A DNA stretch of 64,000 nucleotides from Gammaproteobacteria bacterium (GTDB lineage: Bacteria > Pseudomonadota > Gammaproteobacteria > Steroidobacterales > Steroidobacteraceae), in contig JAQGOG010000044.1 of assembly GCA_028293765.1 (NCBI GenBank), positions 1-64,000 on the forward strand. The letters are read 5' to 3'. Below are positions 1 through 64,000 of the stretch, piece by piece. The translations under genes were made by a program, and so were the position numbers. Each line of letters opens with the position of its first letter. The first letter of the stretch is position 1. The notes beneath the pieces are model-generated. The model saw nothing but the letters and a program-made list of their open reading frames with translations, ran no database searches and was not told the DNA's origin.

Positions 1-984
1 AACTTGATTTGGGGCGGAAACGGCTCAGGGAAGACCTCGCTGCTCGAGTCGATATTTCTCCTCGGTAGAGGAAGGTCATTCAGAACGCGGAGTTCTGAGC
101 GTCTGATCCGGTATGGGCGAGAGCGATTGGTGGTATTCGGACGGACGGAAGGAGCGAGCAGCCAAGCGCTGGGCGTACAGGTGTCGAAGAGCGATGGGAC
201 GATGGCGCGTATCGGCGGCGCGACAGCCGCCTCCCTGACGGAGTTGACGCAAGTGTTCCCCGTGCAGGTGATTGACCCCGGCGTCCACAAGCTCGTGGAG
301 GAGGGAGGACATCGCCGCCGGCGCTGGCTGGACTGGGCTGTGTTCCACGTGGAACATCAGTTCGGGGATTGGTGGGTCCGGTATACCCGTGCACTCAAGC
401 AGCGCAATGCCGCGCTTCGGGTACAGGCAGCGGAGGTCGGCGTCTGGGATTCTGAGCTGGCTCGCCTGGGCGAACTGGTCGCCGAGTCCAGGCGAGCGTT
501 TGTGGAGAGACTGCTGCCGTACTGGCGCGAGTCGGTTCTAGCGCTCAGTGGGCTGGAACCGGAGCTTCATTACTTCAAGGGTTGGGCCCACGACGTCACC
601 TTGGCGCAGGCACTTGCAGCCTCTAGGCCGCGCGACGAGGCCAAACGAGTGACCCACCCGGGGCCACACCGCGCGGACGTTATCGTCAGGCTCAACGGAC
701 GGCCCGCTCGGGAAGTTCTCTCCCGCGGCCAGCAAAAGCTCGTAGCGGTTGCAATGACGCTCGCTCAGCTCAATCTATTGCAGGAAGCGACTCAGACCAC
801 GCCGACGCTGCTTTTGGACGACCCGGCAGCGGAGCTCGATGGAGAGCATCTACGGCGTTTCATTGAGCAGGTGATGAGGCTGCGCTGCCAGCTGGTTTTG
901 ACGTCGTTGCAATCCGAATCACAGCTATTTGGCACCCCCGATCGTGTGTTCCACGTGGAACAGGGGAGGGTGCAATCTGTATAA
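1..984 (+). CDS. recF: DNA replication/repair protein RecF (5' truncated)
   Basis: RecF is an SMC-like ATPase that loads RecA at gaps in the RecFOR pathway. The reading frame is open from base 1, so the first ~30 residues lie outside the window. The Walker A motif GGNGSGKTS is at the very start, followed by LLGRGRSFR, typical of RecF. The signature SRGQQKL and Walker B LLLDDPAAELD lie in the last third. About 327 residues are visible; the family is usually ~360. gyrB follows after 27 bp, as in the common dnaA-dnaN-recF-gyrB order. Two perfect parS-like palindromes lie inside the coding sequence and both are read as V-F-H-V-E. Confidence 0.97.
   Translation, partial: NLIWGGNGSGKTSLLESIFLLGRGRSFRTRSSERLIRYGRERLVVFGRTEGASSQALGVQVSKSDGTMARIGGATAASLTELTQVFPVQVIDPGVHKLVEEGGHRRRRWLDWAVFHVEHQFGDWWVRYTRALKQRNAALRVQAAEVGVWDSELARLGELVAESRRAFVERLLPYWRESVLALSGLEPELHYFKGWAHDVTLAQALAASRPRDEAKRVTHPGPHRADVIVRLNGRPAREVLSRGQQKLVAVAMTLAQLNLLQEATQTTPTLLLDDPAAELDGEHLRRFIEQVMRLRCQLVLTSLQSESQLFGTPDRVFHVEQGRVQSV
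341..356. promoter_or_regulatory. parS: parS-like centromere site 1, inside recF
   Basis: The 16-bp perfect palindrome TGTTCCACGTGGAACA matches the parS consensus used by chromosomal ParB proteins (the Pseudomonas form has CC/GG at the inner positions). It is embedded in recF codons. The window also encodes ParA and ParB, and parS sites are known to cluster near the origin. The match is seen directly; ParB binding is inferred. Confidence 0.85.
947..962. promoter_or_regulatory. parS: parS-like centromere site 2, at the 3' end of recF
   Basis: A second exact copy of TGTTCCACGTGGAACA lies 606 bp from the first, again within recF and in the same reading frame. Two identical 16-bp palindromes in one gene are very unlikely by chance and support a ParB nucleation cluster. 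Confidence 0.85.
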
Positions 985-1008
985 TGCCCTATCCTAAGAT
1001 CGAGCTAA

Positions 1009-3429
<2,421 letters not shown>

Positions 3430-3760
3430 TAGGGTATTGTCTCACCAGTGAGACACAAATCGCCGGGTCGGCCTCCATTGTAGGCCAATCCGGCGCAATC
3501 CCGGCCGCTACATGAATTGCTTCGCCAGCTCCCCAGGCCACCGCATCGATTCCCGCCTGCAAAGGCCTACGCCGTGGTCGAGGGATCCGCCTGCAGGTCG
3601 CCCGCTCCCGGATCGAAACTGGTTGTCGGCTTGCACGAGTATGGCGTCCTCATCGGTGGACCCCAGCGCACCATAGACGATTCGACCCTGGAACAACGTT
3701 TTGCCGTCCTCGACGTCGACCAGGGCGCGCGGTGATCTCGAGGTGCGGTCGCCGGTTTCG
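3430..3760. other. Intergenic region after gyrB, no convincing gene
   Basis: This stretch lies between the convergent gyrB and plsC. It begins with an 18-bp palindrome at 3438-3455 (TGTCTCAC, CA, GTGAGACA), which has no T-run and so is not a classic terminator. On the minus strand a frame runs on past the plsC stop and includes residues such as RIVYGALGSTDEDAIL from a TTG at 3696 to a stop at 3508. It resembles no family I recognise and has no clear ribosome binding site. Confidence 0.5.
3438..3455. repeat. 18-bp inverted repeat downstream of gyrB
   Basis: Arms TGTCTCAC and GTGAGACA are separated by 2 bp, 9 bp after the gyrB stop codon. It could form a short hairpin in the gyrB mRNA or be a protein-binding site. 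There is no following U-tract. Confidence 0.6.
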
Positions 3761-4507
3761 CTAGACAGACCGCGTTCGCAGTCCCTCTTCGGCCGAGCCG
3801 GGCTGGAGGCGGGTCACCGTCGCCTCGATCCACTCTTGCACCTCGCGATTGATCTCGCGGACGTCTCGCCCACGCGCGTCGATGGGTGGGCCGATGACTA
3901 CCCGGATGGTCCCTCGCTTTTTCAGCAGCCCCCGCCGTGGCCAATAGGCGCCGGCGTTGTGCGCCACCGGGACGATCAGCCTGCCGGTCTCAGCTGCGAG
4001 TAGCGTGCCGCTCACGCCATATCGCCGAGTCTGTCCCGGAAGCATCCGCGTGCCCTCCGGAAAAATCATGATCCAATCGCCCTCCGCGATTCGCTGCTTG
4101 CCCTGCTCGACGACCTGGCCGACGGCGGAGTGACCCGACTTACGGTCGATGGCGATGGCATGCAGTTGCCGGATACCCCAGCCGACCACGGGAATCCACA
4201 GCAGCTCGCGCTTCAGGACCCACACCTGCCGCGGGAAGACCACGCCCATAGCGATGGTTTCCCAGGACGAGGAGTGCTTCCAAAGCGCGATGTGATTGCT
4301 GGCCGGGAGATTCTCCGCTCCCTCGATCCGGTAATCGAGCCGGCAGAAACACTTCAATGCCCACAACAGCACCGCGGCCCAGACGCGCGCCAGTCTGAAC
4401 CGATGCCGGAACGGCAGGAACAGGCAGGCAAGGACGAAGAAGATGGCGTAGAAAAACGTCCAGAGAAACAGAAACGCCGTAAAGATCAGCGAGCCAATGA
4501 ACTGCAT
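3761..4507 (-). CDS. plsC: 1-acyl-sn-glycerol-3-phosphate acyltransferase
   Basis: PlsC adds the second acyl chain to lysophosphatidic acid at the inner membrane. The 248-residue protein has hydrophobic N-terminal segments (residues ~1-30 and around 45) and the acyltransferase blocks: block I reads KHSSSWET, giving H-x4-E rather than the textbook H-x4-D. Block III is FPEGTR, followed by a conserved PVAHNAG. The Glu form is seen in proteobacterial homologues with KHQS-W-ET, so activity is likely. It lies downstream of glyS on the same strand, 86 bp away, a common proteobacterial neighbourhood. Confidence 0.93.
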   Translation of the reverse strand: MQFIGSLIFTAFLFLWTFFYAIFFVLACLFLPFRHRFRLARVWAAVLLWALKCFCRLDYRIEGAENLPASNHIALWKHSSSWETIAMGVVFPRQVWVLKRELLWIPVVGWGIRQLHAIAIDRKSGHSAVGQVVEQGKQRIAEGDWIMIFPEGTRMLPGQTRRYGVSGTLLAAETGRLIVPVAHNAGAYWPRRGLLKKRGTIRVVIGPPIDARGRDVREINREVQEWIEATVTRLQPGSAEEGLRTRSV

Positions 4508-4593
4508 GAGTGCGAAGTGTACCGAAGTGTCGGGTGTGATCGGTTCGCGACGGGGAACGGCGAACGCGACCTGTGAGTGTTACGTGTCAGCAT

Positions 4594-6744
4594 TCAACCA
4601 GGCAGGCGCGACAGGTCGGCTACTCCCGCAAACAGCGCCTGCAACTGCGCGAGCAAGGCAAGACGATTGGCCCGCAGCTTCGGATCCTCGTCCATGACCA
4701 TCACCTGATCAAAGAACTCATCGACGGCCGGGCGCAGTTGCGCCAGTCGTCCGAGGGCGTTCGCATACTCTCGTTGTGCGGTGGCAACAGAGACGGCATC
4801 CCGGAGTGCGCGCAGCGAGTCAAAGAGCCGCACCTCCGCGGCCTCTCGCAGCGTCCCGACGTCGATCTGCGTGGAGGGGGTCCCGCCAGCCTTGCGCAAG
4901 ATGTTGGCAATGCGTTTGTTGGCGGCAGTGAGGCTCACAGCTTCCGGAAGCTCGAGGAAGGCGCGCAGCGCTTTGAGCCGTGCATCGAAATCCAGCGGCG
5001 AGACCGGCGAGCTCGCCAGCACGGCATCGAACATCTCGGTCGTCATGGTTGCCGCGCCGATCGTCGGTCGGGTACCGCCCCCCTCCAGGTAATACGCTCG
5101 CAGCCGCTCCACGATGTAGTCATAGACGTCCGCCGCCACGCTCTGCGGAACGATGACCGGTGCCGGCTTGCCTGCCGCAGCCGCGATCCTCTCTATGTCC
5201 ACGCGTGCCAGCTCGACCGCACGACCCACGAACTGCCGCAAGTCCAGATCGATTCCCGTCTCGATGAGAATTCTCAACACGCCGATGGCCGCTCGCCGCA
5301 GGCCGAGCGGATCCCGGGTTCCGGTCGGCTTCTCACCGACAGCGAAAATGCCGGCCAGCGTGTCGAGCTTATCGGCAATGGCGACCGCCAGCCCTGGGTG
5401 GGTTTCCGGCAACTCATCGCCCGCGCCACGCGGGAGGTAGTGTTCGCGGATCGCCACCGCGACCTCGGGGGTTTCGCCATCCGCGAGCGCGTAGTAAGTG
5501 CCCATGATCCCCTGCAACTCGGGAAATTCGCCGACCATCGCCGTGAGGAGATCACACTTGCACAATTCCGCCGCGCGTTCGGTCTCCGCGCGTTCTTTGT
5601 TGCGGACAGCGGCTATCTCGCCAGCGAGCGCGCGGACGCGCCGTGTCTTGTCGCCGATCGAGCCCAGTTTCACCTGAAAAGTGACCGCGTTCAGCGCGTC
5701 CCGCCGGGCCGCGAGCGGTTGCTTGCGATCCTGATCCCAGAAGAAGGCCGCGTCGGCCAGGCGCGGGCGCACGACGCGCTCGTTCCCTTCGCGTACCTTC
5801 GATGGATCGCGGCTCTCGATGTTGCTCACGGTAATGAAGCAAGGCAGCAGCCGGCGTTGCTCATCCTCGACGGGAAAGTAGCGCTGGTGTTCCTGCAGCG
5901 TCGATATCAGCACTTCACGCGGCAGCTGCAGAAAGCGCTCTTCGAACCGGCCGGCGAGCGGAACGGGCCACTCCACCAGCGCGGTCACTTCGTCGAGCAG
6001 CGCCTCGCCGATCAGAGCGCGACCGCCGAGCTCGGTCGCGGTTGCGTTCACGCGCTCCCGTATCAGCTCGCGGCGAACCGCGAAGTCGGGCAGCACGTAG
6101 CCGCGTTCGCGCAGAGCGCGTTCGTAGCTCGCGGGCGACGTGATGCGAATGGGCTTCGGCGCATGAAAGCGGTGCCCACGAGTCATGTTTCCCGCGGCGG
6201 TATCGAGCAAAGTCGTGGGGATTACGTCTTTCCCATACAGCATGATCAGCCAGTGGACTGGCCGCACGAACTCGGCGTCGCTCGAGCCCCACCGCATGCG
6301 TCGCGGAATAGGCAGCGCCTCGAGCGCCGCCCTCACGATACCGGGGAGAAGATCGCCGACCGCAGCGCCCGGCTTGTTTCCGACGAAGAAGAGGAACGCG
6401 CCTTTGCCCTCGTCGACCCGTTGCAGTGCTTCCACCGTCGTTCCACAACTCTGCGCGAACGCGAGAGCCGCGCGGGTCGGAGCACCGGCGCCATCGAATG
6501 CAGCGCTTACCGGCGGACCGCGGCGCTTGATGTCCTGCTCGGGCTGGCTTGCTGCCAGTCTTTTCACCCACACGGCGAGGCGCCGCGGTGTTGCAAACGA
6601 AATGAGATCCCCGTGCTCCAGGACCGCCTTGTCGAGGCCCGAACGCAGTCCGGACGCGAACGCCTGCTCCAGGCCGCGAAGCGCCTTTGGCGGCAATTCC
6701 TCTGTGCCGATCTCTACGAGGAAGTCGCGACGCTCGACCTTCAT
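4594..6744 (-). CDS. glyS: Glycyl-tRNA synthetase beta subunit
   Basis: GlyS is the tRNA-binding beta chain of the alpha2-beta2 bacterial glycyl-tRNA synthetase. The 716-residue product (family ~690) begins with the typical [20 protein letters not shown] and contains [30 protein letters not shown] and [27 protein letters not shown], the degenerate HD-like region. A C-terminal DALR-type anticodon-binding region follows. Its ATG overlaps the end of glyQ by 4 bp (ATGA), which indicates translational coupling. Confidence 0.98.
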
Positions 6745-7688
6745 GCGACCACCTCGGTGGCGGCAACGACAGATTGAGGCGTGGGCGCCCGGTGCAACAG
6801 CGGAAACCCTAGGGCTTCCCGACTTTCGTAGTACACCTGCGCCACACCGCTGGCGAGCGTCCTCACGCGGAAGATATAGCGCTGCCGCTCGGTAACGGAG
6901 ATCGCGCGCCGCGCGTCGAGCAGATTGAATGTATGCGATGCCTTTAGCACCTGCTCATAGGCGGGCAGGGCCAGTTTCGCCGCGAGCAATTCCTTGCAGG
7001 CCTTCTCATAATCCTCGAAATGACGCAGGAGTGTCGGGACGTCCGCGTGCTCGAAGTTGTAAGCCGACTGTTCCACCTCGTTCTGATGGAATACGTCACG
7101 GTATGTGACGCGACCCAATGGCCCGTCGGTCCACACGATGTCGTAGATGCTCTCGACGCCCTGGAGGTACATCGCGAGCCGCTCCAATCCGTATGTGATC
7201 TCGCCGGTCACGGGCCTGCATTCGCGGCCGCCGACCTGCTGGAAGTAGGTGAACTGCGTGACCTCCATGCCGTTCAGCCACACTTCCCAACCGAGACCCC
7301 AGGCTCCCAGTGTGGGGGATTCCCAGTTGTCCTCGACGAAGCGCACGTCGTGCACGAGGAGGTCCAGGCCGAGAGCGCGCAGACTTCCCAGGTAGAGGTC
7401 CAGAATCTCCAGCGGTGAAGGCTTGATGACGACCTGGTACTGATAGTAGTGCTGCAGGCGGAAAGGATTTTCACCGTAACGGCCGTCGGTCGGGCGCCGC
7501 GACGGCTGCACGTAGGCGGCGCTCCAGGGCTCCGGCCCGATAGACCGCAGGAAGGTGGCGGTATGAAACGTACCGGCACCGACCTCCATGTCGTAGGGCT
7601 GCAGGATGACGCAACCGTGGTCGGACCAGTAGCGCTGCAGGGCGAAGATCAGCTCCTGAAACGTCTGCGGCGCGGTGCCGATTTTCAT
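6741..7688 (-). CDS. glyQ: Glycyl-tRNA synthetase alpha subunit
   Basis: GlyQ is the catalytic alpha chain of tetrameric GlyRS. The family hallmarks are present: [33 protein letters not shown] near the N-terminus, then [30 protein letters not shown] and [10 protein letters not shown]. From the ATG at 7688 the protein is 315 residues (E. coli 303). The frame continues upstream but that part has no GlyQ similarity, so the internal ATG was chosen. It is followed by the overlapping glyS. Confidence 0.97.
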
Positions 7689-7812
7689 GCAAAAAAACTC
7701 GTGCTGATGGTCTAAGGCCCGCTGCATAGGCCCAAAGCGCGCGAGTATAGCGAGTCGGCCCCTTGCCGGCCGCAGGGCAAGCCACTCGCGGCCAAGTGAA
7801 CTCGTAGTCGAG

Positions 7813-8511
7813 TCATGGGTCCAGCAGGCGAAGCTCGTAAACGCGGGTGATACGGTTGCCGTCCCACACGTAGCGCAGATGTGCGCCCTGCCGAAGATTC
7901 TGGATGAGCCGCGGGCGGTAGATCGCGAGGCACTGCCCACCGGCATGGCGCACGCTGTCGAAGGCGATCCCGTTCGAGCCGGCGAGCTTCAGGGCGCGCG
8001 CGAGCTTTTGTGAGGCAACGTAGCTGTCGGGGTCGTAGATGTCCGGCATCCGGTCCCGCTTGCCGCGAATGTCGTGGAAGCTCGCGGCGACGTCGCAGAG
8101 GTAACTTCGCATGTCGACCTCCACGGCTCTTTCGTGCGTGGCCCTCAAGAAAAGCTCGCGATGGTAGCGTGTCTCCGCGATCGAGGTGGCGAGGCTGGCC
8201 GCCGCGTAGAAAGCGCCGAAGGTGTCGTCCGCAAAGCGGCTGCCTTCGGGGTTGAGATGAGTGAACGCCGCCATGATGACCGAGGCGCCAGGCCCGAAGA
8301 CGCGCTCCTCGCGAGGCACGAGCTCAATCTCACCCACCTCGTCCCGCAAGCGGGAGTTCGTGAGCGATTCGAGCCAATAGAGCGCGTCCCAGTCAGCGGC
8401 ATTGGCCACGCGCTCGAATAAATGGATCGGCGGGTAGCGGCTCGAGATAACCCGGAAGCACGGCTGCCAGCGCACCTCGCCGACAGCGAGTGCCGGGTGC
8501 GAAATTCCCAT
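7813..8511 (-). CDS. RES-domain toxin (NAD+-degrading type II toxin family)
   Basis: The 232-residue protein has the RES domain, named for conserved Arg, Glu and Ser. They are seen at about R20 (CFRV), E113 (SIAETRYH) and S186 (FDSVRHAGG). The segments [20 protein letters not shown] and [10 protein letters not shown] are diagnostic. Characterised relatives (MbcT, Res) deplete NAD+ by hydrolysis or phosphorolysis and arrest growth. The upstream gene, 11 bp away, encodes the matching Xre/MbcA-type antitoxin, so the pair forms a toxin-antitoxin operon. All three name-giving residues are intact, so the toxin is likely functional. Confidence 0.92.
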
Positions 8512-8522
8512 GAAGGCGCGCC

Positions 8523-8933
8523 TCAGCCGCGTTGCGCGTCGAGGTATTGCCGCACGATGTACAGATCCGCGACGTTGCCCGAGAGCATCCGCTCGAGCGC
8601 GGATCTGCCGCCGAACAGGGGCGCATCGTTAGGCCGGCGGATCCACTCGTCCGCGGCGTGAGCATCCGGAAGCAGTAACTGCAGGGCCTTGTAGATGCCG
8701 AGGAGATAAGAGAGGCGTTCGAGGGTGTCGCGCGGGAGCTTTGGATGGGGCTCCTTGCGCCACTTGAAGTAGGTGGAGCGCGAAGTGATCCCGAGCAGGG
8801 ACAATTGCTCCGGAATCGAGAGGTGCCAGAGCTCGGCGATCCTCGTGAACGCACGTAAGCCCGCCCCCCCTGCCGCGGCAGCTTGCTTCGAACCGACCTG
8901 CTTCCCCTGCACCGAATGGAGCGGTGTGCCCAT
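8523..8933 (-). CDS. Xre/MbcA/ParS-type antitoxin
   Basis: The 136-residue protein has a DNA-binding N-terminal half (LSIPEQLSLLGITSRSTYFKWRK) and a C-terminal toxin-binding domain of the former DUF2384 class (RLSYLLGIYKALQLLLP, then EWIRRPNDAPLFGGRSALERMLSG). The P-N-x-x-L-F-G-G-R-S/A motif is diagnostic. It precedes the RES toxin by 11 bp, the usual antitoxin-first order. It probably represses its own promoter by binding the palindromes at 8951-8966 and 8979-8994. Confidence 0.93.
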   Translation of the reverse strand: MGTPLHSVQGKQVGSKQAAAAGGAGLRAFTRIAELWHLSIPEQLSLLGITSRSTYFKWRKEPHPKLPRDTLERLSYLLGIYKALQLLLPDAHAADEWIRRPNDAPLFGGRSALERMLSGNVADLYIVRQYLDAQRG

Positions 8934-8950
8934 GGAAATCGCCTCACCCT

Positions 8951-8994
8951 AGTCCATATATGGACTAACTCTACCACGGGTCCATAAATAGACA
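8951..8994 (-). promoter_or_regulatory. Paired operator-like palindromes upstream of the antitoxin gene
   Basis: AGTCCATATATGGACT (8951-8966) is a perfect 16-bp palindrome. A degenerate copy with core GTCCATAAATAGAC (8980-8993) lies 28 bp further upstream. Together they sit 18-61 bp before the antitoxin ATG in an AT-rich patch of an otherwise GC-rich region. This layout fits autorepression by the Xre-type antitoxin. Confidence 0.75.
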
Positions 8995-9063
8995 AGAGTG
9001 CACCAAGATCAGGCGCCCGGGAACCCCCGCGCCGTGGCTGAGGTCAAAATCGGCGCCTACCGG

Positions 9064-9111
9064 CGCGCCTTTGTGGTGCAATTGTCCCTGGAGACGCACC
9101 TCCCTGGTGCA
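9064..9111 (+). promoter_or_regulatory. Two NtrC enhancer sites upstream of glnA
   Basis: NtrC binds TGCACC-N5-GGTGCA. Site 2 (9095-9111) reads CGCACC-TCCCT-GGTGCA, one mismatch. Site 1 (9064-9080) reads CGCGCC-TTTGT-GGTGCA, mismatched only in the left half. Their centres are 31 bp apart, close to three helical turns, as at enterobacterial glnAp2. They lie about 85 and 115 bp upstream of the predicted sigma-54 start. Confidence 0.75.
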
Positions 9112-9160
9112 GTGTATCGTGGCCGACTAGCTAAGCGGTTGATTCTCATGGGGCGTCAGT

Positions 9161-9177
9161 TTGGCATAGTGCCTGCA
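9161..9177 (+). promoter_or_regulatory. Sigma-54 (RpoN) promoter of glnA
   Basis: TTGGCATAGTGCCTGCA has the invariant GG (9163-9164) and GC (9175-9176) separated by 10 bp, matching the -24/-12 elements. Transcription would start near 9187, leaving a leader of about 178 nt. NtrC, encoded 3.4 kb downstream, is the expected activator. Confidence 0.75.
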
Positions 9178-9364
9178 CTGCCACCCCGCTCCGCCACGCC
9201 AGCGGCCGGGCGTGGAATGCAGACCACCCCAGGAAATCGAGCCTGACGCGAAGTGAGCGACTGCCGCTCGCCAAGACGCACGCTTTCCTGGGGGCCCCGA
9301 GGTCGCCCTCCACGTAACGGCCTGACTTCAAGATCGGCGGGCACCACTTTTTTCCGGAGGCGAT

Positions 9365-10774
<1,410 letters not shown>

Positions 10775-10802
10775 TGGAAGCCGCGTGACGCTACCGAATT
10801 CC

Positions 10803-10862
10803 TCACCCACTCGCGTAGCCCTCTCCCCGCCCGGCGGGGAGAGGCCGGGTGTGAGGGGGGAC
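10803..10862. repeat. REP-like GC-rich palindromic element after glnA
   Basis: An 11-bp arm CTCTCCCCGCC (10821-10831) faces its reverse complement (10833-10843) across one base. Outer partly complementary arms (CCTCACCC ... GGGTGTGAGG) extend the palindrome. The composition is like the repetitive extragenic palindromes common in GC-rich gammaproteobacteria. It lies between the glnA stop and the terminator below. Confidence 0.55.
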
Positions 10863-10867
10863 GGGGC

Positions 10868-10906
10868 GCGACCGGTCGTACTTCACGAACGTGACCGGTC
10901 GCTTTT
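10868..10906 (+). terminator. Rho-independent terminator of glnA
   Basis: A 10-bp perfect stem GCGACCGGTC / GACCGGTCGC (10868-10877 and 10893-10902) with a 15-nt loop is followed directly by TTTT. It separates glnA from the next gene. Confidence 0.8.
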
Positions 10907-10941
10907 GTCCCGGGCGACGCATGGGACTATGCTCAGTTCCT

Positions 10942-11481
10942 ATGCGCATCATCCTGTTTACCTTATTGTCGATCGTGTGCACGGCCGCTATTGCAGCCAC
11001 CGTGTACAAATGGGTGGACGAGAATGGCGTCACCCACTTCAGCGACCAGCCTCACGAGAACGCACAGAAAGTGCAGCTGGCGGCTCCGCAGACGTATTCG
11101 GCACCTCCACGAGAGGCGGCACCCGCTTCCTCGCGGCGCACCGCACCGCCGTCCCCTGCTCCCGCATACCAGAGCTGCGCGCTGGTGGCGCCAGCGGACG
11201 ATCAGACTCTTCCGAATGCCTTGTCCATCACGGCAAGCGTGCAGCTCCTTCCTACACAGCGCGCGGGCGATCAGGTCTTGCTGCTCCTGGATGGGACGCG
11301 AGTACCGGGTTTGGCCACTACGGGCCCTTCCTTCACGATCCCGGTCGAGCGCGGCTCGCACTCGCTGCAGGCGGTAGTGCAGGACAGCGACGGCCACGTC
11401 GTGTGCCAGTCCTCGGGCGTCACGTTCCACGTTCTGCAGCCTTCGCTGTTGAATCCACAGAATCCGATTCCCAGGCACTGA
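10942..11481 (+). CDS. DUF4124-domain exported protein
   Basis: The 179-residue product starts with a signal peptide (MRIILFTLLSIVCTAAIAA) followed at once by VYKWVDENGVTHFSDQP, the DUF4124 signature found in many gammaproteobacterial envelope proteins of unknown role. A Pro/Ala linker and a ~90-residue beta-rich C-terminal part (SITASVQLLP..., two Cys) follow. Genes for DUF4124 proteins often sit between glnA and ntrB in these bacteria, but no function is established. The ATG at 10942 was chosen because it begins the signal peptide. Confidence 0.85.
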   Translation: MRIILFTLLSIVCTAAIAATVYKWVDENGVTHFSDQPHENAQKVQLAAPQTYSAPPREAAPASSRRTAPPSPAPAYQSCALVAPADDQTLPNALSITASVQLLPTQRAGDQVLLLLDGTRVPGLATTGPSFTIPVERGSHSLQAVVQDSDGHVVCQSSGVTFHVLQPSLLNPQNPIPRH

Positions 11482-11547
11482 CGATTGCCGTCGACACGGC
11501 GGCCGCCGTGTCGACAAAGAGCGCCATGGAGCGCCGCGGGGTGCGCC

Positions 11548-12642
11548 TTGGCGATTGAGTACACTCTTCCTTCGGCGCTCTCGCACTTCGATCCGACAGA
11601 GCTCATCGACGCGCTCTCGACCGGCATCATCATGCTCGACGCGCAGCTGTGCGCGATTTACGCGAACGTCGCCGCGCAAGACCTCCTCGCCTTCAGTCTC
11701 AACCAGGCGCGGGGTCGTCCGTTTGCCGATTTCCTGCAAGACACCAACGGTCTCACCGGAATTCTGCGCCGGGCGCTCGAGACCGGAGAGGGCTTTGCCG
11801 ACCGCGAACTCACGGTGAGGCCCCTCGGAGCCCCGCGCGATGCGCGTACGCTCGACGTGACTATCACGCCGCTCGCAGGGCAAGTCACGGGCACCCATCT
11901 ACTGCTCGAGTTGGCTGACACGACGCAGCGGCGCCGTATCTCGCGTGAGAACGATCTTCTCGCGCGCCTCGATGGCAGCCGGCTGATGATCAAACAGCTC
12001 GCGCACGAGATCAAAAACCCGCTCGGCGGATTGCGCGGCGCGGCGCAGTTGCTGGAGCGTGAGCTGCAGGAAGCGTCGCTGAGAGAATACACGCGCGTCA
12101 TCATCGGCGAGGCCGACCGTCTCACGGCGCTCGTCGACTCGATGGCGGGCCCCCATCGAGCGCCGCAGAAAAGCCTCATCAACGTCCACGAGATCTGCGA
12201 GCACGTTTATCACCTCGTGCGCGCCGAAGCACGCGCGGGCATCGTGGTCGATCGGGATTACGATCCGAGCCTCCCCAACGCGATGTTGGATCGCAACCAG
12301 ATGATACAGGCGCTGCTCAATGTGGCGCGTAACGCTCTGCAGGCACTCGGGGACAGCGGCCGCATCGTACTGCGCACGCGCGCGCTCTCGAATGTCAGCA
12401 TCGGTCCCGCGCGGCACCGCCTCGTAGCGAGCGTGCAGATCGAGGACAACGGACCTGGAGTGCCCGACGATCTGCGTTCGAGCATTTTCTATCCCCTCGT
12501 CACGGGTCGTGCGAACGGCACGGGACTGGGACTTGCCGTCGCGCAGGAACTGGTGACCCGCAATAGCGGCCTGATCGAATTCGAGAGCGAACCCGGACGC
12601 ACCGTATTCACACTATTAATGCCACTCGGAGAAGCTACATGA
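11548..12642 (+). CDS. ntrB: Nitrogen regulation sensor histidine kinase NtrB
   Basis: NtrB (GlnL) phosphorylates NtrC under nitrogen limitation and is controlled by PII. It is cytoplasmic with no membrane segments. A PAS domain (LIDALSTGIIMLDAQLCAIYAN) is followed by the H-box IKQLAHEIKNPLGGLRGAAQLL (phospho-His in AHEIKNP), N-box LLNVARNALQAL, G1 DNGPGVP and G2 GTGLGLAVAQ. The start is uncertain: TTG at 11548 leaves little non-homologous N-terminus, but the frame is open back to a TTG at 11485. The stop overlaps the ntrC start by 4 bp. Confidence 0.94.
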   Translation: MAIEYTLPSALSHFDPTELIDALSTGIIMLDAQLCAIYANVAAQDLLAFSLNQARGRPFADFLQDTNGLTGILRRALETGEGFADRELTVRPLGAPRDARTLDVTITPLAGQVTGTHLLLELADTTQRRRISRENDLLARLDGSRLMIKQLAHEIKNPLGGLRGAAQLLERELQEASLREYTRVIIGEADRLTALVDSMAGPHRAPQKSLINVHEICEHVYHLVRAEARAGIVVDRDYDPSLPNAMLDRNQMIQALLNVARNALQALGDSGRIVLRTRALSNVSIGPARHRLVASVQIEDNGPGVPDDLRSSIFYPLVTGRANGTGLGLAVAQELVTRNSGLIEFESEPGRTVFTLLMPLGEAT

Positions 12643-14045
12643 ACGGCCAGGCTCTGCGCGTCTGGCTCGTCGACGATGACGCGTCCATTCGCTGGGTATT
12701 GGAACGTGCCTTGCGTAACGGTGGTATGGCGCCGCGCGCATTTGAAGCCGCGGAGCCGGCTCTGGACGCGCTTCGTCGCGAATCGCCCGACGTGCTCATT
12801 ACCGATATCCGCATGCCCGGACAGTCCGGCCTCGAGCTCCTGAAAAAGATCCGGGAAGCGCGACCCGCGTTGCCCGTGATCGTAATGACCGCGCACTCCG
12901 ATCTCGGCAGTGCCGTATCGGCCTACGAAGGGGGCGCGTTCGAATATCTGCCGAAACCGTTCGACATCGATCAGGCGGTGGCGCTGGTCAGGCGGGCGGC
13001 GAGTGCGAATCCGCAAGGTAACGGTGATGGCGCCGGAACCCCGCGGATTCCCGAGCTTCTCGGCCGCGCGCCGGCCATGCAACAGGTGTTTCGTGCCATT
13101 GGACGATTAGCCCGCTCGAGCGTCACCGTGCTCATCACCGGCGAGTCCGGCACGGGCAAGGAGTTGGTGGCGCGGGCTCTGCACGATCACAGTCCACGCG
13201 CCGGCAGGCCTTTCATAGCGCTCAACACCTCGGCCATCCCCGCCGATCTGCTCGAGTCGGAGCTGTTCGGCCACGAGAAAGGTGCGTTCACGGGAGCCGA
13301 CTCGCAGCGTCGCGGGCGCTTCGAACAGTCGGACGGCGGCACGCTCTTTCTCGACGAAATCGGCGACATGTCGACGCCGCTGCAGACTCGCCTCCTGCGC
13401 GTGCTCGCGGAAGGAGAGTTCTATCGTGTCGGCGGCCAGACGCCGATCCGCGTCGATGTGCGCGTCATCGCTGCAACTCACCAGAATCTTCAGGATCGCG
13501 TGACACGCGGCCTGTTCCGTGAAGATCTTTATCATCGTCTGAACGTCATACGCATCGAGCTGCCGCCGCTGCGTGCGCGGTCCGAGGACATCCCGGACCT
13601 GCTCCACCATTACCTCAACGTCGCGGCGCACGAGCTCGGTGTGGAGACGAAGTCGCTGGCGAAAGAGGCGGAGGCGCGGCTTGCGGCCTACGGCTGGCCC
13701 GGCAACGTGCGCGAGCTCGTGAATCTTTGCAGGCGGCTCTCGGTCCTCGCGCCCGGCAGCGAGGTCAGCGTCGAAGACCTGCCGCCAGAGCTCGGTGCGG
13801 CTGCGGTGGCCGGTTCGGTGGACGCCGATTGGTCCAAAGCGCTGGCGATCTGGGCCGATCGGCATGCGATGAACGGTAAAAAGCCGCTCCTCGACGAAGC
13901 TCAGCCCGAGTTCGAGCGCGTGCTCATTCGCGCAGCGCTCAAGCGGACGCAGGGCCACCGCCAGGAGGCCGCGAAGCTCCTTGGCTGGGGGCGCAACACG
14001 CTCACGCGCAAGCTGAAAGAGCTCGGCATGGACGCGTCGGAATAG
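12639..14045 (+). CDS. ntrC: Nitrogen regulation response regulator NtrC
   Basis: NtrC (GlnG) is the sigma-54 activator for nitrogen-starvation genes. Domains in order: receiver with phospho-acceptor Asp in [13 protein letters not shown] (~residue 53); AAA+ domain with Walker A GESGTGKE, the sigma-54-contacting GAFTGA loop and Walker [12 protein letters not shown]; and a C-terminal Fis-type helix-turn-helix ([25 protein letters not shown]). The length of 468 residues equals E. coli NtrC (469). It overlaps ntrB by 4 bp. Predicted targets in this window are the two sites upstream of glnA. Confidence 0.97.
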
Positions 14046-14088
14046 TCGCGCAGCTCGCAAAGAGGTAACTTGCGCGCTCCTGAAGTTG

Positions 14089-15201
14089 ATGGGGAGCGCA
14101 GTGGGAATGCCGAGCTTGGGGGGAGTCTGGCAAATCGAGTTTCTTGGGAATGATCTGCGTGCGTGGACTCTCGCACTGGCGACCTTCCTCGTTACGCTGA
14201 CTGTCCTTCCCGTCGTCAAGGGGTACATCAGCGCGCGCCGCCGTCGGTGGGCGGAGCACGACCGGCACAACGTTCATCACGCCATCGGACTCACGGCGCT
14301 ACTCATCGAGCGCACGAGTCGGCTGTTTCTGTGGGCTGTCGCCGTCTATCTCGCGTCCCGCTATCTCACTTTCGCGCCGCGCATCGAGCGCGTGCTTACG
14401 GTCGGTATCGTCGTATTGTTCTGGATGCAGGTAGGGCTGTGGGCGATGACGGCGGTGCGCTACGCGATCGACTTGCGCCGGAAAAGCTCGGCGGGTTTGG
14501 ACGCTTTGCTGACGAGCTCGATCGACGTAATCCTTTTCGTCGCGGGACTCGTCATTTGGGCAATGGTCCTTCTGCTGGCGCTCGACAACCTCGGCGTAGA
14601 GATCAAACCGCTGCTTGCCGGTCTCGGCATCGGCGGTATCGCCGTGGCTCTCGCAGTACAGACCGTACTCAGCGACCTCCTCGCCTCGATGTCCATCGCA
14701 CTCGATAAACCTTTCGCCATCGGTGACTCTCTCAAGGTCGACGATTTCCAGGGCACCGTCGAGCACATCGGGGTGAAGAGCACGCGTCTGCGCAGTCTCT
14801 CTGGCGAGCAGATCATCATGGGAAACACGGATATCCTGAAATCCCGGGTGCGCAATTTCGGGCGCATGCGGGAGCGGCGTACCGCGTTCAATCTCGGCGT
14901 GTCGTACGACACGGACCCGAAAGCTCTTGCGGCGATTCCCGCCGAGATCCGGCAGATCGTGGAGGCGCTTCCCGAGCTGCGATTCGACCGGTGTCATTTC
15001 CTGACCTACGGCGACACGGCGCTGCTGTTCGAAATCGTCTTCTTTACCACGACGCCGGATTTCAACACGTACGCGGACGCGCAGCAGAAAGTCAACCTGG
15101 CGATCATCGAGCGCCTGCGGCAAATGAAGGTGAGCTTCACGGCGCCGATGCGCGCGGTAGTGGTTATCGAGAAGTCGCCTGCGCTGCAAGACGCCGGTTA
15201 G
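14089..15201 (+). CDS. MscS-family mechanosensitive ion channel
   Basis: The ~370-residue membrane protein has several hydrophobic N-terminal segments, then the MscS pore helix and beta domain: LLAGLGIGGIAVALAVQTVLSDLLASMSIALDKPFAIGDSLKV. This segment is diagnostic for channels that open under membrane tension during osmotic downshock. The C-terminal alpha/beta domain follows. ATG 14089 was taken; a nearby TTG and a downstream ATG are alternatives. It is convergent with gpsA, 19 bp apart. Confidence 0.93.
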   Translation: MGSAVGMPSLGGVWQIEFLGNDLRAWTLALATFLVTLTVLPVVKGYISARRRRWAEHDRHNVHHAIGLTALLIERTSRLFLWAVAVYLASRYLTFAPRIERVLTVGIVVLFWMQVGLWAMTAVRYAIDLRRKSSAGLDALLTSSIDVILFVAGLVIWAMVLLLALDNLGVEIKPLLAGLGIGGIAVALAVQTVLSDLLASMSIALDKPFAIGDSLKVDDFQGTVEHIGVKSTRLRSLSGEQIIMGNTDILKSRVRNFGRMRERRTAFNLGVSYDTDPKALAAIPAEIRQIVEALPELRFDRCHFLTYGDTALLFEIVFFTTTPDFNTYADAQQKVNLAIIERLRQMKVSFTAPMRAVVVIEKSPALQDAG

Positions 15202-15220
15202 ACACGGTCAACGGCGGCGC

Positions 15221-16240
15221 CTACTCGATCTCTGACTTGATCGGCCGGGTCATCAGCTCGCGGACGGCGTCTTTCGCCGGTACCTGCTCGTACAACACGC
15301 GGTAGACACCTTCGCAGAGCGGCATTTCCACGTTCGAGCGTGTAGCTACGGTACGGACCGCTTTAGCGGCCGTGTGGCCCTCGACGACTTGCCCGATTTC
15401 GGCGAGCGCCTGGTCCGGTGTCTTTCCCGCCGCGAGCAGCAGGCCGAAGCGCCGGTTACGCGACTGATTGTCCGTGCAGGTGAGAACGAGGTCGCCCAGG
15501 CCGGCGAGCCCCATGAACGTCTCGCGCTTCGCACCCAGCGCCACTCCGAGCCGCATCATCTCCGCAAGTCCGCGCGTAATGAGGGCGACTCGAGTGTTGG
15601 CCCCAAAACCGAGTCCGTCCGAAAGACCCGCCCCGACCGCCAGCACGTTCTTGACGGCGCCCCCGAGTTCGACGCCGACGATGTCGGTCGACGTGTATGC
15701 GCGAAAATTCGCGGATGAAAGGTCGTGTGCGAGCGCCGTGGCGAATGCGCCATCCGGCGACGCTATCGTCATTGCAGTCGGCAACCCGGCGCCTACCTCA
15801 GGCGCGAACGTGGGGCCCGACAGCACGGCGACAGCGCGCTCGGAACCCAATACCTCGCGAGCGATCTGATGCGGAAGTCGGCCGGTTTCGAGCTCGAGCC
15901 CCTTCGTCGCCCACGCGAGCCGCATGCCCGGCGCGAGAAACGGCGCGATCTCGCCGAGTACCTTACGGAACGCGTGGCTCGGCACGACGATGAGCACGTC
16001 ACTCGCGCCCGTCAAAGCCGCATGCAGATCCGTCTCAATTGTCAGAGAGTGGGGAAACTCTCCCCCAGAGAGATAACGCTCGTTGCGGCGGTCACGCGCC
16101 ATGACGCGCAACCGCTCGCGATCGCGGCCCCACAACCGGGTCGGCCGGCCGCTGCGTGCGAACTGGATCGCCAGGGCGGTCCCCCATGAGCCGGCGCCGA
16201 GCACGGTGACCGGAGTCTCGGGCTCAGCTCGTGCGCTCAT
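15221..16240 (-). CDS. gpsA: Glycerol-3-phosphate dehydrogenase [NAD(P)+]
   Basis: GpsA reduces dihydroxyacetone phosphate to sn-glycerol 3-phosphate for phospholipid synthesis. The NAD-binding motif GAGSWGTALA is at the N-terminus, then WATKGLE, LSGPTFAPEV, the catalytic Lys region ELGGAVKNVLAVGAG and GLAGLGDLVLTCTDNQSRNRRFG. From the ATG at 16240 it has 339 residues, the same as E. coli GpsA; the frame extends further upstream without similarity. It follows secB on the same strand, as in the conserved yibN-grxC-secB-gpsA order. Confidence 0.98.
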   Translation of the reverse strand: MSARAEPETPVTVLGAGSWGTALAIQFARSGRPTRLWGRDRERLRVMARDRRNERYLSGGEFPHSLTIETDLHAALTGASDVLIVVPSHAFRKVLGEIAPFLAPGMRLAWATKGLELETGRLPHQIAREVLGSERAVAVLSGPTFAPEVGAGLPTAMTIASPDGAFATALAHDLSSANFRAYTSTDIVGVELGGAVKNVLAVGAGLSDGLGFGANTRVALITRGLAEMMRLGVALGAKRETFMGLAGLGDLVLTCTDNQSRNRRFGLLLAAGKTPDQALAEIGQVVEGHTAAKAVRTVATRSNVEMPLCEGVYRVLYEQVPAKDAVRELMTRPIKSEIE

Positions 16241-16262
16241 GGGAGACAGGGAGTCGGCCGTG

Positions 16263-16742
16263 TCAGTTCGTGGTCGTCGGCTGCTGCGTCTGATTCGAGG
16301 CGTAGAGCGCGTCGAAGTTGACGGGGGGCAGCAGGAACTGCGGAAAACCACCCTGCGTCACGAGCTGCGACACCGCAGCGCGGGCGTACGGAAACAGTAC
16401 GCTCGGGCAAACGCTGCTGACGGCGCGCTTCGCGTCGTCTTCATTCAGGTTGCGCATCAGGAAGACGCCGGCCTGCTTGACCTCGACGAGGAAAATGGTG
16501 ACGTCGTTCTGCTTGGCGGACACCGTCACGGTCAACACTACTTCGCGCAACTCGGGCGTCAGCGCAGTGGCAGCCGTGTGCAGATCGAGGTTGATCTGCG
16601 GGTTCCAGTTGCCCTCCATGCGCGGGCCGTTCGGCGCCTCGTACGAGCAGTCTTTCAAATAGACATTCTGCAGAGCGAGTACCGGATCGGTCTCCGACTG
16701 CGCGTTCGGAGCCGGCGCGGCGCCGGCTGTTTCATTCACCAT
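16263..16742 (-). CDS. secB: Protein-export chaperone SecB
   Basis: SecB is a homotetrameric cytosolic chaperone that keeps precursors unfolded and delivers them to SecA. The 159 residues include QNVYLKDCSYEAPNGP, NLDLHTAATAL, QAGVFLMRNL and the signature CPSVLFPYARAAVSQLVTQGGFPQFLLPPVNFDALY. SecB is largely limited to proteobacteria. The stop of grxC and the start of secB are separated by only 1 bp (grxC lies downstream of the rhodanese gene and upstream of secB). Confidence 0.98.
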   Translation of the reverse strand: MVNETAGAAPAPNAQSETDPVLALQNVYLKDCSYEAPNGPRMEGNWNPQINLDLHTAATALTPELREVVLTVTVSAKQNDVTIFLVEVKQAGVFLMRNLNEDDAKRAVSSVCPSVLFPYARAAVSQLVTQGGFPQFLLPPVNFDALYASNQTQQPTTTN

Positions 16743-16743
16743 T

Positions 16744-17010
16744 TCAAACTCCAGTTTTTAATAACGAATCCAGACGGCCGCCGGCCTCGAGCGCATGCAG
16801 GTCGTCGCATCCACCTACATGTGTCGCGCCAATGAAAATCTGCGGCACGGTGTGGCGGCCGCTACGAGCCGTCATCTCCGTGCGCGCCTCCGGGCGCGCA
16901 TCGACGTCGATCTCCTGGAAAGCGACGCCCTTACTCTCGAGAAGCTGGCGAGCGCGCGTGCAGTAGGGGCACCAGCCCGTCAGGTACATCACCACTTTCG
17001 GTTCGCTCAT
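16744..17010 (-). CDS. grxC: Glutaredoxin 3
   Basis: The 88-residue thioredoxin-fold protein uses glutathione to reduce disulfides. The active site is C-P-Y-C (in LTGWCPYCTRARQLL), with the cis-Pro TVPQIFI and the GSH-binding GGCDDLHALE. It lies between the rhodanese-like gene and secB, as in E. coli and Pseudomonas. Confidence 0.97.
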   Translation of the reverse strand: MSEPKVVMYLTGWCPYCTRARQLLESKGVAFQEIDVDARPEARTEMTARSGRHTVPQIFIGATHVGGCDDLHALEAGGRLDSLLKTGV

Positions 17011-17026
17011 GCGCCGTTCTTCGCCG

Positions 17027-17449
17027 TCAGCCGCGGGTCAACGGCAGGTTCTCAGTGCGCCACGCGGTGAGCCCGCCGCGCAGATTGAAAGCTTTCGTGA
17101 ATCCCTGCGCCGCCAGCTGGCGTGCCGCCGATGCTCCCAGCGATCCTGTATCGTCGTATACGACGACGGTCTTTTCCTTGTACTTCTTCAAAGTCTCGGC
17201 AGCCTGCAGAATCTGGTCGCCATTCATCTGGCGCGCGCCGCTGACGTGACCGGTCGTATATTGCTCCTGCGGACGCAGGTCGAGCAGCAACGCGCCCTGG
17301 TTCATCAGCCGGACCATGTCCTGCGGTGAAACGGAGGCCTGGGTTTCGGACCGCACACGCATTTCATACACGATGACCAGCGCCGCGAAAACCACCGCCG
17401 CCCCGGCGAGATACGGGTGATGGGTGGCGTATTCGATGAGACGTTCCAT
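17027..17449 (-). CDS. Membrane-anchored rhodanese-like protein (YibN type), catalytic Cys absent
   Basis: The 140-residue protein has an N-terminal membrane anchor (residues ~9-27, PYLAGAAVVFAALVIVYEM) and one rhodanese domain (LLDLRPQEQYTTGHVSGARQMN). Where active rhodaneses have Cys in the VVVYC loop, this one reads VVVYDDTGSLG, so the sulfur-transfer Cys is replaced by Asp. The protein is therefore probably not a sulfurtransferase; a binding or scaffold role is possible. It heads the grxC-secB-gpsA operon. The ATG at 17449 was preferred over the longer frame. Confidence 0.9.
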   Translation of the reverse strand: MERLIEYATHHPYLAGAAVVFAALVIVYEMRVRSETQASVSPQDMVRLMNQGALLLDLRPQEQYTTGHVSGARQMNGDQILQAAETLKKYKEKTVVVYDDTGSLGASAARQLAAQGFTKAFNLRGGLTAWRTENLPLTRG

Positions 17450-17507
17450 GGATGACCAACCAGGAGGCCGAGCCGGCCGCAAAAAGGGCGCGCATTATAC
17501 CGCCCCT

Positions 17508-18719
17508 ATGCGTTCAGGCACGTTACCTCGCACTTTCCGACCCCGCCGGCGCGCGGCGCAGCGTTTTTCGCGGTGCTGTATCGGGCTTTTGGCGGCATTC
17601 GCCTGGGTCGCGCCCGGATTTGCGGCCGGCCGGCCGGACAATGATGCACAGAAGGCCGAGACCGAGCTGCAAGCGGTCAAATCCGCGATCGACCGCATCA
17701 CCCGGCAGGTAAGCGCAGAGCAGGTGGAGCGCGATCGTCTCACCCGGGAGCTGCGCTCGACCGAGATCTCGGTCGGCAAGGCTCGGGAGACGCTGGACGA
17801 CGTTCGCCACGAACGTGCCGACCGAGCCGCCAGGCGTACGAGCCTGGCTGCCCAGAAGCGCGACGCTCAGACGGCCGTCGCGAAGGGCCGTAGCGATCTG
17901 GCGGGACAATTGCGCGCTGCCTACCTGATTGGCCGCCAGGAGCCGCTGAAGCTGCTGCTCAACCAGAGAGACCCGGCGCGCGCCGGCCGCATGTTCGTCT
18001 ATTACAGCTATTTCGGCAGGTCGCGCGCCGAGCAGATCCGCGTCATCGAGGACAACGTGGCCCAGCTCGAGCGGCTCGACGACGAGCTGGCCGCTGAGGA
18101 TGCCAAGCTCGCAGGGCTGGAAAAGCAGCAGCGCGCGCAGCTCAGCGAAGTCGAGCAGGCGCGCTCGCGCCGGACGCTGGTACTCGCGAGCCTGGAGGCC
18201 GAATCCCATACACGGGTCCAGAACCTGGAGAAGCTGCGCAGCCAGCAGGGCGGCCTGGAGAAGCTGCTGCGCGAGCTCCGGCGGGCGATGGAAAAGTATC
18301 CGGTCGACAGCAACGATGCGTTCGCACATCTGCGTGGCAAGCTCGCCTGGCCGGTCGGCGGCCATGTCGTGGCGCGTTTTGGCGAGTCACGCGCCGGAGG
18401 CGTGAAGTGGGACGGAGTGCTGGTGGCCACCGAGCGCGGGGCCCCCGTCAGGGCGGTGTATCACGGGCGGATCATCTATGCCGACTGGCTGCCGGGCCTG
18501 GGGCTGCTGACCATCGTCGATCACGGGGACGGCTATATGAGCCTTTACGGCCACAACGAGCGGCTGTACAAGGCGGTGGGCGAAAAGGTGAGCGCCGGCG
18601 ATTCGATCGCCTCCGCGGGTGACAGCGGCGGTAGCACTCGCCCGGAGCTGTATTTCGAGATCCGCAAGAGCGGCAAACCCGTCGACCCGCGGCCGTGGTT
18701 CAAGGCGGGCGAGCCCTAG
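17508..18719 (+). CDS. envC: Murein hydrolase activator EnvC
   Basis: EnvC is a periplasmic coiled-coil protein that activates the amidases AmiA/AmiB at the division septum under FtsEX control. The ~403-residue product has a signal peptide (RFSRCCIGLLAAFAWVAPGFAAG), a long coiled-coil region (~residues 45-270) and a C-terminal LytM/M23 domain. Zinc ligands are degenerate: the first His is replaced (GVKWDGV) and the usual L-H-F-E reads LYFE. This fits an activator and not a peptidase. It diverges from the rhodanese-grxC-secB-gpsA set; the overlapping frame upstream of 17508 was rejected. Confidence 0.94.
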   Translation: MRSGTLPRTFRPRRRAAQRFSRCCIGLLAAFAWVAPGFAAGRPDNDAQKAETELQAVKSAIDRITRQVSAEQVERDRLTRELRSTEISVGKARETLDDVRHERADRAARRTSLAAQKRDAQTAVAKGRSDLAGQLRAAYLIGRQEPLKLLLNQRDPARAGRMFVYYSYFGRSRAEQIRVIEDNVAQLERLDDELAAEDAKLAGLEKQQRAQLSEVEQARSRRTLVLASLEAESHTRVQNLEKLRSQQGGLEKLLRELRRAMEKYPVDSNDAFAHLRGKLAWPVGGHVVARFGESRAGGVKWDGVLVATERGAPVRAVYHGRIIYADWLPGLGLLTIVDHGDGYMSLYGHNERLYKAVGEKVSAGDSIASAGDSGGSTRPELYFEIRKSGKPVDPRPWFKAGEP

Positions 18720-18930
18720 GAGCAGGCGCCCGGGAGGGTCGCGGCGCTAGCGGGTGGGCGGCAGCGTCGCAAACGAGCGGCGGCCGGCGCGGGCTCGGAT
18801 GTGATTGGGTTCAATCTTCCCGGCGGCACCCCCTACAATTTGAGCGATTCGCCAACTCGCTCATGGTCCGGGGCCGACTAAAGCGTCATCGTTGTGGCTG
18901 CCTGCCAAACACTGCACGGTTGGCGACGGA

Positions 18931-21192
18931 ATGATTCCACCACGGAACGACAACACGCCGACCCCGGATCCCTGGGACAGGTTCGAGCCGTATGTCCAGC
19001 TCGTCCGTTCCCTGCTGCCCCGGGCATCGAGCGTTGCGCTGTTCGACGCACGGGGTGCGCTGCGCTGGTCGAGTGAAACGACCACTGGGCCCGACCTCTT
19101 GAACGTCGTGGACGACGCGCTCGGCACGGCGCGCACAGCTCCCGACAGCGCGGGCCAACTGCGCATGCTGGCTGGCAACCTCCCGGTCTACCTCTGCTGG
19201 CTGCGCGACGACTCTGCGCGGCTGCTCGCTGTCGTCACTGTAGTGTGTCGACCGACCAACGAGCAGGACGCGGACGCGCGCAGCTTCTCCTTCGCGTACG
19301 CACTGTTGCGACCGGCACTCGAATGCCTGCGGCGCGATCTGATCGCGCGCGCCGCCATCGATGATCTCAGCCGAACCGTGAGTGCACTGGACAAGGACCT
19401 GGCATTACTACTGGCGGATGGCACCGCGGATCGCCCTTCCGCCGACAGCGGAGCGCATGATCTCAAGGGCATCCTGCAACAGGCCGTCGAGCACCTGCGT
19501 TGTTCCACTGCGGCCCTGATCGTCCCCGACAAGAGCATCGCGCTGGTGCACTCCAAGAGCGAGCCCCCCGCGGACATGCAACTCGTCGCCCGTGCCCACC
19601 GGCAGCTCCTGTCGATGGCACAGATGCGCCGCGAGCCGGTGATCATCAACAAGCTCGCGCCCAACAGCTCGTTGGGAATCATGCCTTATCGGATTCTATC
19701 GTGCCCGCTGCGCTCGCTTGCGGGCCGCACGATCGGCGTGCTCGCGTTATTTCGCGAGGATCCCGGCGAGGACTTTGTGGACCGGGATGCGCGCCTCGGC
19801 GACGTCCTCGCCCGCAAGGCCGTCGGCATCATCGAGAGCAGTTACGATGCCCTCAGCGGCCTGTACACGCGGCCCGCGTTCGAACAACGCGTGCGCGGCG
19901 CTGTCGCGGACAAAAGCGGCGCCCGCCACTGGAGTGCGCTATACATAGACGTCGACCAGCTCCATGTGATCAACGACAACTTCGGCATGCACGTCGGCGA
20001 CACGGTGCTCGGACAACTCGGTGAGCTCGTGCGCAAACGGTTGCCACGGGGCGCGTTCGGAGCGCGTATTTCGGGCGATCGCTTCGCGCTGCTTCTGCCG
20101 ACACAACTCGACGACGCCGAGAGTTTCGCAGGCTCGCTGCGGCAGGGCGTCGAGAAGTTAGGTACGACGCATGGCGATTCCCGCCTGCATGTCTCGATCA
20201 GCGTCGGTGTTGCACTCCTCGACAGCGGTGCCGGCGAGCTGATGCATTCGCTGGCCGCGGCGGAGACGGCCTGCAAGGCCGCGAAGGACCGCGGCCGCAA
20301 TCGTGTCGAGGTCTACCACCCGAATGACGCGAGTCTGGTGCGGCGCTTTGACGACATCAACATTGCCGGAAAACTGCGCGAAGCGATCGATGCGGAGCGG
20401 TTCCGGCTGGACGCGCAGCTCATTCTGCCGTTCGCGGGCGCGGAGAGCGCCCGGCCGCACTACGAGTTATTGCTCCGGATGATCGACGATGAGGGCAGCA
20501 CCATCGGGCCCGACCGCTTCATGTCGGCCGCGGTACGCTATCAGCTCATGCCCTCGATCGATCGCTGGGTGCTCAACAAGGCGATCGAGATGTTGCAACC
20601 CCATGCGGGGCTGCTCGCCGGCAAGGCAGTTTCGTTTGCCATCAACTTCTCGGGGCAGTCGTTGAACGACGCCACGTTCCCGGACTTCATTCTCGACCGA
20701 ATCGTTTCCAGCGGGCTCGATCCGGAGCTGTTCTGCTTCGAGCTCACGGAGAACGCCACGATCGCAAGCATCGAACGCGCGGAGTCGCTGATGCGGCGGC
20801 TACGGCAGCTCGGGTGCGGAGTGGCGCTCGACGATTTCGGTACTGGGCTTTCCTCACTTGCCTATCTGCGCCAGCTGCCGGTGACGATGCTGAAGATCGA
20901 CGGTAGCTTCGTGCGTGACGTCCTGAAGGATCCACGCGCCGAGTCCATGGTGCGTGCCATCGCGCAGCTCGCGCGCAGCATGTCGATCTCTACGGTCGGC
21001 GAATACGTCGAGACGGAAGAGATTCGTGCGCGCATCGCCACGCTCGGCGTCGACTACGGCCAGGGTTTCGCGATCGGCCGGCCAGCGCCCCTGGTCGATC
21101 TGCTGGCCGAGTTGCCGATACTCGTCTCAGCCACCGCAGTGGCGCGGTCCCTCGGCGAGACTGAAATTGTAAGCGTCGAGTTCGTGCACTGA
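18931..21192 (+). CDS. GAF-like/GGDEF(degenerate)/EAL signalling protein
   Basis: The ~753-residue soluble protein has an N-terminal part of ~400 residues with a GAF-like stretch, a GGDEF domain (DALSGLYTRPAFEQRV) and an EAL domain. The diguanylate cyclase signature reads SGDRF, not GGDEF, so c-di-GMP synthesis is unlikely. The EAL domain keeps the catalytic set: YELLLR (E of EAL), NFSGQSL, ELTE, DDFGTG, KIDGSFVRD and GEYVETEE. It is likely a c-di-GMP phosphodiesterase, possibly tuned by the degenerate GGDEF domain. It lies between envC and ctpA. The start could also be a TTG at 18892. Confidence 0.9.
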   Translation: MIPPRNDNTPTPDPWDRFEPYVQLVRSLLPRASSVALFDARGALRWSSETTTGPDLLNVVDDALGTARTAPDSAGQLRMLAGNLPVYLCWLRDDSARLLAVVTVVCRPTNEQDADARSFSFAYALLRPALECLRRDLIARAAIDDLSRTVSALDKDLALLLADGTADRPSADSGAHDLKGILQQAVEHLRCSTAALIVPDKSIALVHSKSEPPADMQLVARAHRQLLSMAQMRREPVIINKLAPNSSLGIMPYRILSCPLRSLAGRTIGVLALFREDPGEDFVDRDARLGDVLARKAVGIIESSYDALSGLYTRPAFEQRVRGAVADKSGARHWSALYIDVDQLHVINDNFGMHVGDTVLGQLGELVRKRLPRGAFGARISGDRFALLLPTQLDDAESFAGSLRQGVEKLGTTHGDSRLHVSISVGVALLDSGAGELMHSLAAAETACKAAKDRGRNRVEVYHPNDASLVRRFDDINIAGKLREAIDAERFRLDAQLILPFAGAESARPHYELLLRMIDDEGSTIGPDRFMSAAVRYQLMPSIDRWVLNKAIEMLQPHAGLLAGKAVSFAINFSGQSLNDATFPDFILDRIVSSGLDPELFCFELTENATIASIERAESLMRRLRQLGCGVALDDFGTGLSSLAYLRQLPVTMLKIDGSFVRDVLKDPRAESMVRAIAQLARSMSISTVGEYVETEEIRARIATLGVDYGQGFAIGRPAPLVDLLAELPILVSATAVARSLGETEIVSVEFVH

Positions 21193-21298
21193 AGTGAGTG
21201 TGCGCACGTTCCAGATCCCTTAGATTCCCATTGACCGGCGCCGCGCGCCTGTAGTATCCGTTGAGTCAGCCAAACCGGGGGGTTTGAGGAACATGCCG

Positions 21299-22570
21299 AT
21301 GCGATCGCGCACGCTGATCGCTCTCTTTGCGGGAGCGATTTTTGGGTTTTCCGCCGCACTCACTAGCGGCGTGCTCGCGGAGCGGCCGAGTGAGTCCGCG
21401 CAAGCCGCCAGCACTACCACGCTGCCGTGGGAAGAGGCTCGCCAATTCGCGGAAGTCTACGAGCGCATCAAGCGCGAGTACGTCGACGACGTGGATGACC
21501 GTGCGCTCATGGAGAAGGCCATCCGAGGCATGGTGGCCGCGCTCGACCCGCATTCCGCCTATCTCGATAGCGAAGAGTTCGACGAGATCCGCCTGAGCAC
21601 CATGGGCTCCTATCCCGGCGTGGGCATAGAGGTGGTGGCGGAAGATTCGGCGGTAAAGATTCTCCGTCCGATCGACGGCTCGCCCGCGCAGCAGGCCGGG
21701 CTTCTTCCGGGCGATGAGATCGTTCGGATCGACGGAAGCGACATTGGTGCGGACCTCGCCGGCGCGATCTCGCATATGCGTGGCGCCTCGGGCAGCACAG
21801 TGAGCCTCACCATTCGCCGCGCCGGCGCGGATGGTCTCCTCGATTTCTCTCTTCGGCGCGCGAAGGTGGAGGTCCACAGCGTCGCGCAGCAAAGTCTCGA
21901 GCCGGGATACGGATATCTGCGCATTACCAGCTTTAGCGAGACCACGGCCGATGACGTCTCGAGGGCTGTCGCGAGGTTGAAGCGCGACAACCCAGGCGGC
22001 CTGCGCGGGGTAGTGCTCGACCTGCGAAACAATCCGGGCGGAGTGCTCGAGGCGGGCGTCGCGGTGGCCGATGCTTTCTTGAACGAAGGCGTGATCGTTA
22101 CGGCGGACGGCCGGACCGCGGATTCCCGTTTCCGAATGGATGCGACCCCTGGCGATGTCATCGATGGAGCTCCGCTCGTCATTCTCGTCAACAGCGGCTC
22201 AGCTTCCGCTTCTGAAATCGTTGCGGGCGCTCTCAAGGATCATGGCCGCGCCGAACTGATCGGGCACAAGACCTACGGCAAGGGCTCGGTGCAAACCGTC
22301 ATGCCGCTCTCTCACGGCGGTGCGGTAAAGCTCACGACATCGCGCTACTTCACGCCATCCGGCGCGTCGATCCACGGTAAAGGCATCATTCCGGACATCG
22401 TCGAGGAAGGCCCTGAAGAGGCCCCCGCCGAACTGATCACAGGAAAGCCCACGCAGCCGCTTGCGGCACGGGACAAGGAAGTGCGCCTCGCCCTGGACAC
22501 CCTGAAGTCTCGCGGCTCGCCCGCGCAGACTCATGGGACGCCCCTGACCGTGCGCGCCCTGGTGCCTTGA
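21299..22570 (+). CDS. ctpA: S41-family C-terminal processing protease
   Basis: The ~423-residue periplasmic protease has an N-terminal signal/anchor (TLIALFAGAIFGFSAALTSG), a PDZ domain (GVGIEVVAEDSAVKILRPIDGSPAQQAGLLPGDEI) and the S41 core. Catalytic Ser is in NSGSASASEIVAGAL and Lys in GHKTYGKGSVQTV. CtpA trims or degrades envelope proteins, including peptidoglycan hydrolases, and its gene often follows envC. A GAGGA site 8 nt before ATG 21299 decides the start; ATG 21293 is the alternative. Confidence 0.95.
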   Translation: MRSRTLIALFAGAIFGFSAALTSGVLAERPSESAQAASTTTLPWEEARQFAEVYERIKREYVDDVDDRALMEKAIRGMVAALDPHSAYLDSEEFDEIRLSTMGSYPGVGIEVVAEDSAVKILRPIDGSPAQQAGLLPGDEIVRIDGSDIGADLAGAISHMRGASGSTVSLTIRRAGADGLLDFSLRRAKVEVHSVAQQSLEPGYGYLRITSFSETTADDVSRAVARLKRDNPGGLRGVVLDLRNNPGGVLEAGVAVADAFLNEGVIVTADGRTADSRFRMDATPGDVIDGAPLVILVNSGSASASEIVAGALKDHGRAELIGHKTYGKGSVQTVMPLSHGGAVKLTTSRYFTPSGASIHGKGIIPDIVEEGPEEAPAELITGKPTQPLAARDKEVRLALDTLKSRGSPAQTHGTPLTVRALVP

Positions 22571-22573
22571 TTT

Positions 22574-22664
22574 TATTGGCTGAAAGTCGCCTGCGGCGCT
22601 TTCAGCGAGCGCGCCGACTGGCTCGTCCGGGCCCGCGGGCAAAAAGCGTGGTTTTTGCCCGCTA
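22574..22664 (+). repeat. Dispersed hairpin-rich repeat, copy A
   Basis: The ~90-bp element begins TATTGGCTGAAAG, folds into a stem between CTGAAAG and CTTTCAG, continues GCGAGCGCGCCGACTGGCTC and ends with a second hairpin GGCAAAAA ... TTTTTGCC. The same element occurs in inverse orientation at 33351-33456; the first ~52 bp differ by a single inserted T. It lies just after the ctpA stop, so it may act as its terminator. Confidence 0.85.
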
Positions 22665-22815
22665 GGTTGACGGGCCGGCTGGGGAATCCATATTCATTTA
22701 TGCTGCCGGCCAGCGGATGGCTCATGCGCGCGAAGGACCCACGCAATCCGTTGAACCCGAACGCAGCTTAGGTAACTCCGCCAATCAAGAGCAGATCAGA
22801 GAGAGGTCTTAGGAA

Positions 22816-23457
22816 GTGCTGGCCTGGTTCATCGATTTAGTCCTGCATCTCGACCGGCATCTGGTCGAGATGGTCGCTCACTACCATTATTGGGTTTACG
22901 CGATCCTCTTCTGCGTGATTTTTGCCGAGACGGGCCTGGTCGTAACGCCGTTCCTGCCCGGCGACTCGCTGCTGTTCGCTGTGGGCGCCCTCTCCGCCGT
23001 CGATACCACGGGGACTCTCAACGCACCGTTTATTTCGCTCTCACTCGCCGTGGCGGCAGTGCTCGGCAATAGCGTCAATTACGCGGTGGGGCGCGCGATC
23101 GGCCCGGCTGCGTTCAGCGGCCGTTACCGGTTGTTGAAGGTTGAATACCTGCGACGCACCGAGGAGTTTTTTGTCCGGCACGGCGGCATGGCGATCTTCC
23201 TGTCGCGCTTCATGCCGATCATCCGCACCTTTGCGCCGTTCGTGGCGGGGGTGGGGCGCATGCCCTACGCACGATTTCAGGCGTACAACGTGGCGGGTGG
23301 CTTTTCCTGGGCGCTGCTGTTCGTCTGGGGCGGCTACCTCTTCGGCAACATACCGTTCGTGAGGAACAACTTCGGGCTCGTGACGATTTTCATCATCATC
23401 GTCTCATTGCTGCCGCTGGCGAGCACGCTCGTCCGCCGCCGGGCACCGTCCGGCTGA
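22816..23457 (+). CDS. DedA-family membrane protein
   Basis: The 213-residue integral membrane protein of the DedA/VTT family has GTG as start (AGGA site upstream). Diagnostic motifs are FAETGLVVTPFLPGDSLLFAVGAL, the re-entrant loop with the F-x-x-R motif FLSRFMPIIRTFAPFVAGVGRMPYARF and the final GYLFG. Members act in lipid-carrier or phosphatidylethanolamine flipping and envelope homeostasis. The exact substrate cannot be told from sequence. Confidence 0.94.
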   Translation: MLAWFIDLVLHLDRHLVEMVAHYHYWVYAILFCVIFAETGLVVTPFLPGDSLLFAVGALSAVDTTGTLNAPFISLSLAVAAVLGNSVNYAVGRAIGPAAFSGRYRLLKVEYLRRTEEFFVRHGGMAIFLSRFMPIIRTFAPFVAGVGRMPYARFQAYNVAGGFSWALLFVWGGYLFGNIPFVRNNFGLVTIFIIIVSLLPLASTLVRRRAPSG

Positions 23458-23495
23458 GTCTTGGAGGCGGGTCGGCTTCCGGGTGCGCGCCTCCG

Positions 23496-23888
23496 CTACA
23501 GGGTGATCATCGTGGCACGGATCGCGCCGATGATAGCCCCCACGAGCAGCACCATGATCGGCAGTACCGACACCCCATAGCCCAGGCTGCGGCTTTTGGG
23601 CTCTTTGACGTAACTGCTGAAATAAACGAACCTCCCGATGAGGTACACCACTCCCAACGCCGCGGCGAGGTAGCCGCCGAAATATTGGCCGAAGAGCAGG
23701 ATGGATGGCACGAACACCACGAGCAGCTCGAGCGTGTTCATCTGCACGCGGAAGTAGCGCTCGAAGATCGCGTTTCCGGTCGTGGCGGGCGCCGGGACTT
23801 TGTAGGTCTCCCGTGCCTTGCCAACCGCGAACATGAAGAAGAGGAATTGGGCCAGCGCGAGGCCGATCATGAGGTGAACAAGTGGCAT
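23496..23888 (-). CDS. MAPEG-family membrane protein
   Basis: The 130-residue protein has four hydrophobic segments and the MAPEG pattern of an R-x-Q-x-N motif after the first loop (ERYFRVQMNTLELLVVFVP), plus GRFVYFSSYVKEP. Eukaryotic members are glutathione transferases and leukotriene synthases; bacterial ones are mostly uncharacterised. It is convergent with dedA. Confidence 0.88.
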   Translation of the reverse strand: MPLVHLMIGLALAQFLFFMFAVGKARETYKVPAPATTGNAIFERYFRVQMNTLELLVVFVPSILLFGQYFGGYLAAALGVVYLIGRFVYFSSYVKEPKSRSLGYGVSVLPIMVLLVGAIIGAIRATMITL

Positions 23889-24057
23889 GGGACCCCCTGA
23901 GGAAGAATCGAAGGCACGAACCGGGCCGACTCAACGGCCACGGTTACGTAGAATAGACCTCCCTGGCGGCCGCAGCAGGTGAACATCGGCCGACCGGACT
24001 CCCCAGTACACGGATCGACAGCGCCTGAGGCCCGCCGACGGATGGCACAATGCGTTT

Positions 24058-24492
24058 ATGAGTGACAAGGTTCGAGGCTATGCACATCGGATCGATATCT
24101 ATGCCGACACGCACAAGGTCTGGCGAGCGCTGACGGAATCGGAGAATCTCACCCGCTGGTGCTCGCCAGGGGCGGATATCCGGGCGCGAGCGGGGGGCCT
24201 GCTTCGCGCCAGTGTGGATCGGGTCGCGGAGCTGGAGGCGCACATCGATATTTTCGAGCCCGACCGGCGCCTGCGGCTCATCTACCTGCCGTCGGCGGCG
24301 CTGCCGCCCACGGAAAGTGCGATCATCGATGACTTCATCCTGGAAGCGGCCCCCCCGGAAACGATATTGCGGCTGCTGGGTTCCGGGATTCCGAGTACGG
24401 CCGACTGGGATATGCAGTACAAGCGCCTGCGCATGGGCTGGCAGGCGGCGCTGACGCGACTCAAGGTATTCGTCGAGAAGCAGCTCGATTGA
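24058..24492 (+). CDS. SRPBCC (START-like) domain protein
   Basis: The 144-residue protein begins with a START-like/AHSA1 pattern: HRIDIYADTHKVWRALTESENLTRWCSPGADIRARAGGLL. The fold binds hydrophobic ligands; no specific ligand can be assigned. Its TGA overlaps the upstream region of the next gene, so the two are probably cotranscribed. Confidence 0.8.
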   Translation: MSDKVRGYAHRIDIYADTHKVWRALTESENLTRWCSPGADIRARAGGLLRASVDRVAELEAHIDIFEPDRRLRLIYLPSAALPPTESAIIDDFILEAAPPETILRLLGSGIPSTADWDMQYKRLRMGWQAALTRLKVFVEKQLD

Positions 24493-24500
24493 GAGGCAGC

Positions 24501-24878
24501 ATGACCGGTTTCCTACTGCGCGCGCTCATCACTGCGATTGGCCTGTGGATCGCGACCCGGTTGGTGTCGGGCATCCAGATCGACGACGCGGGTACCTTGA
24601 TTCTCGCGGGCGCGCTACTGGGCATCATGAATGCGATCGTCAGGCCCATCGCCATTCTGCTCACGCTGCCGATCACGATCCTGACACTCGGCTTGTTCCT
24701 CCTCGTCGTCAACGCCGCCATGGTCGCCCTGGTCGCGAGCCTCCTGCCCGGCTTTCACATTCCCGGTGGCTTCTGGTCGGCTTTCGCCACCGCCCTCATC
24801 GTCTGGATCACCGGCTGGATCGGGTCGTGGCTCATCGGGCCACGCGGAAAGATCGACGTCTACGTGCGCAAGCTCTGA
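24501..24878 (+). CDS. YvlD/phage-holin-4-2 family membrane protein
   Basis: The 125-residue protein has about four transmembrane helices. The family motif GALLGIMNAIVRPIAILLTLPITILTLGLFLLVVNAAMVALVASLLPGF spans helices 2-3 and the end is GxxxW-rich. The family is widespread and annotated as holin-like, but most members are chromosomal with no phage neighbours, as here. ATG 24501 follows GAGAGGC; a TTG at 24489 is possible. Confidence 0.85.
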   Translation: MTGFLLRALITAIGLWIATRLVSGIQIDDAGTLILAGALLGIMNAIVRPIAILLTLPITILTLGLFLLVVNAAMVALVASLLPGFHIPGGFWSAFATALIVWITGWIGSWLIGPRGKIDVYVRKL

Positions 24879-24910
24879 CGCCGGTGCGTTGAATTCCAAC
24901 GAGCGGGGAT

Positions 24911-25393
24911 TCAGACATCCAACGCGCTTGCGCCGCTGCCGCGGAACTCGTTCTGCCGCCACGCCTCGTAGACCACCAGCGCTGCGGCATTCGACAGGTT
25001 GAGACTGCGATTGCCCGCGCGCATGGGGATCGTGAGCTGCCGCTCCGGTGAAATCCGGTCCAGCACCTTAGGCGGCAGGCCACGCCTCTCGGAGCCGAAA
25101 ATGAGCGCGTCGCCGGGTCGGAACCTGGCATCGCTGTAGGGGCGTGTGCCGCTGGTCTCCACGGCGAACAGTTGCGCACCGGGCAGGCTCTCGAGGCACG
25201 CATCCAGGTTCGCGTGCAGCTGCACTTTGGCGAGCTCGTCGTAGTCGAGCCCCGCACGGCGGGCAGCCTTGTGCTGGAGGTCGAAGCCAAGCGGCTTGAC
25301 CAGGTGGAGCGTACTCCCGGTGTTGGCGCACAGGCGGATGATGTTGCCGGTGTTGGGCGGAATCTCGGGCTGGAAGAGGATGATGTGGAACAT
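24911..25393 (-). CDS. trmL: tRNA (cytidine/uridine-2'-O-)-methyltransferase TrmL
   Basis: The 160-residue SPOUT methyltransferase modifies the wobble base (position 34) of tRNA-Leu isoacceptors. Motifs are FQPEIPPNTGNIIRLCANTG at the N-terminus, LIFGSERRGLPP in the middle and IPMRAGNRSLNLSNAAALVVYEAWRQ, the knotted SAM-binding end. The E. coli enzyme has 157 residues. Start codons of trmL and the divergent dihydroorotate dehydrogenase gene are only 33 bp apart. Confidence 0.96.
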   Translation of the reverse strand: MFHIILFQPEIPPNTGNIIRLCANTGSTLHLVKPLGFDLQHKAARRAGLDYDELAKVQLHANLDACLESLPGAQLFAVETSGTRPYSDARFRPGDALIFGSERRGLPPKVLDRISPERQLTIPMRAGNRSLNLSNAAALVVYEAWRQNEFRGSGASALDV

Positions 25394-25426
25394 GCGGGTC
25401 GCCGGGAAAACCGCCATAATGCCCGC

Positions 25427-26386
25427 ATGAGCCGCGTTGCCCAAGACCTCGGGAGCCCCCTTCACCTGAAGTTCTGCGGACTCGACTTCGCTTCCCCCAT
25501 CGTGCTCCTCTCCGGCTGCGTCGGGTTCGGGGAGGAATACACCCGGATCGAGGGGTTTAGCAATCGGGACGCCGGCGCGGTGGTGCTGAAAGGCACCACG
25601 CTCGAGCCGCGGCTCGGGAACCCTCCGCACCGCGTTTACGAGACGCCGGCGGGCATGCTCAACGCGATCGGGCTGCAGAATCCGGGCACGGACCAGGTAG
25701 TGCGCCGCATTCTGCCGGAGCTCGATTTCACGGAAGTCCGCTTCATCGCCAATGTGTCCGGCTCGACGGTGGAAGAGTACGTCGCAGTGACGCGCCGTTT
25801 CGATCAGTCGCCGATCGACGCGATCGAAATCAACATTTCGTGTCCGAACGTCAAGGAAGGCGGGGTCGCCTTCGGCAACTATCCCGACATGTCGGCGCAG
25901 GTGGTCGAGGCCTGCCGCCGTGTGACGCGCAAGCCCCTCATCACGAAGCTCTCCCCGAATCAGACCGACATCAGGGAAAACGCGCGTCGTTGCATCGAGG
26001 CCGGCTCGGATGGGCTGTCCGTCATCAACACGGTGATGGGAATGGCAATAGACGTGCATTCCCGCCGCCCCATCATCGGCAACGTGCAGGGCGGACTCTC
26101 AGGACCTGCCATCAAGCCGATCGCGCTGCTCAAGGTGCACCAGGTGTACGAGGTCGCACGGCCGCATCGCATCCCGATCATTGGTCAAGGCGGGATCACC
26201 ACGGCGACCGATGCACTCGAGTTCATAATCGCCGGTGCGTCGGCCATCGGCATTGGCACTGCATTGTTCTACGACCCGATGGTCTGCAAGCGGGTCAATG
26301 CGGGAATCGCGGAATACCTGAGCGAGAACGGATTCAAGAGCGTGACCGAGCTGGTCGGTACACTGCGGACGGACAGGGACGCGTAG
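25427..26386 (+). CDS. Dihydroorotate dehydrogenase, class 1-like
   Basis: The 319-residue flavoprotein barrel oxidises dihydroorotate to orotate in pyrimidine synthesis. Features are SPIVLLSGCVGFGEEY, NAIGLQNPG, the active-site loop INISCPNVKEGGVAFG (Cys as base, class 1), SVINTVMGMAIDV, GGLSGPAIKPIAL and IPIIGQGGITTATDALEFIIAGASAIGIGTAL. The sequence looks like class 1B (PyrDB), which normally pairs with PyrK, but no pyrK is adjacent. Most gammaproteobacteria use membrane class 2 PyrD, so this may be an additional or replacing enzyme. Start ATG 25427 is preceded by similarity-free sequence. Confidence 0.9.
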   Translation: MSRVAQDLGSPLHLKFCGLDFASPIVLLSGCVGFGEEYTRIEGFSNRDAGAVVLKGTTLEPRLGNPPHRVYETPAGMLNAIGLQNPGTDQVVRRILPELDFTEVRFIANVSGSTVEEYVAVTRRFDQSPIDAIEINISCPNVKEGGVAFGNYPDMSAQVVEACRRVTRKPLITKLSPNQTDIRENARRCIEAGSDGLSVINTVMGMAIDVHSRRPIIGNVQGGLSGPAIKPIALLKVHQVYEVARPHRIPIIGQGGITTATDALEFIIAGASAIGIGTALFYDPMVCKRVNAGIAEYLSENGFKSVTELVGTLRTDRDA

Positions 26387-26418
26387 AAGCGCGCGGTCTC
26401 CACCGCTGCTCTCGATCT

Positions 26419-28398
26419 TTAGCCTATGGGAGATGTCTCGGGCGACCCGACCTCCGCGGCAGTCGCTGTGCGGTAGAGCAATAGAGCCAGCACGGCGAGC
26501 GCGAGCAGTCCCAGCCACTGTCCAAATTGCCAGGCGGCAGGTAGAGCGAGTACGTCCGCTCGGCCGGCGCTCACGATGGGTATCGCGATCATGATGCCCA
26601 TCAGCGCCTCGCCGGTGATCAGGCCGGCCGAGAACAGCGTCCCCTTGCGGTTGAGCCGCTCCACCTCATCGGCATTCAGTTGTATACCGCTCCGTGCGGC
26701 GCGGGCACGCAGGACTCGCTCCGCGAACCACGTTAACAAACCGCCTAGAAAAATAGGCATCGTGACATCGAGCGGCAGGTAGATACCGACCGCGGCAGCG
26801 AGCACCGGTACCCTGAAGGTCGCGCCCCGTACGCGCAGAATTTCATCGAGAATGATGATGCCGATTCCGATGAGCGCGCCAATCTGGACCATGCTCCACG
26901 GCAATGCGCCGCCAAACAAACCTTTCGCAACAGACGCCATCAAGGTCGCCTGCGGGGCGAGCAGCGGATTCGGATGCAGGGGAGTCGGTACGCCGATCCC
27001 GTATGCCTTCGCGAGCAGGTTGAGCACTGGAGCCATTACGAGGGCGCAGACAGAGGCGCCGATTGCCAGCATTACTTGCTGCTTCCAGGGGGTCGCTCCG
27101 ACGATGTAACCCGCCTTCAGATCCTGGAGGTTGTCGCCCGCGATGCAGGCCGCACAACAGACGACAGCGCCGATCATGATCGCGGCGACGGGTCCGAGCG
27201 GTGCGCCCCGCCCCATGAGAAGGAGCAACACGACGGCGGCGAACAGGATGGTCGCGATGGTGATGCCGGAGACCGGGTTGTTGGAAGAACCGACGAGGCC
27301 GGCCATATAAGCCGACACCGAGCAGAAGAGAAAGCCCGCTACGACCATGATGACGGTCATCGGCAAGCTGACCAGGACGCTGCCGACGATGTTTTGATAC
27401 AGCAGCCACAGCGGAATGGTGAACAGGACCACTCCGACCAGAATCCACTTCATCGGCAGGTCCTGCTCGGTGGGTGGCACTATCTCACCCGCTACCGCAC
27501 GCCTGACGGCGAGGCCGCTGCGAATTCCTGACAGAAGGGATGATCGCAGCTTGATGAGCGTCCAGATGCCGCCGACCAGCATCGCGCCCACACCGAGATA
27601 CCGGATGTGCTTCGACCACAAGAAGCCCGCAATGTCTGCGGCGCTCAGGCCCGCCGCTGCCTGCGCCAGCGGAGCGTTGTGCTCCAGGTAAAAGGCGCCG
27701 TAAATGGGAATGACGATGTTCCAGGAAATGACGCTGCCCGCGACCACGACGATGCCGATGTTCAGGCCTACGATGTAACCAACACCCAGCAAGGCCGGTG
27801 AGAGATTCGTGCCGACGTACAGGATCGTTTTGCCCGCGTATGCCGCGAGTGATGCCGTGTCAGGGATGAGCCGCAAGCCGCTGGCCGCAGCCACCTTCAT
27901 GAGCCCGCCCCCGAGCGCGGCGCCTCCCAGGATCTTGATGCCCTGCGATGGGTTTTCACCGGCGCGGAGGACTTCCGCGGCCGCCTTGCCTTCAGGGAAC
28001 GCGAGCTGCTGGTCCACGATGAGGGAACGGCGCAACGGCACGGAAAACAGCACTCCAAGCACGCCACCGAGCCCGGATATCGCCAGCACCCACCAAAAGT
28101 CGAAGTCCTTCCAGAACCCCAGGATGACGAGCGCGGGTATCGTGAAAATGACGCCGGACGCGAGCGACGTTCCCGCCGACCCGCCGGTCTGCACGATGTT
28201 GTTTTCCAGGATGCCACCGCCTCCCAGCGCCTTCAGCACGGCCATGGACACCACCGCGGAAGGGATCGCCGAGGCGATCGTCATCCCGGCAAAAAGGCCG
28301 AGATACGAATTCGCCGCCGCCAGGATCGCCGCGAGGACCACGGCCAGAACGACGGCCCGTACCGTCAGTTGCGGCACGGGCTGCTGTAGCTGGTTCAT
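26419..28398 (-). CDS. OPT-family oligopeptide transporter
   Basis: The 659-residue protein has about 14-16 hydrophobic segments. The family start TVRAVVLAVVLAAILAAANSYLGLFAGMTIASAIPSAVVSMAVL and motifs ENNIVQTGGSAGTSLASGVIFTIPALVILGFW and QLAFPEGKAAAEVLRAGE are diagnostic of bacterial OPT proteins. Members carry peptides or metal chelates by proton symport. A second peptide carrier (POT family) lies 1 kb upstream on the same strand. Confidence 0.94.
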   Translation of the reverse strand: MNQLQQPVPQLTVRAVVLAVVLAAILAAANSYLGLFAGMTIASAIPSAVVSMAVLKALGGGGILENNIVQTGGSAGTSLASGVIFTIPALVILGFWKDFDFWWVLAISGLGGVLGVLFSVPLRRSLIVDQQLAFPEGKAAAEVLRAGENPSQGIKILGGAALGGGLMKVAAASGLRLIPDTASLAAYAGKTILYVGTNLSPALLGVGYIVGLNIGIVVVAGSVISWNIVIPIYGAFYLEHNAPLAQAAAGLSAADIAGFLWSKHIRYLGVGAMLVGGIWTLIKLRSSLLSGIRSGLAVRRAVAGEIVPPTEQDLPMKWILVGVVLFTIPLWLLYQNIVGSVLVSLPMTVIMVVAGFLFCSVSAYMAGLVGSSNNPVSGITIATILFAAVVLLLLMGRGAPLGPVAAIMIGAVVCCAACIAGDNLQDLKAGYIVGATPWKQQVMLAIGASVCALVMAPVLNLLAKAYGIGVPTPLHPNPLLAPQATLMASVAKGLFGGALPWSMVQIGALIGIGIIILDEILRVRGATFRVPVLAAAVGIYLPLDVTMPIFLGGLLTWFAERVLRARAARSGIQLNADEVERLNRKGTLFSAGLITGEALMGIMIAIPIVSAGRADVLALPAAWQFGQWLGLLALAVLALLLYRTATAAEVGSPETSPIG

Positions 28399-28468
28399 GA
28401 TTCCTGCTCCGTTCTCGTGTTGTTGGGCGACGGAAATCCGGAAGCCTGCGCAGGCCGCGGGGAGGCTC

Positions 28469-29287
28469 CTAGCTCCCGGCAGCCAGCGCCTCTTCGAGCA
28501 CGCTGGTCAGGGGCTTCAGAAAGAATGACTCTTCCGGCATGACGCGCGCCTGGATACCGTGTCGCTGGAGCGTATCGGCGACGATGGGGCCGACGGCGGC
28601 CACCACCGTCTTCGACAGAGCTGCCGTGACGGTTTCCGCGGGGGCTACGGCGAAGAGCCGTTCGACCTGCGGAGTGCTGGTGAATGCGATGGCATCGACT
28701 TCGCCTGCCTGAAGGCGATTGAGCAGGGACAGCACAGCTTCGTTGTCGGCAGCGTCGGCATACACATAGGGCGCTACTGTCGACACGGTAGCGCCCGCGC
28801 CTTTCAGGAAATCCACGAGCGGGCGGTTGGGTTCGGTGCCGTACAGCTGCACGCCAAAGCGACGGCCGTTGAGCTCGTGCGCCTTGAGGCTTGCGATGAC
28901 TCCCTCTGTCGTCGGTGTTTCGGCCGCGATGTCGGGCTTCAGGCCGAGCTCGCGGAGCGCGCGCGCTGGCTTCGGGCCGCGGGTGATCTTGCGCACGCGG
29001 GTCAGCGAGTCCAGAAAGCGCTCTTTGAGCGCCGGCTCGTTACGATCGAGGCAGGCAACGATGCGCCGCAGGCCCTCGCCCGTCAGCAGAATCAGATCGT
29101 CGCACGATCCCTGCGCGAACTCGCGACTCCACTGCAGCACCGGTGCCGGATCCGGAGCGTCCCGGATCGCAACCATCGGGCAGCGGATGACCGTGGCGCC
29201 CCGGCGCTCGAGCATCGCTGCAAATATGTCTATCTCGCGTGTCTCAGGGACGGCGACTGTACGGCCGGCAAGCGGTTGAGAGTCCAT
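28469..29287 (-). CDS. Uroporphyrinogen-III synthase-like protein (HemD domain)
   Basis: The 272-residue protein has the two-lobed HemD pattern: AVPETREIDIFAAMLERRGATVIRCPMVAI at the start, AETPTTEGVIASL and GVQLYG in the middle, then VDAIAFTSTPQVERLFAV and VVAAVGPIVADTLQRHGI near the end. HemD closes hydroxymethylbilane to uroporphyrinogen III. There is no hemC next to it, and its neighbours are peptide transporters, so it could be the housekeeping HemD or a paralogue with another role. Confidence 0.82.
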   Translation of the reverse strand: MDSQPLAGRTVAVPETREIDIFAAMLERRGATVIRCPMVAIRDAPDPAPVLQWSREFAQGSCDDLILLTGEGLRRIVACLDRNEPALKERFLDSLTRVRKITRGPKPARALRELGLKPDIAAETPTTEGVIASLKAHELNGRRFGVQLYGTEPNRPLVDFLKGAGATVSTVAPYVYADAADNEAVLSLLNRLQAGEVDAIAFTSTPQVERLFAVAPAETVTAALSKTVVAAVGPIVADTLQRHGIQARVMPEESFFLKPLTSVLEEALAAGS

Positions 29288-29403
29288 ACCGCCGGCATCT
29301 TACTCGGATGCCATGCGCTGGACGAGAACGAAGCCGAGTGCGGCCAGCGCTCTCCTTCGCGATGCCCCGCACTGCTGACCCATGGAGCTCGCGGGCGCTC
29401 GTG

Positions 29404-30897
29404 TTACTTGATGCCTCCCATGAGGCGTTTCAGCAGCGGTGTGAGCAGCAGCATGCCGCCGCCGCCGATCGCGCCCCACAGGAAGATCTTGAAGAACAAG
29501 CCCGGAAGCGACATCAGGTTGTTCGCGTCGTATTCGCCGGAGAGCTGCCCGGCGAGGTTGTTGCCGAGGGCGGTGGCGAGAAACCACACCCCCATCACCT
29601 GTCCGGTGAACCGGGTGGGAGCGAGCTTGGTCATGGAGGAAAGTCCGACCGGCGACAAGCACAACTCGCCCAGCGTATGCAGAAGGTACGTGCACAGGAG
29701 CCACGTCGGCAACACCTTCTCACCGGCGATCACGTAGCCGGATGCGAAGTACATCACGAGAAAGCCCGCGCCCAGCAGCAGGAGGCCGAGCGCAAACTTC
29801 ACCGGGGTGGAGAAATCCCGGTTGCGCCGGCCGAGACTCAGCCAGACCGCGGCGAGCACCGGCGCGAAAATGATGATGAGCAGCGGATTGATCGCCTGCA
29901 TCACGCCCGCCGGTATCTCGACGCCGAGTACGCGGCGGTCCGTGTAGCGCTCGGCAAACAGGTTGAACGAGGCGCCCATCTGCTCGAAGCCAGCCCAGAA
30001 CATAGCGCAGGCGACGAACAACGCGATCATGACGTATACCCGTTTGCGCTCGACGCCATCCAGCCCCGCAAAGAAGATGAGGTAGACGAAGTAGGCCGCG
30101 GCCAGGAGCTCGATGAGCCAGGTGGCGGCAGTGGCGACCGCGTTCGCATCGATCTGCAGGGAGCCGCTGATCGACAGCGCGGCCATGATCGCAATGGCGA
30201 GCACGAGCACGACGATCGGCGTCCATGAGCCGCGTTTCGCATCCGCGGCGGCAGTGAGGCCCGCAGCGCCCAGGTAATGGCGCGTCATCAGGAACTGTCC
30301 GAGACCGAAAAGCATGCCGATCGATGGGAGCGCGAAGCCCCAGTGCCAGCCGAAGTGATGGGCGACGAGCGGTACGAGTGCCGAGCCCAGGGCCGACCCT
30401 ATATTGATTCCCATGTAAAAGATGGAGAAGCCCGCGTCACGACGCGAGCCGCCTTCAGGGTAGAGCCGCGCGACGATCGCGCTGATGTTGGGTTTCAGCA
30501 AGCCCACGCCGAGGAGGGTGACGATGAGGCCGAGAAAGAACACCTGCGTGCTCCCCGAGGCCAACATCGCATTGCCGGTCATGATGAAAACGCCGCCGCC
30601 CAGCACGGCGCGTTGCGCTCCGATCAACCGGTCGGCGATCCAGCCGCCGACCAGGCTGACCAGGTAGCCGCAGGCGAGATAGAGGCCGTAGATCGAGCTG
30701 GCGGTCTTGTCGGCGATGCCGAGGCCGCCATCGGCCGCGGTGGCCGTCATGAAGAGAATCAGGATGGCCCGCATGCCGTAGTAGCTGAACCGTTCCCACA
30801 TTTCCGTGAGGAACAGGGTCGCGATGCCGCGGGGCTGGCCGAAAATCTGTCCGCCCTCTGGAGGGACTGCGACCGCGGTATCGACGACCTGGTTCAT
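29404..30897 (-). CDS. POT/PTR2-family proton-dependent peptide transporter
   Basis: The 497-residue MFS carrier takes up di- and tripeptides with protons. Signatures are TEMWERFSYYGMRAILILFM (E-x-x-E-R-F-x-Y-Y motif, here with W-E-R-F), GGWIADRLIGAQRAVLGGG, GLLKPNISAIVARLYPEG with RRDAGFSIFYMGINIGSALG, and the C-terminal LGELCLSPVGLSSMTKLAP. About 12-14 membrane helices are visible. It lies near an OPT carrier and, 4 kb away, an S9 peptidase. Confidence 0.95.
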   Translation of the reverse strand: MNQVVDTAVAVPPEGGQIFGQPRGIATLFLTEMWERFSYYGMRAILILFMTATAADGGLGIADKTASSIYGLYLACGYLVSLVGGWIADRLIGAQRAVLGGGVFIMTGNAMLASGSTQVFFLGLIVTLLGVGLLKPNISAIVARLYPEGGSRRDAGFSIFYMGINIGSALGSALVPLVAHHFGWHWGFALPSIGMLFGLGQFLMTRHYLGAAGLTAAADAKRGSWTPIVVLVLAIAIMAALSISGSLQIDANAVATAATWLIELLAAAYFVYLIFFAGLDGVERKRVYVMIALFVACAMFWAGFEQMGASFNLFAERYTDRRVLGVEIPAGVMQAINPLLIIIFAPVLAAVWLSLGRRNRDFSTPVKFALGLLLLGAGFLVMYFASGYVIAGEKVLPTWLLCTYLLHTLGELCLSPVGLSSMTKLAPTRFTGQVMGVWFLATALGNNLAGQLSGEYDANNLMSLPGLFFKIFLWGAIGGGGMLLLTPLLKRLMGGIK

Positions 30898-30980
30898 GTG
30901 CTCGCCCTTGCGTCTGCGCGCTGCGGGGGCGCATTCGGGGCAGTCTGAACTAACTCGCTGCGGGGCGGCAAGTAAGCGGA

Positions 30981-31748
30981 TCAGGCCTGGGCTTCTTTCT
31001 GCTCGGTTTCCGCGCGCTTCATGCGCTGGAGAATCCGGGCCATGACGAGCCCTCCCTCATAGAGGAGATACATCGGGATTGCCATAATGCATTGCGAGAC
31101 GGCGTCGGGGGGTGTGAGGAGGGCCGCGATGATGAAGATGCCGATCAGCACGTAACCGCGGTTTTCCTTCAGCTTTTCGAGTTTTACCACGCCGGTGATG
31201 ACGAGCAGCACGACGGCGACCGGCACCTCGAAGGCGGCGCCGAACGCGAAAAACATCACCAGTACGAAGTCGAGGTAGCTCGTGATGTCCGTCATCATCG
31301 CCACGCCCTTGGGCGTCGTGCTGGCGAAGAACTGGAACATCACGGGGAACACGAAGAAATAGGCAAACAGCACACCCGTGTAGAACAGGATGATCGATGA
31401 CACGAGCAGCGGCACCGCGAAGCGCTTCTCGTGACGGTAGAGGCCCGGCGCTACGAATGCCCAGAGCTGGTAGAGGATGTAGGGCATCGCGATGAACGCC
31501 GCGATGAAGAACGACAGCTTGAAGGGTGTCGTAAACGGCGACATGACACTCGTCGCGATCAGACTCGTGCCTTTCGGCAGCTTTTCGATCAGCGGCTTGG
31601 AGACGAACGTGAAGATGTCATTCGAATAGAACATGCAGGGCAAGAAGACGATCGCCACGCCGATCAATGCGCGGATCAGCCGATCGCGCAGTTCCAGCAG
31701 ATGCGAGATCAGCGTGCCTTCGGCGAGCTTTTCAGGATCCTCGCTCAT
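30981..31748 (-). CDS. tatC: Sec-independent protein translocase TatC
   Basis: TatC is the six-helix receptor of the twin-arginine export pathway for folded proteins. The 255 residues begin with GTLISHLLELRDRLIRALIGVAIVFLPC and include the conserved FKLSFFIAAFIAMPYILYQLWAFVAPGLYRHEKR and FAFGAAFEVPVAVVLL. Its start overlaps the tatB end by 17 bp. Confidence 0.98.
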   Translation of the reverse strand: MSEDPEKLAEGTLISHLLELRDRLIRALIGVAIVFLPCMFYSNDIFTFVSKPLIEKLPKGTSLIATSVMSPFTTPFKLSFFIAAFIAMPYILYQLWAFVAPGLYRHEKRFAVPLLVSSIILFYTGVLFAYFFVFPVMFQFFASTTPKGVAMMTDITSYLDFVLVMFFAFGAAFEVPVAVVLLVITGVVKLEKLKENRGYVLIGIFIIAALLTPPDAVSQCIMAIPMYLLYEGGLVMARILQRMKRAETEQKEAQA

Positions 31749-32376
31749 GAGAGCTCGTAGTCGGGCTTACCGGCGGCGTTGGCGTCGGAGTCGCGTCCGT
31801 GCCTTCCGGTCGCGGCGCGTTATGGCTGGGTGTTGGGGCGGCCGGCGTACCGGTGGCCGGCATACCGGTGGCCGGCATACCGGTGGCCGGCATACCGGCG
31901 GTCGGCGAACTGGCGGCAAGTGAACCGTTGGCCGCCATAGTTGCGGCCGGTGTACTGGCCGTCGATGTGTCGGCAGCCGTTACTTCAGGGGAGAGCGGTT
32001 CCGTGGGGGCGCCGTTCGGGTGAGACGGGTTCGCGCCATGTTCGTCGGTGGCGTGGGCGTGTGAGAAGGTATCGGCCCTGAAGTCCGCGGGATCGGGGCT
32101 CGGGGCGGCGACAGGGGCGGATTCCGCCGCGATCTGTGATTGCGCCTCCGGCTCGGGTACCACCGGCGGCGTCGGCGGGTCCGCCGCGTGGGCCTTCCGC
32201 ACCTGCTCGAGGTTCACTTCCTCTTCGAGTTGTTCCTTGAACTGCCGCGCCATGGCGCGTGCGCGGCCTACCAGGCGACCCACCTGGCTGGCGACACGCG
32301 GCAGCTTTTCCGGTCCCAGCACGACGAGCGCCAGGACGAAAATAACCAGAACCTCAGAGAAGCCGACGTCGAGCAT
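31732..32376 (-). CDS. tatB: Sec-independent protein translocase TatB, with repeat-containing tail
   Basis: TatB forms the substrate-binding complex with TatC. The N-terminus MLDVGFSEVLVIFVLALVVLGPEKLP (single membrane helix plus the G-P hinge) and an amphipathic helix to ~residue 60 are typical. The remaining ~150 residues are a low-complexity Ala/Pro/Thr tail, including four copies of a pentapeptide like G-M-P-A-T encoded by a 15-bp tandem repeat. At 214 residues it is somewhat longer than the E. coli protein (171). Confidence 0.96.
   Translation of the reverse strand: MLDVGFSEVLVIFVLALVVLGPEKLPRVASQVGRLVGRARAMARQFKEQLEEEVNLEQVRKAHAADPPTPPVVPEPEAQSQIAAESAPVAAPSPDPADFRADTFSHAHATDEHGANPSHPNGAPTEPLSPEVTAADTSTASTPAATMAANGSLAASSPTAGMPATGMPATGMPATGTPAAPTPSHNAPRPEGTDATPTPTPPVSPTTSSHERGS
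31841..31900. repeat. Four 15-bp tandem repeats inside tatB
   Basis: Four contiguous units of GCCGGCATACCGGTG (plus-strand reading) differ by one base in the first and one in the last unit. The unit is a multiple of 3, so copy number changes keep the tatB frame and only alter the length of its linker-like tail. Confidence 0.9.
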
Positions 32377-32477
32377 GCCGCTGTGAAAAATTGTGTCTTA
32401 TCGGCGCTTTGCACCGCCACTCCTGCGGGTTTCGCGCCTTTCACGATGCCCGCAAGACCCCGCGCTCAGCGCATCGA

Positions 32478-32726
32478 TCAGGCCGGGCGGTCTGTCTTCG
32501 CCGCGGCCTCACGCGCCTTCGCGACTTCCGGAAACTCTGCGTCCGCAGCGTCGGTGCGGATCTGCTTCGGCGGCGCCGTAACGTCTTCCTCGCCGTCGCT
32601 CATCGCCTTCTTGAAGCCCCGCACGGCATGCCCGAGATCGGAACCGACCGTGCGCAGTTTCTTGGCGCCAAACACCACGAGCACAACGAGCAGAATCACT
32701 ACCAGCTCGCGCATCCCGATACCCAT
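32478..32726 (-). CDS. tatA: Sec-independent protein translocase TatA
   Basis: The 82-residue TatA has one N-terminal membrane helix and the F-G hinge (VVILLVVLVVFGAKKL), then an amphipathic helix RTVGSDLGHAVRGFKKAM and an acidic tail. TatA oligomers form the export passage. It heads tatABC on the minus strand; 101 bp separate it from tatB. Confidence 0.97.
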   Translation of the reverse strand: MGIGMRELVVILLVVLVVFGAKKLRTVGSDLGHAVRGFKKAMSDGEEDVTAPPKQIRTDAADAEFPEVAKAREAAAKTDRPA

Positions 32727-32832
32727 AATCTTGCACTCCCGCCTGGCTGCCGCTTACGCGCGCGAAACGAATTCAATCATAGGACAAAAGAGCCCCGGGG
32801 GCGTGGAAAGTTCGCCACTTTCCGGGGCCGGT

Positions 32833-33288
32833 TCACGCTGCGGAAGAGGGGGTGTCCAGCCAGAAGGTCACCGGCCCGTCATTGATCAGCGACACTTGCA
32901 TATCTGCGCCAAATAACCCTGCCGCGACAGGGACATGCGTCGCGCGGGCCCGCTCCAGCAAATAGGTGAAAAGATGACGGGCCGCGGCCGGATCCGCCGC
33001 CGTGCTGAAGCCCGCGCGAGTTCCCTTCCCGGTGTCAGCCGCAAGCGTGAACTGCGGTACGAGAAGCAGGCCGCCACCCTCGACATCGCGCAGCGATAGA
33101 TTCATTCGGCCCTGCGCATCCGGAAAAATGCGGTAACTCAGCAGGCGCTCCAGCAAGCGATCGGCCGCATCGGTATCGTCACCGCGCTTCACTCCGATGA
33201 GTGCGAGAATGCCGCGCCCGATCGCCCCCACGATCTGGCCGTCGACGCGGACGTCCGCCTGGGTCACGCGCTGAATGAGTCCGATCAC
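32833..33288 (-). CDS. dtd: D-aminoacyl-tRNA deacylase
   Basis: Dtd removes D-amino acids (and glycine from tRNA-Ala) mischarged on tRNA. The 151 residues start with MIGLIQRVTQADVRVDG, and the conserved end NDGPVTFWLDTPS contains the cross-subunit Gly-cisPro motif. The usual S-Q-F-T-L motif reads PQFTLAADTGKGTRAGF, with Pro in place of Ser. The family is strongly conserved otherwise. Confidence 0.95.
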   Translation of the reverse strand: MIGLIQRVTQADVRVDGQIVGAIGRGILALIGVKRGDDTDAADRLLERLLSYRIFPDAQGRMNLSLRDVEGGGLLLVPQFTLAADTGKGTRAGFSTAADPAAARHLFTYLLERARATHVPVAAGLFGADMQVSLINDGPVTFWLDTPSSAA

Positions 33289-33350
33289 GTTGCTGGGGCA
33301 CTCCTGATGTGGGCCGAACGAATATGCATTCTCCAGAACAGGCCCGTCAC

Positions 33351-33456
33351 CTCGCTGGCAAAAACCACGTTTTTTGCCGGGGGGCGCCCAGCCAGCGAGC
33401 CGCGACGAGCCAGTCGGCGCGCTCGCTGAAAGCGCCGCAGGCGCTTTCAGCCAATA
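33351..33456 (-). repeat. Dispersed hairpin-rich repeat, copy B (inverse of copy A)
   Basis: Reading the minus strand from 33456, TATTGGCTGAAAG is followed by an 11-bp perfect stem (33426-33436 with 33440-33450), then GCGAGCGCGCCGACTGGCTC, and the element ends with the hairpin GGCAAAAA ... TTTTTGCC (33357-33378). It matches 22574-22664 except in the middle spacer, which is longer here. It sits in the gap between dtd and the cytochrome gene. Confidence 0.85.
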
Positions 33457-33520
33457 GACCCATATGGCATTTGACAGGGCGACTCCGTAAGATTCGGGGC
33501 CATTTTGTGTGGGGTCGAAG

Positions 33521-34183
33521 ATGAAGATGACCGGGTCTGGAATGCGTTCGGGCTGGACTGTCGTGGCGCTGGCCGTGGGGTCGCTCGCGAGTACAACTGT
33601 GCCGGCGCAGGGTCAGCCGCTGCAAGGTGATGCGAAACATGGCAAGGCCATCTCGTATACCTGCCTGGGTTGTCATGGCGTCGAGGGTTACAAGAACGCG
33701 TACCCCATGTACAGCGTGCCGAAGCTCGAGGGGCAGCACCCCGAGTATCTCGCCGCGGCGCTGCAGGGTTACAAGACCGGCGACCGCTCACACCTTACGA
33801 TGCATTCGCAGGCATCGAGCCTGTCCGACCAGGATATCGCCGACATCGCCGCGTATTTCGCGGGTAAGCCTCTCGTATCCAAAGGCAAGCCGGCAGGCAC
33901 GCCGCCGCAGGCGGCTACTTTGTGCGTGTCCTGCCACGGGCAGGATGGCGTTGGCATCGCGCCTACGTACCCGAGTCTCGCCGGCCAGCACCCGGATTAT
34001 CTCTTCCGGGCCATCGACGAGTATCGCAAGGGCGGCCGCAAGAACCCGATCATGAAGGGCTTCGCCGCCACCCTCAAAGACGAAGACATCGAGGCGATCG
34101 CGGCTTACTTCAGCAAGCTGCAGCCGTCGCTGTCGACGGAGAGCCGGCCGTACACGCGGCTCACGGTCGACCGGAACGAATAA
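33521..34183 (+). CDS. Diheme cytochrome c4
   Basis: The ~220-residue periplasmic cytochrome has a signal peptide ending near AQG and two class I haem domains with CLGCH and CVSCH binding motifs. Each domain has a Met ligand (HLTMHSQASSLSDQDIADIAAYF and PIMKGFAATLKDEDIEAIAAYFS). Both domains contain P-x-L-x-G-Q-H-P and end in IA-AYF, the internal duplication of the c4 family. Such proteins donate electrons to terminal oxidases. Confidence 0.93.
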   Translation: MKMTGSGMRSGWTVVALAVGSLASTTVPAQGQPLQGDAKHGKAISYTCLGCHGVEGYKNAYPMYSVPKLEGQHPEYLAAALQGYKTGDRSHLTMHSQASSLSDQDIADIAAYFAGKPLVSKGKPAGTPPQAATLCVSCHGQDGVGIAPTYPSLAGQHPDYLFRAIDEYRKGGRKNPIMKGFAATLKDEDIEAIAAYFSKLQPSLSTESRPYTRLTVDRNE

Positions 34184-34250
34184 TCCGGGGACGCCCGACC
34201 GGGTTGCCTTCGTGCCGCCTGCCCGTAGCGCCTGCCGGAATTGACTCACT

Positions 34251-34280
34251 CGCCACCCAAAGCCGCGCCTTTGGCTGGCG
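34251..34280. terminator. Hairpin between convergent cytochrome c4 and S9 peptidase genes
   Basis: Arms CGCCACCCAAAG and CTTTGGCTGGCG pair with one central mismatch across a short GC loop. The position between two convergent stop codons fits a bidirectional terminator, though no strong T-run follows. Confidence 0.45.
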
Positions 34281-34290
34281 TGCGTAACAG

Positions 34291-36303
34291 CTATTTGGCG
34301 GGTTGCGGCAACGAACGTCCAGGCGTCTCAGCCAATTTACTCAGAAACATCGCGGCGGTCTGTAGATAGACGTCCTGGTTGGCCTTCTTTCTGAACCCGT
34401 GGCCCTCGTCTTTCGCGGCCAGATACCAGGCCTCACCGCCCTTCATGCGGATGCGCCACACCATCTGTTGGGATTCCGTTGGCGGCACGCGCGAATCGTT
34501 CATTCCCTGCACGACGAGCAGCGGCCGCCGGATGGACGCCACGTTGTTGAGCGGTGAGATGCGATTGAGGAAACCACGCATCTTCGGATCGCGCTCGTCC
34601 CCGTATTCTTCGCGCCGCAGGTCGCGTGGGTAAACCGGCGTGCTGCCGAGGAAGGTGGCGAAATTGCTGATTCCCACGACATCTATGCCGCCGCGCAACC
34701 GATCGCCGTACGCGGCGATCGACGCAAGCGCCATATAGCCGCCGTACGAGTCGCCCATGGCCGAGATGTGATCGCGGTCGAACGCGGGCTGCAGGCCGAT
34801 CCAAAACAACAGCGAGCCGATGTCTCTGACAGCGTCCTCGCGCAGGACGCCGTCGTCGAGCTTGAGGAAGGTCTTGCCGTAACCGGATGAGCCACGCACA
34901 TTCGGCGCGATGACCGCGTAGCCGAGGTCGTTGACAAGGAACTGCACGAACGGGTCCCAGCCGGGACGGTATTGCGATTCCGGACCGCCGTGAATGCTGA
35001 TCACCACCGGGCATGGCCCGGGGTTGCGCGGCCGGTATACGTATGCCGAGATCATGCGTTGACGGCCGTTCACGCGGTCCCATGTTGGATAGTGAACGAG
35101 TTCCGCCGGCGCGGCTGCATTGGCATCGAGGGCGCCGATCTCGCTCTTGGTCCAGCGCTCGAGCGCGCTGTGTGCGAGATCGTAGACATACACATCGCGC
35201 GGTGCCTGTGCAGAGTCGGCCGACATCGCGAGGCGTTTGCCCGCACGGTCGAAGCGGATATTCGAGATTTTCCCGTCCGGCAGACCGGGAGGCGTGAGCT
35301 CGAGCTTCTGCGTGGTGTCGAGCACCGTCAGACGGCTGTGCCCGTCTTCGTTGACCACGTAAGCGATGTACCGCCCGTCGACGCTGACTGCGAAGTCCTC
35401 GACATCCCATTGGATGTCCGAAGTGACCTTGCGTCCCGCGTGACTCACCGGGTCGAGATACCGCAGCTGCGCGAATTCGCCTTCCGCGTCCGAAATGAGA
35501 TAGATGCCGCGGCCGTCCGGAGCGAATTTCGCGGACCGGATGCCGATCTTGCGTCCGCTATCGTCGACGGCGGTTACCGACCCCGTCGCTACGTCGGCGA
35601 TGTACAGATAGCTTTCGTTGATTGAGACGTACTTCCATAGCAGGAGCTTGCGGTCATCCGCAGACCAATCGAGCGGGTACCACGTGTCCTGTTGGCCGCC
35701 CACGACGAGTCGGGGCGCCGCTGCCGTCGTAACGTCTGCGACGTAGACGTCGTAGCTCGCGGCATCGCGCTCATTTCCATAAAATGCAACGCGCTTGCCG
35801 TCGTTCGACCACACGGGACTACCGTGCAGGAAGTTGCCGCTCGTAAGCTGCCGCACACTGCCGCTGCCGGCGTAGTAGTAGAGCTGCGCGTTCTCATCGC
35901 CGCCTCGGTCCTGCAGAAACACGAAGCCATTTCCTGAGCCTGCGTGCGGCGCGCGAGCCAGGCTCACCGGATCCCTGGAGAAGGTGAGTTGCTCACGCAT
36001 ACCCAGCGGGGCGACGACTCGATGCACCTGCTCGACGTCACCGAACCGTGTGGACACCAGCATGCTGCCATCAGCCTGCCAGTCGAGAAATGTCGCCTGA
36101 CGCGATTGCTGGTAGCGCTCGAGACGGGCGCCCATCGCGGCATCGAGCGGTGGGATGCCTTCGAGGACGAGGTTGCCGCGCTCCTGGTGGGACGGCACTC
36201 CGGCCTGCTGCGCCTCGGCAGCAGCTGCGGCCGAGAGCAGGACGCAAGCCGGCATCAGGGCGGCGAGCGCCCGGTAAACAGGGTGGGTAGCAAGCATATG
36301 CAT
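34291..36303 (-). CDS. S9-family prolyl oligopeptidase / acylaminoacyl peptidase, exported
   Basis: The ~670-residue protein has a signal peptide (ALAALMPACVLLSAAAAAEAQQ), a beta-propeller of repeated blade motifs (about residues 60-400) and an alpha/beta hydrolase domain. Catalytic Ser is in GDSYGGYMAL, Asp in QGMNDSRVP and His in KDEGHGF. The propeller gates access, so substrates are likely short peptides. The ATG at 36303 was preferred over one at 36354, which would put 17 residues before the signal peptide. The divergent hydrolase gene starts 50 bp away. Confidence 0.93.
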   Translation of the reverse strand: MHMLATHPVYRALAALMPACVLLSAAAAAEAQQAGVPSHQERGNLVLEGIPPLDAAMGARLERYQQSRQATFLDWQADGSMLVSTRFGDVEQVHRVVAPLGMREQLTFSRDPVSLARAPHAGSGNGFVFLQDRGGDENAQLYYYAGSGSVRQLTSGNFLHGSPVWSNDGKRVAFYGNERDAASYDVYVADVTTAAAPRLVVGGQQDTWYPLDWSADDRKLLLWKYVSINESYLYIADVATGSVTAVDDSGRKIGIRSAKFAPDGRGIYLISDAEGEFAQLRYLDPVSHAGRKVTSDIQWDVEDFAVSVDGRYIAYVVNEDGHSRLTVLDTTQKLELTPPGLPDGKISNIRFDRAGKRLAMSADSAQAPRDVYVYDLAHSALERWTKSEIGALDANAAAPAELVHYPTWDRVNGRQRMISAYVYRPRNPGPCPVVISIHGGPESQYRPGWDPFVQFLVNDLGYAVIAPNVRGSSGYGKTFLKLDDGVLREDAVRDIGSLLFWIGLQPAFDRDHISAMGDSYGGYMALASIAAYGDRLRGGIDVVGISNFATFLGSTPVYPRDLRREEYGDERDPKMRGFLNRISPLNNVASIRRPLLVVQGMNDSRVPPTESQQMVWRIRMKGGEAWYLAAKDEGHGFRKKANQDVYLQTAAMFLSKLAETPGRSLPQPAK

Positions 36304-36352
36304 ACCGTACCGTACAACGTTACGATGTGTATACGCGTATAGGTTCACCGAC

Positions 36353-37327
36353 ATGATTCACTCGAGCAACTCGCCCTTGAACCCGAAACTCCTGCGCCAT
36401 CCTTACGGCATCACCGCCGTCGATACCGAATATCTACATCCCGGCCACGCCGCCTCGCACATCATTGAGGACGCGGGCCGTGCCGCTTTCGTAGATGTCG
36501 GCACGAACTACTCGGTGCCGTATCTGCTGGCGGCGCTGGATGCCCTGGGGCTCGCGCGGGAGGCTGTGGATTATGTATTTCTAACCCACGTGCATCTGGA
36601 TCACGCCGGGGGCGCTGGCCTGCTGATGCAGGAGCTGCCGAATGCGCGCGCGGTTCTGCATCCACGCGGTGCGCCGCACATGGTCCAGCCGGAAAAGCTG
36701 ATCGCCGGCTCGAAAGCCGTTTACGGCCCCGAGCGTTTCGGTCGGTTGTATGGCGACCTCGTGCCGATTCCCGCGGAGCGTGTGCAAGTCGCGAAGGATG
36801 GCGAGCGGTATCGTTTCGGCCGGCGAGACCTCGAGCTCATACACACACCCGGGCATGCTCTGCATCACTACGCGGTAGTCGATCGGCAGCATGCGAGTAT
36901 TTTTCCAGGGGATACGTTCGGCGTCTCCTATCGTGAGCTCGACTCGCCGCGGGGTGCGTTCATCACGCCCACCACGTCGCCCACGCAGTTCGATCCCGAG
37001 CAGCTCATTGCTTCGATCGATCGCATGGCGGCCTACTTGCCGGACTCGATGTACCTCATGCACTTCAGCCGGGTCACGGACGTGCCGCGGCTCGCCGCCT
37101 CCCTCAAAGCGCAGATTCGCGAGTTCGTACGCATCAGCCAGCACCATGCTGGCGCGCAGGACCCGTATGCGGCGATTCGCGCGGATATGCTCGATCTGTG
37201 GCTCAGGCTTTCGCATGAGCACGGTAGCGCCTGTACCGATGCCGAGCTCGCCGAGGTGCTGCGGGGTGACCTCGATCTCAACACGCAGGGACTCATCGTG
37301 TGGCTGGACCGCCAGAAAAAGAGTTAG
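36353..37327 (+). CDS. Metallo-beta-lactamase-fold hydrolase
   Basis: The 324-residue protein has the MBL metal motif THVHLDHAGG (H-x-H-x-D-H), a second His in TPGHALHHY, the Asp in FPGDTFG and a final His in MYLMHFSR. The substrate is unknown; the ~100-residue C-terminal helical part suggests a separate subfamily. It is followed after 2 bp by the AcuI-like reductase gene, so the two are one transcription unit leading into the prp cluster. Confidence 0.9.
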   Translation: MIHSSNSPLNPKLLRHPYGITAVDTEYLHPGHAASHIIEDAGRAAFVDVGTNYSVPYLLAALDALGLAREAVDYVFLTHVHLDHAGGAGLLMQELPNARAVLHPRGAPHMVQPEKLIAGSKAVYGPERFGRLYGDLVPIPAERVQVAKDGERYRFGRRDLELIHTPGHALHHYAVVDRQHASIFPGDTFGVSYRELDSPRGAFITPTTSPTQFDPEQLIASIDRMAAYLPDSMYLMHFSRVTDVPRLAASLKAQIREFVRISQHHAGAQDPYAAIRADMLDLWLRLSHEHGSACTDAELAEVLRGDLDLNTQGLIVWLDRQKKS

Positions 37328-37329
37328 CG

Positions 37330-38337
37330 ATGACCGCGGCCGGGTTCAAAGCATTCCGCATCCACGAGGAAGACAAAAAGATCGTCGCTCGCTTCGAGCA
37401 GCTCACGCTCGACGATCTTGCTCCGGGTGAAGTGGTCATCCGGGTGCTGTATTCGGCTATCAACTACAAGGATGCCCTCGCAGCCACCGGGGCCGGGAAG
37501 ATCCTGCGACGTTATCCTCTCGTGGGCGGCATCGATCTCGCGGGTGTCGTTGAGTCTTCGACCGACGCGCGGTACTCGAAGGGTGACAGCGTGCTCGTCA
37601 CGGGCTCCGCACTTTCCGAGACGCATGACGGCGGCTATGCGGAGTACGCGCGGGTCAAAGGCGACTGGGTCATTCCCATGCCGCCGGGGCTCAACGAGTT
37701 CACCGCCATGTCGCTGGGCACTGCCGGCTTTACGGCGGGGCTCGCGATTCATCGAATGGAGCACAACGGGCAAACACCTGCGGGTGGGCCGATTGTGGTC
37801 ACCGGCGCCACCGGCGGCGTCGGCAGCCTTGCGATCGATATGCTCGCCGGTCGAGGGTACGAAGTAATCGCTGTCAGTGGGAAGGCGGCCGCCGTGGATT
37901 ATTTGAAATCCATCGGGGCCGCGCGGGTGCTCGCGCGGCAGGACATCAATTTCGGCTCGCGGCCCCTCGAGAGCGTGCAGTTCGGTGGTGCCGTCGATAA
38001 CGTCGGCGGCGAAATGCTCACGTGGCTCACGCGGACCGTCGACTTCTGGGGCAACATCGCCAGCATCGGGCTGGCGGGTAGCGCCGAGCTCAAGACCACC
38101 GTGATGCCATTCATCCTGCGGGCGGTGAGTCTTCTCGGCATCAATACCTCCACGACGCCACGCGAGCTGCGGCTCGCGGTCTGGAAGCGCATCGCCACGG
38201 ATCTGAAGCCGCAACATCTCGATCGCATCGTGACCCGGACCCTCGCGTTCGACGAGCTTCCCGGCGCGTTTCCGGCCTATATCGAGGGGGGTATCGTGGG
38301 GCGGACGGTCGTAAAGATCGCCCAGGAGCCTGGATAA
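37330..38337 (+). CDS. YhdH/AcuI-family MDR oxidoreductase (acrylyl-CoA reductase-like)
   Basis: The 335-residue medium-chain reductase lacks the structural zinc-site cysteines. Family features are SAINYKDALAATGAGKILRRYPLVGGIDLAGVV, TAGFTAGLAIHRMEHNG and the NADPH-binding VTGATGGVGSLAIDMLAGRGYEVIAVSGK. AcuI/YhdH reduces acrylyl-CoA to propionyl-CoA. Its position directly before prpBCD fits a supply of propionyl-CoA to the methylcitrate cycle. The ATG was chosen 2 bp after the previous stop. Confidence 0.92.
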   Translation: MTAAGFKAFRIHEEDKKIVARFEQLTLDDLAPGEVVIRVLYSAINYKDALAATGAGKILRRYPLVGGIDLAGVVESSTDARYSKGDSVLVTGSALSETHDGGYAEYARVKGDWVIPMPPGLNEFTAMSLGTAGFTAGLAIHRMEHNGQTPAGGPIVVTGATGGVGSLAIDMLAGRGYEVIAVSGKAAAVDYLKSIGAARVLARQDINFGSRPLESVQFGGAVDNVGGEMLTWLTRTVDFWGNIASIGLAGSAELKTTVMPFILRAVSLLGINTSTTPRELRLAVWKRIATDLKPQHLDRIVTRTLAFDELPGAFPAYIEGGIVGRTVVKIAQEPG

Positions 38338-38442
38338 CCCAGCATCGCCGTGACGAGGGGCGCGACGCGTGCGTCGCACGAAGCAGGCGGTCCCTGAGGC
38401 GCCAACCCTGGACGCGCTGCACGTGACTGAGATCGACTGGCG

Positions 38443-38464
38443 AATCCTACCGGTGAGTAGGATT
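38443..38464. promoter_or_regulatory. Inverted repeat between acuI-like gene and prpB
   Basis: Arms AATCCTAC and GTAGGATT are separated by 6 bp, 66 bp upstream of the prpB start. A possible -10 element TATAGA lies at 38500. It could be an operator for the prp genes or a hairpin ending the upstream transcript; there is no T-run. Confidence 0.45.
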
Positions 38465-38529
38465 GCTCGTATCCGCTCTGTCCGCCGTGGCTTCGCGCGT
38501 ATAGAATGCGCCGTCCCCTCGGAGGTCCC

Positions 38530-39420
38530 ATGTCGCAACGATCGATCACCGCCGGCGCAGCTCTGCGTGCGGCAGTTGAGGCGGAGTGTCCCCTGCAAGT
38601 TGTGGGGACCGTCAACGCTTACTCGGCTCTCCTCGCCGAGCGTAGCGGTTTCCGGGCGATCTACATTTCGGGTGCCGGGGTGGCCAACGCGTCGTTTGGA
38701 TTGCCGGATCTCGGCATGACTTCACTTAACGATGTCTGCGAGGACGTGCGTCGCATCACGTCCGCGTGCGAGCTGCCGCTCCTCGTGGATGCCGATACGG
38801 GTTGGGGTGGGGCGTTCAATATCGCCAAAACCTGCGCGGATCTCATAAAGTCCGGTGCCGCCGGCATGCACCTCGAGGACCAGGTCCAGGCGAAGCGTTG
38901 TGGCCACCGCCCGGGCAAAGCACTGGTTCTCGCCGACGAGATGAGCGATCGGATCAAGGCAGCGGTGGATGGCCGGACGGACCCGACATTCGTGATCATG
39001 GCGCGGACGGACGCGCATGCGGTCGAAGGACAGAATGCGGCGCTCGAGCGGGCGCACGCATACGTTGCAGCCGGCGCGGACATGATTTTTGCCGAGGCGT
39101 TGACGAGCCTCGAGGAATACAGGCAATTCACGGCTTCGATCCGCGTGCCCGTCCTGGCCAACATCACTGAATTCGGTAAGACGCCGCTATTTACCACGAC
39201 GGAGCTGGGCTCGGTGGGTGTGCGGCTGGTGTTGTATCCCCTATCGGCGTTTCGTGCGATGAGCAGGGCGGCGCTTGCGGTATATGAGGCGTTGCGTAAG
39301 GACGGCACGCAGAAGAGCGTGGTGGATCTCATGCAGACGCGCGCGGAGCTTTATGACGTACTCGGCTACAACGAGTACGAGAAGAAGCTCGATGAGCTGT
39401 TCGGAGGCGGCTCGTCGTAA
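38530..39420 (+). CDS. prpB: 2-methylisocitrate lyase
   Basis: PrpB splits 2-methylisocitrate into pyruvate and succinate, the last step of the methylcitrate cycle. The 296-residue barrel shows [36 protein letters not shown], the metal-binding [16 protein letters not shown], and the catalytic loop [11 protein letters not shown] (K-R/K-C-G-H). GGAGG upstream of ATG 38530 decides the start. prpC follows 62 bp later. Confidence 0.97.
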
Positions 39421-39482
39421 GCGCGGTTCTCGCGGTTTCTCAGCTATCTATTTTCTCCAGCGAATTCTTCCGGAAGCATGTT

Positions 39483-40661
39483 ATGAACGACACGGTCAGC
39501 GCGCAGTCAGGCAATTCCTCCTCCCCCGGGTTCAAGCCCAAGAAGTCCGTGGCGCTCTCGGGCGTGCCGGCCGGCAACACCGCGCTATGCACGGTGGGCA
39601 CCACTGGCAATGATCTGCACTATCGCGGGTACGACATCCTCGAGATCGCCAATACGTGCGAGTTCGAAGAGATCGCGTACTTGCTGATTTACGGGAAGCT
39701 GCCGACTCGTGCTGAGCTCACCAGCTATAAAACGAAGCTCAAGTCGCTGCGAGGGTTGCCGGCATCCGTGCGTGCGGCGCTGGAGGCGCTCCCAGCGGCA
39801 TCGCATCCCATGGATGTGTTGCGCACGGGCGTGTCAGTAATGGGTTGTACGCTGCCGGAGAAAGACGCTCACGCGATCGCCGGTGCGCGTGATATCGCCG
39901 ACAAACTCATCGCTTCGCTGGGCTCGATGCTGGCCTACTGGTATCACTACAGTCACAACGGCCAGCATATTTTCATCGAGACGGAAGACGATTCGGTCGG
40001 GGGCCACTTCCTGCATCTCCTGCATCGCAAGCCGCCAACGGAATCGTGGGTGCGCGCCATGCATACATCGCTCATCCTGTATGCCGAGCATGAGTTCAAT
40101 GCGTCGACGTTCGCGGCGCGCGTGATCGCCGGCACGGGTTCGGATATCTACTCCTGCATCACGGGCGCGATCGGCGCGTTGCGCGGGCCTAAGCATGGTG
40201 GCGCGAACGAGGTGGCGTTCGAGATTCAGAAGCGCTACGACACGCCTGATCAGGCGGAGAAAGATATCCGCGCGCGTGTGTCGAACAAGGAAGTGATCAT
40301 CGGCTTCGGGCATCCGGTGTACACGGTTTCCGATCCGCGTCACGAGGTGATCAAGGAGGTGGCGCGGCGTCTCGCGAAGGAAGCCGGAGACCTGAAAATG
40401 TTCGCCATCGCGGACCGCATCGAGGCGGTCATGATGGACGCGAAGAAGATGTTTCCGAACCTGGATTGGTTCTCGGCCGTTTCGTACAACCTGATGGGAG
40501 TGCCGACGGCGATGTTCACCCCGCTGTTCGTCATCGCGCGCACTACGGGGTGGGCGGCGCATGTGATCGAGCAACGGACCGACGGAAAAATTATCCGGCC
40601 GGCGGCCAATTACGTGGGGCCGGAGAACCTGAAGTTCGTGCCCATCGACAAGAGGGTGTGA
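39483..40661 (+). CDS. prpC: 2-methylcitrate synthase
   Basis: PrpC condenses propionyl-CoA with oxaloacetate. The 392-residue citrate-synthase-fold protein has [15 protein letters not shown] and YRGYDI at the start, the active-site segments [19 protein letters not shown] and [14 protein letters not shown], and a final Asp region [37 protein letters not shown]. The short N-terminus and adjacency to prpB/prpD favour methylcitrate over citrate synthase. Confidence 0.96.
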
Positions 40662-40741
40662 CGGCAGAACGCGCGGGTTCGCGCACGACTGCCGCACGAC
40701 TGTCAGCCCGCACCGATCGAGAAGAGAGTTTAGGCATTCCT

Positions 40742-42202
40742 ATGTCCGCACAAGACATCAAGTCCGCGCAACGTCCTGCCCCTGATGCTGCGTTGGTCGC
40801 CATCGCGGACTACGCGCAGAGCTTTTCGATCCAGAGCACGCAGGCCTATGAGACTGCACGCTACTGCCTGATGGACACGCTCGCCTGCGGCTTCCAGGCG
40901 CTGAAGTATCCCGCTTGCACCAAGCTCCTGGGCCCTGTGGTTCCAGGTGCGGTGATGCCGGGTGGGGCGCGCGTTCCCGGCCTGTCCTATGAACTCGACC
41001 CCGTGCAGGCGGCGTTCAACATCGGGACGATGATTCGCTGGCTGGACTTCAATGACACGTGGCTGGCCGCGGAGTGGGGTCATCCGTCCGATAACCTCGG
41101 CGGCATTCTCGCGGTGGCGGATTACCTTGCGCGCAAGGCCGTCATGGAGGGTAAGACACCGCCAACGGTGCGCGACGTGTTGACCGGCATGATCAAGGCG
41201 CACGAAATTCAGGGGGTGCTGGCGCTGGAGAATAGCTTTAACCGGGTGGGGCTCGATCACGTCATTCTGGTTCGCGTGGCCTCCACCGCCGTCGTTACGG
41301 CGATGCTGGGCGGCAGCTCCGAGCAGATCGTTAACGCCGTTTCGAACGCCTGGATCGATGGCGGGGCTCTGCGGACCTATCGACATGCGCCTAACACCGG
41401 CTCCAGAAAGAGCTGGGCAGCCGGCGACGCGACGAGCCGGGCAGTGCGCCACGCCTTTATCTCGCTAGCCGGCGAGATGGGCTACCCGTCAGCTCTTAGT
41501 GCTAACACCTGGGGCTTCTACGACGTGCTCTTCAAGGGCAAGCCCTTCTCCCTGCCGCAGCCGTTTGGCAGCTACGTGATGGAGAACGTGCTCTTCAAGA
41601 TCTCCTTTCCGGCGGAGTTCCACGCACAGACCGCCGTCGAGGCAGCCATGACGCTGCATCCGGTCGTCAAGGACCGCATCAGCGACATCGAGCGCATCGT
41701 CATCGAGACGCAAGAGCCTGGCGTCCGCATCATCGACAAGACCGGCCCTCTCGCCAATCCCGCCGACCGCGACCACTGCATCCAGTACATGGTCGCGGTG
41801 CCGCTGCTCTTCGGCCGCCTCACCGCCGAGGACTACGAGGACAAGGTAGCCTCCGACCCGCGCGTCGACGCACTACGCTCCAAGATGCAGGTGCGCGAGA
41901 ACGTGACGTTTACTCAGGAATACTACGCCGCCGACAAACGCTACATCGGCAACGCCCTGCAGGTGTTCTTCCGCGACGGCTCCTCCACGCCGCGGGTGCA
42001 GGTCGACTTCCCCATCGGGCACCGCAGGCGCCGCGAGGAAGGGATGCCTGTGCTGGTGAAGAAGTTCGAGGCGTCGGTGGATGCTTACTTCTCTGCCAAA
42101 CAGGCCGAGAAGATCAAGACGCTGTTTGCCAAGCGCGAGCAGCTGGACTCGATGCCGGTGAATGAGTTGATGGCGGCTATGGTGACCAACGGGATTCGAT
42201 AG
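40742..42202 (+). CDS. prpD: 2-methylcitrate dehydratase
   Basis: PrpD dehydrates 2-methylcitrate to 2-methyl-cis-aconitate, without iron-sulfur clusters. The 486-residue MmgE/PrpD protein (E. coli 483) contains [44 protein letters not shown] and [30 protein letters not shown]. It is the third prp gene; no acnD, prpF or prpR is seen, so rehydration probably relies on an aconitase elsewhere. ATG 40742 follows GAGAGTTTAGG-like sequence. Confidence 0.97.
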
Positions 42203-42343
42203 GGCCTTTGGGTACCGGGTAGCACATCCACGAGCCACACCGGGCCGCTCGAGAATAGCGCCCGACGAGGCGCGCTAAAGTCTGACCCGCATCGGCCGAT
42301 TATGTGAGGTAACAGAGCCGTCCGGCTCATTTAAGGTATCTCG

Positions 42344-42586
42344 ATGCCCACGCCCTCCATTGCTGAAGCCTGGCAAACGTCAAAGCCGCTTCTCGTCCCT
42401 ACCGGCACCAGCCAGTCTCAGGTCGACGAAATCCGCCGCAGCTTCTTTGTCGGTGCGATGGCTACCCTTCGCGTGTTATCCGATCCGATTCGATCAGGCA
42501 ACAACGGCGCGCTCCTCGATGCCCTGGGCGCCATCAGTGCCGAGTTGCAGGTCGAAGCCGCTCGCCGTGGCCAACCGCCGACCTGA
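42344..42586 (+). CDS. Small hypothetical protein
   Basis: The 80-residue ORF starts ATG with AAGG 7 nt upstream. It is soluble, has no recognised domain, and reads as a mostly helical protein (AWQTSKPLLV, RRSFFVGAMATLRVLSD, LLDALGAISAELQVEA). It stands alone between prpD and the convergent MFS gene. The even helical pattern and plausible ribosome site support coding; no function can be given. Confidence 0.5.
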   Translation: MPTPSIAEAWQTSKPLLVPTGTSQSQVDEIRRSFFVGAMATLRVLSDPIRSGNNGALLDALGAISAELQVEAARRGQPPT

Positions 42587-42679
42587 GTGGCAACAGCCAG
42601 GTTACCGCGTCAAACGGGACCCCGGCTCCCGGAATTCGATTCCCAACGTTGCTCAGGATGCGCGGCCAACCAGTTGCGC

Positions 42680-44011
42680 TTATTCGAGAGGGAGCCTCGC
42701 GGTTTCCTTCAGGGTCGTTAGGGTGACCAGGCCCACCAGCGCTGCGGCGGCGACGTAGGCGGCCGGGGCGAGGGAGCTGCCGGTGGTGGTGGTTAACCAG
42801 GCGGCGATGTAGGGGGCGGTGCCGCCGCCCAGAATGGTGGCGATGTTGAAGCCGGCGGAGACGCCGCTGTAGCGGACGCGGGTGGGGAAGAGTTCGGCGT
42901 AAAGGGGATAGCCCACTGACTGGACGACGATGAAGGGGATGACGCTGATGGTTACAGCCAGGCAGGTTAGGGGGAAGCTGCCGAGGGCGGCGGCGTACAT
43001 CGTTAGCGGGGCCAGGATGATGTAGGCCGCGAAGCCGAACCTGAGCACGGGTTTGCGGCCGATGCGGTCGGAGAGCGCGCCCGAGAAGGGCATCAAAAGC
43101 GCTGCGATGAACGTGACGGTCGCGAGCAGCCAGAAGACTTGGTTGCTGTCGTAGCCGAGGGTGCGTGTCAGATGGATGTTGAGGTAGACGAGGCAGACGT
43201 AGCCCGCGGCATTTTGCGCGAATGCCAGACAGATCACTTTGAATAGGGCGGGCCTGTGATTCGAGAACAGGTCGCGCAACGGGGCGCGGGGGACTTTGTG
43301 CTCCAGGAGGACTTTTCTAAAGTGCGGCGATTCTTCGAGGCGGGAGCGGGCCCAGAAGCAGAGGGCTGTGAGCGGGATTGACGCGAGGAAGGGGATCCGC
43401 CATCCCCAGCTCTGCATCGCGTCCGCGCCGAGAATTGTGCGGGTAATGCCCGCTGCGGCGGTTGCGAATGTCAGGCCAAGCGTTGCGAACGCCGGGTTGA
43501 AGGCGCCGAAGAAGCCCCGCTTGGCTGGCGGCGAGCATTCGGCGATATAGGTCGACGCGCCGGTGAGTTCGCCGCCCGCGAAGAAGCCTTGGGCGAGCCG
43601 TAGAGTGAGCAGCATCGCGGGCGCTGCAAGCCCTGCCGTTGCATAGGTTGGCAGCAGGCCGATTCCCGCGCTCGCTAATCCGATGCCGACAATCGTGATT
43701 GCAAGTATCGAGGCGCGTCCGCGCTGATCGCCGAACCGGCCGAAGAAGATGCCACCTAGCGGGCGAACGAAAAAGCCCACGGCGAAGATGGCGAGGGTGG
43801 CGAGCAGCGCTGTCGCCGGATTTTCGGCGGAGAAGAAGAGCGGGCTGAAGGTCACGGCGAGAACCGCGTAGAGCTGGAAATCGTACAGCTCGATCGCAGT
43901 GCCGAGCCCTGCGGCACTTACGGCACGCCATGGGTCGGGCCCGATCGCGTACGGCGCAGAGGGCGTGTCTGTCTCGAGCAGGATCTGATTGTTAGATGTC
44001 TGTTCGCTCAT
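42680..44011 (-). CDS. MFS transporter, metabolite:H+ symporter type
   Basis: The 443-residue carrier has 12 hydrophobic segments. The pattern AVSAAGLGTAIELYDFQLYAVLAVTFSPLFF, FFVRPLGGIFFGRFGDQRGRAS and RLAQGFFAGGELTGASTYIAECSPPAKRGFFG is that of the ShiA/ProP (MHS) family, which takes up organic acids, aromatic acids or osmolytes. The second-half motif SDRIGRKP is present. It ends the minus-strand set with SRPBCC, PLP-enzyme and MarR genes, so it probably imports the substrate of that pathway. Confidence 0.9.
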   Translation of the reverse strand: MSEQTSNNQILLETDTPSAPYAIGPDPWRAVSAAGLGTAIELYDFQLYAVLAVTFSPLFFSAENPATALLATLAIFAVGFFVRPLGGIFFGRFGDQRGRASILAITIVGIGLASAGIGLLPTYATAGLAAPAMLLTLRLAQGFFAGGELTGASTYIAECSPPAKRGFFGAFNPAFATLGLTFATAAAGITRTILGADAMQSWGWRIPFLASIPLTALCFWARSRLEESPHFRKVLLEHKVPRAPLRDLFSNHRPALFKVICLAFAQNAAGYVCLVYLNIHLTRTLGYDSNQVFWLLATVTFIAALLMPFSGALSDRIGRKPVLRFGFAAYIILAPLTMYAAALGSFPLTCLAVTISVIPFIVVQSVGYPLYAELFPTRVRYSGVSAGFNIATILGGGTAPYIAAWLTTTTGSSLAPAAYVAAAALVGLVTLTTLKETARLPLE

Positions 44012-44109
44012 ATGAGTGCAGAGCGGCTGGCTGTGGCGGTCTGACAGTCCGCAAACGCGGGCACGACCGCGGCGCCGATCGAAAAGAGCTTGGGCGCTGG
44101 CTCGCGCAT

Positions 44110-44568
44110 CTAGATCGAGCGGTCACCCAGGGACTTGAGTCCCTCGAGCCTGTCCTTGATCAGCCAGATCTCCGCTTCGTGAGCGGCGCACAGCTGGTTC
44201 CAGCGATCCTGGGTCATCTGTGCCGGACGCCACGCGATGAGGGTCACATAACACTGTGCGTCGCCCAGATCGCAGGTGTCGGCGGCTACGATGCGCACAC
44301 TGATCCGCGGTTTGAAATTCCCGACCGCGCCGACCAGGTAGTCGATCAGGAGGAGCTCGCGGTGGGGCTCGATGTCAAACCAGACCTGTGAATCGTCGTA
44401 CAGCGAGAATCCGGTGTAGGGGCCTCCCGGCTGGGTAGCTTGCGTGCGCATGCATCCCAGGGACCAAGTCCCCAGCGACAGGGGATCGGCCAGGAAATTG
44501 AACGCGTCCTCGGCAGTGACTTTGACAAGCGCGGTTACGCAATGCGAGAAATCGGGGTGTTGACTCAC
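44110..44568 (-). CDS. SRPBCC-domain protein
   Basis: The 152-residue protein starts with GTG 9 bp after the PLP-enzyme stop. The START-like pattern VTAEDAFNFLADPLSLGTWSLGCMRTQ and the long C-terminal helix (MTQDRWNQLCAAHEAEIWLIKDRLEGLKSL) are visible. It may bind or turn over a hydrophobic intermediate of the same pathway as its operon partner. No substrate is evident. Confidence 0.75.
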   Translation of the reverse strand: MSQHPDFSHCVTALVKVTAEDAFNFLADPLSLGTWSLGCMRTQATQPGGPYTGFSLYDDSQVWFDIEPHRELLLIDYLVGAVGNFKPRISVRIVAADTCDLGDAQCYVTLIAWRPAQMTQDRWNQLCAAHEAEIWLIKDRLEGLKSLGDRSI

Positions 44569-44577
44569 TGCGCCCGC

Positions 44578-45720
44578 CTAGAGAATTCGTCCGAGAGCCA
44601 CGATGAGACGCTCAACCCCGGCGGCCGTGGTGATACACCCCGGCGACAGGCGCATCGTCGTTCCACGACAGTCGGTATAGAGCTGCTCCGATCTGAGGCG
44701 GTCGATGACTTGCACCGGATTCACATGCGCGGGAAGCCTGAGCATGAGACTGCCGCCGCGTTCGGACTCCGTGACGGCACTGACGACCTCGAGCCCGAGC
44801 TTTGGCGCTTCGTGCAATATCGCACCCGTGAGCGTCCTGTTGTGAGCCAGAAGCTTCCCAAGGTCCTGCGACGCATGCCAGTCAAGGGCAGGCAGCGAGG
44901 CGGCGCAGGCAATGACCGATGGCGTTCCGTGATCGAAGCGGCGAGCATCCCCGGCGTATTGGAAGGCGTCGATGTTCCAGGCCAGGATGTTTTCCTGGCT
45001 GAACCAGCCGCGTAATTCAGGATGGCAGTCGTGCAGAAGTTCCGGACGGACGTGCAGGATGCCCGCACCGGCCGTGCCGCACAGCCACTTGAGTGTGGTC
45101 GAAACCGTAAAGTCGACTTCGGGAGAGCGCGCGTCGAAGGGTAGGATTCCGACGCCTTGGGTGATGTCGACGCCGACCAGGCTGCCCACCTTGCGCGCAT
45201 GCCCCACGAGCGCCTCGAGATTGCAGCGATGCGATGTTGTTGAGGTTACGAACGTGAGCAGCGCTAGGCCGACGCCCGAATCCCACCCCGCGATGAAATC
45301 CTCATCTCGTACCCAGCTCTCGCCGGGCCGCGCGCGTACCGTGTCGAGCATGAACCCGCGCTGCTCGGCCATCCCAGCAAGCAGAAAATGCAGGCTCGGA
45401 AAGCAGTCCGCCGCGATCAGCAGGCGCTTGCCTTTCAGGTAGCGCTCGGGAAGCGAGCCGATGAAGCTGTAAAGCGCGGTGGTAACATTTTCCGCGGTCG
45501 TCAGAGAGCCGGACGGTACGTTGATCTTGGCACGCCACCGCTCCATGAACGCCGCGCGAATGCCCAGAGACTGCGGCCACTGCGAGTCGTTCGCCGTACC
45601 CCAGATGCGCGCGAAGCGGGTGAGCGCTTCCCCTACCAGCCGGGACTTGTCCGGAAACAGGCCGATCGAGTGATACAGGAAATATCCCGAGCCGTCGGCA
45701 ACTGCGTCTTGCGCCGTCAT
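44578..45720 (-). CDS. Aminotransferase class V-fold PLP enzyme (kynureninase-like)
   Basis: The 380-residue protein has the fold type I PLP signature: Asp and Gln in VGVDITQGVGILPFD and the Schiff-base Lys in VDFTVSTTLKWLCGTAGAGILHV, similar to kynureninase (K-W-L-x-G-x-G). A small C-terminal domain ends in RLSPGCITTAAGVERLIVAL. Possible roles are cleavage of kynurenine-like amino acids or a related desulfurase/lyase reaction; the sequence alone does not settle it. It lies in the MarR-SRPBCC-MFS set. ATG 45720 was chosen over a longer frame. Confidence 0.82.
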   Translation of the reverse strand: MTAQDAVADGSGYFLYHSIGLFPDKSRLVGEALTRFARIWGTANDSQWPQSLGIRAAFMERWRAKINVPSGSLTTAENVTTALYSFIGSLPERYLKGKRLLIAADCFPSLHFLLAGMAEQRGFMLDTVRARPGESWVRDEDFIAGWDSGVGLALLTFVTSTTSHRCNLEALVGHARKVGSLVGVDITQGVGILPFDARSPEVDFTVSTTLKWLCGTAGAGILHVRPELLHDCHPELRGWFSQENILAWNIDAFQYAGDARRFDHGTPSVIACAASLPALDWHASQDLGKLLAHNRTLTGAILHEAPKLGLEVVSAVTESERGGSLMLRLPAHVNPVQVIDRLRSEQLYTDCRGTTMRLSPGCITTAAGVERLIVALGRIL

Positions 45721-45929
45721 GAGTGCAACCACATTTTGAGAATTCGATGCTGAGCCATGGATGATGTGCCAAAAATGCCCAGCAGGGGCAGATTGCAATA
45801 TTCCCCGTGAAGCGCCTGGGCGTAAACCCGTAATCCCGCCCAGAGCAGTGCTGCGTGCGGCGAATATGCCGGGCACCGGCGGGGTAAAGGGAGGCGCGGC
45901 CGTCCGGGAACAGGCAGCCCCGCGAGCGT

Positions 45930-46481
45930 TCAGCTCGTCATGTTGCGGCTCAAGCGCCGCACGAGAGCGAAGGCCGCCTCGATTTCCTGCGGGGAGAACC
46001 CCTTCAGCAGGCGGTTCTGGCGGCGGCCCACGACGATGTTCAGAGAGTTGAACAGGGTGCGGCCCTTGTCGGCGAGGAATACCTCGACGTAGCGGGCGTC
46101 GGCACGGCGCGGCGTGCGGCGGATGTAGCCTTCCTCTTCCATGTTCATGAGGGCGCGGCTCAGCGCTGACTGCTGCATCATCGCGCGATCGATCAACTCG
46201 TTGATGGTGATGCCGTCGCCCATGGCAAGCACGGCCAGAATGCGCCAGCGGGTGACATTGATGCCTTTGTGCCGCAGTTTCTCGATGAGATCGACGTTGA
46301 GCTGATATGCCAGCCGGGCAATCAGGTGCGGCAGGAAATTCTCAAACAGCGACTGGTCGGAGAACTTCGACGGTCCGTCCGCGGTCTGCGCGTCCTTCTT
46401 GCGAGCCATGATTTTTTCGCCCTGTTTGCCGTCTGATAACCGATCGTCTGTGTCCGCGAAGCGCGGTACGCCAATCTTCAC
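45930..46481 (-). CDS. MarR-family transcriptional regulator
   Basis: The 183-residue regulator has the winged-helix core LRHKGINVTRWRILAVLAMGDGITINELIDRAMMQQSALSRALMNMEEEGYIRRTPRRADARYVEVFLADKGRTLF; the wing has the usual D-x-R pattern. MarR proteins typically repress nearby genes until a phenolic or aromatic ligand binds. The GTG at 46481 has GGGGAGGAG before it; an internal ATG (46409) is possible. It likely controls the downstream PLP-enzyme/SRPBCC/MFS genes and itself. Confidence 0.92.
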   Translation of the reverse strand: MKIGVPRFADTDDRLSDGKQGEKIMARKKDAQTADGPSKFSDQSLFENFLPHLIARLAYQLNVDLIEKLRHKGINVTRWRILAVLAMGDGITINELIDRAMMQQSALSRALMNMEEEGYIRRTPRRADARYVEVFLADKGRTLFNSLNIVVGRRQNRLLKGFSPQEIEAAFALVRRLSRNMTS

Positions 46482-46539
46482 CCGAACTCCTCCCCTTATC
46501 TCAAGCTACGTATCCGCTTGCGCTGCGGTAGTATTGTGT

Positions 46540-46559
46540 TTGGCAGATAGTCCTGCCAA
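46540..46559 (-). promoter_or_regulatory. Candidate MarR operator
   Basis: TTGGCAG and CTGCCAA form a perfect inverted repeat with a 6-bp spacer, 59-78 bp upstream of the marR start codon. Size and position fit a MarR autoregulatory site. A second AT-rich inverted repeat (ATATG-N6-CATAT) lies at 46617-46632. Confidence 0.4.
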
Positions 46560-46957
46560 GCCATTCCAGTCCGGCCGGCCGGGTGGTCCTGCCGCGCTGA
46601 GCCCCCGACCCTTTCTATATGCATTGTCATATGATTCTACGGTCATTCGCTCCTGGCGGCGGCGTGATTCACGGATCCCCACGGTGAGGCCCGTCAGACC
46701 CGGGTGAGGCTCATGCCGGGTGACATTGGCGGGCGGGGGGGAGATTGATTGCCGGCAATTGTCGGTAGCGTTGGCTCCCTTCGGCCAATAGTGCCGCCCC
46801 AGAAAGGAGCGACCATCGTCCAGGCGGCGGTGGAGGCCGCCGCTCGGCTCGGCGATCGCACAGCCCGGCCACGCGGCACCGGGCGGCGTCCGCGGCTCTC
46901 GAGGCCGGCGGCGCCTGCGTTGAATAGAGTCGAGCGCTATCTGCGGAATTAAAGAAA
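46560..46957. other. Intergenic region between marR and the degP terminator
   Basis: About 400 bp without a convincing gene. It is GC-rich with the AT-rich inverted repeat at 46617-46632. Short frames here (for example 46749-46952) are Arg/Pro-rich, lack ribosome sites and look non-coding. Confidence 0.5.
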
Positions 46958-46988
46958 ACGGGCAGGCGGTTGATTACCGCCTGCCCGT
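46950..46988 (-). terminator. Rho-independent terminator of the degP transcript
   Basis: A 13-bp perfect stem (46958-46970 with 46976-46988, core GGGCAGGCGGT) with a TGATT loop is followed on the minus strand by TTTTCTTT. It lies 48 bp after the degP stop codon. Confidence 0.9.
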
Positions 46989-47036
46989 TGTGGACGACTC
47001 GTCTGTTGGATTTGTCTTGCGGTACGCGTAGTGGGG

Positions 47037-48584
47037 TTAGCCTACGCGGACCGGGACGAACAGACGGGTGTCGCCGCGCTGCACCAGGAGGGCTATGTGA
47101 CCTTTCGACTTCTCCACCGCGTTGCGCAGATCCTCGACGCTGGAGACGGAGGCGCCGTTGGCGGCGAGAACCACGTCCCCGGCTTGAAGACCGGCCTGGG
47201 CTGCGGGACCAGCGGCCTTCTCGACCACTACACCGCTCTTCGTGTTGCTCTGGCGCTTCTCGTCGTTGGTCAGAGGACGTACCGCAAGGCCGAGTTTCCC
47301 GCCTTCGGAGTGCTGGGAGTTATTGGCGGCGGTGCGCTTGTCTTCCATTGCGCCGAGCTTGACGCTCACATTACGTGTGGCGTGGTTGCGCCAGACCTCG
47401 AGGTTGACCGAGGCTCCTGGATTCAACGTCGCAATCTCCACGGGCAACTCCGTCGAACGTGTTACGAGCTGTCCGTTGAGCTTCATGATGACATCGCCGG
47501 GCTCGATGCCGGCACTCTCCGCCGGGCCGCCCTTCTCCACGCTCGAGACGAGCGCGCCTTCGGGCTGCGGCAGGCCGAAGGAGTCGGCGAGGCCCTGGTT
47601 GACGTCCTGGATTACGACGCCGAGTTTGCCACGGGCCACGTGGCCGGTGGTTTCGAGCTGACGGCTCACCTGCAGGGCGACATCGATGGGGATCGAGAAC
47701 GAGACGCCCATGAAGCCACCCGAACGGCTGTAGATCTGTGAGTTGATGCCAACCACTTCACCGCGCATGTTGAAGAGCGGGCCGCCGGAGTTACCCGGGT
47801 TGATCGGCACGTCTGTCTGGATGAAAGGGATGTAGCCGGAGTCTGGCAACGTGCGGCCCTTGGCGCTCACGATGCCCGCGGTAGCGCTGTTGTCGAAGCC
47901 GAACGGGGCGCCGATGGCAAGGACCCACTCGCCTACGCGCAGGTTGTGCGAGTCGCCGAGCTTCACGGTGGGCAGATCCTTCGCGGCGATCTTGATGATC
48001 GCGACGTCGCTCTTCGTATCGATGCCGATGACCTTGGCCGTGTACTCGTGCCGGTCAGTGAGGCGCACTGTGACCTCGCTCGCGCCGTTGACGACATGGG
48101 CGTTGGTCAGAATGAAGCCGTCAGGCCGGATGATGAAGCCGGAGCCTTCTCCACGGGCGGGGGCCTGCTGCGGTGGCTGGAAGGGCTGGCCGTGGAAGAA
48201 CGGTGCGAAGGGACTGTTCGGGCCGAACGGGTTGTTATTGCCGAACGGGCTGCTGTTGTCGCCGTTGCCACTGCCACTGCCGTCGTCGCCGTCGGAATCG
48301 TCTTGGCCGGGCGAGTTGGACGCCGGTACTTTCGTGACGACGCTGATGTTGACGACCGCCGGGCCGTACTTTTGCACCATCGTGCTGAAGTCGGGGAGGA
48401 CTGAGGCGGGGTTGCCGGTGGCGGGGACCGAAGTGACCGGGCCAACCGCGGTGGCGGGGGCTGCGGCTGTGGCCGCTTTCGGCGCCACACCGACTGCGTA
48501 CAACACGCTGACCGGGGCCGCGATGACCGCCGCGCCGAGCATTGCCGCTGTCAGCGGCTTTCGAATCAGAGTCCTGAGGCTCAT
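47037..48584 (-). CDS. DegP/DegQ-type periplasmic serine protease (Do family)
   Basis: The 515-residue HtrA protease has a signal segment (LTAAMLGAAVIAAPVSVLYAVG), an Asp/Gly/Asn-rich linker (~residues 70-125), a trypsin-like domain with His in ILTNAHVVNGA, Asp in TKSDVAIIKI and Ser in GNSGGPLF, and two PDZ domains (LGVVIQDVNQGLADSFGL; SGVVVEKAAGPAAQAGLQAGDVVLAANG). It degrades or refolds envelope proteins. Its own promoter region carries a PmrA-type direct repeat, and a two-component system lies directly upstream. Confidence 0.95.
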   Translation of the reverse strand: MSLRTLIRKPLTAAMLGAAVIAAPVSVLYAVGVAPKAATAAAPATAVGPVTSVPATGNPASVLPDFSTMVQKYGPAVVNISVVTKVPASNSPGQDDSDGDDGSGSGNGDNSSPFGNNNPFGPNSPFAPFFHGQPFQPPQQAPARGEGSGFIIRPDGFILTNAHVVNGASEVTVRLTDRHEYTAKVIGIDTKSDVAIIKIAAKDLPTVKLGDSHNLRVGEWVLAIGAPFGFDNSATAGIVSAKGRTLPDSGYIPFIQTDVPINPGNSGGPLFNMRGEVVGINSQIYSRSGGFMGVSFSIPIDVALQVSRQLETTGHVARGKLGVVIQDVNQGLADSFGLPQPEGALVSSVEKGGPAESAGIEPGDVIMKLNGQLVTRSTELPVEIATLNPGASVNLEVWRNHATRNVSVKLGAMEDKRTAANNSQHSEGGKLGLAVRPLTNDEKRQSNTKSGVVVEKAAGPAAQAGLQAGDVVLAANGASVSSVEDLRNAVEKSKGHIALLVQRGDTRLFVPVRVG

Positions 48585-48648
48585 GTGTATCTCTCCAGGG
48601 AACTGGGTACGGGGGTCTATGACCAGGTCCGTACCTTAGAAAGGGAGA

Positions 48649-48665
48649 CTTAAGTGAGGCTTAAG
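48649..48665 (-). promoter_or_regulatory. PmrA/QseB-type response regulator box upstream of degP
   Basis: CTTAAG-TGAGG-CTTAAG is a perfect YTTAAK-N5-YTTAAK direct repeat, the known recognition pattern of PmrA. It lies 65 bp upstream of the degP start; a possible -10 element TCTAAG follows about 10 bp downstream on the minus strand. The adjacent response regulator gene is the natural candidate binder. Such a TTAA-rich motif stands out in this GC-rich sequence. Confidence 0.7.
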
Positions 48666-48668
48666 GGA

Positions 48669-48699
48669 CCCCGGCGCCGCAGCACCTGCGGCGCCGGGG
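48669..48699. terminator. Strong 14-bp hairpin between histidine kinase and degP genes
   Basis: CCCCGGCGCCGCAG and CTGCGGCGCCGGGG pair perfectly over a 3-nt loop. No T-run follows on the minus strand, so it is a terminator-like or mRNA-stabilising hairpin at the end of the kinase transcript, just upstream of the degP promoter. Confidence 0.6.
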
Positions 48700-48792
48700 A
48701 AAGGCCACAAGATGCTGATTTGACACGAATTGAGTGGCACTGCAGGAGCGGCGCAAATCCGCAGACAGCCATTGCTGCGCCCTGGTTTATGG

Positions 48793-50136
48793 TCAAGCGG
48801 ATGGAAACGCCACGCTGACGGCCAATCCGTGCCCATCAACTCCCGAGCTGAGGTCCATGGTCGCACCGTGCGTGTCAGCAATGGCTTTGACGATTGCCAT
48901 GCCGAGGCCGCTTCCGGAGGGTGAGGTGCCGGGGCGACGGTAGAAGCGGTCAAGGACCCGGGAGCGTTCGTCTGGAGGAATGCCGGGGCCGTTATCGACT
49001 ACTTTTAGGACCGCTCGCGTAGACGTCGTTTGCGGTTGTGAGTGCTCGTGGTCGGCGGCACCGGACGAATTCTCCACGGACACGTCGACGCGGCCGCCGG
49101 ACGGTGTATAGCGCACCGCATTGTCTACGAGGTTGCGCGTGAGAGTGCGTAGAGCGTCGGGGTCGCCGAGCACGAACGCAGCTTGCGAGTGGGAGATGCC
49201 GAGATCGATGTTTTTTGCGTCGGCCAGCGGCACCAGTTCCGCGACAATCTCGCGTGCGATATCGTCGAGGGCTACTCGCACTCGTCCGGGTTCAGCACGG
49301 GGCTCCTGACGGGCAAAGGAGAGCATCTGCTCTACGAGTCGGATGGCTCGTTGCACGCCGGCGGAGAGTTTCTCCATCGCTTCGTTGCGCTCTGCTTCAT
49401 TCTCGGCACGCGCGAGCATTCCCATCTGCAAATGCAGGGCAGTGAGCGGTGTGCGAAGCTCGTGCGCGGCGTCAGCCATGAAGGCGCGCTCGCGATCTAA
49501 TGCGGCACCAAGGCGTCCGAGCAGGTCGTTCAGCGCGCCTACGAGCGGTCGGACCTCGTCGGGCAGACGTTCGTCAGGAAGAGGGTCTAGGGCGTCTACC
49601 CGACGAGACTTTATCAACGTGGTTAGGCGTCGTAGCGGTTCGAGCGAGCCGCCTACAGCGAGCCAAATCAGAAAGGCCAGCACAGGTAACAGCAACGCAA
49701 AGGGTCGCAGTGTCTTGAGGGCGAGATCTACGGCCTGTTGCTCGCGCACGTGCATTGGCTGCGCGACCTGGATGACCTTGGTCAGGGCTTGGGTGCCGTA
49801 GACGCGCCAGCGACCTTCGCTTGTCGTGACGGAAGAGAAGCCGATCGTCGTGATGTCAGGTAGCACGCTGTGGGGTCGCGAGAGATACACGCGGACGCCG
49901 TCAAGCGTCCAAACCTGCACCACGAAGTCGTAGGCTGCGTCGTTCGCGGGAAGCCGCGGTGCTAACGAGTACTCAACCGGCTCGTCGCGCAAAATCAGCG
50001 CTGTTTGACGCAGATGGTAGTCGAAGAATGCGTCTGCTTCCGCGAGGGCGTTGCGGTAGACGACCCAACCGCCCACGGCGCCGATGACTAGCACTCCGCC
50101 AAGCAGCCATGCGAGCAGGCGAGCGCGTATGCTCAT
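48793..50136 (-). CDS. Sensor histidine kinase, QseC/PmrB type
   Basis: The 447-residue membrane kinase has TM1 at residues ~5-25, a periplasmic sensor of ~125 residues (2CSK_N-like: FFDYHLRQTALILRDEP), TM2 near LRPFALLLPVLAFLIWLAVGG, then the H-box FMADAAHELRTPLTALHLQMGML, N-box RNLVDNAVRYTP, G1 DNGPGIP and G2 GSGLGMAIVKAIADTHG. It follows its response regulator by 63 bp. The signal may be a metal, pH or stress; it cannot be read from sequence. Confidence 0.94.
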   Translation of the reverse strand: MSIRARLLAWLLGGVLVIGAVGGWVVYRNALAEADAFFDYHLRQTALILRDEPVEYSLAPRLPANDAAYDFVVQVWTLDGVRVYLSRPHSVLPDITTIGFSSVTTSEGRWRVYGTQALTKVIQVAQPMHVREQQAVDLALKTLRPFALLLPVLAFLIWLAVGGSLEPLRRLTTLIKSRRVDALDPLPDERLPDEVRPLVGALNDLLGRLGAALDRERAFMADAAHELRTPLTALHLQMGMLARAENEAERNEAMEKLSAGVQRAIRLVEQMLSFARQEPRAEPGRVRVALDDIAREIVAELVPLADAKNIDLGISHSQAAFVLGDPDALRTLTRNLVDNAVRYTPSGGRVDVSVENSSGAADHEHSQPQTTSTRAVLKVVDNGPGIPPDERSRVLDRFYRRPGTSPSGSGLGMAIVKAIADTHGATMDLSSGVDGHGLAVSVAFPSA

Positions 50137-50199
50137 GGCGCGCGCCTCACGCTGAGGGGCCGGAGAGCGTGTGTGCGAAGGACTGTGCGCCGTCGCTCT

Positions 50200-50862
50200 T
50201 CACTGCGCTGGCCTTACTCGATAGCCAACGCCTCGGACATTCAATATGAAGTCCGTGCCAAGCTTGCGGCGTAGCCCATGGATATGGACTTCGACAGCGT
50301 TGCTCTCCACCTCTTCGCCCCAGCCGTAGAGGCGCTCTTCTATCTGCGCGCGTGACAGGATGTTTCCCGGGCGCTCCATGAGCAATTGGAGGAGCGCGAA
50401 CTCTTTCGGAGATAACGCTACCTCGCGTCCATCGCGAGTCACCCGGTGGGTCGCTGGGTTCAGGGCGACACCAAGGTGCTCGATCTCGGGTTCCGTACGA
50501 CCGGACTTGCGGCGCAGGAGCGCGCGGATGCGTGCGGCGAGTTCGTCAAGGTCGAATGGCTTTACGAGGTAGTCGTCGGCGCCGGCGTCTAGTCCTTGCA
50601 CACGATCCGATACAGCATCGCGTGCGGTAATGATGAGCACGGGAAGTGTCTGCTGGCGCGCCCTGAGAGCCTGCAACACCTGGAAGCCGCCTTTCCGGGG
50701 TAAGCCGAGGTCGAGTAGCACCAAGTCAAAGGTATCCGTTCGGAGCACCTGGTCGGCAGACTCGCCATCGTGAACCCAATCCACGGTGAAGCCGTCCCGC
50801 TTGAGGCCGGTGCGGATTGCTTCGCCAATCATGGCATCATCTTCTGCTAGCAGCAGTCGCAC
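50200..50862 (-). CDS. OmpR-family response regulator, QseB/PmrA type
   Basis: The 220-residue regulator has a receiver domain (LLLAEDDAMIGEAI, phospho-Asp in LVLLDLGLPRKGG, Lys in YLVKPFDLDELAARI) and a C-terminal winged helix (LSPKEFALLQLLMERPGNILSRAQIEERLYGWGEEVESNAVEVHIHGLRRKLG). The recognition-helix sequence E-V-E-S-N-A-V-E-V-H-I is typical of the QseB/PmrA/TctD branch. It heads the kinase gene. Its probable target in the window is the box at 48649-48665. Confidence 0.95.
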   Translation of the reverse strand: MRLLLAEDDAMIGEAIRTGLKRDGFTVDWVHDGESADQVLRTDTFDLVLLDLGLPRKGGFQVLQALRARQQTLPVLIITARDAVSDRVQGLDAGADDYLVKPFDLDELAARIRALLRRKSGRTEPEIEHLGVALNPATHRVTRDGREVALSPKEFALLQLLMERPGNILSRAQIEERLYGWGEEVESNAVEVHIHGLRRKLGTDFILNVRGVGYRVRPAQ

Positions 50863-51022
50863 GTTTTTCCAGGGGTCGTGGTGCGAGGCCGGTCTCGGCC
50901 CGAGCTCGAAGCCAAGTATGGCAGCGTGCGGCCGCCGTGCGGAATCTCGCTGGGATGCAATAGTGCAGGTAAAGAGCGACGGTGCGCGCCGTCCGCTGTG
51001 GCAAACCGCCGGAGAAGATGCT

Positions 51023-51643
51023 TTGAGCTTGGTTCATCGTCTGGTAGTCGATGCAAAAAGTATGGGCATCTCCCTCACGGAGAATGACGCCTTGCGGCTG
51101 CAGCAACTCCTCGATGAGCTGGAGCGCTGGAACCGTACATACAACCTGACGGCCATTACGAAGCGCGAGGATATGGTCACTCATCACCTCCTCGACAGCT
51201 TGGCCGTCCACGACGATCTGTACGGTGATTCGATCGCGGACGTCGGCACGGGCGCTGGGTTCCCTGGGCTACCGCTAGCGGTCGTGAATCCGGAGCGCCG
51301 CTTTACGCTAATCGACTCCGCCGGCAAAAAAATCCGCTTCGTGTCGCACGCCGCGCACGCTCTCGGATTGACGAACGTCGAAGGGGTTCATGCCCGCGTT
51401 GAATCCTTGCGCCCTGAAAAGCCATTCGACACGATTGTGGCTCGCGCGTTCGCACCGCTGCCGAAGATGCTGGAAACGGTAACGCCGCTGTGTGGTCCGC
51501 ACAGTTGCGTACTGGCCATGAAGGGGAAGTGGCCGCAGGAAGAGGTGGATTCGATCCCGGCGGGATGGCGAGTGGAGCGATCGCGCGATGTCATCGTGCC
51601 CGGACTCGCCGAAGCACGCTGCGCAATTGTCCTCGTTCGTTGA
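51023..51643 (+). CDS. rsmG: 16S rRNA (guanine-527-N7)-methyltransferase RsmG
   Basis: RsmG (GidB) methylates G527 of 16S rRNA; loss gives low-level streptomycin resistance. The motifs are WNRTYNLTAITKREDMVTHHLLDSL, SAM-binding ADVGTGAGFPGLPLAVV, FDTIVARAFAPLPKML and the final CAIVLVR. TTG at 51023 gives 206 residues (E. coli 207), keeps the aligned N-terminus LSLVHRLV and has GGAGA 7 nt upstream; ATG 51062 is an alternative that loses 13 residues. In most relatives mnmG precedes and parA follows; here neither is adjacent. Confidence 0.95.
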   Translation: MSLVHRLVVDAKSMGISLTENDALRLQQLLDELERWNRTYNLTAITKREDMVTHHLLDSLAVHDDLYGDSIADVGTGAGFPGLPLAVVNPERRFTLIDSAGKKIRFVSHAAHALGLTNVEGVHARVESLRPEKPFDTIVARAFAPLPKMLETVTPLCGPHSCVLAMKGKWPQEEVDSIPAGWRVERSRDVIVPGLAEARCAIVLVR

Positions 51644-51787
51644 CCGGCGCCGCACCGCTCTTTCCCAAAACACTGTTTGCCGCACCTGCGCCGTAGCGAG
51701 GGCGCGCCCCACCGGAAGGATGTCGATGGGGCGCGGTTGCACCGGGCGAAAGCAAGTCAGACACGCATCAAAGCGAACGCTTCGAGA

Positions 51788-54109
51788 TCAATATCTCACC
51801 TCGCCCTGGATGACACGCGGTGCGCTCGTCACCGTGGGCTCTATGCCAAGGTACACATCCGAACTGCTGCTGCTGGGGTTCTTGAGGCCCGCAGCAGTCG
51901 GCAGCTGAACGTTCGTCGGCGCTTGCAAGTGATCGTTACTGCATACGCTGGCGTCCTTCGCCGCGAAACGAATTTCCCGCTGCAGCCATTTCACGAGGTA
52001 GGGGGTTGTCACTCCGCCGGACGTGGTGGTGACTACGCCCTGATGCGCGGCCGACGGGTCATACGGAATCACGAAATCCGGCACATAGCGTGAATTCGGC
52101 GTGCTGCAATCAACGGCTGCATTGGTCGTCGCGGAGACGCAGGAGCCCGGGATCCCCCACAGGTCGCCGAAGTTGTTGTACTGAAGAATCAACGATGTTC
52201 CGGCGTAGCTGCCGTACGAGGCACCGGACGGGACGCTGAAATTCACCTGCAGCGGCGCATCGAAATGCACGAAGGCGCCCGCGCCGTCGCGCACCGCACT
52301 GAACTGGTTCCACGTGTTCGGGCCGGTCTGCCACACATAGTAGACATCCGCCGAGTTCACCGCCCAGTCGCAATATTCCGCCGGGCTCTGATTGCATTGT
52401 GCATCAGCGAGGCTGCTGAACAGCCGGCCGCTCACGACACCGTTCTGGTATTGCTGCTGTTGCTGATAAGCGCCGGAGTCGGTGTACGCGACCGCAACCG
52501 CGGTACCGTCACCACCGCTCAATTGTGCGCTGTTATCGACGGCATACGTGACGACGCCGCCAACCGGTACCGGCTGAAAGCTGTTGGCAGTGGCAGCGAC
52601 ATACGGCGATTGCACGCCGCTGTTTGAGCCCTGCGTGAAATAGGTTAGCAGCGTTGCCGCGGTCGGGCAGTTGTTGACGCAGTAAAGCGCCGCGGGCTTG
52701 CTGTCATCCGGGTATACCAGATCCTGCACGTGATATACGACGGTAACTGTCGACGAGGTCGATGCGTCCACGGTGCCCGCCACGCCGCTGAGATTGATGA
52801 AAAGATCGCCCCCGAGCGACTGCGACCAGCCCTGCACGCCGCCGACGTTCGCCCAGAAGGCAGAATCCACCGCGACGGGGTTGGGCAGTGTGCGGTTTGA
52901 GCAGCCGTTCTGACCGCACTGCATTTCCCCTGTAACGAGAAATTTGCCGCTTGCGTCGTCCCAGTGCGTATCGTATTGCGTGCTCGAATCGGGGAGATTG
53001 GATGCGCCTTTGTCGTTGACGAAGACGCTGAAGTGAATCTGATCGATGTCCTTCAGGGTTCGGGTCCGCCTCTGGTACCGGGTCAGGCGGCCACCGGCGA
53101 CGATCACCGAATAGTCCGTCTTGCTCGGCGCCGCGCCGCTCTGGTAGTCGACCTTCTGTACGGTCGAGCCGGTTACGAGTGTCGCGGCAGCCTGCGGGGG
53201 CAGGGACAAGCCGTAGTAGCCGAGATAGCCCTGGTAAGTCGTGCCGCCGGTCGTGTACTGGATCGGGAAGCCGGAGTTGCGCTGGATACGCGCGCCGGTA
53301 GTCGCGTCATAGAGGCCGTATTGCCAGACGGACAACCCCGTCGCGGGATCCGTCGCATCCCGACTGAAACACTCGCTGCCACTCTGCGAGTCGCCACGCA
53401 GAAAGTAACTCTGATCGTAGGAAAAGTTGTAAGCGGACGAGCCGCCCTGACTGTTTTGAAGGTTGACACTGCCGCTGCCGCTCGTCGTACCAACGCTGGT
53501 AAGTTGCAGCGCCGTGCTTCCGCTGCCGGCGCCGTTCGTATCGGCTTCGTAGTAGCTGAGGGCTCCGCTGCCTCCCTGAAGGTATCCGTTCAACGTGCAA
53601 GCGCTGCCGCCCGCCGGAACGCCACAATAATCCATACGAAACGCGCCGTACGGATTCGCCGCCGAGGGCGCCTCGGTAGCGCTGATGTGCGCGAATACTG
53701 TGACCGTCTGGCCCTGCTCGTTGAGGGATATCCAGGCCTTCACGATCATCGGGTCCGAGTTCGACGCGCGGGTCGAGTCGACGACCGCGTTCATGTAGTT
53801 CGGAGCCTGTGCCGCGCTGGCGCTCGCGCCGGAACTCGCGCCACCGGACTTGGAGGAGTCGCAGGTATTCTTATCGATCAGCGCAGCGTACGGCCCTTGA
53901 TTGACGAGCGCATCTGGGCGCATCGCGTGCATGATGCAGGTGATCATGTTAACGGAGCCGATGCTCTCCGAGGTCGCGTCCTGCACGTAGCTGGACTGCG
54001 GGTCGGTCGCGTAGGGTGAGTCGGCTGGCGGTGCTGCGGAAGCCGTTTGAATACCGGCGGCGAGCAATATGAGCGGCAACGTTGAGCCGCGGAAGACGCA
54101 GGACTGCAT
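51788..54109 (-). CDS. Large exported protein of unknown function, Cys- and Ser/Gly-rich
   Basis: The 773-residue protein begins with a signal peptide (CVFRGSTLPLILLAAGIQTASA, cleavage near ASA-AP). The mature part is rich in Ser, Gly, Thr, Tyr and Asn, has no further membrane segment and contains 14 cysteines by my count, an even number that suggests disulfides. There are beta-rich stretches, a Q-rich run (YQQQQQYQN) and C-x-x-x-C-like pairs (MQCGQNGCSN, LYCVNNCP). No family is recognised. A 77-residue lipoprotein gene lies 75 bp upstream on the same strand. Codon use is as GC-rich as neighbours, so recent transfer is not obvious. Confidence 0.8.
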   Translation of the reverse strand: MQSCVFRGSTLPLILLAAGIQTASAAPPADSPYATDPQSSYVQDATSESIGSVNMITCIMHAMRPDALVNQGPYAALIDKNTCDSSKSGGASSGASASAAQAPNYMNAVVDSTRASNSDPMIVKAWISLNEQGQTVTVFAHISATEAPSAANPYGAFRMDYCGVPAGGSACTLNGYLQGGSGALSYYEADTNGAGSGSTALQLTSVGTTSGSGSVNLQNSQGGSSAYNFSYDQSYFLRGDSQSGSECFSRDATDPATGLSVWQYGLYDATTGARIQRNSGFPIQYTTGGTTYQGYLGYYGLSLPPQAAATLVTGSTVQKVDYQSGAAPSKTDYSVIVAGGRLTRYQRRTRTLKDIDQIHFSVFVNDKGASNLPDSSTQYDTHWDDASGKFLVTGEMQCGQNGCSNRTLPNPVAVDSAFWANVGGVQGWSQSLGGDLFINLSGVAGTVDASTSSTVTVVYHVQDLVYPDDSKPAALYCVNNCPTAATLLTYFTQGSNSGVQSPYVAATANSFQPVPVGGVVTYAVDNSAQLSGGDGTAVAVAYTDSGAYQQQQQYQNGVVSGRLFSSLADAQCNQSPAEYCDWAVNSADVYYVWQTGPNTWNQFSAVRDGAGAFVHFDAPLQVNFSVPSGASYGSYAGTSLILQYNNFGDLWGIPGSCVSATTNAAVDCSTPNSRYVPDFVIPYDPSAAHQGVVTTTSGGVTTPYLVKWLQREIRFAAKDASVCSNDHLQAPTNVQLPTAAGLKNPSSSSSDVYLGIEPTVTSAPRVIQGEVRY

Positions 54110-54184
54110 GGAAACCCCTCAAAGTTGAGTTGAAGCTTGTGCCCGGTCCTTCGAGCGAATGGGTTGACGCGGCGGATGGCGCCG

Positions 54185-54418
54185 TCAGTTGACGTTGGTC
54201 GCCGTAACGACGGACACCGATGAGGGCGTTGCGATTCCCTGAATGGTAGTTGTTCCGCCGCCGCTGCCTCCCGCCGTACCGCCGGTGACGCCACTACCGG
54301 TGGACAGGCCTCCGCCGCCTGTCGTGGTAGTCGCGGCGCTCGATCCGCCGCCGCACCCGGGCAAAGCTCCGAGCGCCGCAGCAACACATATAACTAACAC
54401 CGCTTTTCCCGACGTCAT
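54185..54418 (-). CDS. Small Gly/Thr/Ser-rich lipoprotein
   Basis: The 77-residue protein has a lipoprotein signal peptide with lipobox LPGC (residues ~18-21), then a low-complexity Gly/Thr/Ser tract and a non-repetitive C-terminus GIATPSSVSVVTATNVN. GAGGTG 6 nt before ATG 54418 decides the start; ATG 54436 is possible. It precedes the large exported protein gene by 75 bp and the two probably form one operon. The low-complexity tract would act as a tether, leaving the C-terminal peptide as the exposed part. Confidence 0.7.
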   Translation of the reverse strand: MTSGKAVLVICVAAALGALPGCGGGSSAATTTTGGGGLSTGSGVTGGTAGGSGGGTTTIQGIATPSSVSVVTATNVN

Positions 54419-54490
54419 GCGCCACACCTCATTCATACGATTCGATTTGACGTAATGTTGTTTGCATGTGACGCGTGGCTCACTCTGCAA

Positions 54491-54840
54491 GCAACAGTTG
54501 CTAACAAACAGTTACATCGAGCCGCAGGATTGGCTGCACGAGCCGTCGTGTACAAGCGGCAATGAGAGAAAGCGCGATGCGCACACGCGTGCGGAGTCAG
54601 ATCCGTGACCGGTTCGAGCCTTTCCGTCGTGTTGGAATCGACGCGAAGGAGTGGGGGTTACTGGAAGTGCGGCGTCGCGGCGGGGATCGGCATGAAAGAG
54701 TGAAACGCAGGCGGGGTGCCCGAAGCGATGCCTGCGCTGGCGCCGGGCACGCTTCGCCGCGCTCGCCGGCGGTGTCCGGCCCTTCCGGCGCCATTCGGCA
54801 GACGGCGAGCCGCGGCGGGAGTGCTATGCGGCCGGCGGTG
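54491..54840. other. Intergenic region, no gene seen
   Basis: About 420 bp separate the lipoprotein start and the lrp-type stop. The part next to the lipoprotein gene is AT-rich for this genome and must hold its promoter. The rest has only Arg-rich frames without ribosome sites. Confidence 0.5.
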
Positions 54841-55344
54841 CTAGCGCGAGCTCGTGTTTGAAGAAGCCGCCGGCGTAGCTGCGAGTGGCAGCGTCGTCGT
54901 TTCCTTTATGACCGCAAGCGCGATCGATGAGTTGACGGACTGCACGCCAGGGAAACGTGAGAGGTGATCGAGGAAGAAAGCCTCGTACGCCTTGATGTCG
55001 CGGCACACGATCCGCAGCAGGAAGTCGGTTTCTCCCATCATCGTGTAGCACTCCAGTATCTCCGGGTGCTCGCGCACGGCCTGCTCGAACCGAAGGAGCG
55101 CATCGCGGCCGTGTCCCACGAGTTTCACGCGAGAGAAGACCATCACGTTCAGCCCGACCTTTTCCCGGTCGAGCAATGCGACGCGCTTACGGATGACGCC
55201 GAGTTCCTGCAGACGGCTCATGCGCCGCCAGCAGGTGGATGCCGTCATGCCGAGTCGCTCCGCAACATCCGCGGCCGAGACATCCCCGTGTTCCTGGACC
55301 AGATCCAGAATCCGTAAATCGCTGCGGTCGAGCTCCACTTGCAT
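54841..55344 (-). CDS. Lrp/AsnC-family transcriptional regulator
   Basis: The 167-residue regulator has the N-terminal helix-turn-helix LDRSDLRILDLVQEHGDVSAADVAERLGMTASTCWRRMSRLQELGVI and a C-terminal RAM ligand-binding domain (VREHPEILECYTMMGETDFLLRIVCRDIKAYEAFFLDHLSRFPGVQSVNSSIALAVIKETTTLP). Lrp-type proteins sense leucine or other amino acids. It is divergent from the leucine dehydrogenase gene, 135 bp apart, so it probably controls that gene. Confidence 0.94.
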   Translation of the reverse strand: MQVELDRSDLRILDLVQEHGDVSAADVAERLGMTASTCWRRMSRLQELGVIRKRVALLDREKVGLNVMVFSRVKLVGHGRDALLRFEQAVREHPEILECYTMMGETDFLLRIVCRDIKAYEAFFLDHLSRFPGVQSVNSSIALAVIKETTTLPLAATPAASSNTSSR

Positions 55345-55479
55345 CGCTCATCTCATCCTGTGGCCCCACGGTGCAACGGATAGTTCACCATGGCGGCTCC
55401 AAGAGCAACTTTTGTGACGCGGCGTGCAGGGCGAGGCGGGTAATCTCAACGCACCACAGCGGTGCGGCGCGGAGATTGA

Positions 55480-56547
55480 ATGATGGAAATTTACGAGATG
55501 CGGGAGTTCGACGGCCACGAGCTCGTGGTGTTCGGCCACGATGCGAATACAGGGCTGCGCGCCATAGTCGCGGTCCATTCCACGGCGCTTGGCCCTGCTG
55601 CGGGCGGCTGCCGCATGTGGCCCTATGCTTCGACCACCGCTGCAGTGGTGGACGTCCTGCGCCTCTCGAGAGGTATGAGCTATAAGAACGCAATGGCCAG
55701 CCTGCCATTCGGTGGAGGCAAGGCCGTCATCATCGGTGACGCGCGTAAGGCGAAGACTCCCGAGTTGTTCGAAGCTTTCGGCAGGTTCGTAGACTCTTTC
55801 GGCGGCCGTTACATCACGGCTGAGGACGTTGGTACGACCACCGCCGACATGGAAACGGTCGCTCGCGTGACCTCCTATGTGAGCGGGCTCGGTCGCGAAC
55901 CCGGTGAAGCGGGCGGCGATCCCGGGCCGAAGACCGCGCTCGGCGTCTATCTCGGGATCAAAGCGGCGGTGAAATTCCGACTCGGCCGCTCGGATCTCAC
56001 TGGCATTAGCGTAGCGGTGCAGGGGGTCGGTGGCGTCGGCTATCACCTGTGCCGATTGCTAGCCACCGAAGGTGCTCGCTTGCGAGTTGCCGACGTGCGC
56101 CCCGCCGCCGCTGAGCGCGCTTGTGACGAATTCAAAGCGGTTACCGTCCCGGTCGAGAGTGTCCTGTCGGAGGACGTCGACGTGCTGGCGCCGTGCGCTC
56201 TCGGCGCGATTCTGAATGCGGAATCCACACCGCGGCTGCGCACCCGCATCGTCGCCGGGGCCGCGAACAACCAGCTCGGGGAGGACAAGGATGGCCAGAC
56301 GCTACAGCTAGCCAGGGTCCTCTATGCGCCGGACTATGTGATCAATGCCGGCGGCATCATCAGTGTCGCGCGCGAATACTACGGTGGTGGCACAGAAGCC
56401 CAGGTCACGGCCGAGATTCACGAAATTCCCGGTCGCCTGACCGAGATTTTCGAGCGTGCGCGCCGCGAGAACCGGACCACGAATGCCGTTGCGGATCAAA
56501 TGGCCCGGGAGCGAATTGGCCGCAGCGCCCACAAAATGGTGGCCTGA
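55480..56547 (+). CDS. Leucine dehydrogenase-type Glu/Leu/Phe/Val dehydrogenase
   Basis: The 355-residue NAD+-dependent enzyme deaminates branched-chain amino acids to 2-oxo acids. It has LGPAAGGCRMWPY, the catalytic Lys pair in GMSYKNAMASLPFGGGKAVI, AEDVGTTTADME and the Rossmann motif VQGVGGVGYHLCRLLA, ending in the cofactor-side PCALGAILN and AGAANNQL. GGAGATTGA precedes the ATG. With the divergent Lrp regulator it makes a self-contained amino-acid-responsive unit. Confidence 0.94.
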   Translation: MMEIYEMREFDGHELVVFGHDANTGLRAIVAVHSTALGPAAGGCRMWPYASTTAAVVDVLRLSRGMSYKNAMASLPFGGGKAVIIGDARKAKTPELFEAFGRFVDSFGGRYITAEDVGTTTADMETVARVTSYVSGLGREPGEAGGDPGPKTALGVYLGIKAAVKFRLGRSDLTGISVAVQGVGGVGYHLCRLLATEGARLRVADVRPAAAERACDEFKAVTVPVESVLSEDVDVLAPCALGAILNAESTPRLRTRIVAGAANNQLGEDKDGQTLQLARVLYAPDYVINAGGIISVAREYYGGGTEAQVTAEIHEIPGRLTEIFERARRENRTTNAVADQMARERIGRSAHKMVA

Positions 56548-56673
56548 GGCGCGGCCTGGGGCGACGGGGCATAGGTCGCGTCGCGAATACCAGCATCCGA
56601 CTCCATTCGGAGCCTAGGCTGTCGCTGGAGTACATACGCGGGTCCCTCCGTGGCGGTGAAGTACACTGTCGCC

Positions 56674-57831
56674 ATGAAGCGTGTCATTGCCATAGCGAAC
56701 CAGAAGGGCGGCGTCGGGAAAACCACCACCGCGGTTAATCTTGCTGCGTCGCTCGCTGCGACGAAACGCCGCGTTTTGTTGATCGATCTCGATCCGCAGG
56801 GCAACGCCACGATGGGCAGCGGCATAGACAAGTCGCAGCTCGAACGCAGCTCGTGCGACGTCTTGCTGGACGAAATCGAGCTCAGCACGGCCGTCGTGAG
56901 TGTCGAGCCGGGTGGTTTTTCGCTGCTGCCAGCTAACCAGGACCTCACGGCCGCCGAGGTGCGCCTGCTCACCATGCCGACCGGGCGCGAGACGAAGCTC
57001 CGTAACGCTCTCGCCCCGGTGCGCGATTCTTATGACGTCATCCTCATTGATTGCCCGCCGGCTCTCAACATGCTGACGGTCAATTCGCTCGTTGCCGCGA
57101 ATAGCGTGCTGATCCCTATGCAGTGCGAGTACTACGCCCTCGAGGGATTGTCGGCGCTGTTGGGAACGGTCGAGCAGATCCGCGTTGCCGTGAATCCGAC
57201 TCTCGAGATCGAAGGCATCCTGCGCACGATGTTCGATCCCCGTAACAATCTCGCGAATGAAGTGAGCGCCCAGCTCATTACGCATTTCGGCGAGAAGGTG
57301 TTCCGCACCATCATTCCTCGCAACATCCGCCTGGCGGAAGCGCCTTCGTTCGGCAGGCCGGTGTTGTTTCACGATAAGGAGTCGCGCGGCGCTCTTTCTT
57401 ATCTTGCGCTTGCGGGCGAAATGATCCGGCGCGAAGAGGAGGAGAAAGAGGACGCAGGGGCGGGCGCAGCGGCGGCCGGCGCCGCCGTGGCGGCGAGCAG
57501 TGCTTCCCGGACCACGGTCGACGCCTCCGCTGGCGTTACGACGGGCGCCGCTAGGGCTGGCGTCGGTGCGTCATCCGTTGATCGGCCGCCGGCTGGGGGG
57601 CGGCCCCCTGCAACGGCGGAAGTGAAGGACTCGACGGTAGTCAGTGCTCCGGCCGCGACCAATTTCGGGATGCCGGTCTCGGGTGGCTTGGGCTCCGCGA
57701 CGCCGCTGGAAGACCGAACTGAAGCGGCTGCCGGCACGCCGACCGCTGAACCAACCAGCGCTACCAGCCGCTCACCACAGAACGCGGATCCCGCCGCGGA
57801 CGAAAACCAGGCTAGAACCCTCTCTGACTGA
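56674..57831 (+). CDS. parA: Chromosome partitioning ATPase ParA with long Ala-rich tail
   Basis: ParA binds DNA in its ATP form and drives ParB-parS complexes apart. The first ~260 residues are a complete ParA/Soj: deviant Walker A KGGVGKTT at residues ~11-18, Walker A' LLIDLDPQGNAT, Walker B VILIDCPPALNMLT and IRLAEAPSFGRPV. Standard ParA ends near LALAGEMIRR (~255). Here a further ~125-130 residues follow, acidic then Ala/Thr/Ser/Pro-rich and probably disordered. The ATG at 56674 begins the conserved sequence. parB follows after 100 bp. Confidence 0.96.
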   Translation: MKRVIAIANQKGGVGKTTTAVNLAASLAATKRRVLLIDLDPQGNATMGSGIDKSQLERSSCDVLLDEIELSTAVVSVEPGGFSLLPANQDLTAAEVRLLTMPTGRETKLRNALAPVRDSYDVILIDCPPALNMLTVNSLVAANSVLIPMQCEYYALEGLSALLGTVEQIRVAVNPTLEIEGILRTMFDPRNNLANEVSAQLITHFGEKVFRTIIPRNIRLAEAPSFGRPVLFHDKESRGALSYLALAGEMIRREEEEKEDAGAGAAAAGAAVAASSASRTTVDASAGVTTGAARAGVGASSVDRPPAGGRPPATAEVKDSTVVSAPAATNFGMPVSGGLGSATPLEDRTEAAAGTPTAEPTSATSRSPQNADPAADENQARTLSD

Positions 57832-57931
57832 CGGCTCCATGGCGAGGGGGTCGTAAACATCCATTCGCCGAACGGTCTCCCGGCCTGGCACATAGGTTAC
57901 TGGTCCCCCGGATTCGTTATGATCCGCGGCC

Positions 57932-58852
57932 ATGACTCAGAAGAAACCTACGCTCGGCAGGGGACTGGCCGATCTGCTTGGCCAGACGGCGATGCGCCCG
58001 GCGCCGGTCGGCGCTCAGACTCCCGCCGCTACGCCGCCGCCTTCCGGTGAGGAATTGGCCCGCCTGCCGCTGGACCTCCTTCAAAAGGGCAAGTACCAGC
58101 CGCGTATGGACATGCGTCCAGAGACGTTGCAGGAACTCGCCGATTCGATAAAGGCTCAAGGCGTCGTCCAACCCATTGTGGTGCGCCCCGTGGGCGTGCC
58201 GGGTATCGGCGAGTCGCAGCGGTACGAGATCATCGCCGGCGAACGCCGTTGGCGAGCCGCGCAAATGGCGGGACTCTCGGAAATTCCAGCGGTCATTCGC
58301 CGCATTCCCGACGAAGCCGCGATCGCCGTCGCGCTGATCGAGAACATCCAGCGCGAGAACCTCAATCCGCTCGAAGAAGCGCGCGCGCTCGAGCGGCTCA
58401 TCTCCGAGTTCGAGCTAACCCATCAAGAGGCCGCGGAAGCGGTCGGGCGCTCGCGCGCGGGAGTCAGTAATCTGCTGCGCCTCCTGGAGCTAGCCCCTGA
58501 GGTCTGCGAGCACGTGGAAAGGCGCGAGATAGAAATGGGGCACGCGCGCGCGCTGCTGGCTCTGCCCAATCGTCGTCAGCAGATCGAAGTGGCGGCGCTC
58601 GTTGCGAAGAAAGGCCTCTCCGTGCGCGACACGGAGGCGCTGGTCCGGCGAATGCAGCAGCCCGCCACGGTGCCAGGAGCGGACGGACGAGACACCGCGC
58701 GCGATCCGAATGTTCATAAGCTCGAACAGGAACTGGCTGATAAGCTCGGCGCGAAGGTGGCCATCCAACATTCCGCCGGCGGCAAGGGCAAGGTGGTGGT
58801 GAGCTACAACAGCCTCGACGAGCTCGACGGCATTCTGGCGCACATTCAGTAG
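57932..58852 (+). CDS. parB: Chromosome partitioning protein ParB
   Basis: ParB is a CTP-dependent clamp that loads at parS. The 306 residues include the N-terminal KPTLGRGLADLLG (ParA-contacting), the CTP-binding regions PRMDMRPETLQELADSIKAQGVVQPIVVRP and EIIAGERRWRAAQMAG, ALIENIQRENLNPLEEA, the helix-turn-helix HQEAAEAVGRSRAGVSNLLRLLEL and a C-terminal dimerisation domain. Its predicted targets are the two parS copies in recF. Confidence 0.97.
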   Translation: MTQKKPTLGRGLADLLGQTAMRPAPVGAQTPAATPPPSGEELARLPLDLLQKGKYQPRMDMRPETLQELADSIKAQGVVQPIVVRPVGVPGIGESQRYEIIAGERRWRAAQMAGLSEIPAVIRRIPDEAAIAVALIENIQRENLNPLEEARALERLISEFELTHQEAAEAVGRSRAGVSNLLRLLELAPEVCEHVERREIEMGHARALLALPNRRQQIEVAALVAKKGLSVRDTEALVRRMQQPATVPGADGRDTARDPNVHKLEQELADKLGAKVAIQHSAGGKGKVVVSYNSLDELDGILAHIQ

Positions 58853-59168
58853 CGACGCGGCGTCAGTGCGACGGATGCGGAACAGCGCTGTTCCATAACG
58901 ACGGGGACGAAACCCGACCCTGGACGCCGATCGGGCTCTATATTTAGAGGCGCTTGACCGCTCGGCGGAGCGCGCAGTTTCGTCGCGCGTGACCCGGTAA
59001 TCGCACCGGGGCGAGATTACGTTTAGAAAGCTCGATTTTGCGCATCCCTGGTGTGGACTCGTGTGCGTGCGCTCTCTATAATCCGCCGGCTTTTTCGTCC
59101 GGCCGCGTAGGCCGCGGTCGCGTAAGTGACTGTCCGGACGAATTAAACGCGGCAGCTGCCTCCAGCGT
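58853..59168. other. Intergenic region with the atp operon promoter
   Basis: No gene is seen. A good sigma-70 promoter lies at 59054-59082: TGGACT, 17-bp spacer, TATAAT. Transcription would start near 59089, about 80 nt before atpI. Confidence 0.6.
59054..59082 (+). promoter_or_regulatory. Sigma-70 promoter of the atp operon
   Basis: A consensus TATAAT (59077-59082) has TGGACT (59054-59059) 17 bp upstream. It is the only such pair in the gap between parB and atpI. Confidence 0.65.
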
Positions 59169-59621
59169 GTGAAGCGGCTTTGGCCCTCTGAAGAGCCGGG
59201 AAAAAAGGTGATTGCGATCGACGTGCCGAACGCGCGGCGGCTGGCCTTCGGCGTCGTGCTTGGCCAGGCGGCCGTGACCGCAATCGCCGCGCTCTTGAGC
59301 TGGGCGATTGGGGGACAGCTCGCCGCTGTTTCGGCGCTTATCGGCGGGGGCATCAGCACTGCTGCAAGCCTCGCGATGGCTGCCTTGAGCTTCAGTGGCT
59401 CGGCGGCTACGGATCCGCAGCGGGCGATCCGCGCGTTCTACGTCGGTGAAGCCGTCAAGCTCGCCCTCGTAGTCGTGCTGTTCGTGGTGGTGCTGAAGTT
59501 GATGAAGGTTGCGCCGCTGGCACTGTTCGCGGCGTTTATGGCCACATTTTTCGTGTACTGGATCGCGCTCGCCAACGCACTGCCGCCGCTGGGCGGCCCA
59601 CGGGCGCCGCGCGGTCGATAG
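59169..59621 (+). CDS. atpI: ATP synthase protein I
   Basis: The 150-residue membrane protein has four hydrophobic segments and the AtpI/UncI pattern (QAAVTAIAALLSWAIGGQLAAVSALIGGGISTAASL; RAFYVGEAVKLALVVVLFVVVLKLM; FVYWIALAN). It assists c-ring assembly but is not essential in E. coli. The start is GTG. It opens the atp operon. Confidence 0.9.
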   Translation: MKRLWPSEEPGKKVIAIDVPNARRLAFGVVLGQAAVTAIAALLSWAIGGQLAAVSALIGGGISTAASLAMAALSFSGSAATDPQRAIRAFYVGEAVKLALVVVLFVVVLKLMKVAPLALFAAFMATFFVYWIALANALPPLGGPRAPRGR

Positions 59622-59777
59622 CCGCGATCGGTGGAGAATGGATGAGCCGGCAGAGTCACATCTCTTGCAGGCGGCCCGACAGCGCGGCAAGGGCGCGTCC
59701 CGGGCGACTTTCGGCAGCAGATCGATAGCAACAGGATTTTACTTCCGGCGCGGCGGCGCGCCGCGCATGAGTACTAA

Positions 59778-60635
<858 letters not shown>

Positions 60636-60705
60636 TGGCGGGCGGCGCGCCGTTTCGCAGCCTTAGAAAAATTTCGCATCCGTTTCGTTTAGGTAGGAGG
60701 GTTGA

Positions 60706-60975
<270 letters not shown>

Positions 60976-61020
60976 TCCAAACGGCACGTACGTAACGGCA
61001 GCTCGCCAGGAGATCAGACA

Positions 61021-61491
61021 GTGAACATCAATCTCACGCTCATCGTGCAGATGCTCGTGTTCATCATCCTCATCTGGTTCACGATGAAGTTCGTCTGGCC
61101 GTTCATTCTGGGCGCGATGGAAGAGCGCTCGAAGAAGATCGCCCAGGGCCTCGCTGCTGCCGACAAGGGCGAGCAGTCGCTGGCGCAGGCTCGCGAGCGG
61201 GCGGAGGTCATCGTGCGTGAGGCACGCGAACGCGCGATCCAGATCATCGACAACGCGCAACACCGGGCCAACGACCTCGTGGAACAGGCGAAGGGCGCTG
61301 CAAGCACGGAGGGCCAGCGCCTCGTGGCGGCGGCCCAGCAGCAGATCGAGCTCGATTCCTCGCGCGCCCGCGAGAGTCTGCGCCGCGAAGTGGCCCAGAT
61401 AGCGGTGCAGGCCGCGTCGAAACTGCTCGAGCGCGAGATCGATCCGAAGGCGCATGCTGATCTCATCAGCAAGCTCGCCACGCAGATCTAA
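61021..61491 (+). CDS. atpF: ATP synthase F0 subunit b
   Basis: The 156-residue peripheral stalk subunit has one N-terminal helix (LIVQMLVFIILIWFTMKFVWPFIL) and a long charged coiled-coil. Length equals E. coli b (156). The start is GTG. Confidence 0.97.
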   Translation: MNINLTLIVQMLVFIILIWFTMKFVWPFILGAMEERSKKIAQGLAAADKGEQSLAQARERAEVIVREARERAIQIIDNAQHRANDLVEQAKGAASTEGQRLVAAAQQQIELDSSRARESLRREVAQIAVQAASKLLEREIDPKAHADLISKLATQI

Positions 61492-61504
61492 GGGCAGACC
61501 TTCA

Positions 61505-62041
61505 ATGGCCGACAAGACGACCATCGCGCGACCCTACGCCAGAGCGGCTTTCGAAGAGGCGCGTCGGCAGAACCGGCTCGGACCCTGGTCCGAAGCGCTG
61601 CACGCCGCCGCCGCGGTCGTGACGGATCCGCGTGTGGAAACACTGCTCGGCAATCCGCGCGTGACTTCGAGCGAGCTGGCGCAGTTGGTGATCGACATCA
61701 CCGGCCCGCAGCTCGGCGAGGACGGTCGCAACTTCGTCAGGACGCTCGCTGAAAACCGGCGTCTCGCCTACCTTCCCGAGATTGCGGCGCTGTTCGACGA
61801 GCTGAAGGATGAAGCGGAAAGAGTCATCGACGTGACCGTAACTTCCGCCGCGCCGCTCGACGAGGGGCAGCGGAAAACGCTGTCGACCGCGCTCGAGCGT
61901 AAGTTGAAGCGAGCCGTTCGTATGGAATGCCACACGGACCCAGCCCTCATCGGTGGGGCGGTACTGCGCGCCGGCGATCTCGTCATCGACGGCTCGCTGC
62001 GCACGCAACTCGACCGGATCACGTACGAGCTGACGGCTTAA
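61505..62041 (+). CDS. atpH: ATP synthase F1 subunit delta
   Basis: The 178-residue subunit (E. coli 177) links F1 to the b stalk. Typical features are [40 protein letters not shown] and the end [31 protein letters not shown] 61505 lies 13 bp after atpF. Confidence 0.97.
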
Positions 62042-62070
62042 ACCGTAAAGAATTCACAGGACCACAGCAT

Positions 62071-63612
<1,542 letters not shown>

Positions 63613-63631
63613 GCCTTAGAAGACCCAAGCC

Positions 63632-64000
63632 ATGCCGGGCACCAAGGAAATCCGCTCCAAGATCGCGAGTGTGAAGAGCACTCAGAAGATCACGAAGGCC
63701 ATGCAGATGGTGGCCACGAGCAAGATGCGCCGCGCGCAGGAGCGGATGCGTCTCGCCCGCCCGTACGCGCAGAAGATGCGCAACGTCATCGGCCATCTCA
63801 CCGAAGCGAATCCGGACTACCGGCATCCGTTCCTGGTGACGCGCGAACCGAAGGCCGTCGGCATCATCGTGATCTCGACCGACCGCGGCCTCGCAGGCGG
63901 TCTCAACGCGAACATCTTCAAGCAGACGCTGTTCCTCATGCGGGAGTGGCAGGCGAAGGGCGCACAGGTGAGCCTGTGCATCATCGGGTCCAAGGGACTC
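63632..64000 (+). CDS. atpG: ATP synthase F1 subunit gamma (3' truncated)
   Basis: The rotor shaft subunit begins at ATG 63632 with [36 protein letters not shown], the conserved N-terminal helix, and continues to [16 protein letters not shown]. Only the first 123 residues are in the window; the family is ~290. It follows atpA by 19 bp. Confidence 0.98.

Follow-up and report, generated by a model that had tools for sequence, protein, structure and literature searches.

Two putative parS sites within recF of a gammaproteobacterium and the recurrence of this arrangement across its class

The stretch of DNA analyzed here (henceforth the window) comprises the first 64,000 nucleotides of a contig (C208) from a Steroidobacteraceae genome. 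It starts at base 1 of the contig inside a recF gene, so that about 23 N-terminal residues of RecF are missing. The recF gene is followed by gyrB, an acyltransferase gene, glyS and glyQ, and towards the other end of the window by parA and parB (Table 1). The sole dnaN match in the assembly begins at position 6112 of a second contig (C54; 7,064 bases) and is cut by the end of that contig, with a DnaA match preceding it at 4521-5870. As recF is cut at the start of C208 and dnaN at the end of C54, the usual dnaA-dnaN-recF-gyrB cluster is probably interrupted by a small assembly gap. The recF-gyrB order, together with a dnaA-dnaN contig that ends inside dnaN, fits proximity to oriC; the GC skew of the window is too weak to place oriC.

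Table 1. Positions of the genes and putative parS sites in the window
Feature	Position	Strand	Remarks
recF	1..984	+	5' end cut by contig start; hosts both sites; TIGR00611 304.7 bits, cut-off 172
putative parS site 1	341..356	+	TGTTCCACGTGGAACA; recF codons 114-119, V-F-H-V-E-H; exact match
putative parS site 2	947..962	+	TGTTCCACGTGGAACA; recF codons 316-321, V-F-H-V-E-Q; exact match
gyrB	1012..3429	+	next gene in the dnaA-dnaN-recF-gyrB cluster; Pfam GyrB domains
parA	56650..57831	+	PF13614 AAA_31 2.6e-62, PF01656 CbiA; start codon uncertain, homology from about residue 9-11
parB	57932..58852	+	ParB_N, HTH_ParB, ParB_C domains

A reading made from the sequence alone had pointed to two perfect parS sites within recF, each translated as V-F-H-V-E, and direct sequence matching recovers both at the same positions. 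In the RecF frame the surrounding residues are LDWAVFHVEHQF and DRVFHVEQGRV, and the canonical 16-bp palindrome of chromosomal parS, TGTTYCACGTGRAACA, has two exact copies in the window. No third 16-mer was found in the whole window at up to 3 mismatches, where 0.12 matches are expected and only 1 of 100 shuffled sequences gave at least two. The same reading predicted that the 16-mer would not be scattered over the genome. This is borne out by the assembly (6,639,219 bases, or 6.64 Mb, in 211 contigs; 98.83% complete), which contains exactly two copies, both falling within 622 bases, and none further at up to 2 mismatches. A reversed control pattern likewise gave two matches in the same search. 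For a genome this large, a first-order Markov model predicts 0.0007 exact copies, with about one match at up to 2 mismatches. Hence the absence of near matches is unremarkable by itself, and the weight rests on the presence of two exact copies within a single gene, which goes beyond chance. Unassembled DNA between C54 and C208 could conceal another site.

The window encodes a cognate ParA along with a ParB that bears parS-specific residues and is the only PF02195 match of the genome in a profile search. Alignment of this ParB to Caulobacter ParB (6t1f) places R, L, E and G at Caulobacter positions 173, 179, 184 and 201 (numbering from PMC7383237, with positions counted by hand on the alignment); residues 173 and 201 are described there as absolutely conserved in ParB and altered in Noc. 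Among NCBIfam models the Noc model scores highest for the window protein but stays under its cut-off (211.7 versus 315), and the ParB model TIGR00180 passes (193.8 versus 58.45). The parA-parB-atp order is common to three relatives (G244, G015 and G149). In the window parAB-atp (56650-58852) lies on the same strand as recF (1-984), on the gyrB side. The parAB genes had been placed far from the recF sites, and parA does begin 55.7 kb beyond site 2. A comparison was gathered by hand from the 47 genomes in which recF and parB both lie on one contig among the matches listed. In these same-contig pairs the recF-parB distance ranges from 11 to 471 kb with a median of 18.5 kb and reaches at least 55 kb in 6 of 47, and the gap as such is ordinary. 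The two genes are on opposite strands in 42 of these 47 pairs and on the same strand, as in the window, in the other 5, which makes the origin region of the window look rearranged.

Among 40 related recF loci the closest RecF is 92% identical and comes from an unclassified gammaproteobacterial MAG (L004); three of the 40 are labelled Steroidobacteraceae. With two loci set aside (L009 and L040), strict cores occur at both sites in 31 of the remaining 38, at site 1 only in 6 and at site 2 only in one. All six loci devoid of a strict site 2 (L006, L008, L010, L011, L012 and L020) have 2-3 extra cores in the stretch from the last dnaN match to recF, as if compensating; in L010 and L012 site 2 itself is one core base short of intact. 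Extra cores among the other 32 loci are confined to L007, which retains both sites, and L038. Two contigs labelled as Klebsiella pneumoniae MAG (L035 and L040) carry a parS-bearing recF 54-60% identical to that of the window, and are probably mislabelled bins.

We then surveyed 276 genomes of at least 90% completeness, drawn evenly from the class of the window, which is taken to be Gammaproteobacteria in the GTDB sense. The core GTTYCACGTGRAAC is present in 233 of them and the reversed control in 9. By hand tally, 43 genomes have no core, 34 have one, 165 have exactly two and 34 have three or more. Exactly two cores is thus the commonest state of the class, with the proviso that not every one of these 165 genomes has both in recF. 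Four genomes (G100, G241, G277 and G322) show an expansion over the usual two to 8-12 cores. A ParB match was found in 262 of the 276 genomes and a RecF above cut-off in 226, RecF being scored on the best candidates of each genome. Four of the 14 ParB-negative genomes have cores all the same, namely G113, G114 (L063), G192 (L233) and G200; these are draft assemblies, from which parB may be absent. A second sample comprised 89 genomes from the order of G222, which we take to be Enterobacterales. Here the core is present in all 66 genomes with a strong ParB, in 1 of the 20 without ParB and in none of the 3 with a weak one, the reversed control occurring in 10 of the 89.

From both samples 160 recF genes spread over families were taken, with genomes lacking ParB added deliberately, giving 161 with the window; they are the best-scoring among the matches listed, and low-scoring RecFs are under-represented. 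A clear ParB accompanies 139 of them, the window included. Both cores are present in 91 of these, site 1 only in 9, site 2 only in 21 and neither in 18, so that an intact core stands at the homologous column in 100 of 139 genes at site 1 and 112 of 139 at site 2 (the G081 gene being truncated ahead of the latter). Neither core occurs in any of the other 22 recF genes, 16 of which come from genomes that lack ParB and 6 from genomes whose ParB is weak or divergent. Of the 18 genomes with neither recF core, 11 have canonical cores elsewhere and 5 have altered cores in recF, one of the latter (G347) with a canonical core elsewhere too. The remaining two, G141 (L198) and G239 (L197), belong to one genus; their ParB is clear, yet neither genome contains a canonical core and neither RecF contains FHVE. 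A single recF gene, L106 (G345), contains three parS cores.

The sequence-only reading also predicted conservation at the DNA level beyond what the protein requires. We compared the codons at the sites with usage elsewhere in the same gene over the 139 ParB-bearing genes. The prediction was upheld, in that the top seven of 149 testable codon columns for synonymous constraint are all parS codons (in order 319, 117, 318, 116, 114, 320 and 118; z from 15.9 to 8.8). The next-ranked column has a z of 6.5 and the median is 1.5; as the genes are mutually related, z serves as a ranking and not as a probability. At sites 1 and 2 respectively, CAC accounts for 112 of 121 and 115 of 123 histidine codons (expected 41%), GTG for 105 of 108 and 121 of 127 valine codons (expected 33-34%), and GAA for 96 of 101 and 96 of 98 glutamate codons (expected 53-54%). 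Where ParB is absent or weak (22 genes), the valine column of site 2 is without excess (3 of 11, expected 3.4), and the histidine and glutamate codons retain a mild one (z 1.8-2.1).

A related pattern is seen in the amino acids. At site 1 the motif FHV[EK] occurs in 106 of 139 ParB-bearing genes and in 0 of the 22 whose genomes lack ParB or have a weak one; the corresponding figures for site 2 are 120 of 139 and 3 of 22. Since the losses of ParB are phylogenetically clustered and the independent pairs too few for significance, a raw Fisher p is not applicable to contrasts such as 106/139 versus 0/22. On a RecF tree (FastTree; G081 left out; few supported branches) there are three supported independent pairs for ParB loss, of which about 1.8 agree with the association, about 1.2 show no difference and none is opposed. 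Within one genus, G025 has ParB and both cores, and G155 and G249, which have no ParB match, have decayed versions. In RecFs from genomes where ParB is absent or weak, V117, E118 and H318 are mostly lost and the flanks retained: D111, W112, G113, F121 and G322 are common irrespective of ParB, and F115 persists in 20 of 22, H116 in 17 of 22 and V319 in 11 of 22. The earlier claim that the centromere constrains the RecF sequence consequently finds support for V117, E118 and H318, and less clearly so for F115 and H116, which are common without ParB too. The persistence of the latter two residues, along with the mild histidine and glutamate codon excess, in the absence of ParB suggests that the motif belongs in part to RecF itself.

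The converse situation, in which recF is missing, was also encountered. A RecF above cut-off is absent in 50 of the 276 class genomes, and by hand tally 26 of these 50 have a core; we examined 25 of the 26 genomes, leaving out G100 with its 12 cores. In 21 of the 25, belonging to 12 family codes, one core (8 genomes) or two (13 genomes) lie between dnaN and gyrB, and these 21 dnaN-gyrB stretches gave no RecF match at 1e-4. The spacing of the paired cores is 25-106 bases in 12 of 13 genomes and 722 in the remaining one, G174 (L055). The dnaN-gyrB gap of that genome, at 3344-4207, is 864 bases long without a RecF match, and is possibly the location of a decayed former recF. ParB was detected in 20 of the 21 genomes with a retained site, the exception being G192. 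As for the other four of the 25, the cores of G091 and G198 lie near parAB, and the context is ambiguous in G199 and G011. GTDB places Betaproteobacteria inside Gammaproteobacteria and, to our knowledge, Betaproteobacteria are devoid of recF; hence the independent losses of recF may be few.

In several ParB-bearing genomes without the strict core, the two recF sites have the same altered core. The cores concerned are CACATG twice in G022 (L151), where valine is replaced by methionine at both, CATGTG twice in G162 (L195) and G347 (L107), CACGTA twice in G148 (L185) and CATATG twice in G084 (L269). The recF of G003 (L206) combines CACATG with its mirror image, that of G029 (L270) has TACGTG and TACGTA in plus-strand reading, the two altered cores of G196 lie in recF and between recF and gyrB, and G005 and G228 each have one in recF. 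A degenerate core pattern searched in 16 chosen genomes gave matches in 13, with just two in G003, G022, G148, G162, G196 and G029, five in G347 and four in G084. Its reversed control gave 0 or 1 match in seven of these eight genomes and four in G347, so that single extra matches carry little weight and placement in recF carries more. Such concerted changes would fit a shift in ParB preference; alignment of 23 ParBs to that of the window recovered no single residue change common to the group.

Taken together, the two palindromes are very probably the chromosomal centromere (parS) of the ParABS system of the window bacterium. Their sequence and copy number, the cognate ParB, the synonymous constraint, the association with ParB across genomes and the persistence of sites after loss of recF all speak for this interpretation. 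By analogy with established work on ParABS, we infer binding, loading and segregation in the window organism: ParB dimers would recognize each 16-mer and load there as CTP clamps, the loaded ParB would slide outward across the dnaN-recF-gyrB region, and ParA would move the origin complex so formed into opposite halves of the cell. Selection would keep the sites as DNA, with the codons of RecF, and some of its amino acids, following the target of ParB at two places and not the function of RecF.

We weighed three alternatives and rejected each of them. V-F-H-V-E might be a functional motif of RecF whose codons spell parS by coincidence. It is true that the sites sit in conserved protein surroundings (D111, W112, G113, F115, H116, F121 and G322 being common regardless of ParB status) and that F115-H116 may serve RecF itself. 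However, the codon test contradicts a coincidence, the valine and glutamate codons being constrained far beyond usage; moreover, V117, E118 and H318 are mostly lost from ParB-less RecFs whose flanks are retained, and the sites outlast recF. We hence consider this explanation highly improbable. No greater credence can be given to the proposal that the palindromes are targets of another protein, either Noc-type or an unrelated CACGTG binder. The Noc model does come out on top for the window ParB, although below its cut-off, but the key residues R and G are as in ParB, unlike the Q and R of Noc, and the sites track ParB across genomes.

Somewhat less remote, though still unlikely, is the notion that the recF sites are true but auxiliary parS and that the working centromere is at another place, perhaps in a stretch missing from the assembly, or perhaps diverged in sequence. 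The assembly is in 211 contigs with a gap between C54 and C208, and in P. aeruginosa two further strong sites lie outside recF, any one of the four being sufficient (PMC4368675). Against this, no further copy is found at up to 2 mismatches in a 98.8% complete assembly, and exactly two cores is the commonest class state (165 of 276 by hand tally).

For the class as a whole, we consider it likely that two fixed codon blocks of recF carry a pair of parS sites as the default centromere. Several residues there, V117, E118 and H318 above all, would be determined by the centromere more than by what RecF itself requires; the pair would outlive recF, and the residues would decay after loss of ParB. Drifting cores would change together, sometimes altering RecF, as in the change of V to M at both sites. 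Throughout a bacterial class, a DNA site would thereby determine part of the sequence of a conserved repair protein. Natural experiments run both ways, some genomes having lost the gene but retained the site, and others having lost ParB with decay of the motif. As several lineages show parallel change in their two recF copies, this genome set should be useful for studying ParB-parS co-evolution. The pattern also calls for caution, in that the V-E and the second-site H of V-F-H-V-E in these RecFs should not be taken as functional residues of RecF. The window adds one genome in the minimal two-site state.

We know of no recF pair among the parS sites of Bacillus, Caulobacter or chromosome 1 of Burkholderia. 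These systems share with the window the same core and the same RXXG recognition by ParB (PMC7383237, PMC5450999). In Caulobacter, an insertion hot spot for transposon-borne parS spans recF and gyrB, separate from the native parS cluster (PMC5815017). Noc and its NBS resemble the window system in belonging to a related protein family with a 16-bp palindrome. Positions 1 and 6 distinguish NBS from parS, and the four key residues of Noc are Q173, K179, K184 and R201 (PMC7383237), so that, with R, L, E and G at these positions, the window ParB is devoid of the Noc-type residues.

The placement of parS in recF is already published for P. aeruginosa, and the window is a further instance of this arrangement. 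In the portions of the literature accessible to our search, parS inside recF was met for P. aeruginosa only (PMC5521831, PMC3909081). The class-wide recF pattern was not met in that literature, the parS survey of Livny et al. 2007 being beyond its reach; specialists may not have met the dual coding throughout the class, the retention of sites once recF is gone, or the joint drift of both cores. In P. aeruginosa parS1 and parS2 lie within recF (PMC5521831), being the sites nearest to oriC at about 4 kb (PMC3909081), and ParB ChIP-seq peaks are seen in vivo at the four parS sites (PMC5098823). parS1 ends in AACC and parS2 in AACA (PMC4368675, Table 1), and the latter is identical to the 16-mer of the window. 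Silent mutations made at positions 2, 5, 8, 11 and 14 of parS1 and 5, 8, 11 and 14 of parS2 (PMC4368675) imply, as we infer from these positions, the same reading frame as in the window. The two systems differ in that P. aeruginosa has the further strong sites parS3 and parS4 outside recF, whereas the window genome has the recF pair only, both perfect. Likewise, parAB of P. aeruginosa lies about 7 kb beyond oriC on its far side, whereas that of the window is about 56 kb off, on the gyrB side and on the strand of recF.
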